Shown: positions 1 through 64,000 of the stretch, piece after piece
How the letters are laid out: each line of letters begins with the position of its first letter
Numbering within the stretch: the first letter of the stretch is position 1
Assembly: GCF_000155735.2 (NCBI RefSeq)
Contig: NC_020908.1
Span: forward strand, 2,919,001 to 2,983,000
DNA from: Octadecabacter arcticus 238
Lineage (GTDB): Bacteria > Pseudomonadota > Alphaproteobacteria > Rhodobacterales > Rhodobacteraceae
Length of the DNA: 64,000 nucleotides
Reading direction: 5' to 3'
Program-made: the position numbers and the translations under genes
The notes under the pieces: generated by a model
Seen by the model: the letters and a program-made list of their open reading frames with translations, nothing else
Told to the model about the DNA's origin: nothing
Database searches by the model: none

Positions 1-23
1 ACGCCCTATAAACCCACCAGACG

Positions 24-182
24 TTACAAACTGATCCGATCCGCCTCTAAAGCCACAAGGGCAAGATTCTGCGCCGCGTCAACATGTGGGGCAACCGGAC
101 TAAAAGGGATAAGCCTTTCATCGTCAATTGACGCCTCAATCTGTTCAGACACCGCACCATCTTTTGCCCAACCACCGGCCAT
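24..182 (-). pseudogene. 52-aa ORF with a DksA/TraR-like N-terminus, zinc finger missing
   Basis: The ORF starts with ATG four bases after the stop of the DUF4389 gene, so the two look like an old operon. The first 20 or so residues (MAGGWAKDGAVSEQIEAS) resemble the N-terminus of small DksA/TraR-type C4 zinc-finger proteins. After residue 22 the similarity ends: no cysteine is present and the frame closes after 52 codons. The intact family has a CxxC...CxxC finger near the C-terminus. I infer a gene whose 3' part was lost or replaced. The resemblance is from memory of the family; it could also be an unrelated short ORF. Confidence 0.4.
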
Positions 183-361
183 GAATTAATCCAACTCTGT
201 CCACGGCCAAGGTTTATGTTCAGACGCCGCAGTCTGATACCGTGTCGCCTTGGCGACCCAGATACCCACATCGGTGCCCAATGCGGCGATCCGCTCATTG
301 GGTTGTTTGTCGTTGACCAGCATGATGATAAATTGCAACACGGCCAAAACGCCAATCACTG

Positions 362-1558
362 TATACTCCTGCGCCTGAATTGACCTGACGATTTTGTGCC
401 TGCGATTCACTTCGTCGCATGGCCAAAGGCGGTTCAGTCTGTATTTTGAGTTTATGAGCAAGCAATACAAAACAGTCTCCTTATCCGACGAGCAGCGCAT
501 AGCACTTGAAGCGCTTTGCCGCCGCCGCAAAGTTGACGCCCTTGTTTGGAAACGGGCGCGCGCGTTTCTTCTTTTGGACGCAGGAGAAGACGCTGGAACG
601 GTTTGCCGGATTTTGGATATTGGCCCGACAGTTTTGACGGAGTGGCGATTTGCCTTTGCCGGTGCGGGACTATCGTTTTTCGGTCTGAAGGACTACAGCC
701 AGCGTCAGGGTCATTTGTCCGTCGTGCAAGAGCAGGCGGTGAGAGCCCATTTCACCGCGCAGCCTGCCCGCAATGCCGATGAGGTCTGTGCCTATGTTCT
801 AGCCGAGTGCGACCAAAACTACAGCACGTCGGGAGCCGCCAAGCTGATGCGCCGCCTGGGGTTCGCGTATAAGAAACCACAATTGCTGCCTGCACAGGCC
901 GATGAAGCCAAGCAGGCTGCGTTTATTGCCAAATATGAGGCCCTGATGAACGGGTTGGCCGCAGATGAGATGGTTGTCTTTTCGGACGCTGTCCACCCCG
1001 AACACCAGAGCCGCCCCGCCCATGGTTGGTTCCCCAAGGGACAAAAGACGGCCCTGAAGGCGACATCAGGGCGCAAGCGGCTCAACATTCAGGGCGCGCT
1101 TGACCTTGAGACTTTCCAGTTCACCTTTGTGGAAGGCGAAAAGATCAATGCCCAGACAACCCGACAGATGCTGGAAAAGTTGGAACGCAACAACCAAACC
1201 AAGACGGCCATCCACGTCTTTGTCGACAATGCCCGCTATCATCATGCCAAGATACTACAGCCATGGCTGGACAGCCCAGAACGTCGGGTGAAGTTGCATT
1301 TCTTGCCAGCATATGCCCCGCACCTCAACCCGATCGAGCGTCTTTGGGGTGTTATGCACAAATGGGTCACCCACAATCGGCACTATGCAACGTTCAACCA
1401 ATTCACAGAGGCCATTTTCGACTTCTTCCGCAAGACCCTGCCAGAAAAATGGCCAGAGTTCCGCGACACCGTCACCGACAACTTCCGCGTCATATCGCTC
1501 AAGGAATACAAAGTGATTTGAGGGGAAAACCTCAGGTCAATTCAGGCGCGGGAGTATA
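362..1558 (+). mobile_element. IS630-family element, copy 1 (IS630-A)
   Basis: The span is 1197 bp including the duplicated TA on each side. The terminal inverted repeats are about 27 bp (left end TATACTCCTGCGCCTGAATT, right end its complement with two or three mismatches). One transposase gene fills the element. Two further copies of exactly the same length lie at 37316-38512 and 39142-40338 and differ by only a handful of bases, so all three transposed recently. TA target duplication is the IS630/Tc1-mariner hallmark. Confidence 0.95.
454..1521 (+). CDS. IS630-family transposase (copy 1)
   Basis: 355-aa DDE transposase. The N-terminal third is a helix-turn-helix region (about residues 10-130). 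The catalytic acids sit in VVFSDAVHPEH (first D), HVFVDNARYHH (second D) and LNPIERLWGVMHK (E), the DDE order of the IS630/DDE_3 family. The frame is open 20 codons further upstream, but the start at MSKQYKTV is preferred because the upstream part runs through the left inverted-repeat region and copy 2 has the same ORF from this Met. The gene is intact and probably active. Confidence 0.93.
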   Translation: MSKQYKTVSLSDEQRIALEALCRRRKVDALVWKRARAFLLLDAGEDAGTVCRILDIGPTVLTEWRFAFAGAGLSFFGLKDYSQRQGHLSVVQEQAVRAHFTAQPARNADEVCAYVLAECDQNYSTSGAAKLMRRLGFAYKKPQLLPAQADEAKQAAFIAKYEALMNGLAADEMVVFSDAVHPEHQSRPAHGWFPKGQKTALKATSGRKRLNIQGALDLETFQFTFVEGEKINAQTTRQMLEKLERNNQTKTAIHVFVDNARYHHAKILQPWLDSPERRVKLHFLPAYAPHLNPIERLWGVMHKWVTHNRHYATFNQFTEAIFDFFRKTLPEKWPEFRDTVTDNFRVISLKEYKVI

Positions 1559-1723
1559 CTTGCGAAACTTATCATGATCGAGATCAGGATCATAAAGATC
1601 AGCCGCATCAACAGACCTTCCTGAACCGGCTTTTCCGGCTCCCGCCTCGCGGTATTTTCCGGCATCACGTCATCGAACTCATGTGGGTCGGACATGTTTT
1701 CTTCTCCTTGTTACTTCGTCAAA

Positions 1724-2698
1724 CTAGCTCGGTAAGGCCGCTGCATAAACCGCATCAATGACACTTTGCGTCGCGCGCGCGTCCTCAAGAGACCACGCAT
1801 AGGGCGCGCGCGTGCGCACAGACGCGCAAAACGCCTCAACTTGGGTCACATATTGTGCGTAATCTGGCCAGCGTTCAAGCCGCACCGATCCGTCGCTTTG
1901 GTGTAATTCCAGCTGCGCCTCGCCGTAGGTTGCGGCATTGAAGGGCGCGCTAAGATGAATACGCCCTTCGCTGCCAAGGAAAGTCATGCGTTGGGTATTG
2001 TGCACGTTCATTGCTGTCACCCAGTGGGCCGTAAACCCGTCAAATCTGGCCGAAACACGGGCTGTGACGTCAGCACCGTTCAGATAATCGATGTCTGCAT
2101 GGGTAATCTCGAGCGGTTCTTGGCCCGTGGCCAGCCGCGTAGACCCAATTGTGTATACGCCAATATCCGGCAGACTGCCGCCGCCCTTGGCAGGATCAAA
2201 GCGCACGTTTGTCAGGTCAGGATTGTTTTAACAAAACACCCCGTCCACGTGGCGAAGATCACCAATCGCTCCGTCCGCAATCAGGCGGCGCGCCCGCGCC
2301 CACTGGGGGTGATGGGCGATCATAAACGCTTCGGCGGCAACCAGGCCGGTCTCATCACGCAGGGCGATCAGCGGATCAATTTGCGCGGCTTGTAGGCCCA
2401 CAGGCTTTTCCACCAAGACGTGTTTGCCAGCCCGCAGGGCTTTCATCGCCCATTCGATATGCAAGTGATTGGGCAGCGGAATATACACGACGTCCACATC
2501 TGGATCAGCCAAAACCGCGTCGTAGCTGTCATGAACCTGCACTCCTGGTGCAAATCCTTCGAATGTTGCGGCCTTGTCGCGCGATGACGTGCCCAGCGCC
2601 ACAAGTTGCGCGCCCGTCGCCGCATTAATGGCTGGCCCCATATGTTCGCGCGCAAATTTGCCTGCTCCCAAAATCGCCCAACGCACTGGTTCTGCCAT
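1724..2698 (-). pseudogene. Gfo/Idh/MocA-family NAD(P)-dependent dehydrogenase with in-frame stop
   Basis: The N-terminal half (2228-2698) has the Rossmann signature ILGAGKFA and the EKPVGLQ motif of the family. The C-terminal half (1724-2206) has GGGSLPDIGVY and the usual beta-sheet dimerisation domain. Both halves are in the same frame and separated by a TAA at 2228-2230, where homologues have an aromatic residue, so one substitution (probably TAC to TAA) explains the break. The full length would be 324 aa, normal for the family. The substrate, usually a sugar or cyclitol, cannot be read from sequence. It lies just upstream of the broken DUF4389 gene on the same strand. Confidence 0.88.
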
Positions 2699-2750
2699 AT
2701 TGCCCCCCCATTATTCGAAATTGTCTTATCTTCGCATTTGCTTTTGTCGC

Positions 2751-2775
2751 GTAAATATCCCCGCCGGAGGCATAC
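2751..2775. repeat. Recurrent intergenic motif, copy 1
   Basis: The core AAATATCCCCGCCGGAGGC occurs here and again at about 33905-33938; a related inverted version lies at about 47214-47249. All three lie between genes. The motif is familiar from Rhodobacteraceae genomes as a short dispersed intergenic sequence. Its role is unknown. Confidence 0.6.
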
Positions 2776-2783
2776 AACACAAG

Positions 2784-2812
2784 CAAAAGGCGCCAACCTT
2801 GCGGTCAGCGCC
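2784..2812 (-). terminator. Rho-independent terminator of rpoH
   Basis: On the minus strand a 10-bp stem (GGCGCTGACC / GGTTGGCGCC, two G-T pairs) with a GCAA loop is followed by TTTT. It begins about 20 bases after the rpoH stop codon and fits a classical intrinsic terminator. Confidence 0.8.
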
Positions 2813-2831
2813 CTCATTTAGGCTCGTTATT

Positions 2832-3728
2832 TTAGGCTGTCGCCAGCATCCCGCGATCTTTGGCCAAAGTCTGCATCTTTTTTTGCAGTTTTTCGAACGC
2901 GCGCACTTCGATCTGGCGGATACGTTCGCGGCTGACCGAATACTGCCCACTCAAATCTTCAAGCGTCACAGTCTTTTCAGCCAAACGACGCTGCATCAGA
3001 ATGTCTTTTTCGCGATCGTTCAGAACCTCCATAGCTTCTGCCATAAGCTCGCGGCGTTGTGTTAACTCATCGCGGGCTTCGTAATCGCCTGCTTGGTCGG
3101 CGGATTCATCTTCCAACCAGTCTTGCCATTGCATCGTGCCTTCGCCGTCAGATCCGACAGTGGCGTTCAAGGACGCATCCCCGCCAGACATGCGGCGGTT
3201 CATGGAGACAACTTCGGCCTCTGTCACCCCAAGATCAGTGGCAATCCGCTGCACGTTCTCTGGACGCAAATCGCCTTCTTCCAAGGCACCGATGCGGTTC
3301 TTGGCTTTGCGCAGATTGAAAAACAGCTTCTTTTGCGCCGATGTCGTGCCGAGTTTGACCATGGACCATGATCGCAGCACATATTCCTGAATAGACGCAC
3401 GAATCCACCACATCGCGTACGTCGCGAGTCGGAAACCCTTTTCAGGATCAAAGCGTTTCACAGCTTGCATCAGGCCCACATTGGCCTCCGAAATCACTTC
3501 GGCCGTTGGCAACCCGTAGCCACGATAGCCCATGGCGATTTTGGCGGCCAGCCGCAGGTGCGACGTCACCATTTTGTGTGCAGCTTCGGTGTCCTCATGG
3601 TCCACCCACCGTTTGGCGAGCATGTATTCCTCATCCGGTTCCAGCATTGGAAACTTGCGGATTTCCTGCATGTAGCGGTTCAGGCCTTGTTCTGGCGTTG
3701 GCGCCGGAAGATTTGCGTAAGAGCTCAT
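2832..3728 (-). CDS. rpoH: RNA polymerase heat-shock sigma factor RpoH (sigma-32)
   Basis: 298 aa, the normal family length. Residues about 50-125 hold region 2 with MWWIRASIQEYVLRSWS. The RpoH-specific box QKKLFFNLR follows at about 131-139, which separates RpoH from RpoD-type factors. Region 4 with the helix-turn-helix [16 protein letters not shown] is at the C-terminus. A GGAGGG ribosome-binding site lies just upstream of the ATG. The factor directs RNA polymerase to heat-shock and, in this group, oxidative-stress promoters. rluD lies directly upstream on the same strand. Which of the two rhodobacterial RpoH paralogues this is cannot be told without comparison. Confidence 0.95.
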   Translation of the reverse strand: MSSYANLPAPTPEQGLNRYMQEIRKFPMLEPDEEYMLAKRWVDHEDTEAAHKMVTSHLRLAAKIAMGYRGYGLPTAEVISEANVGLMQAVKRFDPEKGFRLATYAMWWIRASIQEYVLRSWSMVKLGTTSAQKKLFFNLRKAKNRIGALEEGDLRPENVQRIATDLGVTEAEVVSMNRRMSGGDASLNATVGSDGEGTMQWQDWLEDESADQAGDYEARDELTQRRELMAEAMEVLNDREKDILMQRRLAEKTVTLEDLSGQYSVSRERIRQIEVRAFEKLQKKMQTLAKDRGMLATA

Positions 3729-3778
3729 TATGTCCCTCCTCGTAATTATTTGCCGTTATGTTTACGGCCTTAACATCG

Positions 3779-3808
3779 ATATGTGCATGCAATGCGCCCC
3801 GTTTCAAG
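3779..3808 (-). promoter_or_regulatory. Candidate sigma-32-type promoter of rpoH
   Basis: Reading the minus strand upstream of rpoH, CTTGAAA (3802-3808) is followed after 16 bases by CACATAT (3779-3785). This is close to the sigma-32 consensus CTTGAAA / CCCATNT. A transcript would have a leader of roughly 45 bases. It suggests autoregulation or control by a second RpoH. Confidence 0.45.
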
Positions 3809-3937
3809 GTTGTCTAGACGTCTTCTCGCTAAATACACTTAAGGATTAATAAATGTTTCGCCAGATATGTGCCAGATATGTATATGTGCACTCACGCACA
3901 TGGGACCGTATGTTTCAGCCCTCGGCCCTGCCTATTC

Positions 3938-4972
3938 TTAACCTTGCGTCCCACCTAAGGCGGCAATCAGCCCGACCATATCGGCAGGCATTGGCGCCTC
4001 GAACCGCAGCATTTCTTTGCTGACGGGGTGCTGAAACCCCAATGTCGCGGCATGCAGTGCTTGGCGCGGGAACGTGTAGGCCGCGATTCTGCCACCCTCA
4101 CCCACCGCCTTTTCAGACAATTTGCGCCGGCCTCCATAGGTGGGATCCCCAATCAGACCGTGCCCCGCATGGGTCAGATGCACACGAATTTGGTGCGTGC
4201 GTCCGGTTTCCAGCCAACAATCCATCACCGCGGCCACTGCAGGATTGCCCAGCGGCTGCACAACGCGGGCGCGCGTCACAGCGTGGCGGCCATTGTGCCA
4301 GATGACCGCCTGTTTCTGGCGGTCATGTTTGTGGCGCGCCAGTTGAGTTTGCAATTTCAGAATATTCCCAGGCTCAAAGCTCGCGCCCTTGATGCCTCGC
4401 ACGCGCGGATCGTTGGAATCCGGCACACCGTAACAAATGGCGCGGTAGTGGCGTTCGACTGTGTGCGCTTCAAACTGTGCGGCCAGCCTGTGATGCGCAC
4501 GGTCCGTTTTGGCCACGACCAACAACCCACTGGTTTCCTTGTCGATGCGATGCACGATACCGGGCCGCTTTTCGCCGCCAACACCAGACAGCGCATCGCC
4601 GCAGTGATGCAGCAGCGCATTCACCAATGTACCACCCGGCGTGCCGGGGGCAGGATGCACGACCATGCCAGTTGGTTTGTTGATGACGATCAGATCATCG
4701 TCTTCAAACACCACATCCAGCGGAATGTTTTCGGGCAAGACGTGGTAGTCGTCCGCAATCTCCACAGATATCTCAACTGTATCGCCTTCAACGGGTCTGG
4801 CACGCGGGTCCGTCACCACCGTGCCATTCACCTGCACAGCCCCATCCGCCAGCAAACGCATCAGGCGCGACCGGCTGAGCGACGCATCAAGCGGGACATT
4901 CAACGCCAGCGCCTTGTCCATCCGCGCGGGCGGGTTTTCGGCAAGGGTGAACAGAACTGTGGTGGCAGACAT
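3938..4972 (-). CDS. rluD: 23S rRNA pseudouridine synthase RluD
   Basis: 344 aa. An S4 RNA-binding domain (about residues 17-75, SRSRLMRLLADGAVQVNG) precedes an RluA-type catalytic domain. The active-site motif HRIDKETSGLLVV carries the catalytic Asp, and GRTHQIRVHL is the second signature. The enzyme isomerises uridines in helix 69 of 23S rRNA (positions 1911, 1915 and 1917 in E. coli). rpoH follows about 210 bp downstream on the same strand, an arrangement I recall from other Rhodobacteraceae. RluC-type specificity cannot be excluded, but the context favours RluD. Confidence 0.9.
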   Translation of the reverse strand: MSATTVLFTLAENPPARMDKALALNVPLDASLSRSRLMRLLADGAVQVNGTVVTDPRARPVEGDTVEISVEIADDYHVLPENIPLDVVFEDDDLIVINKPTGMVVHPAPGTPGGTLVNALLHHCGDALSGVGGEKRPGIVHRIDKETSGLLVVAKTDRAHHRLAAQFEAHTVERHYRAICYGVPDSNDPRVRGIKGASFEPGNILKLQTQLARHKHDRQKQAVIWHNGRHAVTRARVVQPLGNPAVAAVMDCWLETGRTHQIRVHLTHAGHGLIGDPTYGGRRKLSEKAVGEGGRIAAYTFPRQALHAATLGFQHPVSKEMLRFEAPMPADMVGLIAALGGTQG

Positions 4973-5172
4973 GATAGCCTCATTATACGGTTGGTTTGCG
5001 TCTTAGTGTGCGCACTTGCCCATGTCACGCCCTCCTGTCCGGTTCCAGTGGACTAGACAATATCATCCTCCGCAAGTTAGCTTTCAGGATGGCCCTGATT
5101 CAAAGTCAGAAAACGACACTATGGAGACGGGGTGTTTGCCCTTAACGTTCTGGGAGGAACTTATGAAATATT

Positions 5173-6777
5173 GTAACTCCCAAGGACCCCATCGGATATC
5201 GGGTTTTGTGTTGCCCTTGCGACGTTAGAGCCGAGCGATGATCTGTTGTGGTGATAGGGTGAGTGTTTCGAGGATATTGCCCCCGTGTTTTCTGACCGTC
5301 GAGATGACGGATCTGATGTCAGCGAAGACCTGCGCGCCCTCGAGGGTGCGGAAAGTTCCCGAGATTTTCATGCGCAACTTCATCATGCGCAGGTCCCGTT
5401 CGGCCTGATTGTTGGTGAAGGGAACTGTGAAGTCCGTAAGGAACCTTAGGACGTCATCACGGTAGTCGCGCAAGCGGACCAGAAGGTTATGGCCTGGCCG
5501 CCTGGCTTTTCGGCCTCGCGCACCAGTGCGTCTAGCCAGTGGGTCTTGTCGCTCATGGAAGGCGAGGCCCTCGGTGAGGATCGCCATGTATTTGGTGAGG
5601 ATGTCGTGGTGAACCGACGTGGGGAGTTCGGTCTCGCCTCGCCCCTGAGCCGCGCACTTGAGCTGATTGGCGCTGTTGAGCAGCACGCTCATCGCGCACG
5701 CCCACGGCTCCTTTTCGATTTCTTCGATGGCCTTGAGTTCCCGTAAATGATGCGCCCCGCACAGGGCGTGCGCGTCCACCCCACTCATATGGGCGTAATA
5801 GGACTTCCAGTGGTCATGAACAATTGTCCCGCCGGTCAGGAAGGATGGAACAGCACCGCGCTTGGCGCTGATGCGATAATGCGTGAAGGCGAGATCGCTG
5901 ATTGAGTGCAGCCAGTGCAGCTTACCATCAACACGAAGTCCGGTCTCATCCAGATGCCGAACGCCGCCTTCATTGAGCCGGGCCAGAATGTGTTCGACGA
6001 CGCCACCCAAGGTACGCGCTGTGCCGTTCACCCAGTTGGTCACGCTGGCCGCGCATAGGCTGGTGGCACCAAACAAATCACGCAGGAGTTGGCAGACCCG
6101 ATCCTCGGGGATCAGCTGCTGAACATTGCAGTAGACCGCCGCCGCCCGAATGCGCTTACCGTATTGCACGTGTGCATTCACGCCATCGGGAAAGGTGGCT
6201 GTCGTCGTGGCTCGGCAATGGCCACAACAATAAATCGCTGCCTGATGCTCTGTGACCTCCAGACGCGGCACCGGTATGTCATAAACCTGACGCCTCTCCA
6301 CCGCCTTGATCATCCCAGCCGTCAAGCCATGCTGACAGGTGCCACAGGCCTCAGCCTCATGTCGCTCCACAAAGTCAGGCGTTGCTGTCTGACGTAGGGT
6401 GTCGCCTCGGTGGCCAACTTGGCCACCACTTTTCTTACCGGACTTACCACGCAGGCTACGCGGTACCGGTTTCTTCAACCCATCACTCGAAGGCGGCTTG
6501 CTGCTATTACTGCTGTTCTTAGCCAACTGACGCCGCAGATCCGCATTCTCTTGCGCCATGCTCGCCAACGCGGCTTCCAACTCGGCGATCCTGCGCAGAG
6601 CCGTGGCGAGGAGTTGTTCAAGAGAAGTAACTTGGTCCATTCCACCAATGATTCAGAGAAATCGTCACAGCGCCACGAAATTCAGACCACAACAGAAAAT
6701 TCATGCGCCTAATGGCCAAGGAGACTCACATCAAAACTGACAAAAACCCGTTATCGGCTGGGGTGCTTGGGAGTTAC
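5173..6777 (-). mobile_element. IS66-family element, copy 1
   Basis: 1605 bp with terminal inverted repeats starting GTAACTCCCAAG; the inner parts are imperfect. Only a TnpC-type gene is present, as in the compact ISBst12 subgroup without tnpA and tnpB. It is flanked by AAATATT on both sides (7 matching bases; 8 is usual for the family). A second copy of equal length, about 99% identical, is at 54619-56223 in the same orientation. It interrupts tctC. Confidence 0.93.
5225..6640 (-). CDS. IS66-family transposase TnpC (copy 1)
   Basis: 471 aa, intact. The N-terminus has a leucine-rich coiled segment (about residues 1-45) followed by NSSNSSKPPSSDG, a signature of IS66 TnpC. A zinc-binding region with cysteine pairs follows (CGTC and CCGHC). 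The catalytic core shows HLDETGLRV (D), VHDHWKSYY (D) and NNQAERDLRMMKLR (E). The stop lies close to the inverted repeat. It is transcribed opposite to tctC, so it does not supply an obvious outward promoter for the tct operon. Confidence 0.93.
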   Translation of the reverse strand: MDQVTSLEQLLATALRRIAELEAALASMAQENADLRRQLAKNSSNSSKPPSSDGLKKPVPRSLRGKSGKKSGGQVGHRGDTLRQTATPDFVERHEAEACGTCQHGLTAGMIKAVERRQVYDIPVPRLEVTEHQAAIYCCGHCRATTTATFPDGVNAHVQYGKRIRAAAVYCNVQQLIPEDRVCQLLRDLFGATSLCAASVTNWVNGTARTLGGVVEHILARLNEGGVRHLDETGLRVDGKLHWLHSISDLAFTHYRISAKRGAVPSFLTGGTIVHDHWKSYYAHMSGVDAHALCGAHHLRELKAIEEIEKEPWACAMSVLLNSANQLKCAAQGRGETELPTSVHHDILTKYMAILTEGLAFHERQDPLARRTGARGRKARRPGHNLLVRLRDYRDDVLRFLTDFTVPFTNNQAERDLRMMKLRMKISGTFRTLEGAQVFADIRSVISTVRKHGGNILETLTLSPQQIIARL

Positions 6778-7740
6778 AAATATTTTATTATGAAGGCGCT
6801 GTCTGTCAGCGTCGCGCTGAGCGTCAGCGCAACATCGGCAATGGCTGCGGAATGTATCGCACCTGCAAAACTCCGGTGGTGGCTGGGACTTTACCTGCCG
6901 CCAGATCGGCAAAATCCTGTTTGATATCGGCCAAGTCGACAGCCCTGTTCAGGTTACGAACATGGCAGGTGGCGGTGGCGGCCTTGCGTTTTCCCACGTG
7001 GTCAACGAACGCCAGACCGACGCCGACCTGATTGTTGCCGCGTCACAAGCGACAGCCACCCGTCTGGCACAAGACGCTTACGGCGGTGCAACCGCTGACC
7101 AAGTGCATTTCGTCGGTGCCATCGGTGCTGATCCAGGTGTGATTGTTGTGGCCGCAGACAGCCCGTTCATGACTTTGAACGATATGGTTGATGCGATCAT
7201 CGCTGATCCATCATCCGTGGCTTTCGCTGGCGGATCTGCTGCAGGCGGTTTCGACCACCTCAAAGTTCTGATGGTCATGCAAGAAGCCGGCTTCACCGAC
7301 ATCACGGAAATCAAGTATATCGGTGTTGATGGCGGCGCAGATGCTGTGACACAGACCGTCGGCGATTTCACCCAAGGTATGACAGGCGACATGTCCGAAA
7401 TTGTCGGTTTCATCGAATCAGGTGACATCCGTGTGCTGGCCGTTCTCGCTGAAGAACGCGTTCCTGGCTTTGAGGAAATCCCGACAGCGGTTGAACAAGG
7501 CATCGATGTGGTCGCCGTGAACTGGCGTGGCTTGTACGTGCCAAAAGACATTTCTGACGAAGACTTCAACGCTTGGGCCGCGCGCCTGCAAGCGGTTGCC
7601 GATTCTGATGAATGGAAAACAGCAATGATGGAAAATGGGCTCGCGCCATTCACCAAAGTTGGGGACGATTTCCAAGCGTGGGTTGATGGCGTCATTGCCT
7701 CCACCGAAGAACTGTCCCGTGAGATTGGCGTTATTCAGTA

Positions 7741-8184
7741 ATGCGTATCTCGGACCGCATTTTCGGGGCCGTCGTGATCCTTGGGTCGTTCATCTACGTG
7801 ATGGCGGCCCGGGGCATCGCCAAGCCGTTCTTTGCAGACCCGCTTGGCCCACAAGCTTTCCCCATCGGGGTTGGTATCGTGGCCGCAATTTGCGGACTCG
7901 TGATGGTGTTTTCACCGGATGAAGAACCCGACTGGCCGGAAATGCGGTCCTTTTTGTCGATCGTCGGATCAACGATCCTGCTAATCGCCTATGCCTATGC
8001 CTTGAAGCCCATGGGCTTCTTGGTGCCCACCGCCATCGCAAGCGCGGTCATTTCGTATCAGATCACCCCTGCGCCAATGCGCGCGGTGATCTACGGTCTC
8101 GGTATTTCAGTCGGCCTGTTCGTGTTGTTCAAATTCGCTCTGGGGCTAAGTCTGTTTGCCTTCCCCCACGACTTCTTCGGATAG
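7741..8184 (+). CDS. tctB: Tripartite tricarboxylate transporter small membrane subunit TctB
   Basis: 147 aa with four hydrophobic segments (about residues 8-25, 40-57, 72-90 and 112-140), the TctB/DUF1468 layout. The start overlaps the tctC stop by one base (TAATG), indicating translational coupling. It pairs with TctA to form the inner-membrane part of a secondary, ion-driven carboxylate importer. It is intact although tctC upstream is doubly broken, so expression of this gene is uncertain. Confidence 0.9.
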   Translation: MRISDRIFGAVVILGSFIYVMAARGIAKPFFADPLGPQAFPIGVGIVAAICGLVMVFSPDEEPDWPEMRSFLSIVGSTILLIAYAYALKPMGFLVPTAIASAVISYQITPAPMRAVIYGLGISVGLFVLFKFALGLSLFAFPHDFFG

Positions 8185-8193
8185 GGTGCCATC

Positions 8194-9726
8194 ATGGAAA
8201 TTCTTCAGAATCTTCAACTCGGCTTTTCGATCGCCCTGTCCCCGTGGACCCTGATGTTGGCCGTAGCTGGCTGTTTCATCGGCACAATTGTCGGCGCTTT
8301 ACCCGGTCTTGGGCTCTCCAACGGTGTGGCGATCATGATCCCGCTGACATTCTCTCTCAGCCTTGATGCGACGTCCTCACTCGTGCTGCTCACCTCGATT
8401 TATTACGGCGCGATGTATGGCGGGCGGATTTCGTCCATCCTGCTGAACATTCCGGGTGACGAACCCGCGATGATGACCACACTTGACGGCTACCCGATGG
8501 CCAAAGCGGGTCGCGCGGCGGATGCGTTGGTGATCTCAGGCGTCGCCTCATTTGTAGGCGCACTTCTCGCGACAATCGGCCTCGCGATCCTCGCGCCAGC
8601 CTTGTCGCGCATCGCCTTTGAATTCGGCCCCAGTGAATATTTCGCTCTGTATCTGCTGGCGTTCTGCACCCTCGGCGGTGTGGCCTCCAACAACCAAGCC
8701 AAGGCCGCGTTCGCATCCTGCCTCGGCATTGGCATCGCCATGGTCGGGCTAGATCCAAACTCCGGCACGCCACGGCTGACGGGGGGCAACCTGCACCTTT
8801 ATGACGGCGTTGATTTTCTGGTCGCCATTGTCGGTCTGTTCGCAGTCTCCGAGGTTTTCTTCTTCATCGAAAGTCACGGCAAATCTGGCACATCCAACGT
8901 GAAACTCGGCAAAGTCCGGGTGCCGTGGCGTGACATATTTGAAGTCCGCTGGGTCATGCTGCGATCAAGCATCCTTGGCTTTATCTGTGGCGTCCTGCCC
9001 GGTGCGGGCGCGTCTCTGGGCAGTTTCATGATCTATGTGACCGAAAAAGGCATCGCAGGCGAAAAGGGCGGCTTTGGAACAGGGGTTCCCAAAGGCGTCG
9101 CGGCCCCCGAGGCGGGCAATAACGCCGCTGCGGGCGGTGCTTTGGTGCCAATGCTGACGCTTGGCGTGCCGGGATCAGGCACCACGGCAGTGCTGCTTGC
9201 AGTGCTGGTCACGCTCAACATCACCCCCGGCCCGATGTTGTTTGTCGAAGAAAAAGAGGTCGTCTGGGGCCTCATCGCATCGCTGCTCATCGCCAACTTC
9301 GTATTGCTGGCGATGAACGTACCGATGGTCAAAGTCTTCGTCAAAATCCTCGAAGTGCCCCCCGCCGCACTGATGCCCGCCGTCACCATGATCTCGATGG
9401 TTGGTATCTTTTCGCTGACGGGCAGCTATTTCGACCTGATCTTGGTCGTGGCGTTCGGCGTGTTGGGCTATGTGTTGCGCAAAATGGATATCCCGACGGT
9501 GCCTGTCATCCTTGGTATTCTGCTGGGCAGAAAAATGGAAAAATCATTGCGTGACGCGATGGTCTTATCAGATGGCAGCGCGTGGGGCCTCATTTATACG
9601 CGCCCAAGTGACCCAACTAACCCATCCATGATCGCCTCCGGTCTGTTGATCGCCGCGGTTCTTGGCTTTGTCGCGCCGATGTTTCTGCGCCGCATCTTGC
9701 GCAAACCGCAGCGCGTGTCAGACTAA
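8194..9726 (+). CDS. tctA: Tripartite tricarboxylate transporter large permease TctA
   Basis: 510 aa with about 11-12 membrane segments. Family motifs GALPGLGLSNG (about residues 34-44) and YGGRISSILLNIPGDE (about 74-89) are clear, with a repeat of the motif type in the second half (GVLPGAGASLG, LGVPGSGTT). This is the transport channel of the TTT system. It lies nine bases after tctB and two bases before the AtuA-like gene, so all are one operon. No defects seen. Confidence 0.93.
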   Translation: MEILQNLQLGFSIALSPWTLMLAVAGCFIGTIVGALPGLGLSNGVAIMIPLTFSLSLDATSSLVLLTSIYYGAMYGGRISSILLNIPGDEPAMMTTLDGYPMAKAGRAADALVISGVASFVGALLATIGLAILAPALSRIAFEFGPSEYFALYLLAFCTLGGVASNNQAKAAFASCLGIGIAMVGLDPNSGTPRLTGGNLHLYDGVDFLVAIVGLFAVSEVFFFIESHGKSGTSNVKLGKVRVPWRDIFEVRWVMLRSSILGFICGVLPGAGASLGSFMIYVTEKGIAGEKGGFGTGVPKGVAAPEAGNNAAAGGALVPMLTLGVPGSGTTAVLLAVLVTLNITPGPMLFVEEKEVVWGLIASLLIANFVLLAMNVPMVKVFVKILEVPPAALMPAVTMISMVGIFSLTGSYFDLILVVAFGVLGYVLRKMDIPTVPVILGILLGRKMEKSLRDAMVLSDGSAWGLIYTRPSDPTNPSMIASGLLIAAVLGFVAPMFLRRILRKPQRVSD

Positions 9727-9728
9727 AC

Positions 9729-11072
9729 ATGGGAACCCGTATTCTCATCCCGTCGGGCGCACTTGGCCTTGGATATGACAAGGCGGCGTTGAATCGCGCT
9801 GTCGAGGCGAAGCCCGACCTTATTGCAATTGACGGTGGCAGCACAGATTCTGGACCATCCTATCTAGGGCGTGGGGTCAGCAAATACGCAACCGAATCGA
9901 CCAAGATCGAATGGCAGGGCCTGATCGAAGCCCGCGCCGCCGCTGGATGTCCGCTGGTCATCGGCACCGCCGGGACCTGCGGCACCGACAGCACGGTTGA
10001 CTGGCTGTATAACATCACACTCGAGATCCTGTCAGACCTCGGCCAAAGCGCCAAAATTGCGCGGCTCTATAGCGAACAAGACCCCGCCAAAATCGCGCAG
10101 ACCCCGCTTAGCCCACTGTCAGCGGCACCGCACGTGGACGCGGGCACCATCCAAAACTGCACCCATATCGTCGCCCTTGCGGGGGCGGAACAAATCCAAA
10201 CAGCGTTGAACACCGGCGCAGATATCATCATCGCTGGCCGTACGACCGACACAGCCATAATCGCCGCCCTACCCTTGCAAAATGGCAACCACGCGGGCGC
10301 TGCGTGGCACGGCGCAAAAATTGGCGAATGTGGTGCGCTCTGCGCCACAAACCCGCAATCTGGCGTGATCTTGGTGGATTTCGACGACACGGGCTTCACC
10401 GTCACACCCATGGCGGACGGGGCAAAAGCGACCCCGCACACATTGTCAGCCCATATGTTGTACGAAAATTCCGACCCGTTTATCCTGTTTGAACCGGGTG
10501 GTCATCTGGACGTCACGCGGGCGACCTACACTGCAATCGATGATACTTCGGTGCGCGTGACCGGATCGCAATGGGAACCGTCAGACACCTACACCGTCAA
10601 ACTCGAAGGCGCGCGGATTGCAGGCTTTCAGACGATCCTGATGGTCCTGCTGCGCGACGCACACTACGTGTCTAACGCGCAAATCTGGTGTGATGACATC
10701 ATTGCAAAACACGCCACCAAAGTCGCAGACCGACTGGGACTAGACCCCGCCACATGGCACGCTGAACTGCAGATCATCGGGCGAAACGCCAACCTTGGCA
10801 CGCTGGAACAGCGCACGTTGGACGCCAGCGAACTCGGCGTGCTTGCCATCCTCACAGCACCCGATCAGGCCACGGCCAACACACTTGGTAAAATGATGAA
10901 CCCCTATTTGTTACACCATCCGCTGACGCAGGAAGAAGAACAGCCGACATTCGCCTTCCCGTTCTCTCCGGCGGAAATTGATCGCGGGGCGGCGTATAAA
11001 TTTGTCCTGCATCACGTCATGGCTTTGGTCGATCCGATGGACGCATTTCGACTGGTGGTCACAGATGTCTAG
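9729..11072 (+). CDS. AtuA-like protein (DUF1446, short form)
   Basis: 447 aa, recognisable as the acyclic terpene utilisation AtuA / DUF1446 family. Conserved stretches include IDGGSTDSGPSYLG near residue 36, GTAGTCG near 79, IIAGRTTDTA near 165 and HLDVTRATYT near 255. No signal peptide or membrane segment is present, so it is cytoplasmic. Its reaction is not established. It follows tctA by two bases and overlaps the DUF4387 gene by eight, so it probably acts on the compound imported by TctABC. Terpene degradation is not implied: no other atu genes are nearby. Confidence 0.8.
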   Translation: MGTRILIPSGALGLGYDKAALNRAVEAKPDLIAIDGGSTDSGPSYLGRGVSKYATESTKIEWQGLIEARAAAGCPLVIGTAGTCGTDSTVDWLYNITLEILSDLGQSAKIARLYSEQDPAKIAQTPLSPLSAAPHVDAGTIQNCTHIVALAGAEQIQTALNTGADIIIAGRTTDTAIIAALPLQNGNHAGAAWHGAKIGECGALCATNPQSGVILVDFDDTGFTVTPMADGAKATPHTLSAHMLYENSDPFILFEPGGHLDVTRATYTAIDDTSVRVTGSQWEPSDTYTVKLEGARIAGFQTILMVLLRDAHYVSNAQIWCDDIIAKHATKVADRLGLDPATWHAELQIIGRNANLGTLEQRTLDASELGVLAILTAPDQATANTLGKMMNPYLLHHPLTQEEEQPTFAFPFSPAEIDRGAAYKFVLHHVMALVDPMDAFRLVVTDV

Positions 11073-11367
11073 CGTCGCGCAAATCGTCCAGAAAGTGCGG
11101 TCCAAAAACGCAGGCCCGTTCTGGCTGACCATTGATATTTTCTGTGGCTCACCTGCGGCCTACGCCCAAATTGCCCAAGGTCTCAGCACAGACCGCGTCG
11201 CCGCCCTGTTCCGCACCACACCCGATCAAATCAAACGCTTTGATATCGCGGATCTGAATGTTGTGAAATTCAGCCTGCCGCGCCCGACCATCCAAGGCAG
11301 CCGCACGGATCGCGATATGCACGGTGCGGGTTGGGCACCGCTCATCGCAGAGCTTGAGATCAACTAG
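11065..11367 (+). CDS. DUF4387 protein
   Basis: 100 aa starting at ATG inside the last codons of the AtuA-like gene. The motif VRSKNAGPFWLTIDIFC at the N-terminus and FSLPRPTIQGS later are typical of DUF4387. The family commonly sits beside or is fused to DUF1446/AtuA proteins, so the two likely form one enzyme or complex. The overlap suggests coupled translation in equal amounts. Function unknown. Confidence 0.85.
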   Translation: MSSVAQIVQKVRSKNAGPFWLTIDIFCGSPAAYAQIAQGLSTDRVAALFRTTPDQIKRFDIADLNVVKFSLPRPTIQGSRTDRDMHGAGWAPLIAELEIN

Positions 11368-12389
11368 TCAAACCAGCGGTTCACCAGTGGTGCACCAATA
11401 ATGACAAAGACGATCCGCACCAGATGGTGCGCCACCACAACGGCTGCGTCCGCCCCCGCAACCAATGCGACAATCGCCATTTCCGCCTGTCCACCCGGTG
11501 AAAACGCCAGCACACTTTCGGTAAATGGCAGCCAGCCGAGCCGAAAGACCACTGCGGCGAACACGGCAGAAATACAAAGGCTCAGCACGGTGAAAATCAC
11601 GCCTGCCGTCACATCGACCCGCAATTCGCGCCATGAAATGCCTGCGTATTTGACGCCAATGGAAAAGCCGATGAAAAATTGCGCCGCTTGGATCGCCTCG
11701 GCTGGGGGGCGGTGGTGAATAAATCCCGCCAGCGAAAACGCCGCCGTCAGGAACAATGGCCCCAATATGGACGCGCCAAACAGACCAAACGCCGCCGCAA
11801 TGCGCCATCCGGCTAGGCCCGCAGCAGCAAGGATTAACAACTGGGTCCACGGCACAGACAAGAACGGCTCACCAACGGGTTGGCTCATATCGACGCCATA
11901 GAAAAAGGCGAACACGATCGGCAACACCATCACCACGATCAACACCCGCGTCGCGTGAACCAATGACAGCGCACGCACGTCGCCACCCGCTTCTTCGCCA
12001 AACAACAGCATGTCTTGCAAACCACCGGGCATCGCCGCGTAAAACGCGGTCGGGTGGTCAAACCCGAACCCTTTGCGAAACAGCGGATAGCCCACAGCGC
12101 CAACGCAAATCACCAAAGGCGGCATCAATGCCAGCGTCCAGATCAACGTGCCCAGTTGCGCAAACAGCGCGGGCGTAATCGTGGCCCCGACCGCGACCCC
12201 CAAAATCGTGCGCATCACTTGGCCGGTTTTTGGTGCCCCCTGAAGCCGCACGCCAAACAGCGCCGCAATCAAACACCCCAGCAACGGGCCGAGCAGCCAC
12301 GGCAACGGCAACGCAAGCGCCATAAATGTCGCCACACCGAGGCCGGAAATCACGAGAGTTACAAACAATGCCATAGCGCTTGGTCGCAT
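11364..12389 (-). CDS. AbrB-type membrane protein (putative transporter)
   Basis: About 341 aa from the ATG at 12389, preferred because the longer frame starts inside tRNA-His. There are about ten hydrophobic segments in two halves, each with a glycine/proline motif: PWLLGPLLG and AAMPGGLQDM in the first half, SPGGQAEMA in the second. This is the AbrB / ammonia-monooxygenase-like family (PF05145), not the AbrB DNA-binding family. These proteins often accompany tricarboxylate-type transporter loci. It converges on the DUF4387 gene with a 4-bp overlap. The transported compound is unknown. Confidence 0.85.
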   Translation of the reverse strand: MRPSAMALFVTLVISGLGVATFMALALPLPWLLGPLLGCLIAALFGVRLQGAPKTGQVMRTILGVAVGATITPALFAQLGTLIWTLALMPPLVICVGAVGYPLFRKGFGFDHPTAFYAAMPGGLQDMLLFGEEAGGDVRALSLVHATRVLIVVMVLPIVFAFFYGVDMSQPVGEPFLSVPWTQLLILAAAGLAGWRIAAAFGLFGASILGPLFLTAAFSLAGFIHHRPPAEAIQAAQFFIGFSIGVKYAGISWRELRVDVTAGVIFTVLSLCISAVFAAVVFRLGWLPFTESVLAFSPGGQAEMAIVALVAGADAAVVVAHHLVRIVFVIIGAPLVNRWFD

Positions 12390-12460
12390 GACACAGCCGC
12401 TAATAAAAGGGGGCCCAACCAAACGGTACGACAAAACCAAACTGCGTGACAAAGGGGGGA

Positions 12461-12537
12461 TGGTACCGCCTCCCCGGCTTGAACGGGGGACCTCTGGTTC
12501 CACAAACCAGCGCTCTAACCAACTGAGCTAAGGCGGC
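12461..12537 (-). tRNA. tRNA-His (GTG)
   Basis: The minus strand folds into a full cloverleaf: acceptor GCCGCCT / AGGCGGT, anticodon stem CTGGT/ACCAG with loop TTGTGGA (anticodon GTG), T arm around GTTCAAG, and an encoded CCA end. The base before G1 is T, not the G found at -1 in most tRNA-His genes, the discriminator is A, and G1 faces T72. These are traits of the unusual tRNA-His of some alphaproteobacteria. Confidence 0.95.
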
Positions 12538-12698
12538 ATCAGCGACGATTTAGCGAGGCAAGCGCGCGATTGCAAGTGCTTATGGCAGCAGTCGGCGCCA
12601 GATTTTGCCGCAAGACCACCCGCAGGCCTGCGCCAGACTTGCCATTGCGCATGCCTGCAGGGTAGAGCGAGCACTAGCTTAGCCAAAGGATTATCACC

Positions 12699-12890
12699 AT
12701 GGGCATTAACGACGAACGCGACATCGAAGCAAATCTGCAAATCGGTCCGACGGATCAAGGTCAGGTCCGGCTGTTCATTGAAGGCAAAGGCATTGAAATC
12801 CCGATGGATTTCACCCCCGAAGAAGCTGACGAAATCGCAGAAGAAATTCAGGCCGCTGCCAAAGCTGCCCGCCTCGTCAAGACACGCTAA
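12699..12890 (+). CDS. Small conserved protein (DUF6324-like)
   Basis: 63 aa, acidic and soluble: an IGPTDQGQVRLFIEGKGIEIPMDF core and an alpha-helical tail rich in Ala and Glu. It looks like the short DUF6324 proteins common in Rhodobacteraceae. The stop is immediately followed by the ATG of the DMT permease gene, so the pair is co-transcribed. Function unknown. Confidence 0.7.
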   Translation: MGINDERDIEANLQIGPTDQGQVRLFIEGKGIEIPMDFTPEEADEIAEEIQAAAKAARLVKTR

Positions 12891-13766
12891 ATGCCGATTG
12901 CGGCCCCGACCGTGGCGCCGACGGCAGCGTTGTGGCGGGTTGGGGCAATTATGCTGACATCCATGACATTAATCGTCGGCGGGGATGTTGCGGCCAAGGT
13001 CTTGTCGCAGAATGGCATCAGCCCAATTTTCATTGCATGGACACGTTTTGCCCTCGCGTCGGTTGTATTGTTGCCGTTTTGCGGGCTAACCCACGTTGAC
13101 GCCCCTGCCCTGCGTGATCCGCGTGTCTGGCTGCGCGCGTTGTTCATTATGGGCGGGATTTGCCTGATCCTGACGGCGCTGCGCACCGAACCCGTTGCTG
13201 ACACGTTCGGTGCATTTTTCGTGGGCCCGATTGTGGCTTACGCTTTGTCAGGCTGGCTCCTCAAGGAACGGATCACGCTGGCCCGCACGGTTTTGTTGGG
13301 CGTCAGCTTTCTTGGCGTACTTCTGGTCGTTAAACCCGGTTTCGGCGTGACTGTTGGCATGGGGTTTGCCGTCCTCGCGGGGATATTTCATGGCTGTTAC
13401 GTGGTCTCGACACGCTGGATCGCGCCTTTGTACCGACCGCGCCTTTTGCTGATCTCACAGCTGGTTCTGGGGGGTATCATGCTCGCACCTTTCGGATTGG
13501 CGGCGCGTCCCGATCGCCTCACGCTGGCGGCATTTGTCCTCGTGGCGATCAGTGCCATGGGATCTGCGTTCGGCAATCTGCTGCTGGTCAAGCTTAGCCA
13601 AACAACCCCCTCAAGCGTTATTGCGCCACTCATTTACACGCAGCTCATTCCCGCCACGATTCTTGGATTTCTGGTATTTTCGGACTGGCCAGACTGGATT
13701 AGTTTCGCGGGTCTTGCGGTGATTTTCGCCGCCGGGATTGCATCACTGGCGTTGTCACAGCGCTAA
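12891..13766 (+). CDS. DMT-family permease (EamA)
   Basis: 291 aa with about ten membrane helices in two EamA repeats; the second begins near VVKPGFGVTVGMGFAVLAG. This is the drug/metabolite transporter superfamily, inner membrane; the substrate cannot be predicted. It begins on the base after the upstream small gene and converges on mmcB with a 4-bp overlap. The lysine shortly after the first helix and a LLKERI motif at the end of the first repeat match the family. Confidence 0.85.
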   Translation: MPIAAPTVAPTAALWRVGAIMLTSMTLIVGGDVAAKVLSQNGISPIFIAWTRFALASVVLLPFCGLTHVDAPALRDPRVWLRALFIMGGICLILTALRTEPVADTFGAFFVGPIVAYALSGWLLKERITLARTVLLGVSFLGVLLVVKPGFGVTVGMGFAVLAGIFHGCYVVSTRWIAPLYRPRLLLISQLVLGGIMLAPFGLAARPDRLTLAAFVLVAISAMGSAFGNLLLVKLSQTTPSSVIAPLIYTQLIPATILGFLVFSDWPDWISFAGLAVIFAAGIASLALSQR

Positions 13767-14239
13767 AGCAGTGCGTTTGATGTCATCGCCGTGGGGTCGC
13801 GAAACGATTGCAGACGCATCGCTGCGGTGCGCGCGAATTTCTGCACCATAACCTTGCGCCGCGCCGCTGCCAGTTTGTCCTCGGGGGCCATGCGCACGAC
13901 CTCGCCATCATAGGCATCAGCGATGATCAGGCCCGTTTCATCGGGCAGCAGTTCCGTTGGAAAATCGCCGTCTACCGCCCAGAAAAACCGATCACACCAT
14001 TCCAGATAACCCTGCCATTTATGGTCTGACTGAAAATCAGCCCGCGACGATTTGCACTCAACAATCCAGATTTCTCCCTTTGATCCCAGTGCCATCACAT
14101 CAACCCGCAGTCCCCGCGTTGGCACCAGTTCTTCAACGCACACGAAATCCAAACTGCGAAGATGGCGGCACACACCCCGCGCCAGCAGTTGACCGGGTTG
14201 GTACATTGAGAGATCAAGTGGGGTGGCTTCTTCATGCAT
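13763..14239 (-). CDS. mmcB: MmcB-family DNA repair protein (putative nuclease)
   Basis: 158 aa. The core RVDVMALGSKGEIWIVECKSS has the spacing of a PD-(D/E)xK nuclease fold (D...ExK), followed by DFQSDHKWQGYLEWCDRFFWAV. This matches MmcB, a protein needed for mitomycin C resistance in Caulobacter and regulated by the SOS response there. The SOS box just upstream (14251-14265) supports the assignment. Start chosen at ATG 14239; an ATG two codons later would be equivalent. Confidence 0.85.
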   Translation of the reverse strand: MHEEATPLDLSMYQPGQLLARGVCRHLRSLDFVCVEELVPTRGLRVDVMALGSKGEIWIVECKSSRADFQSDHKWQGYLEWCDRFFWAVDGDFPTELLPDETGLIIADAYDGEVVRMAPEDKLAAARRKVMVQKFARTAAMRLQSFRDPTAMTSNALL

Positions 14240-14250
14240 TCCTCGAACAT

Positions 14251-14265
14251 GAACAATGCGTGAAC
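14251..14265 (-). promoter_or_regulatory. LexA (SOS) box upstream of mmcB
   Basis: On the minus strand the sequence is GTTC-N7-GTTC (GTTCACGCATTGTTC), the exact alphaproteobacterial LexA operator. It lies 12-26 bases before the mmcB start, where bound LexA would block transcription. A further GAAC lies 5 bases nearer the gene but has the wrong spacing. Confidence 0.75.
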
Positions 14266-14287
14266 ATCCGTCAAGAGAAGTTAAAAC

Positions 14288-14317
14288 TTGACATGATACT
14301 ATTTGGTATCATATTAA
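14288..14317 (+). promoter_or_regulatory. Promoter with palindromic ArsR operator, probably leaderless
   Basis: TTGACA (14288-14293) and TATTAA (14312-14317) are 18 bases apart, a good sigma-70 promoter. The spacer is filled by the perfect palindrome ATGATAC-N6-GTATCAT (14293-14312), the likely operator of the ArsR regulator encoded directly downstream. The ATG at 14324 is where transcription would start, so the mRNA is probably leaderless. Confidence 0.7.
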
Positions 14318-14323
14318 GTCGCT

Positions 14324-14641
14324 ATGACCAGTAATCAATCCCTCTTTCGCGCCCTCGCCGATCCAACCCGCCGCGACATCCTGCTGATGCTGCGCGGCGC
14401 GGATATGACCATCGCGCAGGTCGCGGACAATTTCGACATGACCCGTGCAGCTGTGAAAAAGCACCTCACGGTGTTGTCAGACGGCGGGTTGATCACGGTG
14501 CGCGCGCAAGGGCGCGAACGCTACAACACGCTCAATCCAAACGCTTTTGCACCTATTCGTGACTGGCTTGGCTTCTTTGATGTCTTCTGGGACGACCGTT
14601 TAAGCGATCTTAAAACTGCCATAGAAAAGGATATGAAATGA
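14324..14641 (+). CDS. ArsR-family transcriptional regulator
   Basis: 105 aa, one winged-helix domain. The N-terminus FRALADPTRRDILLML and the recognition region MTRAAVKKHLTVLSDGGLI are typical of ArsR regulators. No cysteine metal site is present, so it is not a metal sensor of the classical type. The SRPBCC gene overlaps it by four bases (ATGA). ArsR-plus-SRPBCC (AHSA1) pairs are common and usually self-controlled; the palindrome in the promoter supports this. Confidence 0.92.
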   Translation: MTSNQSLFRALADPTRRDILLMLRGADMTIAQVADNFDMTRAAVKKHLTVLSDGGLITVRAQGRERYNTLNPNAFAPIRDWLGFFDVFWDDRLSDLKTAIEKDMK

Positions 14642-15054
14642 CCAATACATTGAACAAATCCATCTACCTGAAGGCGTCCAAGGCTGACGTTTGGGCGTTC
14701 CTGACCGACCCTGACAAACTGGCGATGTGGTTTCACAAACCGAAGACCGCCCTCGCGCAGGGCGACGCCTATGCAATGTACGGCACCACCAGCGGCGACA
14801 AGCTGATGTGGGGCGACATCATCACCGCAACCCCGCATAGCTACCTTGAATACACCTTCACCATCGCGCCAATGGGCGACGCGACCAGCACTGTAAAATG
14901 GACCCTCGAAGATGTGGCTGGCGGCACACGCCTGTCGCTGGTGCACGAAGGACTGCCTGCTGGCGAAGATGCGTTCGTCCTGACACTCGCGCTCGACAAA
15001 GGCTGGGACGGTCATTTCGCCCAGCTGCGCGATGCACTTCACGGCGCCGATTAA
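14638..15054 (+). CDS. SRPBCC (AHSA1-like) domain protein
   Basis: 138 aa covering one START/Bet v 1-like fold. It starts LNKSIYLKASKADVWAFLTDPDKLAMWF and ends with the long C-terminal helix KGWDGHFAQLRDAL, both usual for AHSA1-type SRPBCC proteins. These bind hydrophobic ligands, but the ligand is unknown. Translation is coupled to the ArsR gene by an ATGA overlap, so it is probably the regulated effector of that regulator. Confidence 0.88.
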   Translation: MTNTLNKSIYLKASKADVWAFLTDPDKLAMWFHKPKTALAQGDAYAMYGTTSGDKLMWGDIITATPHSYLEYTFTIAPMGDATSTVKWTLEDVAGGTRLSLVHEGLPAGEDAFVLTLALDKGWDGHFAQLRDALHGAD

Positions 15055-15079
15055 GATCAATCGAGTGTGCCCCCTTGCC

Positions 15080-15120
15080 GAAGCCCACCTGCCACACTAC
15101 CTGTAATGGCGGCGGGCTTC
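15080..15120 (+). terminator. Hairpin after the ArsR/SRPBCC operon
   Basis: GAAGCCC at 15080 pairs with GGGCTTC at 15114-15120, with extra partial pairing inside. It begins 26 bases after the stop codon. There is no clear T run, so termination is likely but not certain; it could also be the first stem of the structured region that follows. Confidence 0.4.
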
Positions 15121-15300
15121 TGCTCTTCTCGTAAACACGGGACACATTCCAGCGGCCTTAAGCAAATCCGAGGCGGCTGGCGCTGTCGGGGCCCTGGCCT
15201 CGTTACCTGGCTACCACCTGTACACACAGGTCCTCCGGAATCAGATCCCTACGGTTGCCGCGGGGCCCGCCACCTTCACACACCACGGACTAAAAATGGA
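15121..15300. ncRNA. Candidate structured RNA region, no ORF
   Basis: About 180 bases between convergent genes with no convincing ORF on either strand but many complementary segments. On the plus strand ACCTGT-ACAC-ACAGGT is a perfect 6-bp hairpin. It is enclosed by GGCTACC pairing with GGTTGCC and further out by GGGCCC blocks near 15197 and 15266, which makes a long rod. A second hairpin, CAGCG...CGCTG, lies upstream. I looked for the conserved cores of SRP RNA, tmRNA and RNase P and found none; a 6S-like rod remains possible. Strand is not determined. Confidence 0.35.
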
Positions 15301-15324
15301 TCGCCAATCATAATGGCCGCAGAC

Positions 15325-15669
15325 CTAGCGACGTCGCCGTGCATCTTCTACGCGGATCGGAATCGGTTCTGCTAAAAACACAGGCGCGCGGGCACGAAGG
15401 CCACCGCGTGGTTCATCGTCATCATCGTCATCATCATCCGCCATGCTCATGATCACGTATGCAAATTGCACACCAGCAAAGACGACGCCGTTCAAGATCC
15501 ACATCATCAACACGGCCACAAATCCGACGTCAGACCGCACCACGAGCCCGCCAAGGCCCATCATGTCAAAGCCGAGCATCACCGCGACGAAAATCGCCGA
15601 CAACACAAAGCCAATGGCGCAGCTTTTGATATAAAGCTTGATCAGTTTAGGTTTTTTTTGATTGGGCAT
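15325..15669 (-). CDS. Small membrane protein with an Asp run
   Basis: 114 aa, not recognised. The N-terminus is basic (MPNQKKPKLIKLYIK), then two hydrophobic segments (about residues 16-36 and 48-72). A run of eight Asp residues follows at about 78-85, then a basic, Arg-rich C-terminal tail. The Asp run is encoded by repeated GAT/GAC triplets and could expand or contract. The order two-helix hairpin, acidic linker, basic tail suggests an inner-membrane protein with a cytoplasmic tail. It lies between the candidate RNA and nusB. Confidence 0.6.
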   Translation of the reverse strand: MPNQKKPKLIKLYIKSCAIGFVLSAIFVAVMLGFDMMGLGGLVVRSDVGFVAVLMMWILNGVVFAGVQFAYVIMSMADDDDDDDDEPRGGLRARAPVFLAEPIPIRVEDARRRR

Positions 15670-15734
15670 TTGGACCGCCTCCTACATGCTTGATGTGGGG
15701 ACGAATTCAGAAAATGTTAGTGTCAGAACGCCAC

Positions 15735-15840
15735 AGTCTTTGCCTGATGCTACTTAAAACTGTCAGGCTTTGCCCAATATTGGCTAAAACTGTCAGGCTT
15801 TGCCTGAGGCTAGCTAAAACTGTCAGGCTTTGCCTGACGG
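15735..15840 (-). repeat. 30-bp tandem repeat derived from the 3' end of nusB
   Basis: Three diverged 30-bp units plus a partial one, each containing TAAAACTGTCAGGCTTTGCC. The last unit is the coding end of nusB itself (QAKPDSFS and stop). The units downstream are duplicates of those last codons plus the stop region. Because 30 bp is ten codons, the phase is kept in every unit. Confidence 0.85.
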
Positions 15841-16310
15841 GCCATATGATCCAAGACCGCATTCACGAACTTCGGCTCTTCGCCACCGTCAAAAAATGCT
15901 TTCGCAACATCAACGTATTCACTGATCGCGACCTTTGGTGGTGTGTCGCGGCCTATCAATTCAACGCCCGCGGCGCGAAACAGCGCGCGCAACGTCGGGT
16001 CGATCCGGCCCAGCGGCCATTTGGCGACCAGCGCACGGTCAGTCATCTGGTCAATCTTGGTTTGTTCGTTCACCGCAGTTTCGACCAGCATACGGAACAG
16101 GTTCACGTCGCCTTCGGCCAATTCATCGCCTTCATAGACCGCCCCAAAACGGTGGTCTTCAAATTCACGGGTTACGGATTCGATTGTCTGGCTGGAATGT
16201 TCCATCTGGAACAACGCCTGCACCGCATAAAGCCGCGACGCGGACTTCATCTTGCGTCGAACATTACCTGACAGGTTTGATTTTGACGGATTTGATTGAG
16301 ACTCGGTCAT
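15810..16310 (-). CDS. nusB: Transcription antitermination factor NusB
   Basis: 166 aa, all-helical NusB fold. Characteristic segments are SASRLYAVQALFQMEHS near the N-terminus and PLGRIDPTLRALFRAAGVELI in the middle. With NusE (ribosomal S10) it binds boxA RNA and supports antitermination of rRNA operons. It overlaps the ribH stop by four bases, the standard ribH-nusB pair. The last eight codons lie in a 30-bp unit that has been tandemly duplicated just downstream, so the annotated stop may itself have been set by that event. Confidence 0.93.
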   Translation of the reverse strand: MTESQSNPSKSNLSGNVRRKMKSASRLYAVQALFQMEHSSQTIESVTREFEDHRFGAVYEGDELAEGDVNLFRMLVETAVNEQTKIDQMTDRALVAKWPLGRIDPTLRALFRAAGVELIGRDTPPKVAISEYVDVAKAFFDGGEEPKFVNAVLDHMARQAKPDSFS

Positions 16311-16846
16311 GCTGTGGTGGAACCATCCGTGTTGGCGGCCATCAGGATATCGTTGGTGAATCCAACGCCCGATCTAGCGCCGCCCCACTTACGGCTGAGC
16401 GCGATCAAGTGCAAGGCCGCAGCGGCAGCACCGCCACCTTTGTTTTGATCTTTCGTATCGGCGCGAACCTCGGCCTGTTTTTGCGTCTCAACGGTTAAGA
16501 TCCCGTTGCCGATGCACAAACCCTGCAGCCCAAGCATTTGCAACGCCCGCGAACTGTCGTTGCAGACGGTTTCATAATGCGTCGTTTCACCACGAATAAC
16601 GCAGCCCAGCGCGACGTAGCCGTCAAAATTGCCCAACCGTTCGGCGATGCCTATGGCGGTCGAAATTTCCAGCGCGCCGGGGACCTGCACAGTTTCGTGT
16701 GTGCCGCCAGCGGCCTCAATCTCGGCTTGCGCGCCAGACAGTAGATTGTCGGCGATGTCTTTGTAATACGGCGAAATAACGATCAGCAGCTTTGGCTTCT
16801 GGTCGAATTCCGCACGCGGCATGATGTAGTGTGATGTGCCTGCCAC
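16307..16846 (-). CDS. ribH: 6,7-dimethyl-8-ribityllumazine synthase
   Basis: 179 aa. It condenses 5-amino-6-ribitylaminouracil with 3,4-dihydroxy-2-butanone 4-phosphate, the penultimate riboflavin step. Signatures are VPGALEIS, ALGCVIRGETTHYE (with the active-site His region) and GNGILTVET. It starts with GTG, whose G is the last base of the ribB stop (TAGTG), so translation is coupled. A low-complexity insert KGGGAAAAA precedes the C-terminal helix, as in related alphaproteobacteria. Confidence 0.93.
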   Translation of the reverse strand: MAGTSHYIMPRAEFDQKPKLLIVISPYYKDIADNLLSGAQAEIEAAGGTHETVQVPGALEISTAIGIAERLGNFDGYVALGCVIRGETTHYETVCNDSSRALQMLGLQGLCIGNGILTVETQKQAEVRADTKDQNKGGGAAAAALHLIALSRKWGGARSGVGFTNDILMAANTDGSTTA

Positions 16847-17994
16847 TAGCCCAACTCCGAGATTTTGCGCGTGCCAATAATCTCAAGTCCATAGGCCTCA
16901 AGGCCGACAATCTTGGGTTTGGGTGAATTGGTCAAAAGCTCAATCTCGCCCAATCCCAGCGACGACAGGATTTGCGCGCCAAGCCCGTATTGGCGCAACG
17001 TCTGTGGTGACACGTCATCAGCAGCGACAATTTTCATTGACGTATCGCGCAACAGCACGACAACGCCGCGGCCTTCTTCTGCGATGCGCGTCATCGCCTC
17101 GCCGAATTCGTTTGTGCGGCCTGCGGGGCCGATGCCAACAACATCCAGCATGGCGTCCATGGCATGCATACGCACCAATACGGGCGAATCGCCAGAAATG
17201 TCGCCCTTGATTAGAACCACATGTTCATCGCCGTGGGTTTCGTCGGCATAGATTTTCATCTGCCATTCGCCACCAAATTCAGACGTGATGGTTTGTTCAG
17301 TGCGCACGCGCACCAGATTATCGTGGCGGCGGCGATAGGCGATCAGGTCAGAAATTGTGCCGATCTTCAGCCCGTGCAACTGCGCAAACGCAACCAGATC
17401 AGGCAGACGCGCCATCGTGCCGTCATCATTCATGATTTCACAAATCACACCGGACGGGTTCAGCCCTGCCAGACGCGAAATATCAACGGCCGCTTCGGTA
17501 TGACCCGCACGCACCAGCACACCACCGGCGCGGGCGCGCAGCGGAAACACATGGCCCGGCGTTGCAATGTCGGCGGCACTCTTGGTTGGATCAATTGCCA
17601 CGGACACGGTGCGCGCACGATCTGCGGCCGAAATACCGGTCGTCACGCCCTCGCGCGCCTCAATCGACACGGTAAATGCGGTTTCGTGGCGCGATGAATT
17701 GTGCGTCGACATCAGTGACAGGCCCAACGCGTCCAGCCGCTCCGCTGGCAGCGTCAAACAAATCAGTCCACGACCATGGGTGGCCATGAAATTGATCGCA
17801 TCCGGCGTTGCCATTTGTGCAGGGATCACCAGATCGCCTTCGTTTTCGCGGTCCTCATGATCCACTAACACGAACATACGACCGTTGCGGGCGTCGTCGA
17901 TGATGTCTTCGATGCTGGAAATCACGTCTTTCCAGTCGGTTTCAACGGGGCCGGGATTTTCGAACGCCCCAGTTTTTTCAGTCGAATTGTTCAT
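16846..17994 (-). CDS. ribB: 3,4-dihydroxy-2-butanone 4-phosphate synthase with degenerate GTP-cyclohydrolase-II-like domain
   Basis: 382 aa from the ATG at 17994 (MNNSTEKTG). The first half is a complete RibB domain: DHEDRENEGDLVIPA, HGRGLICL, FTVSIEAREGVTTGIS, RAGHTEAAVDI. It makes the four-carbon precursor of lumazine from ribulose 5-phosphate. The second half is RibA-like in length and fold pattern but lacks the three zinc-binding cysteines and the CRLGSECLTGD-type motif, so it should not open GTP. This RibBX-like form is known in alphaproteobacteria; a true ribA must be elsewhere. Confidence 0.9.
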   Translation of the reverse strand: MNNSTEKTGAFENPGPVETDWKDVISSIEDIIDDARNGRMFVLVDHEDRENEGDLVIPAQMATPDAINFMATHGRGLICLTLPAERLDALGLSLMSTHNSSRHETAFTVSIEAREGVTTGISAADRARTVSVAIDPTKSAADIATPGHVFPLRARAGGVLVRAGHTEAAVDISRLAGLNPSGVICEIMNDDGTMARLPDLVAFAQLHGLKIGTISDLIAYRRRHDNLVRVRTEQTITSEFGGEWQMKIYADETHGDEHVVLIKGDISGDSPVLVRMHAMDAMLDVVGIGPAGRTNEFGEAMTRIAEEGRGVVVLLRDTSMKIVAADDVSPQTLRQYGLGAQILSSLGLGEIELLTNSPKPKIVGLEAYGLEIIGTRKISELG

Positions 17995-18133
17995 GGTGAT
18001 CCTCTCAGCCGTATTGAGGCGGAATAGCCTGTAGACGAGCAATTGAAAAGGGGCGCTGTCGCCGCAGGACTTAGCGTCAGATCAGATTACACAGCCCTCC
18101 GCTGGTGGCATTAATGACCCAACGGCGCCGACT

Positions 18134-18370
18134 TCAGTCCATCATCCACTCTACGTTGCGGGTGGCCGCGGTATAGGCGGCAAACTTGGTTTTGTACGTT
18201 TTCGCGTTGTCGTCTTCAACCTGTCGCCACTCGTCGCTCTCATCGCTGGTGCGGTGGTATTCGACGTAGGTGAAATGCCCTGCGTCCGCGTGGTGCAAAA
18301 TATCAACCATCCGCTCGCCAGTGTCGTCCTCTAGCGAGGACACGATTTTGGGTGTTTCTGTATCAGTCAT
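18134..18370 (-). CDS. Hypothetical 78-aa protein in the riboflavin cluster
   Basis: An acidic soluble protein with no family I recognise. The middle part FTYVEYHRTSDESDEWRQVEDDNAKTY and the end AATRNVEWMMD look like a compact alpha/beta domain. It sits between ribE with its coupled small ORF and ribB on the same strand, with a ribosome-binding site (AGGTATCCCC region) weaker than those of its neighbours. Function unknown; position suggests co-transcription with rib genes. Confidence 0.55.
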   Translation of the reverse strand: MTDTETPKIVSSLEDDTGERMVDILHHADAGHFTYVEYHRTSDESDEWRQVEDDNAKTYKTKFAAYTAATRNVEWMMD

Positions 18371-18391
18371 GGGGATACCTCAAATTATCTG

Positions 18392-18544
18392 TCATTGGGC
18401 GGGCGCGAAATAATCAGCGGTGGGCAAGGTGCCAGCCATGCGGCCTGCCTGCACCCATTCGCGTTCCAGATTGCTATTGCACATCAGCACGAAACGGCTA
18501 GCGGGGCGGCCGGCTTTCCCAATCTTTTGAATGCCGCCCGCCAT
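18392..18544 (-). CDS. 50-aa ORF translationally coupled to ribE
   Basis: The ATG overlaps the ribE stop codon (ATGA). The product is 50 residues: a basic N-terminus (GGIQKIGKAGRPAS), a central FVLMCNSNLEREWVQAG and a C-terminal GTLPTADYFAPAQ. There is no signal peptide. The exact overlap with ribE and the non-random composition argue for a real gene. I do not recognise a family. Confidence 0.5.
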   Translation of the reverse strand: MAGGIQKIGKAGRPASRFVLMCNSNLEREWVQAGRMAGTLPTADYFAPAQ

Positions 18545-19152
18545 CAATCATAGTCCCGCAAGCGGGCTACATAGCGCGCCATCGTGTCCACCTCCAGGTT
18601 CACCGGATCGCCAACTTTTGCATCGCCCCACGTGGTCACGGACTTCGTGTGCGGGATAAAGTTGATGCCAAAGCGCGCGCCATCGACTTCGTTCACGGTC
18701 AAAGACGTCCCGTTCAGGGCAACCGACCCTTTGGGCGCAATAAACCGTCCCAAATCATCAGGGGCTTGCAGCGTCACGCGGGTGCTAGCGCCATCGTCCA
18801 CCATTCCCACGATCATCGCCACCCCGTCCACATGGCCGGACACAATATGCCCACCAAGTTCATCCCCGACCTTGAGGCTTCGTTCCAGATTGACCCGTTT
18901 GCCAACCGCCCATGCTGCAAGCGATGTCTTGCTGACTGTTTCTGCCGAAATATCAACATCGTACCAGCCTTGCGAATCGCGATCCAGATCCACGCCTTTG
19001 GCGACAACCGTCAAACACACGCCATCAGATGCAATCGACGCACCAATATCAATTCCGGAAATATCGTAACGCGTCGCGATCCGTGCCCGCAAATCGCCAC
19101 GGTTTTCCAGCGCCAAAACGCGACCGACGTCTGTTACGATGCCTGTAAACAT
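18544..19152 (-). CDS. ribE: Riboflavin synthase
   Basis: 202 aa made of two lumazine-binding repeats. It begins MFTGIVTDVGRV, the standard start of the alpha-type riboflavin synthase, and repeats the pattern in the second half (GHVDGVAMIVG, GTSLTVNEV). It dismutates two 6,7-dimethyl-8-ribityllumazine molecules to riboflavin. It is divergent from kpsS with 112 bases between; no FMN riboswitch core was visible there. A 50-codon ORF is coupled downstream. Confidence 0.93.
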   Translation of the reverse strand: MFTGIVTDVGRVLALENRGDLRARIATRYDISGIDIGASIASDGVCLTVVAKGVDLDRDSQGWYDVDISAETVSKTSLAAWAVGKRVNLERSLKVGDELGGHIVSGHVDGVAMIVGMVDDGASTRVTLQAPDDLGRFIAPKGSVALNGTSLTVNEVDGARFGINFIPHTKSVTTWGDAKVGDPVNLEVDTMARYVARLRDYD

Positions 19153-19264
19153 GGTGTATCCCTCTCTTATTCCCCCACGAACTAGCCCCTTGAATGGTCA
19201 TGGGCAAGCTGGCTAGATACCACAGCGACACAACGCGCCATATTTCAGCCAAACTAAGTGGTTA

Positions 19265-20590
19265 ATGTCTCCGAAACCAACGCCACAATATCATGGGACC
19301 AGAGTGACCGATCACGCAACCAGATCTTTCCTGTTTTTGCAGGGGCCCCATGGGCCGTTCTTCCACCGTCTGGGCAAAATGCTCCGCGCGGCGGGGGCAG
19401 ATGTCTGGCGCGTTGGCTTCAATGCAGGCGATCGCGCGTTCTGGTTCGGGGCCAAGGGCTACATCCCCTATCGCGGCGATCCCAGTGATTGGGTTGAAAC
19501 GTTCAAGGCTATCGTCGAAGACAAATCCATCACCGACATTGTTCTTTATGGTGACACGCGGCCCGCCCATGCGGACGCAGTTGTCGCGGCCAAGGAAATG
19601 GGCCTGACCGTGCACGTCTATGAAGAAGGCTACATGCGCCCGTTCTGGGTCACCTATGAGCGTGGCGGCGCCAACGGCCATTCCAAGCTGATGAACACCA
19701 GCGTCGATGACATGCGCAAGGCTTTGGCCGAAACGGAACTCGACGTGCCTGAGGCACCGGCCCACTGGGGCGACATGCGCCACCATGTTTTTTACGGCGC
19801 ATTGTATCATTGGTTCGTGATGTTTCGGAACGGCGAATACCGCAATTTCCAGCGCCATCGCGAGCTACCATTGATTGCTGAAACAGCACTGTATACTCGC
19901 CGCCTGATGTTGATGCCGTTTATCGCGCTGGACCGGATCATCGCCACCTTTCGCATCAAACATGGCGGTTATCCCTATCACATTGCGCTGCTGCAGCTTG
20001 AACACGACTCTTCGTTCCAAATGCATTCGCCGTTTGCGCGCATGGAAGAATTCCTTGCCCTCGTGATCGAAGGCTTCGCCAAGGGTGCGCCACAACACCA
20101 CCATCTTGTGTTCAAAGCCCACCCGCTCGAAAATGGCCGCAGCCCGCTGCGTAAAATCATCCGCCAACTGGCCCGCGACAACGACATCTATGATCGTGTT
20201 CACTACGTGCGTGGCGGCAAACTGGCACAGGTTCTAGACCATGCGCGCACCGCCGTGACGGTCAATTCCACCGCCACGCAACGGGTGTTGCACCGTGGTA
20301 TCCCGCTTAAGGTGTTCGGCAATGCCGTCTATGACAAACCGGAATTTGTATCTGAATTGCCCGTCGATCGGTTCTTTGCGGCCCCCGCCCGGCCCGACAA
20401 TCGCGCATTTAAGGACTACCGCCGCTATTTGCTCGAAACAAGCCAGGTTCCAGGTGGGTTTTATTCCGCGAGGGGCCGTCACCAGTTGATGCGCCAATTG
20501 GTCGATATGATGCTGGACCACAACGATCCTTACGATGCGTTGCGCAGCGGACAGGCCCCTCCGCGCCAGCAGTTGCGTGTGGTTAAATAA
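19265..20590 (+). CDS. kpsS: Capsule polysaccharide biosynthesis protein KpsS-like (Kdo transferase)
   Basis: 441 aa, Capsule_synth family. Features include FLFLQGPHGPFFHRLG at the N-terminus, DIVLYGDTRPAH, VYEEGYMRPFWVTYE and FKAHPLENGR. In ABC-type capsule systems KpsS adds the first beta-Kdo to the lipid anchor and KpsC extends the linker. It is cytoplasmic at the inner membrane. The gene is intact, begins the plus-strand capsule block, and is separated from the export lipoprotein gene by about 175 bases that include a small CCACC...GGTGG hairpin. Confidence 0.85.
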   Translation: MSPKPTPQYHGTRVTDHATRSFLFLQGPHGPFFHRLGKMLRAAGADVWRVGFNAGDRAFWFGAKGYIPYRGDPSDWVETFKAIVEDKSITDIVLYGDTRPAHADAVVAAKEMGLTVHVYEEGYMRPFWVTYERGGANGHSKLMNTSVDDMRKALAETELDVPEAPAHWGDMRHHVFYGALYHWFVMFRNGEYRNFQRHRELPLIAETALYTRRLMLMPFIALDRIIATFRIKHGGYPYHIALLQLEHDSSFQMHSPFARMEEFLALVIEGFAKGAPQHHHLVFKAHPLENGRSPLRKIIRQLARDNDIYDRVHYVRGGKLAQVLDHARTAVTVNSTATQRVLHRGIPLKVFGNAVYDKPEFVSELPVDRFFAAPARPDNRAFKDYRRYLLETSQVPGGFYSARGRHQLMRQLVDMMLDHNDPYDALRSGQAPPRQQLRVVK

Positions 20591-20764
20591 AAACCACCAC
20601 ACCTAGGGGGTGGCATGGCAAGTGCGCCACACCCCACCATACCCCAACCTTATACTAGATTTTGGCCACGGATTCCCGTACATTACAGTCAAAAGGTGAG
20701 GTGAATATAAATTCGCCCACATGACGACTGAGGCAGTTTTAATTAGGTCGAGGAGACCGGAGCA

Positions 20765-21895
20765 GTGAAATCCCCAAGATTGCGCCTTACAAAAGGCGTG
20801 GCCCTCGTTGCTGTATTGGCAGTTGTTGCGTCCTGCGGTTTACCGCGCTCAGGACCGACGAAGAATGAAATTATTTCCGGATCGGTGATGGAAGACGGCG
20901 ACGCCTTTGTCCTTGTCGTTGATGACCGCGTGAATTTGGTGGCGAGTGTCACCCCCGCCCTCGGATTTTCCGCAGGCTTTCGCGATGCCAGTCCAATCGG
21001 CAGCGACACGATCCGCGCGGGTGACGTGCTTGGCTTGACGATCTGGGAAAATGTGCGCGATCCGCTGCTTGTGCCCGCCGGTCAAAACGCCACGGTGCTT
21101 GAAGAAGTACAAGTCGACGGCTCCGGTTTCATCTTCGTGCCCTACGCAGGCCGCATTCGCGCTGCTAGCAACACACCAGACGCGATCCGCCGCATCATCA
21201 CTGAAAAACTCGAAGAACAAACGCCAGACCCACAAGTTCAGGTCCGCCGCCTTGCTGGTGACGGTGCGACTGTGTCCGTCGTCGGTGCCGTGGCCGCCCA
21301 AGGTGTCTACGCCATTGAACGCCCGACCCGTACACTGTCGGCGATGATTGCGCGGGCTGGCGGTGTGGCCATTCAACCAGAAATCGCACAAGTGACCGTC
21401 GTGCGCGGCGACCACACTGGCGAGATCTGGTTTGAAGACCTCTACGCCCATCCGGGACACGACATCGCTCTGCGCGCCGGCGACCGGATCTTTGTCGAAC
21501 AAGACACCCGCAGTTTTACCGCCCTTGGCGCAACAGGCACTCAAAGCCGTGTCGCATTTGAATCTCAAACCATTTCTGCAATCGAAGCCATCGCGCAAGT
21601 TGGTGGCTTGAACACCAACCTCGCTGATCCAACGGGCGTCTTTGTATTTCGCAATGAACCCGTTGAAATCGCCAGCCAATTGGTTGCCCGCAATGACTTG
21701 ATCGGCACCCAGCGCGTCATCTACGTGCTCGACCTGACTGAACCCAACGGCATGTTCATGGCACGCGATTTCGCGATCCGCGACGGCGACACAGTCTACG
21801 TAACCGAAGCACCGTTTAGCCAATTCAACAAAACCATCTCGGCTGTCTTTGGCACGCTTGGGTCGGTCAGTACGGCTGCCGCACTCGGCGGGTGA
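20765..21895 (+). CDS. Outer-membrane polysaccharide export lipoprotein (OPX family)
   Basis: 376 aa starting with GTG after GAGGAG. The N-terminus is a lipoprotein signal with lipobox VVASC (Cys at about 25). A polysaccharide export (PES) domain follows (RAGDVLGLTIWENV), then two SLBB-type repeats (VSVVGAVAAQGVYAIERPTRT and IEAIAQVGGLN). It would form the outer-membrane channel of a capsule exporter, comparable to KpsD or Wza. The stop TGA overlaps the ATG of kpsC. Intact. Confidence 0.88.
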   Translation: MKSPRLRLTKGVALVAVLAVVASCGLPRSGPTKNEIISGSVMEDGDAFVLVVDDRVNLVASVTPALGFSAGFRDASPIGSDTIRAGDVLGLTIWENVRDPLLVPAGQNATVLEEVQVDGSGFIFVPYAGRIRAASNTPDAIRRIITEKLEEQTPDPQVQVRRLAGDGATVSVVGAVAAQGVYAIERPTRTLSAMIARAGGVAIQPEIAQVTVVRGDHTGEIWFEDLYAHPGHDIALRAGDRIFVEQDTRSFTALGATGTQSRVAFESQTISAIEAIAQVGGLNTNLADPTGVFVFRNEPVEIASQLVARNDLIGTQRVIYVLDLTEPNGMFMARDFAIRDGDTVYVTEAPFSQFNKTISAVFGTLGSVSTAAALGG

Positions 21896-23926
21896 TGACC
21901 TTGCAAAATACGACAGCCGCCGCAGGGGCAACCCCGCGGCGGCTGTATGTTTATAACGGTGGATTTCTAACCCAGAAACGTGTGCGCCGCATCCTGACGC
22001 TGTCGGGATATGACGTATCGTTGGGCAAACCGACTGGCGATGATCTGATCGGCGTTTGGGGCCAATCGCCGACGTCGTGGCGCGGTGAGGCGGTGGCAAA
22101 CCGCACCTCTGCGCCCGTGTTGAGGGTCGAGGACGCATTTTTACGCTCGGTCTTGCCGGGTCGCGAAGGCGAACCACCGCTTGGTCTGCATCTGGACACG
22201 CGCGGCGTGCATTTCGATCCGACAAAACCGTCTGATCTGGAAATGATCCTGCGCGACGATCCGCTGGATGACACGGCGCTGTTGAACCGCGCACGCGACT
22301 GCGTCGACGCGATCAAACGGGCGCACCTCAGTAAATACAACGCCTATGATCCAGACACCCCTGCCCCTGATGCGGGCTATGTATTGGTGATTGACCAGAC
22401 CGCGGGCGATGCGTCCGTCACCGCGTCCCGCGCAGATCGAAACACCTTCCTTGAGATGTTATTCGTGGCGCGCGAAGACCACCCAAACGCGCAAATCCTG
22501 ATCAAAACCCATCCAGAAACCGCGCACGGCCATCGCGATGGCCACTACCGCGACGCCGATCTGTCGGACAATGTCGCATTCTTTAGCGATCTGATCTCAC
22601 CGCATCACCTGCTCAACGGGGCCATTGCGGTCTATACAGTGTCCTCCCAATACGGGTTTGAAGCAATCATGGCGGGCCACAAACCGGTGGTCTTCGGCCA
22701 GGCGTTTTACGTCGGCTGGGGCCTGACGGATGACCGGATGCCCGTGGATCGCCGCCAAAGAAACCTGACCCGCGCCCAGCTTTTCGCAGGCGCGATGATC
22801 CTGTATCCGGTGTGGTACGATCCCTACCGCAATCAACTATGCGACCTTGAAACTGCCATCACGACGCTTCACGCCCACACCCGTGCATGGCGCGACGACC
22901 ACCTTGGCTGGGTCGCGTCGGGCATGAGATTGTGGAAACGTGGACCACTACAAAAGGTGTTTGGCTAGCACCGTAAAATGATGTTTGAAGACGATCCCGA
23001 CAAGGCCGACGCGCGGGCCGCTAAAACCGGTCGGGGCCGCATGGTCTGGGCGGGCAAAGCCACGGGACACGACAGTGCATTGCGTGTCGAAGACGGTTTC
23101 CTGCGCTCGCGCGGCCTTGGGGCCGATCTGATCGCGCCCCTGTCTTTGGTCCTTGATGATCTCGGCATTTACTACGATCCGAACAAGCCAAGCCGTCTGG
23201 AGGCCCATATTCAAGCCAGCATCGCGCTGCCCGATGCCGCCCTTTTGCGGGCCGAAATGCTGATTGATCGGATTACCAGCGCCGGACTGAGCAAATATAA
23301 CCTCACCGCCACAAACCTGCACAACGACCTGCCAAAGGGGCGCCGTATCCTGGTCCCCGGACAGGTCGAAGACGATGCCTCTATCCGGCTTGGCACCACG
23401 GACGTGACCACCAACCGCGCATTGCTACAGGCCTGTCGCGCCGCCAATCCCGCCGCTGTGATCCTTTATAAACCGCACCCCGATGTCGAAGCAGGGCTGC
23501 GGACTGGCGCTGCGCCGGACGCCGCCGATATCGCGGATATCGTGCTCACCAAGACCTCCCCTATTGCGGCACTTGACGCTGTGGACGCCGTCTGGACCAT
23601 GACATCAACCATCGGGTTCGAGGCCTTGTTGCGCGGCAAATACGTGACCTGTCTGGGATCGCCCTTTTACGCAGGCTGGGGCCTGACGGACGACCGTGCA
23701 ACACCAATCGTACGCCGCACAGCCCTGCCGACACTCGCGCAATTGACCCACGCTGTGCTGATTGATTACCCCCCGCTATTTCGACCCCGTTAGCGGCCGC
23801 CCCTGCCCCGTAGACGTGGTGATTGACCGACTGCAAAGCGGCAAAGTCCCCCGCCCATCCCGCGCCAATCGCCTGCTGGCGAAAGTTCAAGGTATGCTTG
23901 CCAGCTACGCGCATTTGTGGCGCTAG
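21895..23926 (+). pseudogene. kpsC: Capsule Kdo transferase KpsC, broken by an amber codon and a frameshift
   Basis: KpsC has two related Kdo-transferase halves, and both are visible, each with a K(T/P)HP motif and FGQAFYVGWGLTDDR or SPFYAGWGLTDDR. The first half ends at TAG 22966-22968, where CAG (Gln) would keep the frame into HRKMMFEDDPD. The second half loses frame in the C6 run at about 23769-23774; dropping one C gives the normal end YPRYFDPVSGRPCPVDVVID and a stop at 23924-23926. Restored length is 676 aa, as expected for KpsC. The amber is a C-to-T change and not a homopolymer error. Capsule linker synthesis is probably abolished. Confidence 0.88.
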
Positions 23927-23952
23927 CGGTTGATCGCCCCGACGGTTAAGTT

Positions 23953-25059
23953 TTAAGTCGCGTACAATAAGGCGCGACGCCAGCGGTGCATAATATCTGC
24001 ACCAATGCGCGTGGTTTCAACCAGATCAAATCGCGGCGCGTCGGCCAATCGATCCAGCCCCATCGCCCCAATCGACGGCGTGCCCTCCGCCCCCAGCACG
24101 ATGCCCGCCGTAAAGCCGACGATCTCATCCACCAGACCCGCACCAAGCAGGGACGCGGCAAGGCTGCCCCCACCTTCACAAAACACCCGCGTCAGCCCCG
24201 CAGCCGCCAATTTATGCATCATATCAACGGGATCAATCTCCCTGCCCTGCAAATCGCACGGCAAGGATTTGGCCCCTTGATCAACCCATTTCTGCGCATC
24301 AACATTCGCCCCATGACACAGCCACAACGGGGCATAGTTAATCGTCGCCAACAGGTTTGCAGCACCCATATCAAGCCGCCCAGACGCCACGATGCGCACA
24401 GGCTGGCGCACCGCGCCCATTTCGCGCACCGTCAATGTTGGATCATCCGCGCGCACTGTACCCGCCCCAACCAAAACTGCATCGTGCGCCGCGCGCATCG
24501 CGTGGACCTTGCGGCGCGCGTCCGGGCCGGTGATCCATTTGCTTTCACCAGTGGCAGCCGCAATGCGCCCATCGAATGAACTGGCAAGTTTTAGCGTCAC
24601 GAGGGGGCGGTTTTCGGTAATACGCAGCAGAAAACCCGCCATATCCACGCGGGCTTCATCCTCGCGCACACCAATCATGACGTCGATCCCGGCCGCTCGC
24701 AAAATCGCAATCCCCTTGCCCGCCACGCGCGGGTCAGGGTCGCCTGTTGCAATCACAACGCGGCTCACGTTTGCAGCAATTAACGCGTCCACACAGGGCG
24801 GCGTTTTTGCATGATGGGCGCACGGTTCAAGCGTCACATACGCAGTGGCACCTGCCGCATCGATACTATCAAGCGCGCGCGTTTCCGCATGGGGCCGCCC
24901 ACCATCCGCCGTCCAACCGCGTCCGATCACGCGACCACCATTTTCGCACGGGCGCACAATGACACAGCCGACATTTGGATTGGGCCAAACACGACCAAGG
25001 CCCCGCCGCCCAAGCGACAGGGCCATGCCCATAAACCGGTTGTCTAAATCTGTGCTCAA
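23953..25059 (-). CDS. ribD: Bifunctional riboflavin biosynthesis deaminase/reductase RibD
   Basis: 368 aa. The N-terminal deaminase has the zinc motif HAETRAL and [11 protein letters not shown]. The C-terminal reductase domain starts near [15 protein letters not shown] and contains the substrate/NADPH motif [12 protein letters not shown]. It converts the pyrimidine product of GTP cyclohydrolase II to 5-amino-6-ribitylamino-uracil phosphate. It overlaps the nrdR stop by four bases. The capsule block separates it from ribE, so the rib genes form two transcription units here. Confidence 0.93.
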
Positions 25060-25523
25060 TCTTCCGGTGGGGTTTGTGGGCGCAACTCACTCACAAACTT
25101 ATCAAAATCATCCGCCGCTTGGAAGTTTTTGTAAACACTGGCAAACCGAACATAGGCCACGGTGTCGATGCGGGCCAAAGCCTCCATCACGATCTCACCG
25201 ATTTGTTTTGACCCGATGTCTGTTTCGCCCATGCTTTCAAGACGCCGCACGATCCCAGATATCATTTGATCGACGCGTTCCGGTTCGATCGGACGCTTTT
25301 GCATCGAAATCCGGACAGAGCGTTCAAGCTTGGGTCGGTCGAAATCTTCACGCCGACCATTGGATTTTATGACAACCAAATCACGCAGTTGAACGCGTTC
25401 ATAGGTGGTAAAACGACCGCCGCACGCAGGACAAAACCGCCGCCGCCGGATGGCAACGTGGTCTTCCGCGGGGCGGGAGTCTTTAACTTGTGTGTCGAGG
25501 TTTCCGCAAAATGGGCACCGCAT
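25056..25523 (-). CDS. nrdR: Transcriptional repressor NrdR
   Basis: 155 aa. The zinc ribbon at the N-terminus has four cysteines (MRCPFCG and FCPACGGRF). An ATP-cone domain follows (about residues 49-139). NrdR senses dATP/ATP and represses ribonucleotide reductase genes. nrdR-ribD is a conserved pair. A DnaA-box-like TTATCCACA lies about 42 bases upstream of the start. Confidence 0.95.
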
Positions 25524-25564
25524 ATACTGTCCTCGTCATCTGCCTGTGGGGTCTTTTGCCCCAT

Positions 25565-25573
25565 TTATCCACA
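25565..25573 (+). promoter_or_regulatory. DnaA-box-like site upstream of nrdR
   Basis: TTATCCACA is a perfect match to the DnaA 9-mer. It is single and may occur by chance, but the position before a repressor of dNTP synthesis genes is suggestive. Confidence 0.3.
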
Positions 25574-25656
25574 GTCATTATAGGTGGCAGGATAGGTTTT
25601 GGGTAGGGGGCAAATCACACCACTAGATCATGAGTCGGATCAGCCACAGTTTGGCG

Positions 25657-26091
25657 CTAATACGCATAGGTGACGGTGCTGGGAATACATTCCAGGTACG
25701 CCAGTTCTTTGCCCTGACGGTCTTCAATATAGATGCCGCCAAACAGCGGATAGATATCATCGTTGGGATCGTCCTCGAACGCCTCAAACTTATCAAGCCC
25801 GCCGTGAACCTCGTATGTGACGTCATTGTTTGTCAGCCGCACCGCCTCCGAGATGGTGCGCCCGATGCCGTTCCAAGGCACAAACTCCGCCCCCTGCCCG
25901 AACCGCAACGACAGCGCCAATTCCGGCGTTTGCCCGGGTCGCCCAAAACTGTAACGGGCGACGTTATCGGTCATGCAAACCTCAACAGCCTTGCCATTGG
26001 CAAAGGTGCAGGACATGAACGTGCGCTCATCGCTCGCGCACGCGGCCCAAGCGGGGTTTGTCACAGTTATTAGGGCTAAAATTAGTCTCAT
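25657..26091 (-). CDS. Hypothetical secreted/periplasmic protein
   Basis: 144 aa from ATG 26091, chosen because it opens with a signal peptide (MRLILALITVTNPAWA-AC) and overlaps the preceding hydrolase stop by four bases. The mature part has four cysteines that may form disulfides, and a C-terminal beta-rich half (VTYEVHGGLDKFEAF, IYIEDRQGKELAYLEC). No family recognised. Coupled translation with the M20 hydrolase gene suggests one operon with it. Confidence 0.65.
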   Translation of the reverse strand: MRLILALITVTNPAWAACASDERTFMSCTFANGKAVEVCMTDNVARYSFGRPGQTPELALSLRFGQGAEFVPWNGIGRTISEAVRLTNNDVTYEVHGGLDKFEAFEDDPNDDIYPLFGGIYIEDRQGKELAYLECIPSTVTYAY

Positions 26092-27644
26092 GGGACCTCC
26101 GATGTTGGAATATGCCAGTCCATACCACGCGATGTTTGCACATATTCGGGCCATTTAAACTGCGTTGGTGCAGGATAATCACAAAGCGGCGGGATGTCGT
26201 GTTCGGCTTTGCGGCGGTTAAATTCTTCGGTTGCTGCAGCGCGCGCCTCCCCGTCTTGCAGCAGTCGCAACGCCGAACACGCCAGCACCTTCGCAGCCAC
26301 CTGAACCATAGGGTCAATCGTCTGCGCCATGCCACCAAGCGCGTTCATTGCCCAAGCTGGATAGGGTCCGCCCTTTAGGGCAGGTCGCGCAATATAGAAC
26401 CGCGCGGTCGGCGTGTGCCACGTCATATCGGTGTAATCGTCGGACGTTGAATTTCGTTGGTTTGGTGGCAGCGTCTCGCGCAGGATCGCCTCAGCGTCTT
26501 GCGGCGAAATCAGCGTTTCGCAGGCAGGCAATACTGGGTTTTCGTCAGGCGTAATTCCACAGTTTTGCTGTACCTGTCGCATCAAGTCTTTCGCGTCGCG
26601 ATCCCATACAGGCGCGCCCACATGTTGAATTTGCTCCCAAACCATAGATGCCATTGCGTGGTTCGCCAATCCGGGTCGTGATTTGCAAACCCAGTGGCGT
26701 TCAACCCGACACCCCGTCAGGCCTGCAATATTTTCCGCCAGTGCGTCCAGCCGCGCAGATACCTGTTCGGCCATCGCGACCGTCGGCACGCGCATCATAT
26801 ATTGCAGCTCGGCGAGGCCAGCCGACAGATTGTCCGCCGTCGCCTGCCCAGTGCTCAGGATCGCCTCGGAAATCGACCAGCCACCCACATGCGGCAGCAT
26901 GCTGTCGCGCAGCATCCGCGCTTGGCTATACATCATCACCAGTGCGTCGTTCGCCCCCGGCGCGCGGATATCGCTGTGGCTTTGTGGGATCGGCGCGCCA
27001 TCTGAGGCTCCAAAAAGATGCGGCGCGTCGCAGATAAACCGATAAATCATTGAATAGGCCGCGCCACAATGCGTGTCCCAGCGCACCGTATTGCACATCG
27101 GCAGCATGTAGAACGGATGGAACGACAGCATGCCCGCAAGACCATCATAATACCCCCGCGCCGCGTGGATCGGCTTGGAGCCGCGCACCTTTTCAGCGGG
27201 CTCACCGGTAAAGCGTAACCCGCCTTTTATCCCGTGCAGTTCCATCGTCGCTTTGGTCGCAAGCAGGCCACCTAACCCACTGATCCCCAGCGCAGAATGC
27301 GGATCCGTATGGCCAGCGGCATGGCCGCTTAACCCGACACGTGGGGCCTGATGAACGCCCGCCGCTTGGCAGTTTCCAGGCACCGCATCGTATTCCGCGT
27401 ACATGCCCACAACGGGGCCTGCACCATTTGACCATTCAGCGCAAAACGCGGTCGGCATGCCACCGCTGCCGTCTTCGACGGTGAACCCCTCGGCGCGCAG
27501 CCGTTCGACATACCAAGCGCTGGATCGGTATTCACGCCACGCCGGTTCAGCGAACTCAAATATCCGGGCGCAATCGGCAGACAACACGTCACGCGCTGTT
27601 TCAACCCACGCAAGGGCAGTCTTTTGGGCCGCAGAAACGCTCAT
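26088..27644 (-). CDS. M20-family amidohydrolase (AbgB-like)
   Basis: 518 aa metallopeptidase-type hydrolase. A histidine-rich metal site appears in SGHAAGHTDPHSALG, an acidic site in GMYAEYDAVPG, and a further ligand in SDDYTDMTWHTP. The layout resembles the B subunit of p-aminobenzoyl-glutamate hydrolase and related aminoacylases, which cleave amide bonds of acylated amino acids. Substrate not determined. It overlaps yjbQ upstream and the secreted protein gene downstream by four bases each, so it is the middle of a three-gene operon. Confidence 0.8.
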   Translation of the reverse strand: MSVSAAQKTALAWVETARDVLSADCARIFEFAEPAWREYRSSAWYVERLRAEGFTVEDGSGGMPTAFCAEWSNGAGPVVGMYAEYDAVPGNCQAAGVHQAPRVGLSGHAAGHTDPHSALGISGLGGLLATKATMELHGIKGGLRFTGEPAEKVRGSKPIHAARGYYDGLAGMLSFHPFYMLPMCNTVRWDTHCGAAYSMIYRFICDAPHLFGASDGAPIPQSHSDIRAPGANDALVMMYSQARMLRDSMLPHVGGWSISEAILSTGQATADNLSAGLAELQYMMRVPTVAMAEQVSARLDALAENIAGLTGCRVERHWVCKSRPGLANHAMASMVWEQIQHVGAPVWDRDAKDLMRQVQQNCGITPDENPVLPACETLISPQDAEAILRETLPPNQRNSTSDDYTDMTWHTPTARFYIARPALKGGPYPAWAMNALGGMAQTIDPMVQVAAKVLACSALRLLQDGEARAAATEEFNRRKAEHDIPPLCDYPAPTQFKWPEYVQTSRGMDWHIPTSEVP

Positions 27645-28051
27645 CTCACCGCACCCACCATCATGCCCACAACGCGACGCAGATGCGGAACGGTTTTATG
27701 TTCGAAAATGTATATTCCCTGCCAAGTTCCAAGCTGCATTTCCCCTGAAATCACGGGAATTTGCAAGCTGGTTGGCAGCATCGCGGCCTTAATATGGGCT
27801 GGCATGTCATCAGGTCCTTCATAAGTATGTCTAAGATAGGACATGCGCGGATGATCCGACGGCGGCACCAACCGATCAAAGAACGCAGCCAGATCAGTTT
27901 GGACTTCGGGGTCAGCATTCTCTTGGATCAAAAGGGAACAGGACGTGTGCTGCACAAACAGCGTCAACACACCCGTCCCTGTGACCTTTGCGGCCACGTC
28001 GCGCGTAAACTCATACAGCCCCGCACCAGACGTCTTGATCTGCCATTCCAT
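27641..28051 (-). CDS. yjbQ: YjbQ-family protein (UPF0047)
   Basis: 136 aa from the ATG (MEWQIKTSGAGLYEFT). The frame is open 21 codons further to a possible GTG, but family members begin near this Met. Conserved features are FVQHTSCSLLIQENADPEVQTDL, HIKAAMLPTSLQIPV and GTWQGIYIFEH, the signature of the family. Homologues show weak thiamine-phosphate-synthase activity; the true role is unclear. The ATGA overlap with the next gene indicates coupling. Confidence 0.85.
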   Translation of the reverse strand: MEWQIKTSGAGLYEFTRDVAAKVTGTGVLTLFVQHTSCSLLIQENADPEVQTDLAAFFDRLVPPSDHPRMSYLRHTYEGPDDMPAHIKAAMLPTSLQIPVISGEMQLGTWQGIYIFEHKTVPHLRRVVGMMVGAVR

Positions 28052-28157
28052 GGGGCAAGTGTCTCTGCCCAGCTCCGTCAAAGCAAGTGTTTGCGCGCTA
28101 GATTTCGAAATCACCGCTTAACCCGTTTAATCAGCGTTTTCTTGGTGTTCTGGCCGA

Positions 28158-28187
28158 CAAAGGGCGAGGCCTTTGCAAACCTCGCCC
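28158..28187 (-). terminator. Rho-independent terminator of rpoD
   Basis: On the minus strand GGGCGAGG and CCTCGCCC form an 8-bp perfect stem with a ten-base loop, followed by TTTGT. It lies about 35 bases after the rpoD stop. Confidence 0.6.
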
Positions 28188-28222
28188 CATACCGCAGACA
28201 ATTAGAAATCGTCCAAATAGAG

Positions 28223-30190
28223 TTATTGATCCAAGAATGAACGCAAACGGCGGGACCGGCTTGGATGCTTCAGCTTGCGCAGCGCCTTTGCTTCGATCTG
28301 ACGAATACGTTCGCGCGTCACGCTGAACTGCTGACCGACTTCTTCGAGCGTGTGATCGGTGTTCATGCCGATACCAAACCGCATCCGCAGCACCCGTTCT
28401 TCACGCGGCGTTAGCGACGCCAAAACCCGTGTCGTGGTTTCCTTCAGATTCTCCTGAATCGCAGAATCCAGCGGCAGCACCGCATTTTTATCTTCAATGA
28501 AATCACCGAGTTGGCTGTCTTCTTCGTCACCAATCGGGGTTTCAAGCGAAATAGGCTCCTTGGCGATCTTCATCACCTTACGTACCTTCTCAAGCGGCAT
28601 TTGCAGCTTGGCGGCCAGTTCTTCCGGCGTCGGTTCGCGGCCAATCTCGTGCAGCATCTGGCGACCTGTACGGACCAATTTGTTGATCGTCTCAATCATG
28701 TGGACCGGAATACGAATCGTGCGGGCCTGATCCGCAATCGACCGCGTGATCGCCTGACGGATCCACCATGTCGCATAGGTCGAGAATTTGTAACCGCGCC
28801 GGTACTCGAACTTATCCACAGCCTTCATCAGGCCGATGTTACCTTCTTGAATAAGATCAAGGAATTGTAGGCCGCGGTTCGTGTACTTCTTCGCAATCGA
28901 AATAACCAAACGCAAGTTGGCTTCGACCATTTCTTTCTTGGCCTGACGGGCTTCTTTCTCGCCCTTTTGAACCTGCTGCACGATGCGGCGAAATTCGGAA
29001 ATATCGACGCCGACGTATTGACCGACCTGCGCCATCTCGGCGCGCAGTTCTTCGATTTTCGTGGTAGACCGTTCGATTAGCATCTGCCAACCGCGTCCAG
29101 CCTTTTGGCCCATTTCTTCAAGCCATGTAGGATCAAGTTCACGACCGCGGTAGGCATCAACAAATTCGCGACGGTTGATGCGCGATTGGTCGGCCAGCTT
29201 AACCATGTTTGAATCGATCTGCATGATACGGCGGTTGATGCCGTAAAGCTGGTCAATCAGCGCGTCGATCCGGTTGTTGTGCAGGTGCAGCGAAACCACC
29301 AGTGCTACGACTTCGGACCGCAACTTCTGATATTTCTTTTCTTCCTTGCCGGAAAAACTGTCGTCTTCGTTCAGCGTCGCGGACATCCGCGAATCCTGCA
29401 TATCCGACAGTTTGGCAAAGCCCTTGGCGATCACTTCCAACGTGTCCAGAACCTGCGGCTTCAGCTGTGCTTCCATCGCGGCAAGCGACAGGTTTGCGGC
29501 TTCTTCCTCATCATCATCATCGTCTTTGGCAATCGGTTTGCCGTCTGCATCAAGATCTTGCTTTTCTTCGCTTTTCTCAGCGCTAGGTGCAGCGGACACA
29601 ACAGCACTTTCGCCGGTTTCCTCGGCCAACTGGTCGCCGAATGTTGTCTCAAGGTCGATCACGTCACGCAGCAAAATGTCTTCGGACAGCAATTCGTCGC
29701 GCCAGATCGTGATCGCTTGGAACGTCAGTGGGCTTTCACAAAGCCCGAGGATCATCGTGTTGCGGCCCGCCTCAATACGCTTGGCAATCGCGATTTCGCC
29801 TTCGCGCGACAGCAATTCGACCGAGCCCATTTCGCGCAGGTACATGCGTACAGGATCGTCAGTGCGATCCAGCTTTTCAGCCTCGGCACCGCCGAGAATA
29901 ACATCGCGCCGACCGGCCACTGTTGCCAATTCTTTTGACGTTCCGTCGTCGTCAACTTCTTCGGATTCTTCTTCTTCGGTCACTTGAATGCCCATCTCGT
30001 TGAGCATCGACATCACGTCTTCAATTTGGTCCGAAGACACCTGATCGGGCGGCAGCACCGCGTTCAACTGATCGTAGGTGATCGTGCCGCGCTCACGCGC
30101 CTCTGCGATCATCTTTTTGACGGCAGCTTGGCTCATATCCAAGGAATGGTCTGCGTCGTCCCGTTGAGCGTTGGTGTCTTTGGCGGCCAT
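28223..30190 (-). CDS. rpoD: Primary RNA polymerase sigma factor RpoD (sigma-70)
   Basis: About 655 aa. Region 1.1 lies at the N-terminus. A long non-conserved region rich in acidic residues (including a run of Asp and Glu near 228) follows. Region 2 contains [20 protein letters not shown], region 3 [13 protein letters not shown], and region 4 [20 protein letters not shown]. The length and the non-conserved insert are typical of alphaproteobacterial RpoD. The start MAAKDTNAQ is preferred; an ATG two codons upstream is also open. dnaG precedes it on the same strand (macromolecular-synthesis arrangement). Confidence 0.96.
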
Positions 30191-30265
30191 AGTCATGTTC
30201 CCTTCGACGGTCAGCGAGGCGCGCCCAGCGCGCGTTCCCTGATTCGGGTGATTCGGTTAGAAATG

Positions 30266-30289
30266 AATCAACCAACCCTTTGGTTGATT
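30266..30289 (-). terminator. Perfect 10-bp hairpin between dnaG and rpoD
   Basis: AATCAACCAA and TTGGTTGATT enclose a 4-base loop. It lies about 45 bases after the dnaG stop and 75 before the rpoD start. There is no U run, so it may be an attenuator or mRNA processing site and not a full terminator. Confidence 0.4.
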
Positions 30290-30333
30290 CGCAATGCCTC
30301 AAATGGCTTATTTTTATGGTTGTTGCAAAGGAC

Positions 30334-32298
30334 TTAGTGCCCTTTGTCCTGTTTGGCAAAGCTGATTCGGTCTAAAAGTGCATCAAATGCACTTCGTTCG
30401 TCTTTCTTGATTCGCGCACCACTGTCTGCGGTGTCGTATTCTGCACTGTCATTCCCGTCCTGTCGGCCTGCGTTGTTCATCGCGGCGATGGACTGCGCCA
30501 ATCGCGTCGTCAGGCGTTCATCAGCCACATCGGAATTCATTTCGTCGATAGCATCTTGAACCTCATGGGCGTGTCCACGACGCGCGGTTAATTTGGCAAT
30601 TTCTTCAGCCAGACACATCCGCGCAAGTTCACCATTGTCGGGGCGGCGCACGGCTGGCGTTATCGTCACGTGTGCCTGCGCAAATAGCTTTACAAGGGGC
30701 GCGTCGCCAATTTCAGACGCCAAAATCGCTTCAAGATCAACTTGCGGCTCCACCATAAGCAGCGCATCGCGCAACATGGCGATGTCAGGGCCGGAACAAA
30801 TCATCCGTTCAAGTGCGCCGTGGAAATCATTCAAAATCAAGGGATTCCGTATTAGAACGGCAAGAATTACAGCCTCACGCAAATGGTCCTCGGATGACGG
30901 CCCACCGCCTAAAAGGGACGCCTTCGTGCTCATCTGCGCTGGCAGTTTGGCGCCTTTGGGCAGCCATTTTCCGCGCTGCTGGCCAGTGCCCCCACCGTTG
31001 AAAGCCTTGCGATTATTTCCAAAAAGCTCCCAGCGCATATCCTTGATCGCCTGCCCGTAATGGCTGCGAATGGACGGATCTTTGATCAACATAATCTTTT
31101 CGCGCAGTGATTTATCAAGCGCGGCTTTGCGTTCGGGGCTGTCGAAATTCTTGCCCTCAACCTCGCGTTGCCACAGCAGTTGCACCATCGGCAAAGCGCC
31201 CTCAACCCGCTCACGCATCGCGCCTGCGCCCGCAGATTTCAGCAAATCGTCAGGGTCCTGGCCGTCGGGCATCATCGCAAAGCGCACCGATTGTCCCGCC
31301 TCAAGCAGCGGCAGCGCCAGATCGATTACCCGCATCGCCGCGCGTTGGCCCGCCACATCACCATCAAGCGTGATCACAGGTTCGGGCGCAATCCGCCACA
31401 TCATCTGCAATTGGGTTTCTGTCACCGCAGTGCCCAACGGCGCGACGGCGGCCCCAAATCCGGCCTCAACCAGCGCGATCACGTCCATGTACCCCTCAGC
31501 CACCAACAACGGCTGCCCCTTTCCCGCCGCTTCACGTGCGGGGGCGAAATTGTACAAACTGCGGCCTTTGTCGAACAGTTCAGTCTCGGGCGAATTCAGA
31601 TATTTGGCGTTGTCGTTCGGGTCCATCGCGCGGCCGCCAAATGCAATCGCACGCCCGCGTGCATCGCGGATCGGGAACATAATGCGATGCCGGAATGTAT
31701 CGTAGGGCTTTTTGCCCTGGTTAGATGGTTTGCCCAGACCCGCGCCGAGGATCAGATCCTCCGCCACACCCTTGCCGCTCAAATGGTCCCACAGGTTTTG
31801 CCATCCTTGCGGCGCCAGCCCGATCTCCCAACGCTCCAACGCCGCCTCGCTCAGCCCGCGCCCCGCCAGATAATCGCGCGCCTCTGCCCCCGCACCCGCC
31901 TTCAACTGCAGCCGGTAAAACTGCACCGCCTGCTCCATCACCTCAGCGAGCAACGTGCGGCGATCCGATTTCGCCTGCGCTTGCGGATCGCGCTTGGGCA
32001 CGGGCATCCCCGCCTCAACGGCCAAGATCTCGACCGCTTCCATAAAGCTAACGTTCTCAGTCTCGCGCACAAAAGAAATCGCATCTCCCTTGGCGTGACA
32101 GCCAAAGCAATAGTAATATCCCTTGCGGTCATCGACGTGAAAACTGGCGGATTTTTCTTGGTGGAACGGGCACGGCGCCCAAAGATCGCCTTTGCCTTGG
32201 TTCGACTTGCGCTGATCCCACATAACTTTGCGCCCAACGACCTGTCCAATGGACAGCCGCGTGCGCAACTCATCAAGAAATCCCGGTGGCAATGACAT
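30334..32298 (-). CDS. dnaG: DNA primase DnaG
   Basis: 654 aa from MSLPPGFLDELR; the frame extends 51 codons upstream but into sequence with no primase similarity. The N-terminal CHC2 zinc finger shows CPFHQEKSASFHV and YYYCFGCHAKGD. The Toprim core has VAEGYMDVIAL and ITLDGDVAGQRAA. A C-terminal DnaB-binding helical domain follows. It synthesises RNA primers at the replication fork. It is followed by rpoD. Confidence 0.96.
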   Translation of the reverse strand: MSLPPGFLDELRTRLSIGQVVGRKVMWDQRKSNQGKGDLWAPCPFHQEKSASFHVDDRKGYYYCFGCHAKGDAISFVRETENVSFMEAVEILAVEAGMPVPKRDPQAQAKSDRRTLLAEVMEQAVQFYRLQLKAGAGAEARDYLAGRGLSEAALERWEIGLAPQGWQNLWDHLSGKGVAEDLILGAGLGKPSNQGKKPYDTFRHRIMFPIRDARGRAIAFGGRAMDPNDNAKYLNSPETELFDKGRSLYNFAPAREAAGKGQPLLVAEGYMDVIALVEAGFGAAVAPLGTAVTETQLQMMWRIAPEPVITLDGDVAGQRAAMRVIDLALPLLEAGQSVRFAMMPDGQDPDDLLKSAGAGAMRERVEGALPMVQLLWQREVEGKNFDSPERKAALDKSLREKIMLIKDPSIRSHYGQAIKDMRWELFGNNRKAFNGGGTGQQRGKWLPKGAKLPAQMSTKASLLGGGPSSEDHLREAVILAVLIRNPLILNDFHGALERMICSGPDIAMLRDALLMVEPQVDLEAILASEIGDAPLVKLFAQAHVTITPAVRRPDNGELARMCLAEEIAKLTARRGHAHEVQDAIDEMNSDVADERLTTRLAQSIAAMNNAGRQDGNDSAEYDTADSGARIKKDERSAFDALLDRISFAKQDKGH

Positions 32299-32350
32299 GC
32301 GATCTATATTGGGGCTCTGGTCGCAAGAGTCGAGAGGCCCGCGACCAGAA

Positions 32351-33268
32351 CTACCCTTTGGTTTGATGTGCCGTTGGCGTAATCCGCCGCTTGGCCAATG
32401 CCTCACGCCATGTGATGAAACTAATCGATGCCATAATAATCGCACCGCCAAACACCACCCAGCCGTCGACAGGTTCGTTAAACACCAAAGCCCCCATCGC
32501 CACGGCCCAAATCAATTGCAGGAACGTAACCGGCTGCGTCACCGTCAGGGGGGCGGCGGCAAAGGCCAATGTCATCGTATAATGTCCCGCCGTGGCAAAA
32601 CACGCGACCAAAAACAGCCAGCCGATATCGCTCCACGCGACAGGTACCCAGACAGCCCAGGCAAATGGCGCCAGCCCGATCGTGACCGTGCTCGACAACA
32701 TGCCCACGACAACCGCGGCGCTTACCTCACCGCTCAGCTGCTTGGCGATCAAATATCCTGCCGCAAACATCAACGCTGTGCCGAGCATGGCAATATGCCC
32801 GTGGTCAATTTCGCGAAATCCGGGCCGCAGGATGACAATCGCGCCCACAAGCGCGATTATGACAGCAGCCAACCTGCGTGGCGGCAAAGCCTCTTTCAAC
32901 ACCAAAGCTGCCCCCAACGTCACGTAGACCGGCGACAGATAATTCATCGCCGTCACATCCGCGATCGGGATCCGTGCCATGGCGAAAAACCACAAGATCA
33001 CAGCAATCGTATGCACGACCCCGCGCGCGATAAACAGTTTTAGCTGCCGCTTTGTCAGATGTGCTGCCAGAATTGGCCGGATCATCGGGATCAAGAACAC
33101 CAAACCCAAAAAATACCGCAAAAACGCGCTTTGCGCGGCGGGAACATCGTTGCCGATGTGTTTTACAATCGCGGTAACGGCGACGAAATTCAGGCCCGTG
33201 AGGACCATCCAGATGACACCAGTAACGGGTTGATTTTGGCCGGAGTCTATTGATGCCATATCGCGCAC
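32351..33268 (-). CDS. DMT-family permease (EamA)
   Basis: 305 aa, about ten membrane helices in two EamA repeats. The first ends around ALVLKEALPPRRLAAVII, the second around GALVFNEPVDGWVVFGG, both with the Glu-containing end motif of the family. Inner membrane exporter of unknown substrate. It sits 52 bases upstream of dnaG on the same strand and is probably co-transcribed with the LysE gene upstream of it. Confidence 0.87.
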   Translation of the reverse strand: MRDMASIDSGQNQPVTGVIWMVLTGLNFVAVTAIVKHIGNDVPAAQSAFLRYFLGLVFLIPMIRPILAAHLTKRQLKLFIARGVVHTIAVILWFFAMARIPIADVTAMNYLSPVYVTLGAALVLKEALPPRRLAAVIIALVGAIVILRPGFREIDHGHIAMLGTALMFAAGYLIAKQLSGEVSAAVVVGMLSSTVTIGLAPFAWAVWVPVAWSDIGWLFLVACFATAGHYTMTLAFAAAPLTVTQPVTFLQLIWAVAMGALVFNEPVDGWVVFGGAIIMASISFITWREALAKRRITPTAHQTKG

Positions 33269-33277
33269 AAGACGCCG

Positions 33278-33883
33278 CTATCCTCTGAAGATCAACCCCA
33301 AAGCAATGGCCCACATCACACAACCGATCACCCCTTCCAAAACCCGCCACGCAGCCGGTCGCGCCATCACTGGCGCCAACATCCGTGCACCGAACCCAAG
33401 TGCTGCGAAAAACGCAAACGATGACGTGACCGCGCCAGCCCAAAACCCGACCTCAGCCCCCTCGAACCGCGAAGCAATTGATCCGATCAACACCAACGTG
33501 TCCAAATAAACATGCGGATTAAGCCACGTAATGGCGAGACAAAATAGCACTGCCCCCTTAAGCGACGTCCCCGCACCTGTCGCCGGATCAAGTGCTGCAC
33601 CGCCCTGCCACGACCGCCAGAAACTCACCGCGCCATAGCCAAACAAAAATGCCGCCCCAAGCCAGAGCATCACCGGCGCAAGGCTCGGTAAACTTTCAGT
33701 CAACGCCGCAAAGCCGGATACCCCGACCGTGATCAGGATCGCATCCGACAACGCACAGACCAGAACAACCGCCAACACATGTTCACGCCGCAACCCTTGT
33801 TTCAAAATAAACGCGTTCTGCGCCCCGATCGCCAAAATCAACGAAAACGCGACGCCAAAGCCGTTCAAATACGCACTCAGCAT
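33278..33883 (-). CDS. LysE/ArgO-family amino-acid exporter
   Basis: 201 aa with six hydrophobic segments. The N-terminal FSLILAIGAQNAFILKQGLRREHV and the central AITWLNPHVYLDT are close to the ArgO/LysE subgroup exporting basic amino acids. The stop is nine bases before the DMT gene start, so they form an operon. Specificity for Arg or Lys is likely but not shown. Confidence 0.88.
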   Translation of the reverse strand: MLSAYLNGFGVAFSLILAIGAQNAFILKQGLRREHVLAVVLVCALSDAILITVGVSGFAALTESLPSLAPVMLWLGAAFLFGYGAVSFWRSWQGGAALDPATGAGTSLKGAVLFCLAITWLNPHVYLDTLVLIGSIASRFEGAEVGFWAGAVTSSFAFFAALGFGARMLAPVMARPAAWRVLEGVIGCVMWAIALGLIFRG

Positions 33884-33904
33884 CGCCCGACCCTCTTTTT
33901 AACG

Positions 33905-33938
33905 TCTTTGCTTTAAAAATATCCCCGCCGGAGGCGCA
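33905..33938. repeat. Recurrent intergenic motif, copy 2
   Basis: It contains CTTTGCTTTAAAAATATCCC followed by CGCCGGAGGC, sharing its core with the copy at 2751-2775 and, inverted, with 47214-47249. Confidence 0.6.
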
Positions 33939-34028
33939 CGTCAAAACGCACGCTACCCCCGCCGTGATTGGCTCACGCCCACCAAGCGATCAAATGATCC
34001 TGCAGCGGCGCAAGCCGCTTCAATCAAA

Positions 34029-34784
34029 TCAATCTTCGCTGTCGGCGTAGGCCTGCATGACCTCATCGGATGCATCCATATTGGTGGTGACAGACTGGAT
34101 GTCATCGTCGTCTTCCAATGCCTCAACCAGACGCATCAGCTTTTCCACACCTTCAAGGTCCAGTTCGGACTGAATGTTGGGCTGCCAAATCAGCTTGGTT
34201 GAAAAGCTTTCACCCAAATTGGCCTCAAGCGCGTTGGACACGTCATTAAGATCGCTGTCCGCGCAGATAATGACATGGCCGTCTTCATCGCTTTGTGCAT
34301 CTTCCGCACCCGCCTCGATGGCCGCCATCATCACGGTGTCATCGTCGCCAACCGATGCCGGATAGATAACCTGCCCCTTGCGATCGAACATGAAGCCCAC
34401 GGACCCGGTTTCACCCAGATTACCGCCCGCCTTGGAAAACGTGGACCGCACCGTGGACGCCGTGCGGTTCTTGTTGTCGGTCATCGCCTCAACGATCACG
34501 GCAACCCCGCCAGGGCCATAGCCCTCATAGCGGATTTCGTCGTAATTCTCTGCGTCGCCGCCAATGGCTTTCTTGATCGCGCGGTCGATGTTGTCTTTCG
34601 GCATCGACAGGACCTTGGCCTCTTTGATGGCCATGCGCAGACGCGGATTGTGGTCCGGGTCGGGATCGCCCATCTTGGCCGCAATGGTGATTTCCTTTGA
34701 CAGCTTGCTGAACAACTTGCCGCGCAACTTGTCTTGGCGTCCTTTACGGTGCTGAATATTCGCCCATTTTGAATGGCCTGCCAT
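34029..34784 (-). CDS. YebC/PmpR-family protein
   Basis: 251 aa. The highly conserved N-terminus [18 protein letters not shown] and the central [20 protein letters not shown] identify the family. These proteins were described as transcriptional regulators, and related members help ribosomes through difficult sequences; which role applies here is open. There is no ruvC next to it, unlike in many genomes. An 11-bp phased repeat array lies upstream. Confidence 0.93.
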
Positions 34785-34910
34785 GGGTCTTCTCCCGTGA
34801 GTTCAATTGTCTTTTCGTCGCCCTCTATAGGGCAGACTGGCGCGGTCCTGCAATCCCGTCTGAAATCGGCACAAGACACCCGAAATTCTGCACCCGCAGT
34901 ATGCCTCGTG

Positions 34911-34954
34911 TATGTACAGGTTGTGTACAGCTTGTGTACGCGATGTGTCGCGCA
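34911..34954. repeat. Four tandem 11-bp units between yebC and the SLC13 pseudogene
   Basis: Units at 34911, 34922, 34933 and 34944 share the core TGTGTAC (TATGTACAGGT, TGTGTACAGCT, TGTGTACGCGA, TGTGTCGCGCA), decaying to the right. The 11-bp period places each core on the same face of the helix. It lies in the divergent promoter region and may bind a regulator. Confidence 0.6.
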
Positions 34955-35822
34955 GAAAAACACGGTTTTCGCCCTTGGCTACACGCGCTACACATCCTTC
35001 ATGACATCAGATCAAATCATCCTCTTTTCTCTCTTTGGCGCAGTCTTTGGTCTGCTTCTCTGGGGGCGTTTTCGCTATGACCTTGTGGCCTTCTCTGCCC
35101 TGCTTGGCGGCGTGGTTTTGGGTGTGGTTCCAACCAAAGACGCCTTTTCCGGCTTCGGTCATCCGGCCACAATTATCGTCGCCTTGGTGCTGGTCGTCTC
35201 GGCGGGTCTGGTGCGCTCGGGTGCGGTCTATCTGATCACCCGTACACTGGTGGATGCATCTCGCAGTTTGGGTACACACATCGCTATTATGGGGGCCATT
35301 GGTGGGGTGTTGTCGGCATTCATGAACAACGTTGCGGCCCTTGCATTGTTGATGCCAGTGGACATTCAAACCGCACGAAAAGCGGGCCGCCCCCCGGCTT
35401 GTCGCTGATGCCGCTGTCGTTCGCCACCATCCTAGGCGGCATGGCGACCCTGATCGGAACACCCCCCAATATCATAATTGCCTCGATCCGCGAAGAAACC
35501 CTTGGCGAACCGTTCAAGATGTTCGACTTCGCCCCCGTTGGCATCGTTCTGCTATCGCGGGCCTGTTGTTCGTAGCGTTCATCGGTTGGCGCCTAATCCC
35601 TGCGCAAGACAGCAAACAGGCCGGCGCCACACTGGACAGCTACACCGATTATCTGGCCGAACTTACCGTTCCCACTGACAGCAAATATATCGGCAAACGC
35701 GTCTCTGAACTCTATGAAATAGCTAAAAAAATGATGTTGCGATCGGCTCTTCTTCGCTTTGTTGAGTTATTCTAGGATTTCAAATAGAACATAGATTGAT
35801 TATCTGGGATGGATGATTGTCT

Positions 35823-36993
35823 TATACCAACGGCCGAATTAAGTGACCCTTGCCCATTCTCGATCTGTGATTGAACTTATTCGCTCTGGGTCGTTCGCAA
35901 AGAAGTTCCAAGCTTGTGCACATTTGTCGAGTATTTCGTCATAGGTGTCGAAAACTGTGATTGCGAGTTTATTGGCTCGCAGATAAGCCCAGACGTTTTC
36001 CATGGGGTTCAGTTCGGGTGAATACGGTGGCAGCTTAACGAGAGTAATTTTATCTGGCACCTGCAAACATTTTGCGCCATGCCACCCCGCCCCATCAACA
36101 ATCAGCAAGGCATGTGAGCCGGGTGCGACAGCTTTTGCGATCTCATCAAGATGCAGCCCCATAGCCTCGGCGTTGACGTAGGGCAGGACGAGACCTGCGG
36201 CGGTACCACGTGCGGGACAAGCGGCACCAAAGATATAACTCCATTTGAAGCGTATATCACGGGGTGCGCGCGGGCGAGTTCCACGCTTGGCCCATTTACG
36301 GGTGAGTGTCCCCTGTTGTCCAACGCGGGCTTCATCTTGGAACCATACCTCAAGAGGCTTCCCCTTTGCATGTTCTGGCAGAGTATCGTTTACGAGGCTG
36401 GTAAAGTTTTTTTAAAAGTCTGCTGCGCTTCGCGATCAGTTTTCGGATGCTCTGGACGCACAGACAGGCGGCGAAAGCCATGCTTGGTTAGATATTTCCC
36501 AATCGTACGCACATGCAGTTTCACGTCGAACTCCTCTTCAACACGAGCCTGCAAGTCGACACAACGCCATCGTACTACGCCATCTTTTACTGGGTCGGGC
36601 CCGGCCTCCACCCACGCCACAAATTGCGCCTGTTGCTTGGGCGACAACCGTGGTTTTGCCCCCTTGCCATTCCGATCCGATAACCCCTCAATGCCTTCTG
36701 CGTTAAAGCGATGCGCCCAATCCCGAAGTGTTTGTCGATCCATACCACTGCTGCGGGCAGCCGTTTCACGATCCACCCCATCAAGCACCAGCGCTATGGC
36801 CAGTAGTCGCCGTACAACCCGCCCATCCTTGGTTCGCTTTGCCGCACGGCGCAAATCTTTCGCAGACATATCCGTGCGCGTAATTTTTATGGCTCCACCC
36901 ATGAGCACCTCCCAATCTATGGAGAATATTGATTCAGAGTTTACCAAAACTTAAAACCAAATAAATGAGTCAGATATTCTGGCCGCTGGTATA
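35823..36993 (-). mobile_element. IS630-family element, second type (IS630-B)
   Basis: 1171 bp including TA on both sides. The ends are TATACCAACGGCCGAATTAA at the left and, read inward from the right, TATACCAGCGGCCAGAATAT, an imperfect inverted repeat. It differs from IS630-A in sequence and uses a frameshifted transposase. It entered the 3' end of the ISL3 transposase gene (after EYFKLKI) without altering the frame on removal. Confidence 0.85.
35839..36902 (-). CDS. IS630-family transposase (IS630-B), made by -1 frameshifting
   Basis: The first ORF starts at MGGAIKITRTD (36902) and holds the helix-turn-helix half (MDRQTLRDWAHRFNAEGIEG); it would end at 36390. The second frame continues through KPLEVWFQDEARVGQQG (first D), LLIVDGAGWHG (second D) and LNPMENVWAYLRANKL (E). 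The frames meet at a run of seven A on the coding strand (36407-36413, followed by C), a slippery A_AAA_AAC site usual for this IS subgroup. A -1 slip gives one complete DDE transposase of about 354 aa. It therefore looks functional, not broken. Confidence 0.8.
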
Positions 36994-37315
36994 ATTTTGA
37001 GTTTGAAGTATTCGGTATCCCTGATGCCCCTGGCTCGTTTGCGGATCATTCCTATACTGACATTACCAGCCTCTATCCTGGCGCTTGTCAGCTTGTGTTT
37101 CGCGTAGTTGCATATGCCCACACAATGTTTTCTTAGGGATTTTGCGAACTTTTTCAGATAGAGCATGTGTGACTGATCTGCGATCAGGCACCAATTTTCC
37201 AGTTGCTCTGACATCCCCTCAAATGATGGGGCGCTCCACAGAGCCTGAAGCTGTTCTTTTAAGACGTAAAGCGTATTCAGGTTGCTATTGCTCTCCAGCA
37301 ACGTTTGCAGCTTGT

Positions 37316-38512
37316 TATACTCCCGCGCCTGAATTGACCTGAGGTTTTCCCCTCAAATCACTTTGTATTCCTTGAGCGATATGACGCGGAAGTTGTCGGT
37401 GACGGTGTCGCGGAACTCTAGCCATTTTTCTGGCAGGGTCTTGCGGAAGAAGTCGAAAATGGCCTCTGTGAATTGGTTGAACGTTGCATAGTGCCGATTG
37501 TGGGTGACCCATTTGTGCATAACACCCCAAAGACGCTCGATCGGGTTGAGGTGCGGGGCATATGCTGGCAAGAAATGCAACTTCACCCGACGTTCTGGGC
37601 TGTCCAGCCATGGCTGTAGTATCTTGGCATGATGATAGCGGGCATTGTCGACAAAGACGTGGATGGCCGTCTTGGTTTGGTTGTTGCGTTCCAACTTTTC
37701 CAGCATCTGTCGGGTTGTCTGGGCATTGATCTTCTCGCCTTCCACAAAGGTGAACTGGAAAGTCTCAAGGTCAAGCGCGCCCTGAATGTTGAGCCGCTTG
37801 CGCCCTGATGTCGCCTTCAGGGCCGTCTTTTGTCCCTTGGGGAACCAACCATGGGCGGGGCGGCTCTGGTGTTCGGGGTGGACAGCGTCCGAAAAGACAA
37901 CCATCTCATCTGCGGCCAACCCGTTCATCAGGGCCTCATATTTGGCAATAAACGCAGCCTGCTTGGCTTCATCGGCCTGTGCAGGCAGCAATTGTGGTTT
38001 CTTATACGCGAACCCCAGGCGGCGCATCAGCTTGGCGGCTCCCGACGTGCTGTAGTTTTGGTCGCACTCGGCTAGAACATAGGCACAGACCTCATCGGCA
38101 TTGCGGGCAGGCTGCGCGGTGAAATGGGCTCTCACCGCCTGCTCTTGCACGACGGACAAATGACCCTGACGCTGGCTGTAGTCCTTCAGACCGAAAAACG
38201 ATAGTCCCGCACCGGCAAAGGCAAATCGCCACTCCGTCAAAACTGTCGGGCCAATATCCAAAATCCGGCAAACCGTTCCGGCGTCTTCTCCTGCGTCCAA
38301 AAGAAGAAACGCGCGCGCCCGTTTCCAAACAAGGGCGTCAACTTTGCGGCGGCGGCAAAGCGCTTCAAGTGCTATGCGCTGCTCGTCGGATAAGGAGACT
38401 GTTTTGTATTGCTTGCTCATAAACTCAAAATACAGACTGAACCGCCTTTAGCCATGCGACGAAGTGAATCGCAGGCCCAAAATCGTCAGGTCAATTCAGG
38501 CGCAGGAGTATA
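37316..38512 (-). mobile_element. IS630-family element, copy 2 (IS630-A)
   Basis: 1197 bp with TA on both sides, nearly identical to copies 1 and 3 but in the minus orientation. It interrupts the ISL3 transposase between LNEKQS and NKLQTLLES; removal restores the frame. It faces copy 3 in inverted orientation across 629 bases. Confidence 0.95.
37353..38420 (-). CDS. IS630-family transposase (copy 2)
   Basis: 355 aa, intact DDE transposase identical to copy 1 except for single changes (for example Leu for Pro in EKWLEF near residue 332). Catalytic residues are the same: the D of FSDAVHPEH, the D of FVDNARYHH and the E of NPIERLW. Confidence 0.93.
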   Translation of the reverse strand: MSKQYKTVSLSDEQRIALEALCRRRKVDALVWKRARAFLLLDAGEDAGTVCRILDIGPTVLTEWRFAFAGAGLSFFGLKDYSQRQGHLSVVQEQAVRAHFTAQPARNADEVCAYVLAECDQNYSTSGAAKLMRRLGFAYKKPQLLPAQADEAKQAAFIAKYEALMNGLAADEMVVFSDAVHPEHQSRPAHGWFPKGQKTALKATSGRKRLNIQGALDLETFQFTFVEGEKINAQTTRQMLEKLERNNQTKTAIHVFVDNARYHHAKILQPWLDSPERRVKLHFLPAYAPHLNPIERLWGVMHKWVTHNRHYATFNQFTEAIFDFFRKTLPEKWLEFRDTVTDNFRVISLKEYKVI

Positions 38513-39141
38513 CTTTGTTTTTCATTCAACTTATCCGCATTTTTGAGCAACAGATAATGCGTGCCCTTCATCAACTCTTTACCACTTGGATCGGCCTTCC
38601 TGAACTCAAGGCGACGCTGATTATGGATAGCCTTGCTGTAGTTTTTCATGACGTGGAAACGGTCAAATACGATGTCGGCCATCGGCAAGGACTCCCTGAC
38701 AGGCTTTTGGTAGGCAGGCCCCATATCCATCGACACGGCCTTTATTTTATGGGCTGTATCTGGCTGCAGCTGTTTCAAAAACCTTGAAAAAACTTCGGCA
38801 GTTCGACCGGCTTCCACCCAGATCAGATGCCCTCCGACCATATCGTAGACCACCGTCATATAGTCATGACCTTTCGCCCGGGCCACTTCATCGACACCAA
38901 TGTATTCCAAGCCAGCAAGCTGTGCGGGATCAAGCGCAGGGAGCGTTTCCATCAGGTATGCCTTGTCGATATTCTTTACCGTCTCCCATCGTATACCTAA
39001 ATGCCTGGAGACAGCCAGAATGGATAAATGACGGCACAATCCACTGATAAGATGGCAAAATCGATGGGTGAAACGGCACCCTTTATCAACAAAAGGACAC
39101 GCCTCAATGCGGCGCTCACCCTTGCTAATAAAAACCTGCGC

Positions 39142-40338
39142 TATACTCCTGCGCCTGAATTGACCTGACGATTTTGGGCCTGCGATTCACTTCGTCGCAT
39201 GGCCAAAGGCGGTTCAGTCTGTATTTTGAGTTTATGAGCAAGCAATACAAAACAGTCTCCTTATCCGACGAGCAGCGCATAGCACTTGAAGCGCTTTGCC
39301 GCCGCCGCAAAGTTGACGCCCTTGTTTGGAAACGGGCGCGCGCGTTTCTTCTTTTGGACGCAGGAGAAGACGCCGGAACGGTTTGCCGGATTTTGGATAT
39401 TGGCCCGACAGTTTTGACGGAGTGGCGATTTACCTTTGCCGGTGCGGGACTATCGTTTTTCGGTCTGAAGGACTACAGCCAGCGTCAGGGTCATTTGTCC
39501 GTCGTGCAAGAGCAGGCGGTGAGAGCCCATTTCACCGCGCAGCCTGCCCGCAATGCCGATGAGGTCTGTGCCTATGTTCTAGCCGAGTGCGACCAAAACT
39601 ACAGCACGTCGGGAGCCGCCAAGCTGATGCGCCGCCTGAGGTTCGCGTATAAGAAACCACAATTGCTGCCTGCACAGGCCGATGAAGCCAAGCAGGCTGC
39701 GTTTATTGCCAAATATGAGGCCCTGATGAACGGGTTGGCCGCAGATGAGATGGTTGTCTTTTCGGACGCTGTCCACCCCGAACACCAGAGCCGCCCCGCC
39801 CATGGTTGGTTCCCCAAGGGACAAAAGACGGCCCTGAAGGCGACATCAGGGCGCAAGCGGCTCAACATTCAGGGCGCGCTTGACCTTGAGACTTTCCAGT
39901 TCACCTTTGTGGAAGGCGAGAAGATCAATGCCCAGACAACCCGACAGATGCTGGAAAAGTTGGAACGCAACAACCAAACCAAGACGGCCATCCACGTCTT
40001 TGTCGACAATGCCCGCTATCATCATGCCAAGATACTACAGCCATGGCTGGACAGCCCAGAACGTCGGGTGAAGTTGCATTTCTTGCCAGCATATGCCCCG
40101 CACCTCAACCCGATCGAGCGTCTTTGGGGTGTTATGCACAAATGGGTCACCCACAATCGGCACTATGCAACGTTCAACCAATTCACAGAGGCCATTTTCG
40201 ACTTCTTCCGCAAGACCCTGCCAGAAAAATGGCCAGAGTTCCGCGACACCGTCACCGACAACTTCCGCGTCATATCGCTCAAGGAATACAAAGTGATTTG
40301 AGGGGAAAACCTCAGGTCAATTCAGGCGCGGGAGTATA
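39142..40338 (+). mobile_element. IS630-family element, copy 3 (IS630-A)
   Basis: 1197 bp with TA on both sides, plus orientation. It interrupts the ISL3 transposase between CVIEIEL and AQVFISKG; removal restores the frame (codons GAG CTA GCG). It is nearly identical to copies 1 and 2. Confidence 0.95.
39234..40301 (+). CDS. IS630-family transposase (copy 3)
   Basis: 355 aa, intact DDE transposase. It differs from copy 1 at two residues seen by eye: Thr for Ala in the FTFAGAG segment and Arg for Gly in RRLRFAYKK. The three catalytic motifs are unchanged. Confidence 0.93.
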   Translation: MSKQYKTVSLSDEQRIALEALCRRRKVDALVWKRARAFLLLDAGEDAGTVCRILDIGPTVLTEWRFTFAGAGLSFFGLKDYSQRQGHLSVVQEQAVRAHFTAQPARNADEVCAYVLAECDQNYSTSGAAKLMRRLRFAYKKPQLLPAQADEAKQAAFIAKYEALMNGLAADEMVVFSDAVHPEHQSRPAHGWFPKGQKTALKATSGRKRLNIQGALDLETFQFTFVEGEKINAQTTRQMLEKLERNNQTKTAIHVFVDNARYHHAKILQPWLDSPERRVKLHFLPAYAPHLNPIERLWGVMHKWVTHNRHYATFNQFTEAIFDFFRKTLPEKWPEFRDTVTDNFRVISLKEYKVI

Positions 40339-41104
40339 GCTCAATCTCAATCACACAAGGATACCCAAAAAACGGGATGTCGTTTACTTGTCGGCGAATA
40401 TGTTGGTTGATGCTACCCTTCTTGCCGGTTGCAGGGTCTATAGCGCTCCTGCGGGCATCCCGACTGCACTGAACAATAACCTTCGCACAGTCTTCAGCCA
40501 GCTCAATTTCATTTACACGTTGCCCCTTCAGGCGTAAAATCTGTTGCGAGATGTCGATGGTCATATACCTGCCCTATGAAAAGTTGTCAGAAACCTAACA
40601 TATCAATAGGTTACTTGATGGTCGGCATCTTTTCTTACTCAACAAAGCGGAGAAGAGCCTTGCGATCCTTGGCTTGATCCGCAAAGGCAAAACCCAATAC
40701 GGCACGGCAACGAACAATATTTTACAGGGCCAAGACACGCTTGTCATCGAAGCCGCCCCCGAAGCGCTTGGCGAATTTCGTGCCGCCCTGAACCTCGACT
40801 TTACCGATTCCAAACGTGAGGAATTCTTATCCGGTGCCTCTGAAGGATTGACCGTCATCGAGGTCGTCGCGACCGAAAGTTCCCGCATCACCAGAAAAAC
40901 AGCTGAGGCGATCGGCCTTGCTTGGCGCCAACGTACCGTCCTGATGGGGCTGTCGCGCAAAGGCAAAACCGTCAAATCCCGGATGCGCAAAACGGTGATC
41001 GAGGCGGGCGATATTTTGCTGCTGCTTGCCCCGCAAGACGCCGCCAACGACGTCATTGAATGGCTCGACTGCCTGCCGCTGGCAGATCGCGGTGTGGCGG
41101 TGAC

Positions 41105-42269
41105 CATACTACACGACAGTAGGGTGGTTGAGGGTGTCAGAAGGTGATTTAGGAGCGGACTCTTATCGCTAAAAAAGGTTCCACGGATGATCACGAAAGC
41201 CCTGACGACCCTCAAGAAGAGGTTATCCCCCCATTTAGAGTTGAGCAACAGTCGCCTTGAAACGATGTGCCTCTTGATCATGGGAATGGTGAATGCCCGG
41301 ACGGTAAATTTGAGCCATCTGGCCTGTGAGTTTCCTACCGATAGCAAGGTTGAAAGCACCTACCGTCGCCTACAACGCTTTTTCCAGCATGTTGATCTTG
41401 GCTCGGATTGGGCGGCCCCCTTGCTTGTTAAAATGATTGGTTCTGGCCCCACCTGGCATTTATGCTTGGACCGAACAAATTGGAAAATTGGCCAACGCCA
41501 TGTCAACTTCTTGGTCTTAGCCATTGTCACACGCCGCCACCGTATTCCGTTGATGTGGAGCGTTTTGGGGCGTGCAGGGAACAGCGATACTGCTCAGCGC
41601 ATTGCCTTGATGAAACGTTATCTGTCGGTGTTTGAGGTCTCCACCATCAAGTTCTTGTTAGCGGACCGGGAATTCATTGGAGCACAATGGTTGGATTTTC
41701 TTCATAAAAACAACGTCCCATTTGTCATCCGTATCAAAGCAAACCAACTTGTGACCACACAGGACGGGAAAACGCAAAATCTAAGCACCTTGTTGCGCAC
41801 CTGTCGCGGTAAGCGCAACTTTGATGCCCGATTTGGAGGCAACAATTTGGGGGAGGCCACGTGGTTTAGCTTTGCTGCAAAGCGCATCAAGGGGGTGAGC
41901 TTTTGATCGTCGTCTCTAACCGGCCCGCACATCGGGCCCTCGCCACCTACAAGAAAAGATGGGCCATTGAGAGCCTCTTTGGCGACACAAAGACACGCGG
42001 CTTCAATCTTGAAGACACACGACTAACCATCTCCCAAAAACTTGAGCTTCTTTTAGGTCTCGTTGCGCTCGCGGTTGCATGGGCATCTAAAACCGCCACA
42101 AAGCTTATTGGAGGCGGGGAAATGAAGCGGAAAAAACACGGATATTTTGCAAAGTCATTCTTTCGAATTGGCTTCGATCAGCTCCGTAAACTGCTCAGGT
42201 CAGACCCAAACGCCGCTGTCTCACCGTGGATACTAATTCCACCCATAATCACAAGAGTCGTGTAGTATG
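41105..42269 (+). mobile_element. IS4-family element
   Basis: 1165 bp with a perfect 13-bp terminal inverted repeat CATACTACACGAC. The flanking 9-mers GGCGGTGAC (41096-41104) and GGCTGTGAC (42270-42278) are a target duplication with one mismatch. Removal rejoins the SLC13 reading frame exactly at GTG AC|T GAA. This is the second IS in the same host gene. Confidence 0.88.
41187..42265 (+). pseudogene. IS4-family transposase with frameshift
   Basis: The first part (41187-41906) holds the N-terminus and two catalytic acids (CLDRTNWKIG and LLADREFIG). The second part (41903-42265) holds the C-terminal Y-(2)-R-(3)-E-type region: TYKKRWAIESLFGDTKTRGFN. The frames differ by one base at the G run near 41890 (AAGGGGGTGAG); adding one G gives GGELLIVVSNR, as in the family. 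The total would be about 359 aa. One lost base, or a sequencing error, makes it inactive. Confidence 0.85.
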
Positions 42270-42869
42270 GGCTGTGACTGAAAACTCCAAAGTCTGGCTC
42301 GCCATTGGTCTTTTTGCCGGTGCCGTGGCCTTGGCCGGTTTCGGAATTGTCTACCTGCCGATTGCCCTTGGCCTTGTGGTCGTGGCCTATGTTTTGGCCA
42401 AGATCGTTCCGCTTTCCGAACTTTACACCCACATCGAATGGCCCGTGGTCGTGCTGCTCGGCTCGATGATTCCGCTTGGCGCTGCGTTGGAAACGTTCGG
42501 CGGCACTGAACTGATCTCAGGCGCGCTGCTTGATCTGACGGGCGAACTTGCGCCGTGGATGATCCTGACGGTGTTAATGGTCGTCACGATGACCCTGTCT
42601 GACGTGCTCAACAACACCGCCACCACCATCGTCGCCGCCCCTATCGCAATCCAGATGGCGCAGTCGCTAGATGTGTCCCCTGACCCGTTTCTTATGGCCG
42701 TCGCCGTTGCCGCATCAAGCGCGTTCCTGACGCCGATTAGCCATAAAAACAACACGCTGATCCTTGGTCCGGGGGGGTATTCGTTTGGCGATTATTGGCG
42801 CATGGGCCTGCCGCTCGAAATCCTTATTGTTGCGGTGTCTGTTCCTGCAATTCTTGTGTTCTGGCCGCT

Positions 42870-43616
42870 ATGATGGGCCGCGCAGTGAAACCATTTCTGA
42901 TCCTGCAACTGCGCCCCGAAACCGAAGCGTCAGACGATGAATACAGTGCCATTCTGCGCAAAGGTGGGCTCGCCGCGGATCAAACCAGACGCATCCGCCT
43001 TGACCGCGATACGCTTCCCGACATCGACCTTTTGGACTATGCCGGAACCATCGTCGGCGGCGGCCCGGGGTACGTGTCTGATGCGCCACATGACAAGACA
43101 ACAACAGACGCCCGCGCAGAGGCCGCGTGCCTGTCGCTGATGCCGCAGATTACCGCAGCTGACCTGCCGTTTATGGGGTGCTGTTATGGCATCGGCATCC
43201 TTGCCCATCACCTCGGTGCCACCGTGTCAAAGGAGCGCTACGGCGAAGCCGTGAGTGCGGCGACCTGCACCGTGACGCCAGACGGCAAACGCGACCCGCT
43301 GCTGGACGGTTTTCCCGACCAGTTCGATGCGTTTGTCGGCCACAAAGAGGCCGTGCAAAACCTCCCCGCCGATGCCACTCATTTGCTGTCCGGCGATGTT
43401 TGCCCGTTTCAGATGATCCGTTACAAATCAAACGTCTACGCGACGCAATTCCATCCCGAAGCAGACGGCGCGGGCTTTGCCACGCGAATCCGCATCTACA
43501 AAGACAAAGGCTATTTTCCACCAGACGAGGCGGCGGCGTTGACGGACATGGTCAAAGCCGCGGACGTGACTTATGCGGCCGACATCCTGCGCAACTTTGT
43601 GACGCGGTACCGCTAA
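42870..43616 (+). CDS. Class I glutamine amidotransferase (GMP-synthase-like)
   Basis: 248 aa from ATG 42870, overlapping the SLC13 stop (ATGA). The triad is visible: nucleophile Cys in FMGCCYGIG, and His-Glu in QFHPEADG. It has no fused synthetase domain. Such stand-alone proteins hydrolyse glutamine or gamma-glutamyl compounds; the partner is unknown. Its original promoter probably lay before the SLC13 gene, now over 7 kb away and behind several IS elements, so expression may have changed. Confidence 0.87.
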   Translation: MMGRAVKPFLILQLRPETEASDDEYSAILRKGGLAADQTRRIRLDRDTLPDIDLLDYAGTIVGGGPGYVSDAPHDKTTTDARAEAACLSLMPQITAADLPFMGCCYGIGILAHHLGATVSKERYGEAVSAATCTVTPDGKRDPLLDGFPDQFDAFVGHKEAVQNLPADATHLLSGDVCPFQMIRYKSNVYATQFHPEADGAGFATRIRIYKDKGYFPPDEAAALTDMVKAADVTYAADILRNFVTRYR

Positions 43617-45394
43617 AGCGGCCAGATCAAAGGGATCATCGCAGAGGCAATAACGCTCATCGACAGGTTCAGCGGAATACCCACGCGCATAAAGTCGCTA
43701 AACTTGTAGCCGCCCGGACCATAGACCAGCGTGTTCGTTTGATAGCCAATGGGCGTAGCAAACGCGCACGACGCCGCGATCATCACCGCCACCACCAGCG
43801 GACGCGCATCGACCCCCAAAGCGGTCGCAAGCGAGATCGCGATCGGCGTCATGATCACCGCAACCGCATTATTTGACACGATCTCGGTCAGGATCGTCGT
43901 CAGCAGAAACACACAGAAAATAACAAGGAATGGCGGCAATCCGTTCAGGCTTGGCGATATCGCATCAACGATCAGCGACACGGCACCGGAATTCTGTAAC
44001 GCTGCCCCGACCGCCAGCATCGAAAATATCAAAGCCAACAATCGCCCGTCGATAAAACTGAACGCCTCGTCCGCATCAATGCAGCCGGTCAGCAAAACAA
44101 TGGCGACAGCGATCACCGCCAGCATCAGGATCGGGGCGACGTCTAATGCGGCCAGCGTGACGATGCCAGTCAACGCGGCAATGGCAATCGGGGCGTGCCC
44201 GCGCCGGAACGCGCGTGCGGACGGGTGGGACACGTCAACCATGTCCATTTCAGTGGCGAGACGGGCAATGTCTTCGGGCGCACCTTCAAGCAACTGGGTG
44301 TCGCCCACACACACCACAAGAGCGTCCAGATTGCTGCCGATGTTCTGGTTACGCCGATGAACGGCCAGCACATACACACCGTAGCGCCGGCGCAGTCGCA
44401 ACGACGCCATCGTGCGCCCGATCATCTTGCAACCTGGTGTGATCAAAACCTCGACCGTTTGGGTTTCCACAGCGGACACCTGATCGACGCGGCGCAGATC
44501 CTTGGTCTGTTGCAGGGACAACAGCTCCGTCATTTCGGTCTTCAACACGACGCGATCACCCACAGCCAGCTGAACGACCTTAAGATTGCGACGCAGCGAT
44601 GCATCACCACGCACCACGTCGATCAATCGCACTCCATCGCGCTTGAACAATTGTACGTCCAGCACATCGCGCCCGATAAGGTTGCTATCAGGTGGGATAA
44701 CAGCTTCAGTGAAAAATTTCATCTTAGTCCGGTCGGACAACATACTGGCCATACTGTCACGGTCAGGCAACAGGCGCGGTGCAAAAATGCCCATGTAAAT
44801 CAGCCCCCACGCACAAACGACCAAACCGATTGGCAAAATCTCAAATATGCCGAATGGCGCCAGCCCCTGGCTGCGCGCAACACCGTCCACCAACAAGTTC
44901 GTCGACGTCCCGATCAGCGTCAGCGACCCGCCCATGATCGCCGCGTAACTAAGCGGAATCAGCAGCTTTGACGCCTTGGTGCCAAGGGTTTTGCTGAGTT
45001 GGACGACGACAGGTATCATAACAACCACAACGGGCGTGTTGTTCATAATTGCCGATGCCCCCATAACAGCCAAAATCACCCCTACAACGGCAGCTTTGGG
45101 ATGCGTGCGCGCATAGCGTTCAGCCAATCGCGTAAGCACGTCCAACGCCCCGGTGCGCACCAGCGCGCCCATCACGATAAACATCGCCGCAATTGTCCAT
45201 GGGGCCGAGTTTTGCAGGACTGCCTGCGCTTCATTGTAAGGCAATACCCCTATGGCCAACAGGACGGCAGCACCGCCCAACGCGACGACCTCAGTCGGGT
45301 AGGTTTCGCGCAAAAACAACGCGAACATGATCGCCACCACGATCAGTGCAAGGATGGCCTCGCCGGTTTGTGAAATTGCGAAGATTTCGACCAC
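43613..45394 (-). CDS. SLC13-family permease with two TrkA-C domains
   Basis: 593 aa. Two sets of membrane helices flank two RCK/TrkA-C-like cytoplasmic domains (about residues 205-290 and 295-380). Conserved motifs include IMNNTPVVVVMIPVV in the first half and LTEIVSNNAVAVIMTPIAI in the second, the duplicated SNNA-type motif of Na+/sulfate-type symporters. It probably imports sulfate or a related anion. It is an intact paralogue of the broken gene at 35001-42873 and converges on the amidotransferase gene with a 4-bp overlap. Confidence 0.88.
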   Translation of the reverse strand: MVEIFAISQTGEAILALIVVAIMFALFLRETYPTEVVALGGAAVLLAIGVLPYNEAQAVLQNSAPWTIAAMFIVMGALVRTGALDVLTRLAERYARTHPKAAVVGVILAVMGASAIMNNTPVVVVMIPVVVQLSKTLGTKASKLLIPLSYAAIMGGSLTLIGTSTNLLVDGVARSQGLAPFGIFEILPIGLVVCAWGLIYMGIFAPRLLPDRDSMASMLSDRTKMKFFTEAVIPPDSNLIGRDVLDVQLFKRDGVRLIDVVRGDASLRRNLKVVQLAVGDRVVLKTEMTELLSLQQTKDLRRVDQVSAVETQTVEVLITPGCKMIGRTMASLRLRRRYGVYVLAVHRRNQNIGSNLDALVVCVGDTQLLEGAPEDIARLATEMDMVDVSHPSARAFRRGHAPIAIAALTGIVTLAALDVAPILMLAVIAVAIVLLTGCIDADEAFSFIDGRLLALIFSMLAVGAALQNSGAVSLIVDAISPSLNGLPPFLVIFCVFLLTTILTEIVSNNAVAVIMTPIAISLATALGVDARPLVVAVMIAASCAFATPIGYQTNTLVYGPGGYKFSDFMRVGIPLNLSMSVIASAMIPLIWPL

Positions 45395-45416
45395 TTTTGT
45401 GTTCCTTTAACCGGTT

Positions 45417-46328
45417 TTAGGAAGTGTCGCGTGCTCCGCGGACCTGCGCAAGTACCGTTTGATCCCGAGGCAGGGCAGGACGAACAAGCGTCAGACCTGC
45501 CAGCATCAACGCAAGCGCAATCCAGACCCAGCCGGAATAGCGTTCGCCCAAAATCAGCATTGACCAGATGACGCCAAATCCCGTGACCAGATAGGCCGTT
45601 TGGCTGGCAAACACTGCGCCCAAACGGGTCAACAACCACAGGTAGCCCGCGTAGATCAACGTATGCCCGACCGCACTGGCCAGCACAGCAAAGCTCACAA
45701 GATCAACGCCGCGCAACTGGCCGCTCAAGATCGCGGACACAAACGAGATCGGCAGGAAGATCATTGCCGCCCCAGCGTAGGCCTGCAAAGGATGTAATCC
45801 GGCCATGCCACGGGTTGCGATGATCGTCGAATTGACCGCGTAATACAGCGGTGCAATCGCCGCGACGGCGACGGCCCAAAGCGGCCCCGACCCAACCGCG
45901 CCACGGGTGGCGGCAATCAGCACGATTGCGCCTAACCCCATCAAGACGCCGGTGATGCGCAGCGGGGTCATCGCCTCACGTCCGAGCAGTGCGCCCAAGA
46001 CAAGCGCGAAGATCGGGATCAACGCCATGATGATCGCGACAAGTCCGGCAGAAATATATGCGATTGCCGTAAAGCTGGCGAAATGAGGGATCAGCGTGCC
46101 AAGCAGTGCGATCTGGGCGCAAAACAGCCATTGCTCCCTGCCTTTGGGCAGCCCCTTGCGACGGGCGAGCGCGCCTGCAAGACCGAGCGTCACCGCGCCT
46201 TGCCAGACCATAATACCGAACGGTTCAAACCCGCCGTCAACGGCGATCTTGTTCATCGGCTGCATCAACCCCCAACCCGCACCAAACACTATCAACGCCA
46301 ACCAAGGCAGCGCTGCGTCGCGTGTCAT
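45417..46328 (-). CDS. DMT-family permease (EamA)
   Basis: 303 aa with about ten helices in two repeats (GAGWGLMQPMNKIAVDG at the start; VTGFGVIWSMLILGERYSGW near the end). This is the third DMT permease in the window and is not closely similar to the others by eye. It overlaps the phosphoesterase stop by four bases and lies 22 bases before the SLC13 gene, so the three are probably one transcript. Confidence 0.87.
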   Translation of the reverse strand: MTRDAALPWLALIVFGAGWGLMQPMNKIAVDGGFEPFGIMVWQGAVTLGLAGALARRKGLPKGREQWLFCAQIALLGTLIPHFASFTAIAYISAGLVAIIMALIPIFALVLGALLGREAMTPLRITGVLMGLGAIVLIAATRGAVGSGPLWAVAVAAIAPLYYAVNSTIIATRGMAGLHPLQAYAGAAMIFLPISFVSAILSGQLRGVDLVSFAVLASAVGHTLIYAGYLWLLTRLGAVFASQTAYLVTGFGVIWSMLILGERYSGWVWIALALMLAGLTLVRPALPRDQTVLAQVRGARDTS

Positions 46329-47152
46329 GACGAAGGTCCAGCAGGTCCCTGCTGGCTAAGCCGTCCGCCCTGACGCACCGCTTCAACGCGCGTGGCTTTG
46401 CCTGTGCGATCATCAGTTTCAACATAGATGCCGGACAACGTGGCCTCGCCATTGGCGGGTTCAAAGCGCCCTTTCGGCATTCCGGTGATGAAGCGACGCA
46501 GCGGTTCGGCCTTGTCCATGCCGATAACCGAATTGTAGTCGCCACACATCCCCGCATCAGATTGAAACGCCGTGCCGCCGGGCAGGATCATCGTGTCCGA
46601 CGTGGGAACGTGGGTGTGGGTGCCAACAACGATGCTGGCGCGCCCATCACAAAAGTGGCCCACAGCCATCTTTTCAGATGTCGCTTCGCAATGGATGTCG
46701 ATCAGGCTGGCGTTGACATTGCCGCCCATGGGATGCGCCTTAAGCACCGTTTCCAGTGCGGAAAACGGATCATCAAAGGGGCGTTTCATGAAAACTTGGC
46801 CGAGAGCCTGCGCCACCAGCACTTTGCGCCCGCGCGAGGCCTCAAACACTTTTGCGCCTTTACCGGGGGCCGATTTGGAAAAGTTGAGCGGGCGAATGAT
46901 CCGTGGCTCGGCTTCGCAAAACTGGATCATGTCTTTCTGATCGAACGAATGATCGCCCAGCGTCAAAACGTCCGCGCCCGCATCAAGTAACGCCTTGGCG
47001 TGGGCGCTGGTCAGTCCCGCACCGTTGCTGGCATTTTCACCGTTCACCACGACAAAATCAAGTTTCCAGTCCTCGCGCAGCTTGGCCAGCTGTTCAATGA
47101 TTGCAGTTCGGCCAGACCGGCCCACGACGTCGCCTAGGAAGAGTATTTTCAT
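46325..47152 (-). CDS. YmdB-family metallophosphoesterase (TIGR00282)
   Basis: 275 aa from ATG 47152 (MKILFLGDVVGRSGR); the upstream 12 codons of the open frame lack similarity. Metal-binding motifs are GDVVG, NGENASNG, GDHSFDQ, DIHCEATSEK and GTHTHVPTSD. Homologues hydrolyse 2',3'-cyclic nucleotides or cyclic AMP. It is the first gene of the phosphoesterase-DMT-SLC13 transcript. Confidence 0.9.
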   Translation of the reverse strand: MKILFLGDVVGRSGRTAIIEQLAKLREDWKLDFVVVNGENASNGAGLTSAHAKALLDAGADVLTLGDHSFDQKDMIQFCEAEPRIIRPLNFSKSAPGKGAKVFEASRGRKVLVAQALGQVFMKRPFDDPFSALETVLKAHPMGGNVNASLIDIHCEATSEKMAVGHFCDGRASIVVGTHTHVPTSDTMILPGGTAFQSDAGMCGDYNSVIGMDKAEPLRRFITGMPKGRFEPANGEATLSGIYVETDDRTGKATRVEAVRQGGRLSQQGPAGPSS

Positions 47153-47213
47153 GGGGTGGGGTATTCCAAGGGTACGGTCCAGACGCAAGGGCTGAGTGGG
47201 GCCCTGCCCCGTC

Positions 47214-47249
47214 CTTCGGACACCCCGGGATATTTTTAAAGCAAAGACG
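47214..47249. repeat. Recurrent intergenic motif, copy 3 (inverted)
   Basis: CCCGGGATATTTTTAAAGCA matches the reverse of the copy at 33905-33938 in its AT-rich part and degenerates at the GC end. Confidence 0.45.
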
Positions 47250-47252
47250 CGG

Positions 47253-47819
47253 TTAAGAGATGTCTATGATGCCAGTCTCGGTGACGATCAGGTTTAGCGG
47301 CTGATCCGTCGGTTCCAGCGGTAAATCGGGCATTTCTTGGGCGGCGTAGGCAAAGCCGATGGCAAGCGTCGGCCGATGAGCGCGCAAACCTTCAAGTGTG
47401 CGATCATAAAACCCACCGCCATAGCCCAACCGTCCACCGTTGCGCGAAAACGCCAGCAGCGGCACGATGAGGATTTCAGGGGTGATCCAGTCGCCAATGC
47501 TGGGGATTTTGGCACCAAATGCCCCCGCTTCCATGACGCAGTCCGGGGTCCATGCGCGAAATTTGAGCGGTGTGGCGGGGGCGATGATCACGGGCATGCA
47601 AACTGCGCCGTGTGCGCTGGCTTCCTCCATCGCGGCTGTCGGATCGATTTCCGTGCGCATCTGCGCATATCCCGCCAATGGCACGCCACGATAGCCGGCC
47701 AGAACCGACGACAGATAGCCTGCGTGGGCCAAGCGCGCGCCGCCGCCAGCTTTGTGGGCGATGTGGCGCGCGGCAAATGCCGCCTTGCGCGCCGCGTCCT
47801 TGCGGTCTGCAAGGGTCAC
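47253..47819 (-). CDS. 5-formyltetrahydrofolate cyclo-ligase
   Basis: 188 aa. The motif RNGGRLGYGGGFYDRTL (about residues 126-142) is the ATP/phosphate signature of the family. It converts 5-formyl-THF to 5,10-methenyl-THF. It overlaps the mgtE stop by four bases. In many alphaproteobacteria this gene neighbours the 6S RNA gene; no such element was seen here. Confidence 0.92.
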   Translation of the reverse strand: MTLADRKDAARKAAFAARHIAHKAGGGARLAHAGYLSSVLAGYRGVPLAGYAQMRTEIDPTAAMEEASAHGAVCMPVIIAPATPLKFRAWTPDCVMEAGAFGAKIPSIGDWITPEILIVPLLAFSRNGGRLGYGGGFYDRTLEGLRAHRPTLAIGFAYAAQEMPDLPLEPTDQPLNLIVTETGIIDIS

Positions 47820-49201
47820 AGCAACATCACAGCAGCAAGGCCAAGGAAAGCAAAGAAGCCGACCACGTCCGTCACCGTCGTCACAAACGCACCAGACGCG
47901 AGCGCAGGGTCGACGCCCATTTTTTCAAGCAGGACGGGAATGCCTGTCCCCGCGAGCCCTGCCACGACCATGTTGATCACCATCGCAATCGCGATCACCA
48001 GACCCAGCATCGGTGAGCCAAACCAGACCCAGCCAACAATCCCCATAACAACAGCAAATATTGCGCCATTCACCAAACCCACCAACACTTCGCGGCGAAT
48101 AACCCGCCAGACGTTGGCACCGGTAAGGTCTTTGGTGGCGATGGATCGCACGGCAACCGTCAGGCTTTGTGTGCCCGCATTGCCGCCCATGGACGCCACG
48201 ATGGGCATCAACACTGCCAGCGCCACGAGGGTCGCGATTGTGTCTTCAAACAGCGAAATTATGAGCGATGCGAAAATCGCGGTCACAAGGTTCACCGCCA
48301 ACCACGGAAAGCGGCGTTTTGTCGTCGCGATCACCTTGTCAGTCAGGCTGGATTCCGCATCCACACCCGCAAGGCGCAGGATGTCTTCGTCATGTTCATC
48401 GTCCAGCACGATCATCGCGTCATCAATTGTGATCACCCCGACCAAACGGTCGTCTTCGTCCACAACGGGCGCGGAAATCAGGTGGTATTGGTTGAACGCA
48501 TAGGCCACTTCTTCTTCGTCCTGATCGACACGGAAAGTGCGAAAACTGTCCTCCAACAGTTCGGTCAGATGGATCAGCCGCGGCGTGCCAAGCAATCGGC
48601 CAAGGGTGACGTAACCCACGGGTTTCATTCGCGGATCGACCAAGATTACATGGTAAAATTGCTCTGGCAGGTCATCGCTTGCCCGCAGAAAATCAATCGT
48701 TTGGCCGACGGTCCAATGGGACGGCGCGCGCACGACTTCCATCTGCATAAGGCGGCCAGCAGATTCGTCAGGATAGGCCAACGCCTTTTCGACGGCGACA
48801 CGGTTTCCCGCCTCAAGCGCATCCAGAACCTGTTCTTGTTGGTCCACGCCAAGGTCTTCGACCAGGTCGACCACGTCATCGGATTCAAGGTCGCGAACCG
48901 CATCGGCCAGCTCGGCCGGGCCCAAGAGATCAATGACTTCGGAGCGTAGATCGTCCCCGAGCTCCGACAGGATTTCACCGTCAATGCCATCGCGCCACAG
49001 AAACAGTAATGTCGCGCGGTCACGCTGGTCGATCTGTTCGAGAAGGTCAGCAACGTCGGCGGGGTGCAGCGGATTAAGAAGCGCGTTTAGTGCGGCGACA
49101 TTCGTGCTGGCAACAGCATCAAGGACTGCCGCGACGAGGCGTTTTGGCAGACCTTCGTCGTCTACGTCTTCGTCTTCGATGATGTCTGCCGAGTCTGCCA
49201 T
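47816..49201 (-). CDS. mgtE: Magnesium transporter MgtE
   Basis: 461 aa from MADSADIIEDED; an ATG six codons upstream is also possible, but GGGG lies before the chosen start. An N domain (LNPLHPADVADLLEQ) is followed by two CBS domains (PVGYVTLGRLLGT, LVGVITIDDAMIV) and five membrane helices. The pore motif MGGNAGTQSL is present. Low intracellular Mg opens the channel through the N and CBS domains. No M-box riboswitch could fit in the roughly 100-base upstream gap. Confidence 0.93.
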   Translation of the reverse strand: MADSADIIEDEDVDDEGLPKRLVAAVLDAVASTNVAALNALLNPLHPADVADLLEQIDQRDRATLLFLWRDGIDGEILSELGDDLRSEVIDLLGPAELADAVRDLESDDVVDLVEDLGVDQQEQVLDALEAGNRVAVEKALAYPDESAGRLMQMEVVRAPSHWTVGQTIDFLRASDDLPEQFYHVILVDPRMKPVGYVTLGRLLGTPRLIHLTELLEDSFRTFRVDQDEEEVAYAFNQYHLISAPVVDEDDRLVGVITIDDAMIVLDDEHDEDILRLAGVDAESSLTDKVIATTKRRFPWLAVNLVTAIFASLIISLFEDTIATLVALAVLMPIVASMGGNAGTQSLTVAVRSIATKDLTGANVWRVIRREVLVGLVNGAIFAVVMGIVGWVWFGSPMLGLVIAIAMVINMVVAGLAGTGIPVLLEKMGVDPALASGAFVTTVTDVVGFFAFLGLAAVMLL

Positions 49202-49307
49202 AGCGCGCCCCTTTTTCATCGCAGCATATCCATATGCCGCTCACCCTCAAGCGGTCATCGGTGAATTCACGATTTACCCGACGCTGCAGCGCGCATAGGA
49301 GTGATGG

Positions 49308-50594
49308 ATGACAGATCAACTCCTTCTCGGCCAAACTTTGCGGTTCTCAAGTGATCCATTTTCTGGCGATCCCGAAGCGGCAGCACATATCAGCGCGCGT
49401 GGCGGCGTTTTGGTGCGCAATGGGCGCATTGCGGCTGTGGGCGAGGCTGATAATCTGCGTCGTGACAACCCGATCGCCACAGTGACGGATCATGGCGACC
49501 ACCTGATCACGGCGGGCTTTGTGGACGGCCATATGCACTACCCGCAAACGGCGATGATCGCGTCATGGGGCAAGCGGCTGATTGACTGGCTGAACACCTA
49601 CACCTTCCCCGAAGAAATGAAGTTTGCGAACCGCGCCTACGCTGACGAAATCGCAGGTCGCACATTGGATTTGGCTTTGGCCAACGGCACAACCACATTG
49701 ACCAGCTTTTGCACCATCCACCCCGGCAGTGTTGACGCCTATTTTGAGGCGGCCAATGCGCGTGGCATGGCCGTTGTTGGCGGTAAAACCTGCATGGATC
49801 GCAACGCCCCCGACGGGCTGCGCGACACCGCAAAGTCTGCCTACGACGACAGCAAGGCGCTGCTGGAAAAATGGCACGGCAAGGACCGCATCACCTACGC
49901 GATCACACCCCGTTTCACACCCACGTCGTCGCGCGAACAGCTGCATGTACTTGGCGCATTGTGGGCTGAACATCCTGATTGCTTGATGCAAACCCATCTC
50001 AGCGAACAGATAGATGAAATCGCGTGGGTCCGCGATCTACACCCGCAGGCGCGCGACTATCTGGATACATACGAAGCGGCTGATCTGCTGGGTGAACGTG
50101 GGCTGTATGGCCATTCCATCTACCTTGAACCCCGCGAGATAGATCGCTTGGCTGAGGTAAACGCGGCCGTCGTCCATTGCCCGACATCCAACACCTTTAT
50201 CGGGTCCGGTCTGTTTGACATGGCTGGCCTGAAAGCACGCGGCATCCGCACGGGGCTGGCCACGGACACAGGCGGCGGGTCTTCGTTTTCAATGCTGCGC
50301 ACAATGGCCGCAACTTATGAAATTGCGCAATTGCGCGGCACCGCTTTGCACCCTGCGCAATTGATGTGGCTGGCCACCGAAGGCTCCGCGTCGGCGCTGC
50401 ACATGTCAGGACAGATCGGGTCACTGAATGTGGGCGCGATGGCAGATATTGCCGTCCTCAACCTCGCGTCCACCCCTGCAATTGCGCAACGATCAGCCCA
50501 CGCCAATTCCCTGTGGGAGGCGCTGTTCCCAACAATCATGATGGGCGACGACCGCGCGATAGCTGCGGTCTATGTGGCGGGAAAAGCAGTCTAG
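49308..50594 (+). CDS. guaD: Guanine deaminase
   Basis: 428 aa amidohydrolase. Metal ligands: GFVDGHMHYPQ (HxH), MQTHLSEQ, YGHSIYL, and Asp in LATDTGGGSS. The GuaD-specific SWGKRLIDWLNTYTFPEE segment is present. It converts guanine to xanthine for purine nitrogen use. It is divergent from mgtE and converges on the CAP-domain gene with a 4-bp overlap; a second guanine-type deaminase lies just beyond. Confidence 0.92.
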   Translation: MTDQLLLGQTLRFSSDPFSGDPEAAAHISARGGVLVRNGRIAAVGEADNLRRDNPIATVTDHGDHLITAGFVDGHMHYPQTAMIASWGKRLIDWLNTYTFPEEMKFANRAYADEIAGRTLDLALANGTTTLTSFCTIHPGSVDAYFEAANARGMAVVGGKTCMDRNAPDGLRDTAKSAYDDSKALLEKWHGKDRITYAITPRFTPTSSREQLHVLGALWAEHPDCLMQTHLSEQIDEIAWVRDLHPQARDYLDTYEAADLLGERGLYGHSIYLEPREIDRLAEVNAAVVHCPTSNTFIGSGLFDMAGLKARGIRTGLATDTGGGSSFSMLRTMAATYEIAQLRGTALHPAQLMWLATEGSASALHMSGQIGSLNVGAMADIAVLNLASTPAIAQRSAHANSLWEALFPTIMMGDDRAIAAVYVAGKAV

Positions 50595-51064
50595 CAGCCG
50601 CGCCCCATCATCAGCACCCACATATTGCCAACCCGCCCGAGCCCGTAGTCACGCGCATCAGACAACAGGATGTTGCGACGGTGACCGGATGAGTTCATCC
50701 ACTCGGTCATGACTTCGGCCTCTGATGTTTGACCAAAAGCAATGTTTTCCGCTGCGGCACAGGTGTAACCCGCAGCCCGTGCCCGTTGGCTAAACGACGA
50801 CCCATTGCGCCCGTCATGTGAGAAATAGTTGTTGCTCACCATGTCTTGCGCATGATCGCGTGCGGCGGCAGCAAGCCCAGCGTTGGCGGACAAACTGCGC
50901 AATCCCCTTGCAGAGCGTTCTTGATTGATGAGTGCAAAGAATGTGGCCCCAGCGTTCACAGCGGCTTGCGGCGGATCGACCATCTGCGCCACGTTAGGGG
51001 GCGTAACTGTCTGACACCCGCTAAACACAAACATCATCACGACCGCAAATCCAGCTTTTGACAT
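50591..51064 (-). CDS. CAP/SCP-domain lipoprotein
   Basis: 157 aa with a lipoprotein signal (lipobox FSGC, Cys at 17). A CAP domain follows with SANAGLAAAARDHAQDMV, FSHDGRNGSSFSQRARAAGY, NIAFGQTSEAEVMTEWMNSSGHRRNIL, the usual His/Glu arrangement of bacterial SCP-like proteins. It is probably outer-membrane anchored; the role is unknown. It is on the same strand as, and downstream of, the 8-oxoguanine deaminase gene. Confidence 0.88.
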   Translation of the reverse strand: MSKAGFAVVMMFVFSGCQTVTPPNVAQMVDPPQAAVNAGATFFALINQERSARGLRSLSANAGLAAAARDHAQDMVSNNYFSHDGRNGSSFSQRARAAGYTCAAAENIAFGQTSEAEVMTEWMNSSGHRRNILLSDARDYGLGRVGNMWVLMMGRGC

Positions 51065-51088
51065 ATTAAACCCTCCCGCAAAAACCCT

Positions 51089-52426
51089 CTATTCTTGCAA
51101 CTTTTGCACCAACTGTCCTTGTCGCGCAATCGCACGCTCAAGATCAAAGCTTACCACACGGCCATCCGCCACGATTCTGCGCCCCTCGACAAACAAATCA
51201 CGCACAGATGTGGGGCCCGCAAGCAGGAATGCCGCCACATCCCAAGACCCCGCACTCTGGAGCCCTGACACGTCCCAAACTGCAATATCCGCTCGTTTGC
51301 CAACCGCGATCTGGCCGCAGTCATCGCGGCCCAGAACCTGCGCCCCGCCGCGTGTCGCGATCTCTAACGCTTCGCGCGATGACATGGCATCCGCGCCGTT
51401 TGCGACCCGCTGCAACAACATCATTTGGCGCGCCTCACCGACCAGCGAACCGCCGTCATTGGACGCTGATCCATCAACTCCCAAACCCACTTTTACGCCC
51501 GCGTTCCGCATAGCCCGTACAGGTGCGATACCTGATCCAAGACGACAGTTGGAACAGGGACAATGGGCAACGCCCGTTTTTGATCTGGAAAATAAATCAA
51601 TCTCCTGACCGTCCAGTTTCACGCAATGGGCATGCCACACGTCCGGACCGGTCCAGCCCAAATCCTCGGCATATTGGCCCGGACGACAGCCGAATTTCTC
51701 CATCGAATACGCGATATCTTCGTCATTTTCCGCCAAATGGGTGTGCAGCATCACGCCTTTGTTGCGCGCCAGAATCGCCGCGTCGCGCATCAGATCACGG
51801 CTGACCGAAAACGGCGAACACGGTGCGACACCGACCCGCACCATCGCACCCTCGGATGGGTCATGAAAGGCGTCGATGACGCGGACGCAATCCTCAAGAA
51901 TGGCAGCTTCTTTTTCGACCAGTGAATCCGGCGGCAGACCGCCATCGCTTTCCCCAATGCTCATCGCACCGCGCGTCGGGTGGAACCGCAATCCAACATC
52001 ACCCGCCGCGGCAATCGTATCGTCCAGCCGCGACCCGTTCGGAAACAGATATAAATGATCCGATGTCATCGTGCAGCCCGACAGCGCCAACTCGGCCAGC
52101 CCGATCTGTGCCGAGATATACATCTCTTCAGGCCCAAACCGCGCCCAAATCGGATAGAGCGTTTGCAGCCAGCCAAACAGCAAAGCGTCCTGCCCCCCCG
52201 GAACAGCCCGCGTCAGCGTTTGGTACAAATGGTGGTGCGTGTTCACCAAACCCGGCGTCACGACGCATCCTGTAGCAAGGACGATCTCTGCCCCGCCAGC
52301 CTGCAATCCAACACCAACATCAGCAATAACGCCGTCGCGGATCAGCACGTCCGCACCCTCCAACTCACGCCGCGTATCATCCATGGTCAAAACCGCCACG
52401 GCGCCCTTAATCAAAATATCAGGCAT
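51089..52426 (-). CDS. 8-oxoguanine deaminase / ATZ-TRZ-type amidohydrolase
   Basis: 445 aa. Metal-site motifs VNTHHHLYQT, MLHTHLAEND, WHAHCVKLD and GVDGSASNDGG place it in the deaminase amidohydrolases. The HHLYQTLTRA and GVAHCPCSNCRLGSGI stretches match characterised 8-oxoguanine deaminases, which convert 8-oxoguanine to urate. It opens to the left of an IS cluster; its upstream region is short and no promoter was resolved. Confidence 0.85.
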   Translation of the reverse strand: MPDILIKGAVAVLTMDDTRRELEGADVLIRDGVIADVGVGLQAGGAEIVLATGCVVTPGLVNTHHHLYQTLTRAVPGGQDALLFGWLQTLYPIWARFGPEEMYISAQIGLAELALSGCTMTSDHLYLFPNGSRLDDTIAAAGDVGLRFHPTRGAMSIGESDGGLPPDSLVEKEAAILEDCVRVIDAFHDPSEGAMVRVGVAPCSPFSVSRDLMRDAAILARNKGVMLHTHLAENDEDIAYSMEKFGCRPGQYAEDLGWTGPDVWHAHCVKLDGQEIDLFSRSKTGVAHCPCSNCRLGSGIAPVRAMRNAGVKVGLGVDGSASNDGGSLVGEARQMMLLQRVANGADAMSSREALEIATRGGAQVLGRDDCGQIAVGKRADIAVWDVSGLQSAGSWDVAAFLLAGPTSVRDLFVEGRRIVADGRVVSFDLERAIARQGQLVQKLQE

Positions 52427-53163
52427 GTGCCCTCCCTTCGATCCAGTTCGGTGAATTAAGTGCCGCCAGAACAGGTAAGGACGCGACTGCCCTAGACTAG
52501 CGGCGTTCTTGCCTGCCCATCAAGCTTTCTCTGCATTGTATAGGTTCAGGTGTTTTGAGACTCACACGACTTTGGCCTGAGTGATTCGAATGTACTCCAT
52601 TGGTGCCTTGCCTTTCAAGGCATGATGAGGCCTGAATGTGTTGTATTTATCGACGGCTTTTCGAAGTTCAAACCGCATCGCTCCTATGCTGTCGGCAATG
52701 AGATCACGACATGCATAGAACTCTTCGCGGAAGGTGCGGTTACCGCGCTCGACACCACCGTTGTATTTTGGCCTTGCTGGCGGCAGCACAATGAGCGGGA
52801 TCTCCATCTGTTCGCACGCTGTCTCAAAATCGGCCATAAACTCAGACCCGCCATCGACTTGAATTGAGATGATCTTATAGGGAGCTATTTCCACGAGTTC
52901 TTGCAAAAACCGTTTGGCAGAGCGTGCCGTGGCATTCGAATAAACTTGCGCGTGGATATGCTTGCTACACCTCTCCCAGGCTTGAAAGTGTTTGCACGTG
53001 ACGCCGTTCTTCGTGGCAGTCATATGATCGATCTGCACACGCTCGCCAACCACAATATCTTTGTAATCCCTATATTTCCATCCCTTGGCATGCCCCTTGG
53101 AAAAATTACGCTTGCGCTTTTGGGGCGCAGATCTTGATCGTGTGATCAGGCCTTTTTTCCTTA

Positions 53164-54094
53164 GAGTCTGATTCAAAACTAACTGAACGTTCTCAATTCT
53201 TTGTGAGATGCCGTGTGACGCGTCTGATATGCGCGATGAGGATCCAAGCCTCTGCGCTTGCGATGGATTTCTCCCAATCTTTCGATAGGCGGCGACATCG
53301 GTTCAGCCAGGCGAAGGTGCGCTCGACGACCCACCGCCGCGGCAGCACTTCAAAGCCCTCCGCGGTGTCAGAGCGTTTGACGATCTGGACGGTCCATCGG
53401 CCGAGGGCCTTTAGCGCGTCCCGCAGTTTGGGTCCTGCATACCCGCCATCCGCAAATACATGTCGCAATGATGGATAGCGCAAGGCGATCACTTTCAGCA
53501 CATCGGGTGCGCCATCCCGGTCCTGAATTCCGGCGCTGTGGACCACCAAGCCTATCAGCAATCCAACCGTATCGGTTACGATGTGGCGCTTGCGGCCCTT
53601 GATCCGTTTGCCCGCATCATACCCCCTAGTACCACCGCTTTCAGTGGTTTTTACGCTCTGGCTATCTATGACCCCTGCCGTTGGCTGGGCTTTGCGGTTC
53701 TCGGCCAGACGCGCAGCTTCGACCAGCTTCTGATTTATCTCATCAAGCAAGCCGTCATCACGCCACGCGTAGAAATAGCCCCGAACCGTTGAAACCGGAG
53801 GGAAGTCGTTGGGCAACATACGCCATTGGCATCCGGTCGTTGCAATGTAGAGGAGCGCGTCAACCACGTCGCGCAAACGTGTCGTACGGGGCCGACCAGT
53901 TGTCTTCGGTGGCGGCATTGAAGGCGCTATCAACGCCCATTCCGCATCGTTCATATCGCTTGCGTATTTATCGCCATTTCGGTCATGTTGACGGCGGGTG
54001 AGTTTAGTCCAAGCCATTGTGATCTCCATTCAGCTTCACAACCGAACAGAATCACAAACTACTGAACTCACTCAAATAGTTTTAAATCGGGCTC
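53164..54094 (-). mobile_element. IS5-family element (IS427/IS1031 type)
   Basis: 931 bp with a 16-bp inverted repeat (GAGTCTGATTCAAAAC versus GAGCCCGATTTAAAAC). The target duplication is TTA, within the short TNA/YTA duplications of these IS5 subgroups. It is inserted in the IS481-like transposase gene. Confidence 0.87.
53193..54017 (-). CDS. IS5-family transposase
   Basis: 274 aa from MAWTKLTRRQHDRNG; a start four codons earlier is open. The N-terminal DUF4096-like domain has MNDAEWALIAPSMPPPKTTGRPRTT. The catalytic part has AGVIDSQSVKTTESGG (D), HVFADGGYAGPKL (D) and RRWVVERTFAWLNRCRRLSKDWE (E). Intact. Confidence 0.92.
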   Translation of the reverse strand: MAWTKLTRRQHDRNGDKYASDMNDAEWALIAPSMPPPKTTGRPRTTRLRDVVDALLYIATTGCQWRMLPNDFPPVSTVRGYFYAWRDDGLLDEINQKLVEAARLAENRKAQPTAGVIDSQSVKTTESGGTRGYDAGKRIKGRKRHIVTDTVGLLIGLVVHSAGIQDRDGAPDVLKVIALRYPSLRHVFADGGYAGPKLRDALKALGRWTVQIVKRSDTAEGFEVLPRRWVVERTFAWLNRCRRLSKDWEKSIASAEAWILIAHIRRVTRHLTKN

Positions 54095-54618
54095 TTAGAA
54101 AGCTCAAAATGCGCCCCACGGTGCTATCGCTCATGGTTTGCTTTTTGTCGCGACGCAAGATGGCCCCTATTTTCTCCTTACCGTAGGTTTCATTGTCGCG
54201 GCGGGCCTCAAGCACCAATTGCTTTTCTGCCTCGCCCCACTGTGACTTGTTGCAGCGTTTGGGAGCCTTTGAAGGCGGTATGATTGCCTGCGCCAAAACC
54301 TTCAAAATACGCTTGTGACGGTAATATGTCGCGCGCGAGATGCCGACGAATTCAGCGCACTTTGATAGAGAAACGCCCTCTGTACGTAAGTCGTCCCATT
54401 GCCGAACCTGACATTCGTATTTGATACGGTACACGTCCAAACATTCTTGTGTCCGCGCCCAAGCATAAAGTTTATAAACGTTCTTGTGCAGTCCGATGAT
54501 TTGCATATTGGCCTCGTGAGCTGGTTTCTTTCAATTCTCAGTCTCCGAGGTCGCCTAAATCTTGGCAACAAAATTTTGTCTCACATCTATCTGAACTTAT
54601 TCAGCATCATGTCTTTGC

Positions 54619-56223
54619 GTAACTCCCAAGGACCCCATCGGATATCGGGTTTTGTGTTGCCCTTGCGACGTTAGAGCCGAGCGATGATCTGTTGTGGTGA
54701 TAGGGTGAGTGTTTCGAGGATATTGCCCCCGTGTTTTCTGACCGTCGAGATGACGGATCTGATGTCAGCGAAGACCTGCGCGCCCTCGAGGGTGCGGAAA
54801 GTTCCCGAGATTTTCATGCGCAACTTCATCATGCGCAGGTCCCGTTCGGCCTGATTGTTGGTGAAGGGAACTGTGAAGTCCGTAAGGAACCTTAGGACGT
54901 CATCACGGTAGTCGCGCAAGCGGACCAGAAGGTTATGGCCTGGCCGCCTGGCTTTTCGGCCTCGCGCACCAGTGCGTCTAGCCAGTGGGTCTTGTCGCTC
55001 ATGGAAGGCGAGGCCCTCGGTGAGGATCGCCATGTATTTGGTGAGGATGCCGTGGTGAACCGACGTGGGGAGTTCGGTCTCGCCTCGCCCCTGAGCCGCG
55101 CACTTGAGCTGATTGGCGCTGTTGAGCAGCACGCTCATCGCGCACGCCCACGGCTCCTTTTCGATTTCTTCGATGGCCTTGAGTTCCCGTAAATGATGCG
55201 CCCCGCACAGGGCGTGCGCGTCCACCCCACTCATATGGGCGTAATAGGACTTCCAGTGGTCATGAACAATTGTCCCGCCGGTCAGGAAGGATGGAACAGC
55301 ACCGCGCTTGGCGCTGATGCGATAATGCGTGAAGGCGAGATCGCTGATTGAGTGCAGCCAGTGCAGCTTACCAGCAACACGAAGTCCGGTCTCATCCAGA
55401 TGCCGAACGCCGCCTTCATTGAGCCGGGCCAGAATGTGTTCGACGACGCCACCCAAGGTACGCGCTGTGCCGTTCACCCAGTTGGTCACGCTGGCCGCGC
55501 ATAGGCTGGTGGCACCAAACAAATCACGCAGGAGTTGGCAGACCCGATCCTCGGGGATCAGCTGCTGAACATTGCAGTAGACCGCCGCCGCCCGAATGCG
55601 CTTACCGTATTGCACGTGTGCATTCACGCCATCGGGAAAGGTGGCTGTCGTCGTGGCTCGGCAATGGCTACAACAATAAATCGCTGCCTGATGCTCTGTG
55701 ACCTCCAGACGCGGCACCGGTATGTCATAAACCTGACGCCTCTCCACCGCCTTGATCATCCCAGCCGTCAAGCCATGCTGACAGGTGCCACAGGCCTCAG
55801 CCTCATGTCGCTCCACAAAGTCAGGCGTTGCTGTCTGACGTAGGGTGTCGCCTCGGTGGCCAACTTAACCACCACTTTTCTTACCGGACTTACCACGCAG
55901 GCTACGCGGTACCGGCTTCTTCAACCCATCACTCGAAGGCGGCTTGCTGCTATTACTGCTGTTCTTGGTCAACTGACGCCGCAGATCCTCATTCTCTTGC
56001 GCCATGCTCGCCAACGCGGCTTCCAACTCGGCGATCCTGCGCAGAGCCGTGGCGAGGAGTTGTTCAAGAGCAGTAACTTGGTCCATTCCACCAATGATTC
56101 AGAGAAATCGTCACAGCGCCACGAAATTCAGACCACAACAGGAAATTCATGCGCCTAATGGCCAAGGAGACTCACATCAAAACTGACAAAAACCCGTTAT
56201 CGGCTGGGGTGCTTGGGAGTTAC
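54619..56223 (-). mobile_element. IS66-family element, copy 2
   Basis: 1605 bp, the same ends as copy 1 and about ten base differences. No target duplication is seen: GTCTTTGC on the left, GTCATATC on the right. It directly abuts the truncated end of an IS3 element, so a deletion or recombination at this IS has joined unlike sequences. Confidence 0.92.
54671..56086 (-). pseudogene. IS66-family transposase TnpC (copy 2) with nonsense codon
   Basis: The same protein as copy 1, but codon 74 is TAA where copy 1 has CAA (Gln), following a silent change in the codon before. The first 73 residues end ...GKSGKKSGG; the remainder (54671-55863) is open and contains all catalytic motifs. Other amino-acid changes relative to copy 1 are few (for example Ala for Asp after GLRV). 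This copy should depend on copy 1 for transposase. Confidence 0.9.
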
Positions 56224-56279
56224 GTCATATCTTCGAAAGCCTGTTTTGGCGTTTTGTAGCCGACGCCTGAATGACGGCG

Positions 56280-57104
56280 CTAGCGGTTGTAGAAGACCTC
56301 AATGTATTCGAAGATGGCGGCCTTGGCCTCAGCGTGTGTTCTAAAGCGCCGCTGGTGAACCATCTCCTTTTTCAATGAAGCAAAGAAGCTTTCCATCGGC
56401 GCATTGTCGAGGCATTGGCCCTTGCGGCTCATGGATTGAGTGAGTTTCGCCTTTTTGATCAGCTTGCGATAGTCCCCGCCAGCATATTGGCCGCCCCTAT
56501 CGGAGTGGTGTATCAATCCCGGAACCGGGCCTCTGCGTCCCAGAGCCATCTCGAGGGCGGCGCAGCAAAGCTCCGCACGCATGTGATCCTCCATCGCCCA
56601 ACCGACGATCTCACGCGTAGCCATGTCCTTCACGCCAGCCAGATAAAGCCAGCCTTCGTCCGTGTCGATATAGGTGATATCCGCCAGCCAAACGGCATTA
56701 GGCGTCTGGCTGTGGAATTTCTGTTCCAACAAGTTTGGGGATGGCTTCAGCTTATGATTGCTGTCCGTTGTGATTGGCTTTCTACGCTTGCGAAGAAGCG
56801 GGGACACCTTGTGTTCCTTCATTATTCTCGCAACACGGCGCTCGGAGACGACCTCACTATCCGCCAGTAAGTCTTGGTGAATACGCTTTGATCCACAACA
56901 TTTCTTACTGGCCTTGAAGAAGGTTTTTATCTTGGGAAGCAACGCCTGATCCCGAGCGTCGCGATTAGCTTGACGCTGATCACGTGCAGGCTGACTGGCT
57001 GGGAACCCGTAGAACCAGCCCCGGGATATCTCTAGAAGACGGCATAATATTGAAACCGCGTATTGAGCTTTATGGGCGGTGACGAAAGCACGCTTGTTCG
57101 TCAT
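56280..57104 (-). CDS. IS3-family transposase OrfB, shortened by an amber codon
   Basis: 274 aa integrase-type DDE protein: WLADITYIDTDEGWLYLAGV (D), LIHHSDRGGQYAG (D) and DNAPMESFFASLKKEMV (E). It stops at TAG after EYIEVFYNR. Without the stop (CAG in relatives) it would continue RRHSGVGYKTPKQAFEDMT, the common IS3 tail. The ATG overlaps the orfA stop, and TTTTTTC inside orfA (57125-57131) is a typical -1 slip site for an OrfAB fusion. Possibly still active because only the tail is lost. Confidence 0.85.
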   Translation of the reverse strand: MTNKRAFVTAHKAQYAVSILCRLLEISRGWFYGFPASQPARDQRQANRDARDQALLPKIKTFFKASKKCCGSKRIHQDLLADSEVVSERRVARIMKEHKVSPLLRKRRKPITTDSNHKLKPSPNLLEQKFHSQTPNAVWLADITYIDTDEGWLYLAGVKDMATREIVGWAMEDHMRAELCCAALEMALGRRGPVPGLIHHSDRGGQYAGGDYRKLIKKAKLTQSMSRKGQCLDNAPMESFFASLKKEMVHQRRFRTHAEAKAAIFEYIEVFYNR

Positions 57105-57397
57105 GGTTTCACCAGCCGCGCCGCGAAAAAAGCGGATGCTTTGTGCAAAATCTCCACTTCCTCAGCAAGCCGCTTGTTGTCTTTGCGAAGGCGGAGCAAT
57201 TCAGCCGCATCCGCCTGCTGACGCCGTTTGGCTTCAACTGAGCCAAACGCCTCAATTTCCAAGCGCCACGTCTTCAGCTGCGTCCCAGTGATCCCAAGCT
57301 CCTTGGCAACGCTGCCTTGCGTCGCACCAGGCTCATATAACCGCTCAACTGCAGCTGCCTTATAATCGTCTGTATAATTGCGTCGATGTTGTCCCAT
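57101..57397 (-). CDS. IS3-family transposase OrfA
   Basis: 98 aa. An N-terminal helix-turn-helix (YTDDYKAAAVERLYEPGATQ, GSVAKELGITGTQLKTWR) is followed by a leucine zipper region (LLRLRKDNKRLAEEVEIL). It binds the IS ends and is fused to OrfB by frameshifting at TTTTTTC near its 3' end. Confidence 0.9.
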   Translation of the reverse strand: MGQHRRNYTDDYKAAAVERLYEPGATQGSVAKELGITGTQLKTWRLEIEAFGSVEAKRRQQADAAELLRLRKDNKRLAEEVEILHKASAFFAARLVKP

Positions 57398-57444
57398 TTG
57401 GTGCCCCTTTCACGGACTGGGGTAAAGTACCCCAATGTCCGGCA

Positions 57445-57690
57445 ACAGGGACGAAGTTCACAACAGGCTGGGCGTTTGCAGGGATCGCACTGGCTCTGAT
57501 CGTCGCGCTCACCGTTCAGCGCCGACTTGGCGCGACACCGGGCTACGGCCTGACGTTAATCTGAGCGCTGGTGGGCATCATCGTCGCCAACGGCATGACC
57601 CCAGTGGGCGCATTCGCAGCCCTCGGGATCGTTGCAATGTTGGCACTGCTGGCCTTTCAGGTGTGCCAGAAGGCCAATCGTTCAGCCTAG
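57445..57690 (+). pseudogene. C-terminal remnant of a membrane transporter gene
   Basis: 81 codons remain, with an internal TGA at 57562-57564. The translation shows three hydrophobic stretches (WAFAGIALALIVALTV, ALVGIIVANGMTPVG, AALGIVAMLALLAFQV), as at the end of an MFS-type permease. The 5' part has been replaced by the IS3/IS66/IS481 cluster. The sequence ATGTCTTTG at 54609, between IS481 and IS66, could be the original start. The stop overlaps that of der, on the opposite strand. Confidence 0.6.
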
Positions 57691-59177
57691 CCCCTAAACC
57701 GCTTTTTCACGTCAGCTGGCGCTTTGCCCAAGTGCTTGCGCAGGCGCGACGGTGTTGATTTCGTATTATTTTTATACGGGTTTTTATCCGATTGGCTGCG
57801 GAAATGCAGACGGATCGGCGTGCCCGGCATATCGAAATCCAATCGCAACCCGTTGACCAGATAGCGCGAATAGCTTTCGGGCAGCATATCGGGATGGCTA
57901 CACATCACAACGAACCCCGGTGGGCGGGTTTTGACCTGTGTGGCGTAGCGCATCTTGATGCGACGCCCGCCCGGTGCGGGCGGTGGGTGCGCCTCGGTCA
58001 TGCCCATCAACCAACGGTTCAATTGCGCGGTGGTGATACGACGATTCCAAACCTCATGGGCTTTCAGAATGGCCTCTTGCAGACGATCAATGCCGCGTCC
58101 GGTCTTGGCGGACACAGTCACCAGCGGCGCGCCTTTCAGCTGGGGCAGCAAACGGGTGAACTGCTCCTGAAGCTCTTTCAGCTTGGCCTGCTTTTCACCC
58201 TCAACATCCCACTTGTTCACGGCCAGCACCACAGCGCGACCTTCGCGTTCGGCAAGGTCGGCAAGCCGTAAGTCCTGCTGTTCAAACGGAATTTCCACGT
58301 CGATCAGAATGACCACGACTTCGGCGAATTTCACCGCACGCAGACCATCCGCGACTGACAGTTTTTCAAGCTTTTCCTGCACCTTAGCACGCTTTCGTAT
58401 GCCAGCCGTGTCAAAGATACGCACCGGAACCGTTGCGCCCTCAGGGCCCCAGTCCATCTGTACAGAGATCGCATCACGGGTAATCCCCGCCTCCGGACCC
58501 GTCAAAAGCCGGTCCTCGCCAAGGATCTGGTTGATCAGCGTCGATTTACCGGCATTTGGGCGGCCCACAACGGCAATTTGCAGTGGCTTTGCTTTTGTGG
58601 GAACGCGCGGGCCGTCTTCTTCGTTGTCTTCATTAACTTCGACGTCCACGTCCGGCGCATCGGCGGCTGCGCGTTCTTCAAACGCATCCGAAATCGGCAT
58701 CAAGACGTCATACATCTCGCTCAAGCCTTCGCCGTGTTCGGCGGACAGGCGAATGGGTTCGCCAAGGCCCAGATTGAAGCCCTCAATCACGCCCGCATCT
58801 GCTGCACGGCCTTCGGATTTATTGGCTGCCAGAATCACTTTGGCGCTTTTTTTGCGCAGGATGTCGGCGAACACTTCGTCGGCAGGCATGATCCCCATGC
58901 GCGCATCGTACATGAACAGGCAAACATCAGCCATTTCCACGGCGCGTTCGGTCAAAGCGCGCATGCGGCCTTGCAACGATTCATCAGTGGCTTCTTCCAG
59001 ACCCGCGGTGTCGATCACCGTGAATCGTAAATCGCCCAAACGCGCGGCGCCTTCGCGCAAATCGCGCGTGACTCCGGGCTGGTCATCAACAAGCGCAAGC
59101 TTTTTGCAGACAAGACGGTTGAATAACGTGGATTTGCCGACGTTCGGGCGGCCCACAATGGCGAGAGTGAATGACAT
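57687..59177 (-). CDS. der: Ribosome-assembly GTPase Der (EngA)
   Basis: 496 aa from [17 protein letters not shown]. Two tandem G domains are present: [12 protein letters not shown] with DTAG, and [13 protein letters not shown] with DTAG and NKWD. A KH-like C-terminal domain follows. An acidic linker (about residues 175-200, with [11 protein letters not shown]) separates the G domains. Needed for 50S subunit maturation. It follows bamB on the same strand; the yfgM-bamB-der order is conserved in proteobacteria. Confidence 0.95.
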
Positions 59178-59225
59178 GGGGTACGACTCTATTAGGTTAG
59201 AAACGCGCACTACACGCTTTGTCGC

Positions 59226-60554
59226 TTAACGGAAAGCCAGCAATTGACCGCGCTTGGTCACAACGTAAAGCGTGCCGTTGGCAACGACAGGGTTTGACGC
59301 CGCTCCACCTGGGATTTCGATGGTTCCCACCAAGGCGCCCGACGTGGGGTCAAACTCGCGGATCAACCCGTCGCTTGAAACCACAATAAGACGCCCCCCC
59401 GCAAGGATAGGGCCATAATGGGCAAAACGGGTTTTCTGGCGACGTTCGCGGGTTTGTTCAAAACTGGGCAATGCAACGCGCCAAATCGCGGTGCCATCGC
59501 CCGCGTCAAGCCGCAGCAATTCGCCGAGGTCATTGACCAGGAAAACCGACCCGCCCGCGGGCCATACAGGGCCAACGGCGCCCTCGGTCGCAGTCCAGAT
59601 GCGATCTCCGTTGGCAATTTCTAGCGCCACAACGCGGCCCGAGAAGTTGCCCACATAGACGCGGTCGCCGTCAATCACCGGATCACCAGCGATGTCAGAA
59701 ATGTTTGAGGCGGCTCGGCCGGGGCGCTGGCCAGTCACGACAGTGGACCAACGGCGCAACCCGCCCTCAGGGAAGGCCGCAAAAACTTCGCCTGTCGGAA
59801 ACGGGAAAATCGCAAAATCACCAGACACCGCAGCACCTGCCCCGCCTGAGAAATTCGACACAGGTGGTGTGCCACTTTGGGTCCAGCGGATTCGTCCCGA
59901 TGCCAGCTCAATAGCCCAAGCGCGGCCATCACGGGCCACCACGTAGGCCAGATCACCGACAATTGTAGGCGCAGAAGTCCCGGGCGCATCAAGGTCTTGG
60001 CGCCAGATTTCAGCGCCCGAGGCCGCGTCCAGCGCGACAACTTCGCCAAATCCGGTAGTGGCCAGCAAAACCGGCCCCGCCACAGCCAGACCACCGCCCG
60101 ACGCATCACGCGGATTGTCGGTTGGCGGGATGACGCTGCGCGCCCAAAGGGTTTCCCCTGCGGTCGATGTCGCAAGAACCTGACTTTGTGCATCCATCGT
60201 GTAGACCGCGCTTGGCGTTACAATCGGATCAGCAGTTATGCGAAGGCGGCGGCTGTCACCTGCACCGATATTGTTGGAAAACAACGGCGCGAGGGACGCA
60301 CCAAGGGCCGGATGGGTCACCATATGGGTCGGCCCACCATTGCGATGGGTCCAATCGGCGTTGGTCACAGCAGCGGGCAATGAAATCGGGCGGGCTTGGT
60401 TCACGAAGGCGGCGACATCTGTCGCTCCGCCCCGAATATCTAGCCGCTCACCCGTGAGGATGATGTCTTGTTCTCCGCAGGCCGCGAGTGCCGTCGTAAG
60501 CGCCAGAGCCACCAGTGTCGGTCTTTTGAAGACTGTCAATATTCTGCCTGTCAC
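59226..60554 (-). CDS. bamB: Outer-membrane assembly lipoprotein BamB
   Basis: 442 aa from GTG 60554, chosen because AAAGGGGAAC precedes it and the product then begins with a short lipoprotein signal (lipobox ALAAC). The rest is a PQQ-type beta-propeller with repeated WxR/WxA-like blades (GETLWARSV, GAEIWRQDLD, GRIRWTQSG, GDRIWTATE, GTAIWRVAL). It is a scaffold subunit of the BAM complex at the periplasmic side of the outer membrane. Confidence 0.9.
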   Translation of the reverse strand: MTGRILTVFKRPTLVALALTTALAACGEQDIILTGERLDIRGGATDVAAFVNQARPISLPAAVTNADWTHRNGGPTHMVTHPALGASLAPLFSNNIGAGDSRRLRITADPIVTPSAVYTMDAQSQVLATSTAGETLWARSVIPPTDNPRDASGGGLAVAGPVLLATTGFGEVVALDAASGAEIWRQDLDAPGTSAPTIVGDLAYVVARDGRAWAIELASGRIRWTQSGTPPVSNFSGGAGAAVSGDFAIFPFPTGEVFAAFPEGGLRRWSTVVTGQRPGRAASNISDIAGDPVIDGDRVYVGNFSGRVVALEIANGDRIWTATEGAVGPVWPAGGSVFLVNDLGELLRLDAGDGTAIWRVALPSFEQTRERRQKTRFAHYGPILAGGRLIVVSSDGLIREFDPTSGALVGTIEIPGGAASNPVVANGTLYVVTKRGQLLAFR

Positions 60555-60588
60555 GTCGTTCCCCTTTTCGGGCCCCTTAGCGGGTGTC

Positions 60589-61278
60589 TTAATTGTCCTG
60601 CGCATCTGTGGCAGCAATATCACCCACAAGTGCTTCAATGTCACCGCCCAAGGCTACAATCATACTGAACGCCCGCTCACGCAAGCCCCGCGTCGCTTCG
60701 GCGTCTTGGGCAAGGGCGACAAACTGCGTCACCGCAGTTTCAATATCTCCAGCTTCAACGCTGATCAACGCGAGCTGCTCTTGCGCCAGTACACGGAACG
60801 GCCCACCGGCCATGGCCAAGCCTGCCAGCAGCGCGCGGCGATCTTCAATCGACAGTGTATCGCCTTGAACCATAACGGATTTCAGCACAGCAAGGTCGCG
60901 GTAGACTTGCGGCGCATCAGCGTCCAGCGCCACCGCCTCAAGTGCGCCAACGGCCCCCGCGATGTCGTCGGTTTCGGTCAAATTCGCCGCCGTTAACAAA
61001 CCTGTGATCGCAGCCGCAGGGCCGCTTACGTCAATCGCCTGCAAAGCTGCAGCGCGCCCCTCGTCATCGTCAATTTCCAGTGCCGCAAGGATTTCATCAC
61101 CCACCGCCTGCGCCGCGCCTGTCGTTTGCGCCTTGCGAAACTCCGAATATGCGGTGCCGCCAACGATCAGCAAAACAGCCAAGACGGCGATCCAACCATA
61201 CTTACGCATATAGCCGAACAGCTTGTCCTTGCGGACCTCTTCAGTGACTTCATCGATGAAGGATTCAGAATTGCTCAT
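60589..61278 (-). CDS. YfgM-like TPR-family membrane protein
   Basis: 229 aa from ATG 61278 (MSNSESFIDEV). There is a cytoplasmic N-terminus with a basic DKLFGYMRKYG, one transmembrane helix (about residues 28-45) and a periplasmic helical-repeat domain rich in Ala. The position directly before bamB and the layout match YfgM, an ancillary factor of the Sec translocon with periplasmic chaperone links. Confidence 0.85.
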   Translation of the reverse strand: MSNSESFIDEVTEEVRKDKLFGYMRKYGWIAVLAVLLIVGGTAYSEFRKAQTTGAAQAVGDEILAALEIDDDEGRAAALQAIDVSGPAAAITGLLTAANLTETDDIAGAVGALEAVALDADAPQVYRDLAVLKSVMVQGDTLSIEDRRALLAGLAMAGGPFRVLAQEQLALISVEAGDIETAVTQFVALAQDAEATRGLRERAFSMIVALGGDIEALVGDIAATDAQDN

Positions 61279-61537
61279 TTTGCCCTCGCGCAGTTTCCCG
61301 CCCCTCTTATCGCGAAGGGGCAAGCAGGGACAAGACCCGCGCGGTCACACATTGGAAATGGGCCGTGAAATTACCCCGAAAATCATGCCATTCCCGGTGA
61401 ATACTCCAAAGTAACAACCTTTAACATTTCCGCCTTGCTGACGCGGCACTTTCTCTTTAATCTGAACTGGTCGGTTTAGCGTAATAACTAGTAGATTCGA
61501 TGACATCCCTCTGATCCCACACTGCGAGACTTAATTT

Positions 61538-62767
61538 ATGCGACTAATGCCCCTATTCACTGCCATCGTCGTGTCGATCGCACTTTACGCCCTCGTGTTT
61601 GAGAGGGAATCGTTGCTGGCCTTTGCCCAAGTCGAGCCGGGCGTCGAAGAAACAATTGAAGACGACGTCACACTTAACCCGATCAGTGTCGTTGCCATGA
61701 CATCACAAGCCGTCACCGTGGACAGCGCAGTTATCATGCGCGGGCGCACTGAAGCTGCGCGGCAAGTGACCGTCGCATCCGAAATCTCGGGCCTTGTGAT
61801 ATCCGAACCGATCCGCAAAGGCGCATTTGTCGACGCTGGCGATCTGCTGTGCCAACTTGACCCCGGAACACTTGCAGCGCAATTGGCCGAAGGCCGCGCG
61901 CGTCTGGCAGAGGCGCAAGGTCGCGTTCCCGAAGCCCAAGCAACGGTCCTTGAAGCCTCAGCCCGCGTCCGCGAAGCCGAAATTAACGTCAACGTCGCAC
62001 GCCGCCTGTCTGAAGACGGTTTTGCGTCTGAAACCCGTCTGATCAGTGCCGAAGCCGCACTAGAAGCCGCCAATGCGGGCGTGCAACGCGCCTCTAGCGA
62101 AGTGATATCAGCGCAAGCGGGCATTGAGGGTGCGCAAGCCACCGTCGCGGCAGATGAACGTGAAATTGAACGTTTGAACATCACCGCGCCCTTTGCTGGT
62201 TTGCTTGAAAGTGACACCAGCGAACTTGGCTCGCTCATGCAGCCCGGCGCGCCCTGCGCCACCATTATCCAGTTGGACCCGATTAAACTTGTGGGATTCG
62301 TGCCGGAAGCCAGCATCAGCCAGATCTCGGTTGGTGCCATGGCCGGTGCGCGCTTGACAACGGGGCAAGAGGTCGTGGGCCAAGTGACGTTCCTGTCGCG
62401 CTCAGCAGATGAGCAGACCCGCACATTCCGCGTCGAAGTTCGGGTGCCGAACGCGGATCAGCGTATCGGTGACGGGCAAACGGCCGAAATTATCGTCGCC
62501 TCGGACGGGCGCATGGCGCATCTTTTGCCAGCCTCATCGTTGACGTTGGACAATGACGGCGCCATCGGCATCCGTGCAATCGTCACACAAGATGGCAGCG
62601 ACATCGATATCGCGCGATTCATGCCCGTGGGCATCATGCGCGACACCATTGATGGCATCTGGGTCACAGGCCTGCCCGACACGGTGGTCGTGATTGTTGT
62701 CGGACAAGAATATGTGACAGACGGCGTGCCCGTCATTGCGACCATGCAGCAGGAGACTGACGGATGA
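61538..62767 (+). CDS. RND efflux periplasmic adaptor (membrane-fusion protein)
   Basis: 409 aa. An N-terminal membrane anchor (about residues 5-22) is followed by a split lipoyl domain (VASEISGLVISEPIRKGAFVDAGD and ITAPFAGLLESDTSELGSL), a long alpha-helical hairpin between them (about 110-205, rich in Ala and Glu), and a beta-barrel region. It links the inner-membrane pump to an outer-membrane channel. The stop overlaps the pump gene start (ATGA). Confidence 0.9.
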   Translation: MRLMPLFTAIVVSIALYALVFERESLLAFAQVEPGVEETIEDDVTLNPISVVAMTSQAVTVDSAVIMRGRTEAARQVTVASEISGLVISEPIRKGAFVDAGDLLCQLDPGTLAAQLAEGRARLAEAQGRVPEAQATVLEASARVREAEINVNVARRLSEDGFASETRLISAEAALEAANAGVQRASSEVISAQAGIEGAQATVAADEREIERLNITAPFAGLLESDTSELGSLMQPGAPCATIIQLDPIKLVGFVPEASISQISVGAMAGARLTTGQEVVGQVTFLSRSADEQTRTFRVEVRVPNADQRIGDGQTAEIIVASDGRMAHLLPASSLTLDNDGAIGIRAIVTQDGSDIDIARFMPVGIMRDTIDGIWVTGLPDTVVVIVVGQEYVTDGVPVIATMQQETDG

Positions 62768-64000
62768 TCAAAATCGTCGACGTCGCCGCCGCACGTGCGC
62801 GCATGGTCATCGCCTTTATCATCCTGTCGCTTTTGGCGGGGGGATTCGCCTATTATGCCTTGCCGAAAGAGGGCGAACCGGACATCGAAATTCCGGTGAT
62901 CTTTGTGTCCGTCCCCTTCCCCGGTATTTCAGCCGAAGATTCCGAAACGCTGCTGGTCCAGCCGATGGAATCGCAGTTGCGCGACCTTGACGGGTTGAAG
63001 ACAATGACCGCGACAGCGGCCGAAAACTACGCAGGTGTTGCGCTGGAATTCGATTTCGGTTGGAACAAGACCGAAACCATGGCCGACATTCGCGACGCGA
63101 TGAACACCGTCGAAAGCGAATTTCCGGATGGGGCCGATAATTATTCCATCAATGAAATCAACTTTTCCGAGTTCCCGATCATCATCGTCAACCTGACGGG
63201 CGACGTCCCCGAACGCACGCTTATCCAAGTGGCCGAGGATTTGCAGGAAACCGTCGAAGGCATCGAAGGTGTGCTTGAGGCACCGTTAACAGGCCAGCGC
63301 GCCGAGATGATTGAGGTCATCATTGATCCGCTCAAGCTGGAATCCTACAACGTCACGGCAAGTGAGCTGATCGACGTCGTCACCCAAAACAACTTACTGA
63401 TCGCCGCCGGTGAAGTAGAGACAGCACAGGGGTCGTTCGCTGTCAAAATCCCGTCCAGTTTCGATGAACCGCGCGACATTTACTCCCTGCCCGTCAAGAT
63501 CAACGGCGACCGCGTTATCACGCTGGGCGATCTTGCAGAAATCCGCCTGACGTTTGAGGACCGCGCAAGCACCGCGCGATTTAACGGGACGACGACAGTG
63601 GCGTTGCAGGTGGTCAAACGCCGTGGGTTCAATCTGATCGACACCGCACAAGAAGTCCGCGACGTGATCGACGCCGAAGTCGCGGCATGGCCGCAAGATT
63701 TGCGAGACGCCGTGCAAGTTGGCCTGTCCAACGACCAATCCCGCAACGTCAATTCCATGGTCCGCCAGCTTGAGGGCTCGGTTTTGACCGCCATCGCGCT
63801 GGTGATGATCGTGATCCTCGCAACCCTTGGCACGCGCCCAGCGCTGCTGGTCGGCTTTGCTATTCCGACATCGTTCCTGCTGTGCTTTGCATTCCTTGCG
63901 GTGATGGGCGTGACCATTTCAAACATCGTCATGTTCGGACTGATCCTTGCTGTGGGAATGTTGGTGGACGGGGCCATTGTGGTGGTCGAATTCGCCGACA
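62764..64000 (+). CDS. RND efflux pump inner-membrane subunit (partial, runs off the window)
   Basis: 412 codons are present. The N-terminus has the first transmembrane helix (MVIAFIILSLLAGGFAYYAL) and a first periplasmic loop starting PKEGEPDIEIP with VSVPFPGISAEDSE, as in AcrB/HAE-type transporters. The helices TM2-TM4 region (ALVMIVILATLGTRP, LAVGMLVDGAIVVVEFAD) begins near residue 340. The conserved acidic pair VDGAIVVVE is at the window edge. Substrate class unknown. Confidence 0.92.
   Translation, partial: MIKIVDVAAARARMVIAFIILSLLAGGFAYYALPKEGEPDIEIPVIFVSVPFPGISAEDSETLLVQPMESQLRDLDGLKTMTATAAENYAGVALEFDFGWNKTETMADIRDAMNTVESEFPDGADNYSINEINFSEFPIIIVNLTGDVPERTLIQVAEDLQETVEGIEGVLEAPLTGQRAEMIEVIIDPLKLESYNVTASELIDVVTQNNLLIAAGEVETAQGSFAVKIPSSFDEPRDIYSLPVKINGDRVITLGDLAEIRLTFEDRASTARFNGTTTVALQVVKRRGFNLIDTAQEVRDVIDAEVAAWPQDLRDAVQVGLSNDQSRNVNSMVRQLEGSVLTAIALVMIVILATLGTRPALLVGFAIPTSFLLCFAFLAVMGVTISNIVMFGLILAVGMLVDGAIVVVEFAD

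Follow-up and report, generated by a model that had tools for sequence, protein, structure and literature searches.

A nested insertion sequence locus in Octadecabacter arcticus 238: an ISL3 element interrupted by two IS630-A elements and an IS630-like element with TNA target duplications

Introduction

Elements of the ISL3 family typically generate an 8 bp target site duplication (TSD). ISY100 and other elements of the IS630/Tc1-mariner group target TA and duplicate these 2 bp, according to the passages retrieved from the relevant paper (PMC2170065). Crowding of IS has been reported for Acinetobacter lwoffii M2a, where passages of the published description give more than 250 IS elements belonging to 15 families and use the term IS-in-IS (PMC7031236). 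In the retrieved parts of the genome report for Octadecabacter arcticus 238 (PMC3646047), 1175 IS/transposon genes and pseudogenes are counted, including 83 of IS630 and 39 of ISL3, and those parts do not describe the nest, junctions and target sites considered here.

Structure of the nested locus

The window is the whole 64 kb stretch of O. arcticus 238 DNA that was analysed, and all coordinates refer to it. An ISL3 element at 35745–40659 is interrupted three times, by one copy of IS630-B and by two copies of IS630-A that are inverted relative to each other (Table 1). A first-pass annotation had described an ISL3 with a perfect 8 bp TSD and these three elements nested in its transposase gene, and both points were borne out. 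The octamer TTGCGATC is present at both flanks, and in a relative (L294, 95%) the flanks are joined with a single TTGCGATC, representing the empty ISL3 site; the nested elements have junctions that match uninterrupted ISL3 copies. The ISL3 was absent from the corresponding locus in all seven congeneric loci fetched.

Table 1. Features of the nested locus and its target gene (window coordinates)
Feature	Position	Strand	Basis or comment
Target gene, 5' part, CitMHS transporter type	34773–35744	+	reading requires two frame changes
TSD of ISL3, left, TTGCGATC	35737–35744		sequence; single copy in L294
ISL3 piece 1 (element positions 1–80)	35745–35824	+	uninterrupted copies; ends in TTA, the TNA copy on this side
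Left TNA copy of IS630-B, TTA	35822–35824		TAA in uninterrupted ISL3 copies
IS630-B, 1167 bp, ISAli3-like	35825–36991	+	transposase on - strand in two frames, A7 run
IS630-B orfB (DDE domain)	35839–36411	-	-1 frame relative to orfA; NF033545, 141.8 bits, cut-off 100
IS630-B orfA (helix-turn-helix domains)	36390–36947	-	
A7 run where orfA and orfB overlap	36407–36413	-	in 21/21 full copies
Right TNA copy of IS630-B, TAA	36992–36994		
ISL3 piece 2 (positions 78–403)	36992–37317	+	last bases are a TA copy
IS630-A copy 1, 1193 bp	37318–38510	+	TA copies at 37316–37317 and 38511–38512
IS630-A copy 1 transposase	37353–38420	-	
ISL3 piece 3 (positions 402–1034)	38511–39143	+	
IS630-A copy 2, inverted	39144–40336	-	TA copies at 39142–39143 and 40337–40338
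IS630-A copy 2 transposase ORF	end at 40301	+	
ISL3 piece 4 (positions 1033–1355)	40337–40659	+	
TSD of ISL3, right, TTGCGATC	40660–40667		sequence
Target gene, 3' part, with TrkA_C domain	40660–41147	+	

The transposase of an intact ISL3 copy (L008) matched the ISL3 model NF033550 with 302.3 bits (cut-off 180), PF01610 was matched by two of the ISL3 pieces in the window, and the intact copies have 23 bp inverted end matches. Perfect 8 bp TSDs flank 14 of the 18 full copies and six of the nine disrupted copies checked, including the window copy, and are lacking in the remaining four and three, respectively. The window element is like the family in its transposase, inverted repeats and TSD, and only its break-up by insertions sets it apart. 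A plasmid search with the intact ISL3 sequence gave no match.

Comparison with uninterrupted ISL3 copies

Eighteen uninterrupted copies of the ISL3 were found in the same genome, all continuous across the three insertion sites. Sixteen are 1355 bp long, and the transposase of intact copies is 410 aa. The junctions at ISL3 positions 402/403 and 1033/1034 match these copies exactly with one TA retained. At the first junction, uninterrupted copies read GTC-TAA-TTTTG and the window reads GTC-TTA, then IS630-B, then TAA-TTTTG. Joining this junction with one TA, as in the first-pass annotation, leaves one surplus T (1356 rather than 1355 bp) and, by our reading, would also shift the C-terminus of the transposase (402 codons rather than 410 aa). 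The surplus base is a product of the assumed TA rule. IS630-B duplicates TNA, and on that basis the left copy departs by a single substitution. Hence, the earlier proposal that removing each element with one TA restores the frame stands for both IS630-A copies and fails for IS630-B, and the proposed 1356 bp element with a 402-codon gene is not the natural form. The earlier statement that the target shows no decay holds roughly, the exceptions being two private substitutions (positions 10 and 1237) plus the TNA base.

The duplications at the junctions and their match to uninterrupted copies exclude coincidence as the source of the nest. They also make an assembly artefact extremely improbable, even though the genome carries about 76 near-identical copies of IS630-A and such repeats are a known assembly hazard. 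Moreover, according to the retrieved part of the genome report (PMC3646047), the genome was sequenced by the Sanger method and finished, with gaps closed by PCR.

A three-base duplication made by IS630-B

The IS630-B orfB product scores above the cut-off of the IS630 transposase model (Table 1) and, among the matches listed, most relatives of IS630-B are annotated as IS630 or ISAli3. The A7 run and the overlap of orfA and orfB, found in every full copy (21/21), would fit a programmed -1 frameshift giving the full transposase. IS630-B does not share the TA target and 2 bp TA duplication of the family, and it is therefore called IS630-like, of the ISAli3 subgroup, by its transposase alone. Instead, a perfect 3 bp TNA duplication flanks 20 of the 21 full copies. 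In one of them (C1:2870231), IS630-B sits within an IS630-A whose uninterrupted form carries TCA once.

The exception is the window copy, with TTA/TAA. This TTA in place of TAA, the sole mismatch in the 21 full copies, is an observation that counts against reading the nest as separate insertions. The favoured explanation is a single base change in the left of the two TNA copies; the alternative, in which a T was inserted in the ISL3 and IS630-B made a 2 bp TA duplication in TTAA, needs two departures and is less favoured. A TTA/TAA pair was also seen in one Paracoccus copy (L283), and the alternative therefore keeps some plausibility.

ISAli3-like copies located in three other genera had a perfect TNA duplication in 10 of 11 cases. 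The 11 copies came from 14 relatives fetched, those from Roseomonas (L288–L290) being excluded as they were without the end pair TACC...GGTA. When the IS630-B DNA was compared with 289 genomes of the class, a match was found in 11, the ten others being partial. Taken together, IS630-B and its ISAli3-like relatives probably represent a subgroup of IS630/Tc1-mariner elements with TNA as target and a duplication of three bases, in place of TA and two. If so, the strand-transfer stagger of the subgroup would be one base wider than that of mariner, ISY100 and IS630. A literature search on ISAli3 found no paper, the passages found for IS630 with TNA were unrelated, and a search on IS630 with 3 bp duplications listed one plant paper.

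Target sites of IS630-A

IS630-A matched NF033545 with 191 and 187 bits (cut-off 100). TA lies on both sides of 62 of 67 full copies and is single in the uninterrupted ISL3, and thus IS630-A has the TA target and 2 bp duplication of its family. A plasmid search returned three partial matches only, covering 13–16% of the query. The survey of target context suggested in the first-pass annotation was run on 59 other insertions and revealed a motif with A/T favoured three bases either side of the TA, T-rich to the left and A-rich to the right.

It had also been suggested that the nest might reflect a preference for this sequence. In such a reading, IS630-A favours sites in ISL3 and other IS, and ISL3 copies are hot spots. 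The ISL3 sites used by IS630-A (48, 402 and 1033) rank 1, 5 and 14 of 68 by the motif, and two ISL3 copies other than that of the window carry an insertion at the top-ranked site 48, in opposite orientations; the mean rank over the four events has P=0.00025. Four IS630-A copies lie within ISL3 where 0.63 are expected from length alone (P=0.004), and therefore targeting is not uniform. However, the sites used in the window itself, 402 and 1033, are the weaker-ranked. The motif is also shaped in part by the survival of insertions in AT-rich DNA: at face value it predicts nine copies in ISL3, against the four found. Other kinds of IS likewise enter ISL3 (see below), and a preference of IS630-A alone cannot explain the disrupted copies. 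For the nest, we regard site preference as possible, at somewhat less than even odds.

Disruption of ISL3 copies across the genome

Half of the ISL3 copies found (18 of 36) are disrupted or truncated. The copy count is a lower bound, as 22 of 62 first-look candidates were unscored and the sequence read amounted to 514 kb, out of a genome of 5.48 Mb. The 18 insertions in ISL3 copies that were resolved on both sides came from ten kinds of IS, eight of them other than IS630. ISL3 contains 50 TA per kb compared to 24 per kb for the window. Mean divergence was 0.38% for disrupted and 0.19% for intact copies (one-sided P=0.002), measured against one intact copy, a reference biased in favour of intact copies. 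Under a random (Poisson) model, 0.5–1.1 triple-hit copies are expected and one was observed; the idea that three hits in one ISL3 copy are statistically remarkable was rejected.

These figures bear on the very rapid burst raised in the first-pass annotation, in which a single ISL3 copy would have received all three IS630 insertions over a brief period. The inner elements and ISL3 pieces are indeed near intact, and the two IS630-A copies in the window are 99.67% identical, differing by about 0.34%. However, the variety of IS kinds, the proportion of copies affected and a triple hit near the random expectation make a burst unlikely, and the higher mean divergence of disrupted copies points to accumulation with time.

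None of the three window insertion sites was common to any other ISL3 copy found, and the window copy was consequently rejected as a duplicate of another nest. An already interrupted ISL3 might also have been carried here as a unit by the transposase of an intact copy. Its ends are intact with a perfect TSD and transposase might be supplied in trans by the 18 uninterrupted copies, but with none of the three sites shared by another ISL3 copy found, this route is very unlikely.

Separate later insertions into the ISL3, forming one of many nested sites in an IS-crowded genome, are very likely the origin of the nest. The ISL3 would have inserted into the transporter gene, creating the 8 bp TSD. 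IS630-B, at a TNA site, and the two IS630-A, at TA sites, would have entered this copy later as separate events, breaking its transposase gene. We infer this order and timing, and that each insertion occurred in place. ISL3 copies would then be TA-rich, probably neutral targets that gather hits over time.

Comparison with known systems

Nested IS are ordinary for a genome so crowded with mobile elements. The nest illustrates how IS copies turn into targets for further IS, and every junction can be checked because natural uninterrupted copies are numerous. Applying the TA rule to all IS630-like elements produces false frameshifts in inferred empty sites. If TNA holds for the ISAli3-like subgroup, the Tc1-mariner superfamily, for which the described target is TA, would include a naturally altered target stagger.

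The IS crowding resembles that in A. lwoffii M2a, as far as the retrieved passages go (PMC7031236), though host and IS families differ. The transposases of both IS630-A and IS630-B match the NCBIfam IS630 model. IS630-A duplicates TA, as do ISY100 and the other IS630/Tc1-mariner elements in the passages cited (PMC2170065), whereas IS630-B and its ISAli3-like relatives duplicate TNA. A further comparison is with ISAli3 of Azospirillum lipoferum 4B, named as in plasmid records, which differs from IS630-B in host and in its diverged internal sequence. The orfB products are 60.4–60.9% identical, the annotated coding region of ISAli3 has a length of 1067 bases, which is not divisible by three, as expected of a frameshifted gene, and its duplications are TNA in all four copies read, as in IS630-B.

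Structure and location of the nest

The ISL3 element with an outer target duplication and three IS630-type elements inside it, as described in the first-pass annotation, was recovered within its two copies of TTGCGATC. The three inserted elements split the ISL3 into four pieces. The outer transposase is of the ISL3 family (intact copy L008: NF033550, 302.3 bits; cut-off 180). Those of the two IS630-A copies are IS630 transposases (NF033545, 191 and 187 bits; cut-off 100). A third IS630-A copy, with TA at either end, lies elsewhere in the window (364–1556).

Components of the nested ISL3 element
Feature	Position	Remarks
ISL3 element	35745–40659	flanked both sides by TTGCGATC
IS630-B insertion in ISL3	35825–36991	
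IS630-A copy 1 in ISL3	37318–38510	
IS630-A copy 2 in ISL3	39144–40336	inverted

The target is a transporter gene with a CitMHS domain in its upstream part and a TrkA_C domain in its downstream part (Pfam), the upstream part being matched in 17 of the 19 genomes of the genus searched, O. arcticus 238 included. In one congeneric genome (G296) the target region is 95% identical and a single TTGCGATC stands where both flanks join; ISL3 was absent from the site in all seven congeneric loci fetched (L294–L300). The 5′ part of the gene (34773–35744) has two frame changes upstream of ISL3 and three alignment gaps relative to the empty locus L294 of a 95% identical relative, and the gene is thus damaged beyond the ISL3 insertion. 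Just downstream of it is a transposase ORF (41187–41906) that matched an IS4-type model below the cut-off.

The replicons are 5,200,279, 118,287 and 159,683 bases long, and the genome report, in the portion available, gives 5.2 Mb for the chromosome and 118 and 160 kb for the plasmids (PMC3646047). Among named species, the best DnaG match was to O. antarcticus 307 (96%); another match reached 99%. The same portion of the report counts 1175 IS or transposon genes and pseudogenes in O. arcticus 238, including 83 IS630 and 39 ISL3, whereas O. antarcticus has five IS630 and no ISL3 (PMC3646047). On these figures a heavy ISL3 load seems to be particular to the O. arcticus line. The triple nest is real and well preserved, and is expected for this genome.

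Comparison with uninterrupted ISL3 copies

Eighteen ISL3 copies without a large insertion were found in the same genome, 16 of 1355 bp and two of 1362 bp due to a small insertion. At the three insertion sites all 18 are alike, apart from a single base change close by in L012. Their comparison with the window pieces, set beforehand as the refutation test for the joined sequence, gave a match with exactly one duplicated TA at ISL3 junctions 402/403 and 1033/1034, and a one-base discrepancy at junction 1. There the controls read GTC-TAA-TTTTG and the window reads GTC-TTA, IS630-B, TAA-TTTTG. If TTA/TAA is taken for a duplicated TA, one base is left over, hence the 1356-bp element with a 402-codon gene proposed earlier; the natural element is 1355 bp and its protein 410 aa. 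On this reading of the sequence, the TA-rule join would give a C-terminus differing from that of the natural transposase. Restoration of the frame by removing each element with one TA is therefore correct for both IS630-A junctions but not for IS630-B, which duplicates TNA. The earlier observation otherwise stands, save for that one base and the resulting frame.

Burst or accumulation

The ISL3 survey covered 514,469 bases, in which at least 36 copies were found, at least 18 of them disrupted or truncated; these are lower bounds because 40 of 62 candidates were scored. Eighteen insertions were resolved on both sides: three in the window copy, two in each of four copies and one in each of seven. 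By our own count six further copies are cut off at one side only. Ten kinds of element are involved, namely IS630-A, IS630-B, IS256, IS1595, another ISL3, IS200, ISAs1 and IS5, together with IS66 and an IS481-like element, both assigned from matches under the curated cut-offs. Two sets of copies are broken near shared positions (L214, L220 and L229; L222, L223 and L226; approximately 201–213 and 1262–1270) by IS1595-like or other elements, which may reflect shared history or target preference.

A very rapid burst had been suggested for the three hits. With 18 to 24 hits in 36 copies, the number of copies hit at least three times should be 0.52 to 1.09 under a Poisson model; one was observed. 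Mean divergence from L008 was 0.38% for disrupted and 0.19% for uninterrupted copies (18 versus 18; one-sided P=0.002), though L008 is itself uninterrupted, which biases the comparison in this direction. The window ISL3 has two private substitutions and the TNA base, its remaining variants being common to other copies. An apparent private difference at position 77 was discarded as the alignment running into IS630-B. The burst is thus not supported, and the divergence data favour accumulation.

Probable target preference of IS630-A

From its end matches (75 forward, 77 reverse), IS630-A is present in about 76 copies in the genome. TA was present at both ends in 62 of the 67 full copies with flanks and not in the other five. 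Among these 62 sites, A or T stands three bases from the TA with frequencies of 93% and 84%, the left arm being T-rich and the right arm A-rich. When sites were ranked with a motif built from 59 sites, the three ISL3 sites excluded, the used ISL3 positions 48, 402 and 1033 were 1st, 5th and 14th among 68 (mean rank, P=0.00025 for four events and 0.0037 for three distinct sites). Position 48 is occupied by IS630-A in two other copies, L201 (C1:3801956) and L202 (C1:3818815), in opposite orientations; in L201 the IS630-A is itself interrupted by approximately 2.5 kb.

Four IS630-A insertions in ISL3 were observed, against 0.63 expected on length alone with 77 copies assumed (P=0.004) and nine expected from the motif model. 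The motif model overpredicts, which points to confounding of the motif with AT-rich DNA in which insertions survive. A preference for this sequence, the other explanation offered earlier, is likely for IS630-A, but is modest at the window's two sites (P about 0.04 for these alone, calculated by hand). By eye, the IS630-A left flanks are common to L042 and L035, matching the end of an IS66-like element, and to L044 and L167, matching the start of an IS200-like element; other IS thus also seem to offer repeated sites.

IS630-B and its ISAli3-like relatives

Perfect 3-bp TNA duplications flank 20 of the 21 full IS630-B copies (TGA 7, TAA 7, TTA 5, TCA 1), the sole unequal pair being that in the window, TTA (35822–35824) and TAA (36992–36994). 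At C1:2870231, IS630-B lies inside an IS630-A, the uninterrupted form of which has a single TCA there. The orfB product exceeded the IS630 model cut-off (141.8 bits; cut-off 100) and is 68% identical to a Paracoccus liaowanqingii protein and 60–61% identical to ISAli3 proteins. All 21 copies carry an A7 run (36407–36413 in the window) at the orfA/orfB overlap, an arrangement that fits programmed −1 frameshifting; the orfA frame is shortened in one copy and the orfB frame in another.

TACC...GGTA ends with flanks were found in 11 of 14 relatives fetched and at none of the three Roseomonas loci. Perfect TNA duplications were present in four of five Paracoccus copies, the fifth (L283) having a TTA/TAA pair as in the window, and in all of the Azospirillum ISAli3 (4/4) and Rhodovastum (2/2) copies. 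A search of the open-licence literature found no TNA duplication in IS630, a weak sign that none has been described. The feature that most merits follow-up is the TNA duplication of the ISAli3-like subgroup. In the portion available of an in vitro study of ISY100, 5 of the 39 products of one assay were aberrant (PMC2170065), so imprecise insertions do occur. Insertions of the ISY100 family duplicate TA according to the same source (PMC2170065), whereas IS630-B duplicates 3 bp, TNA.
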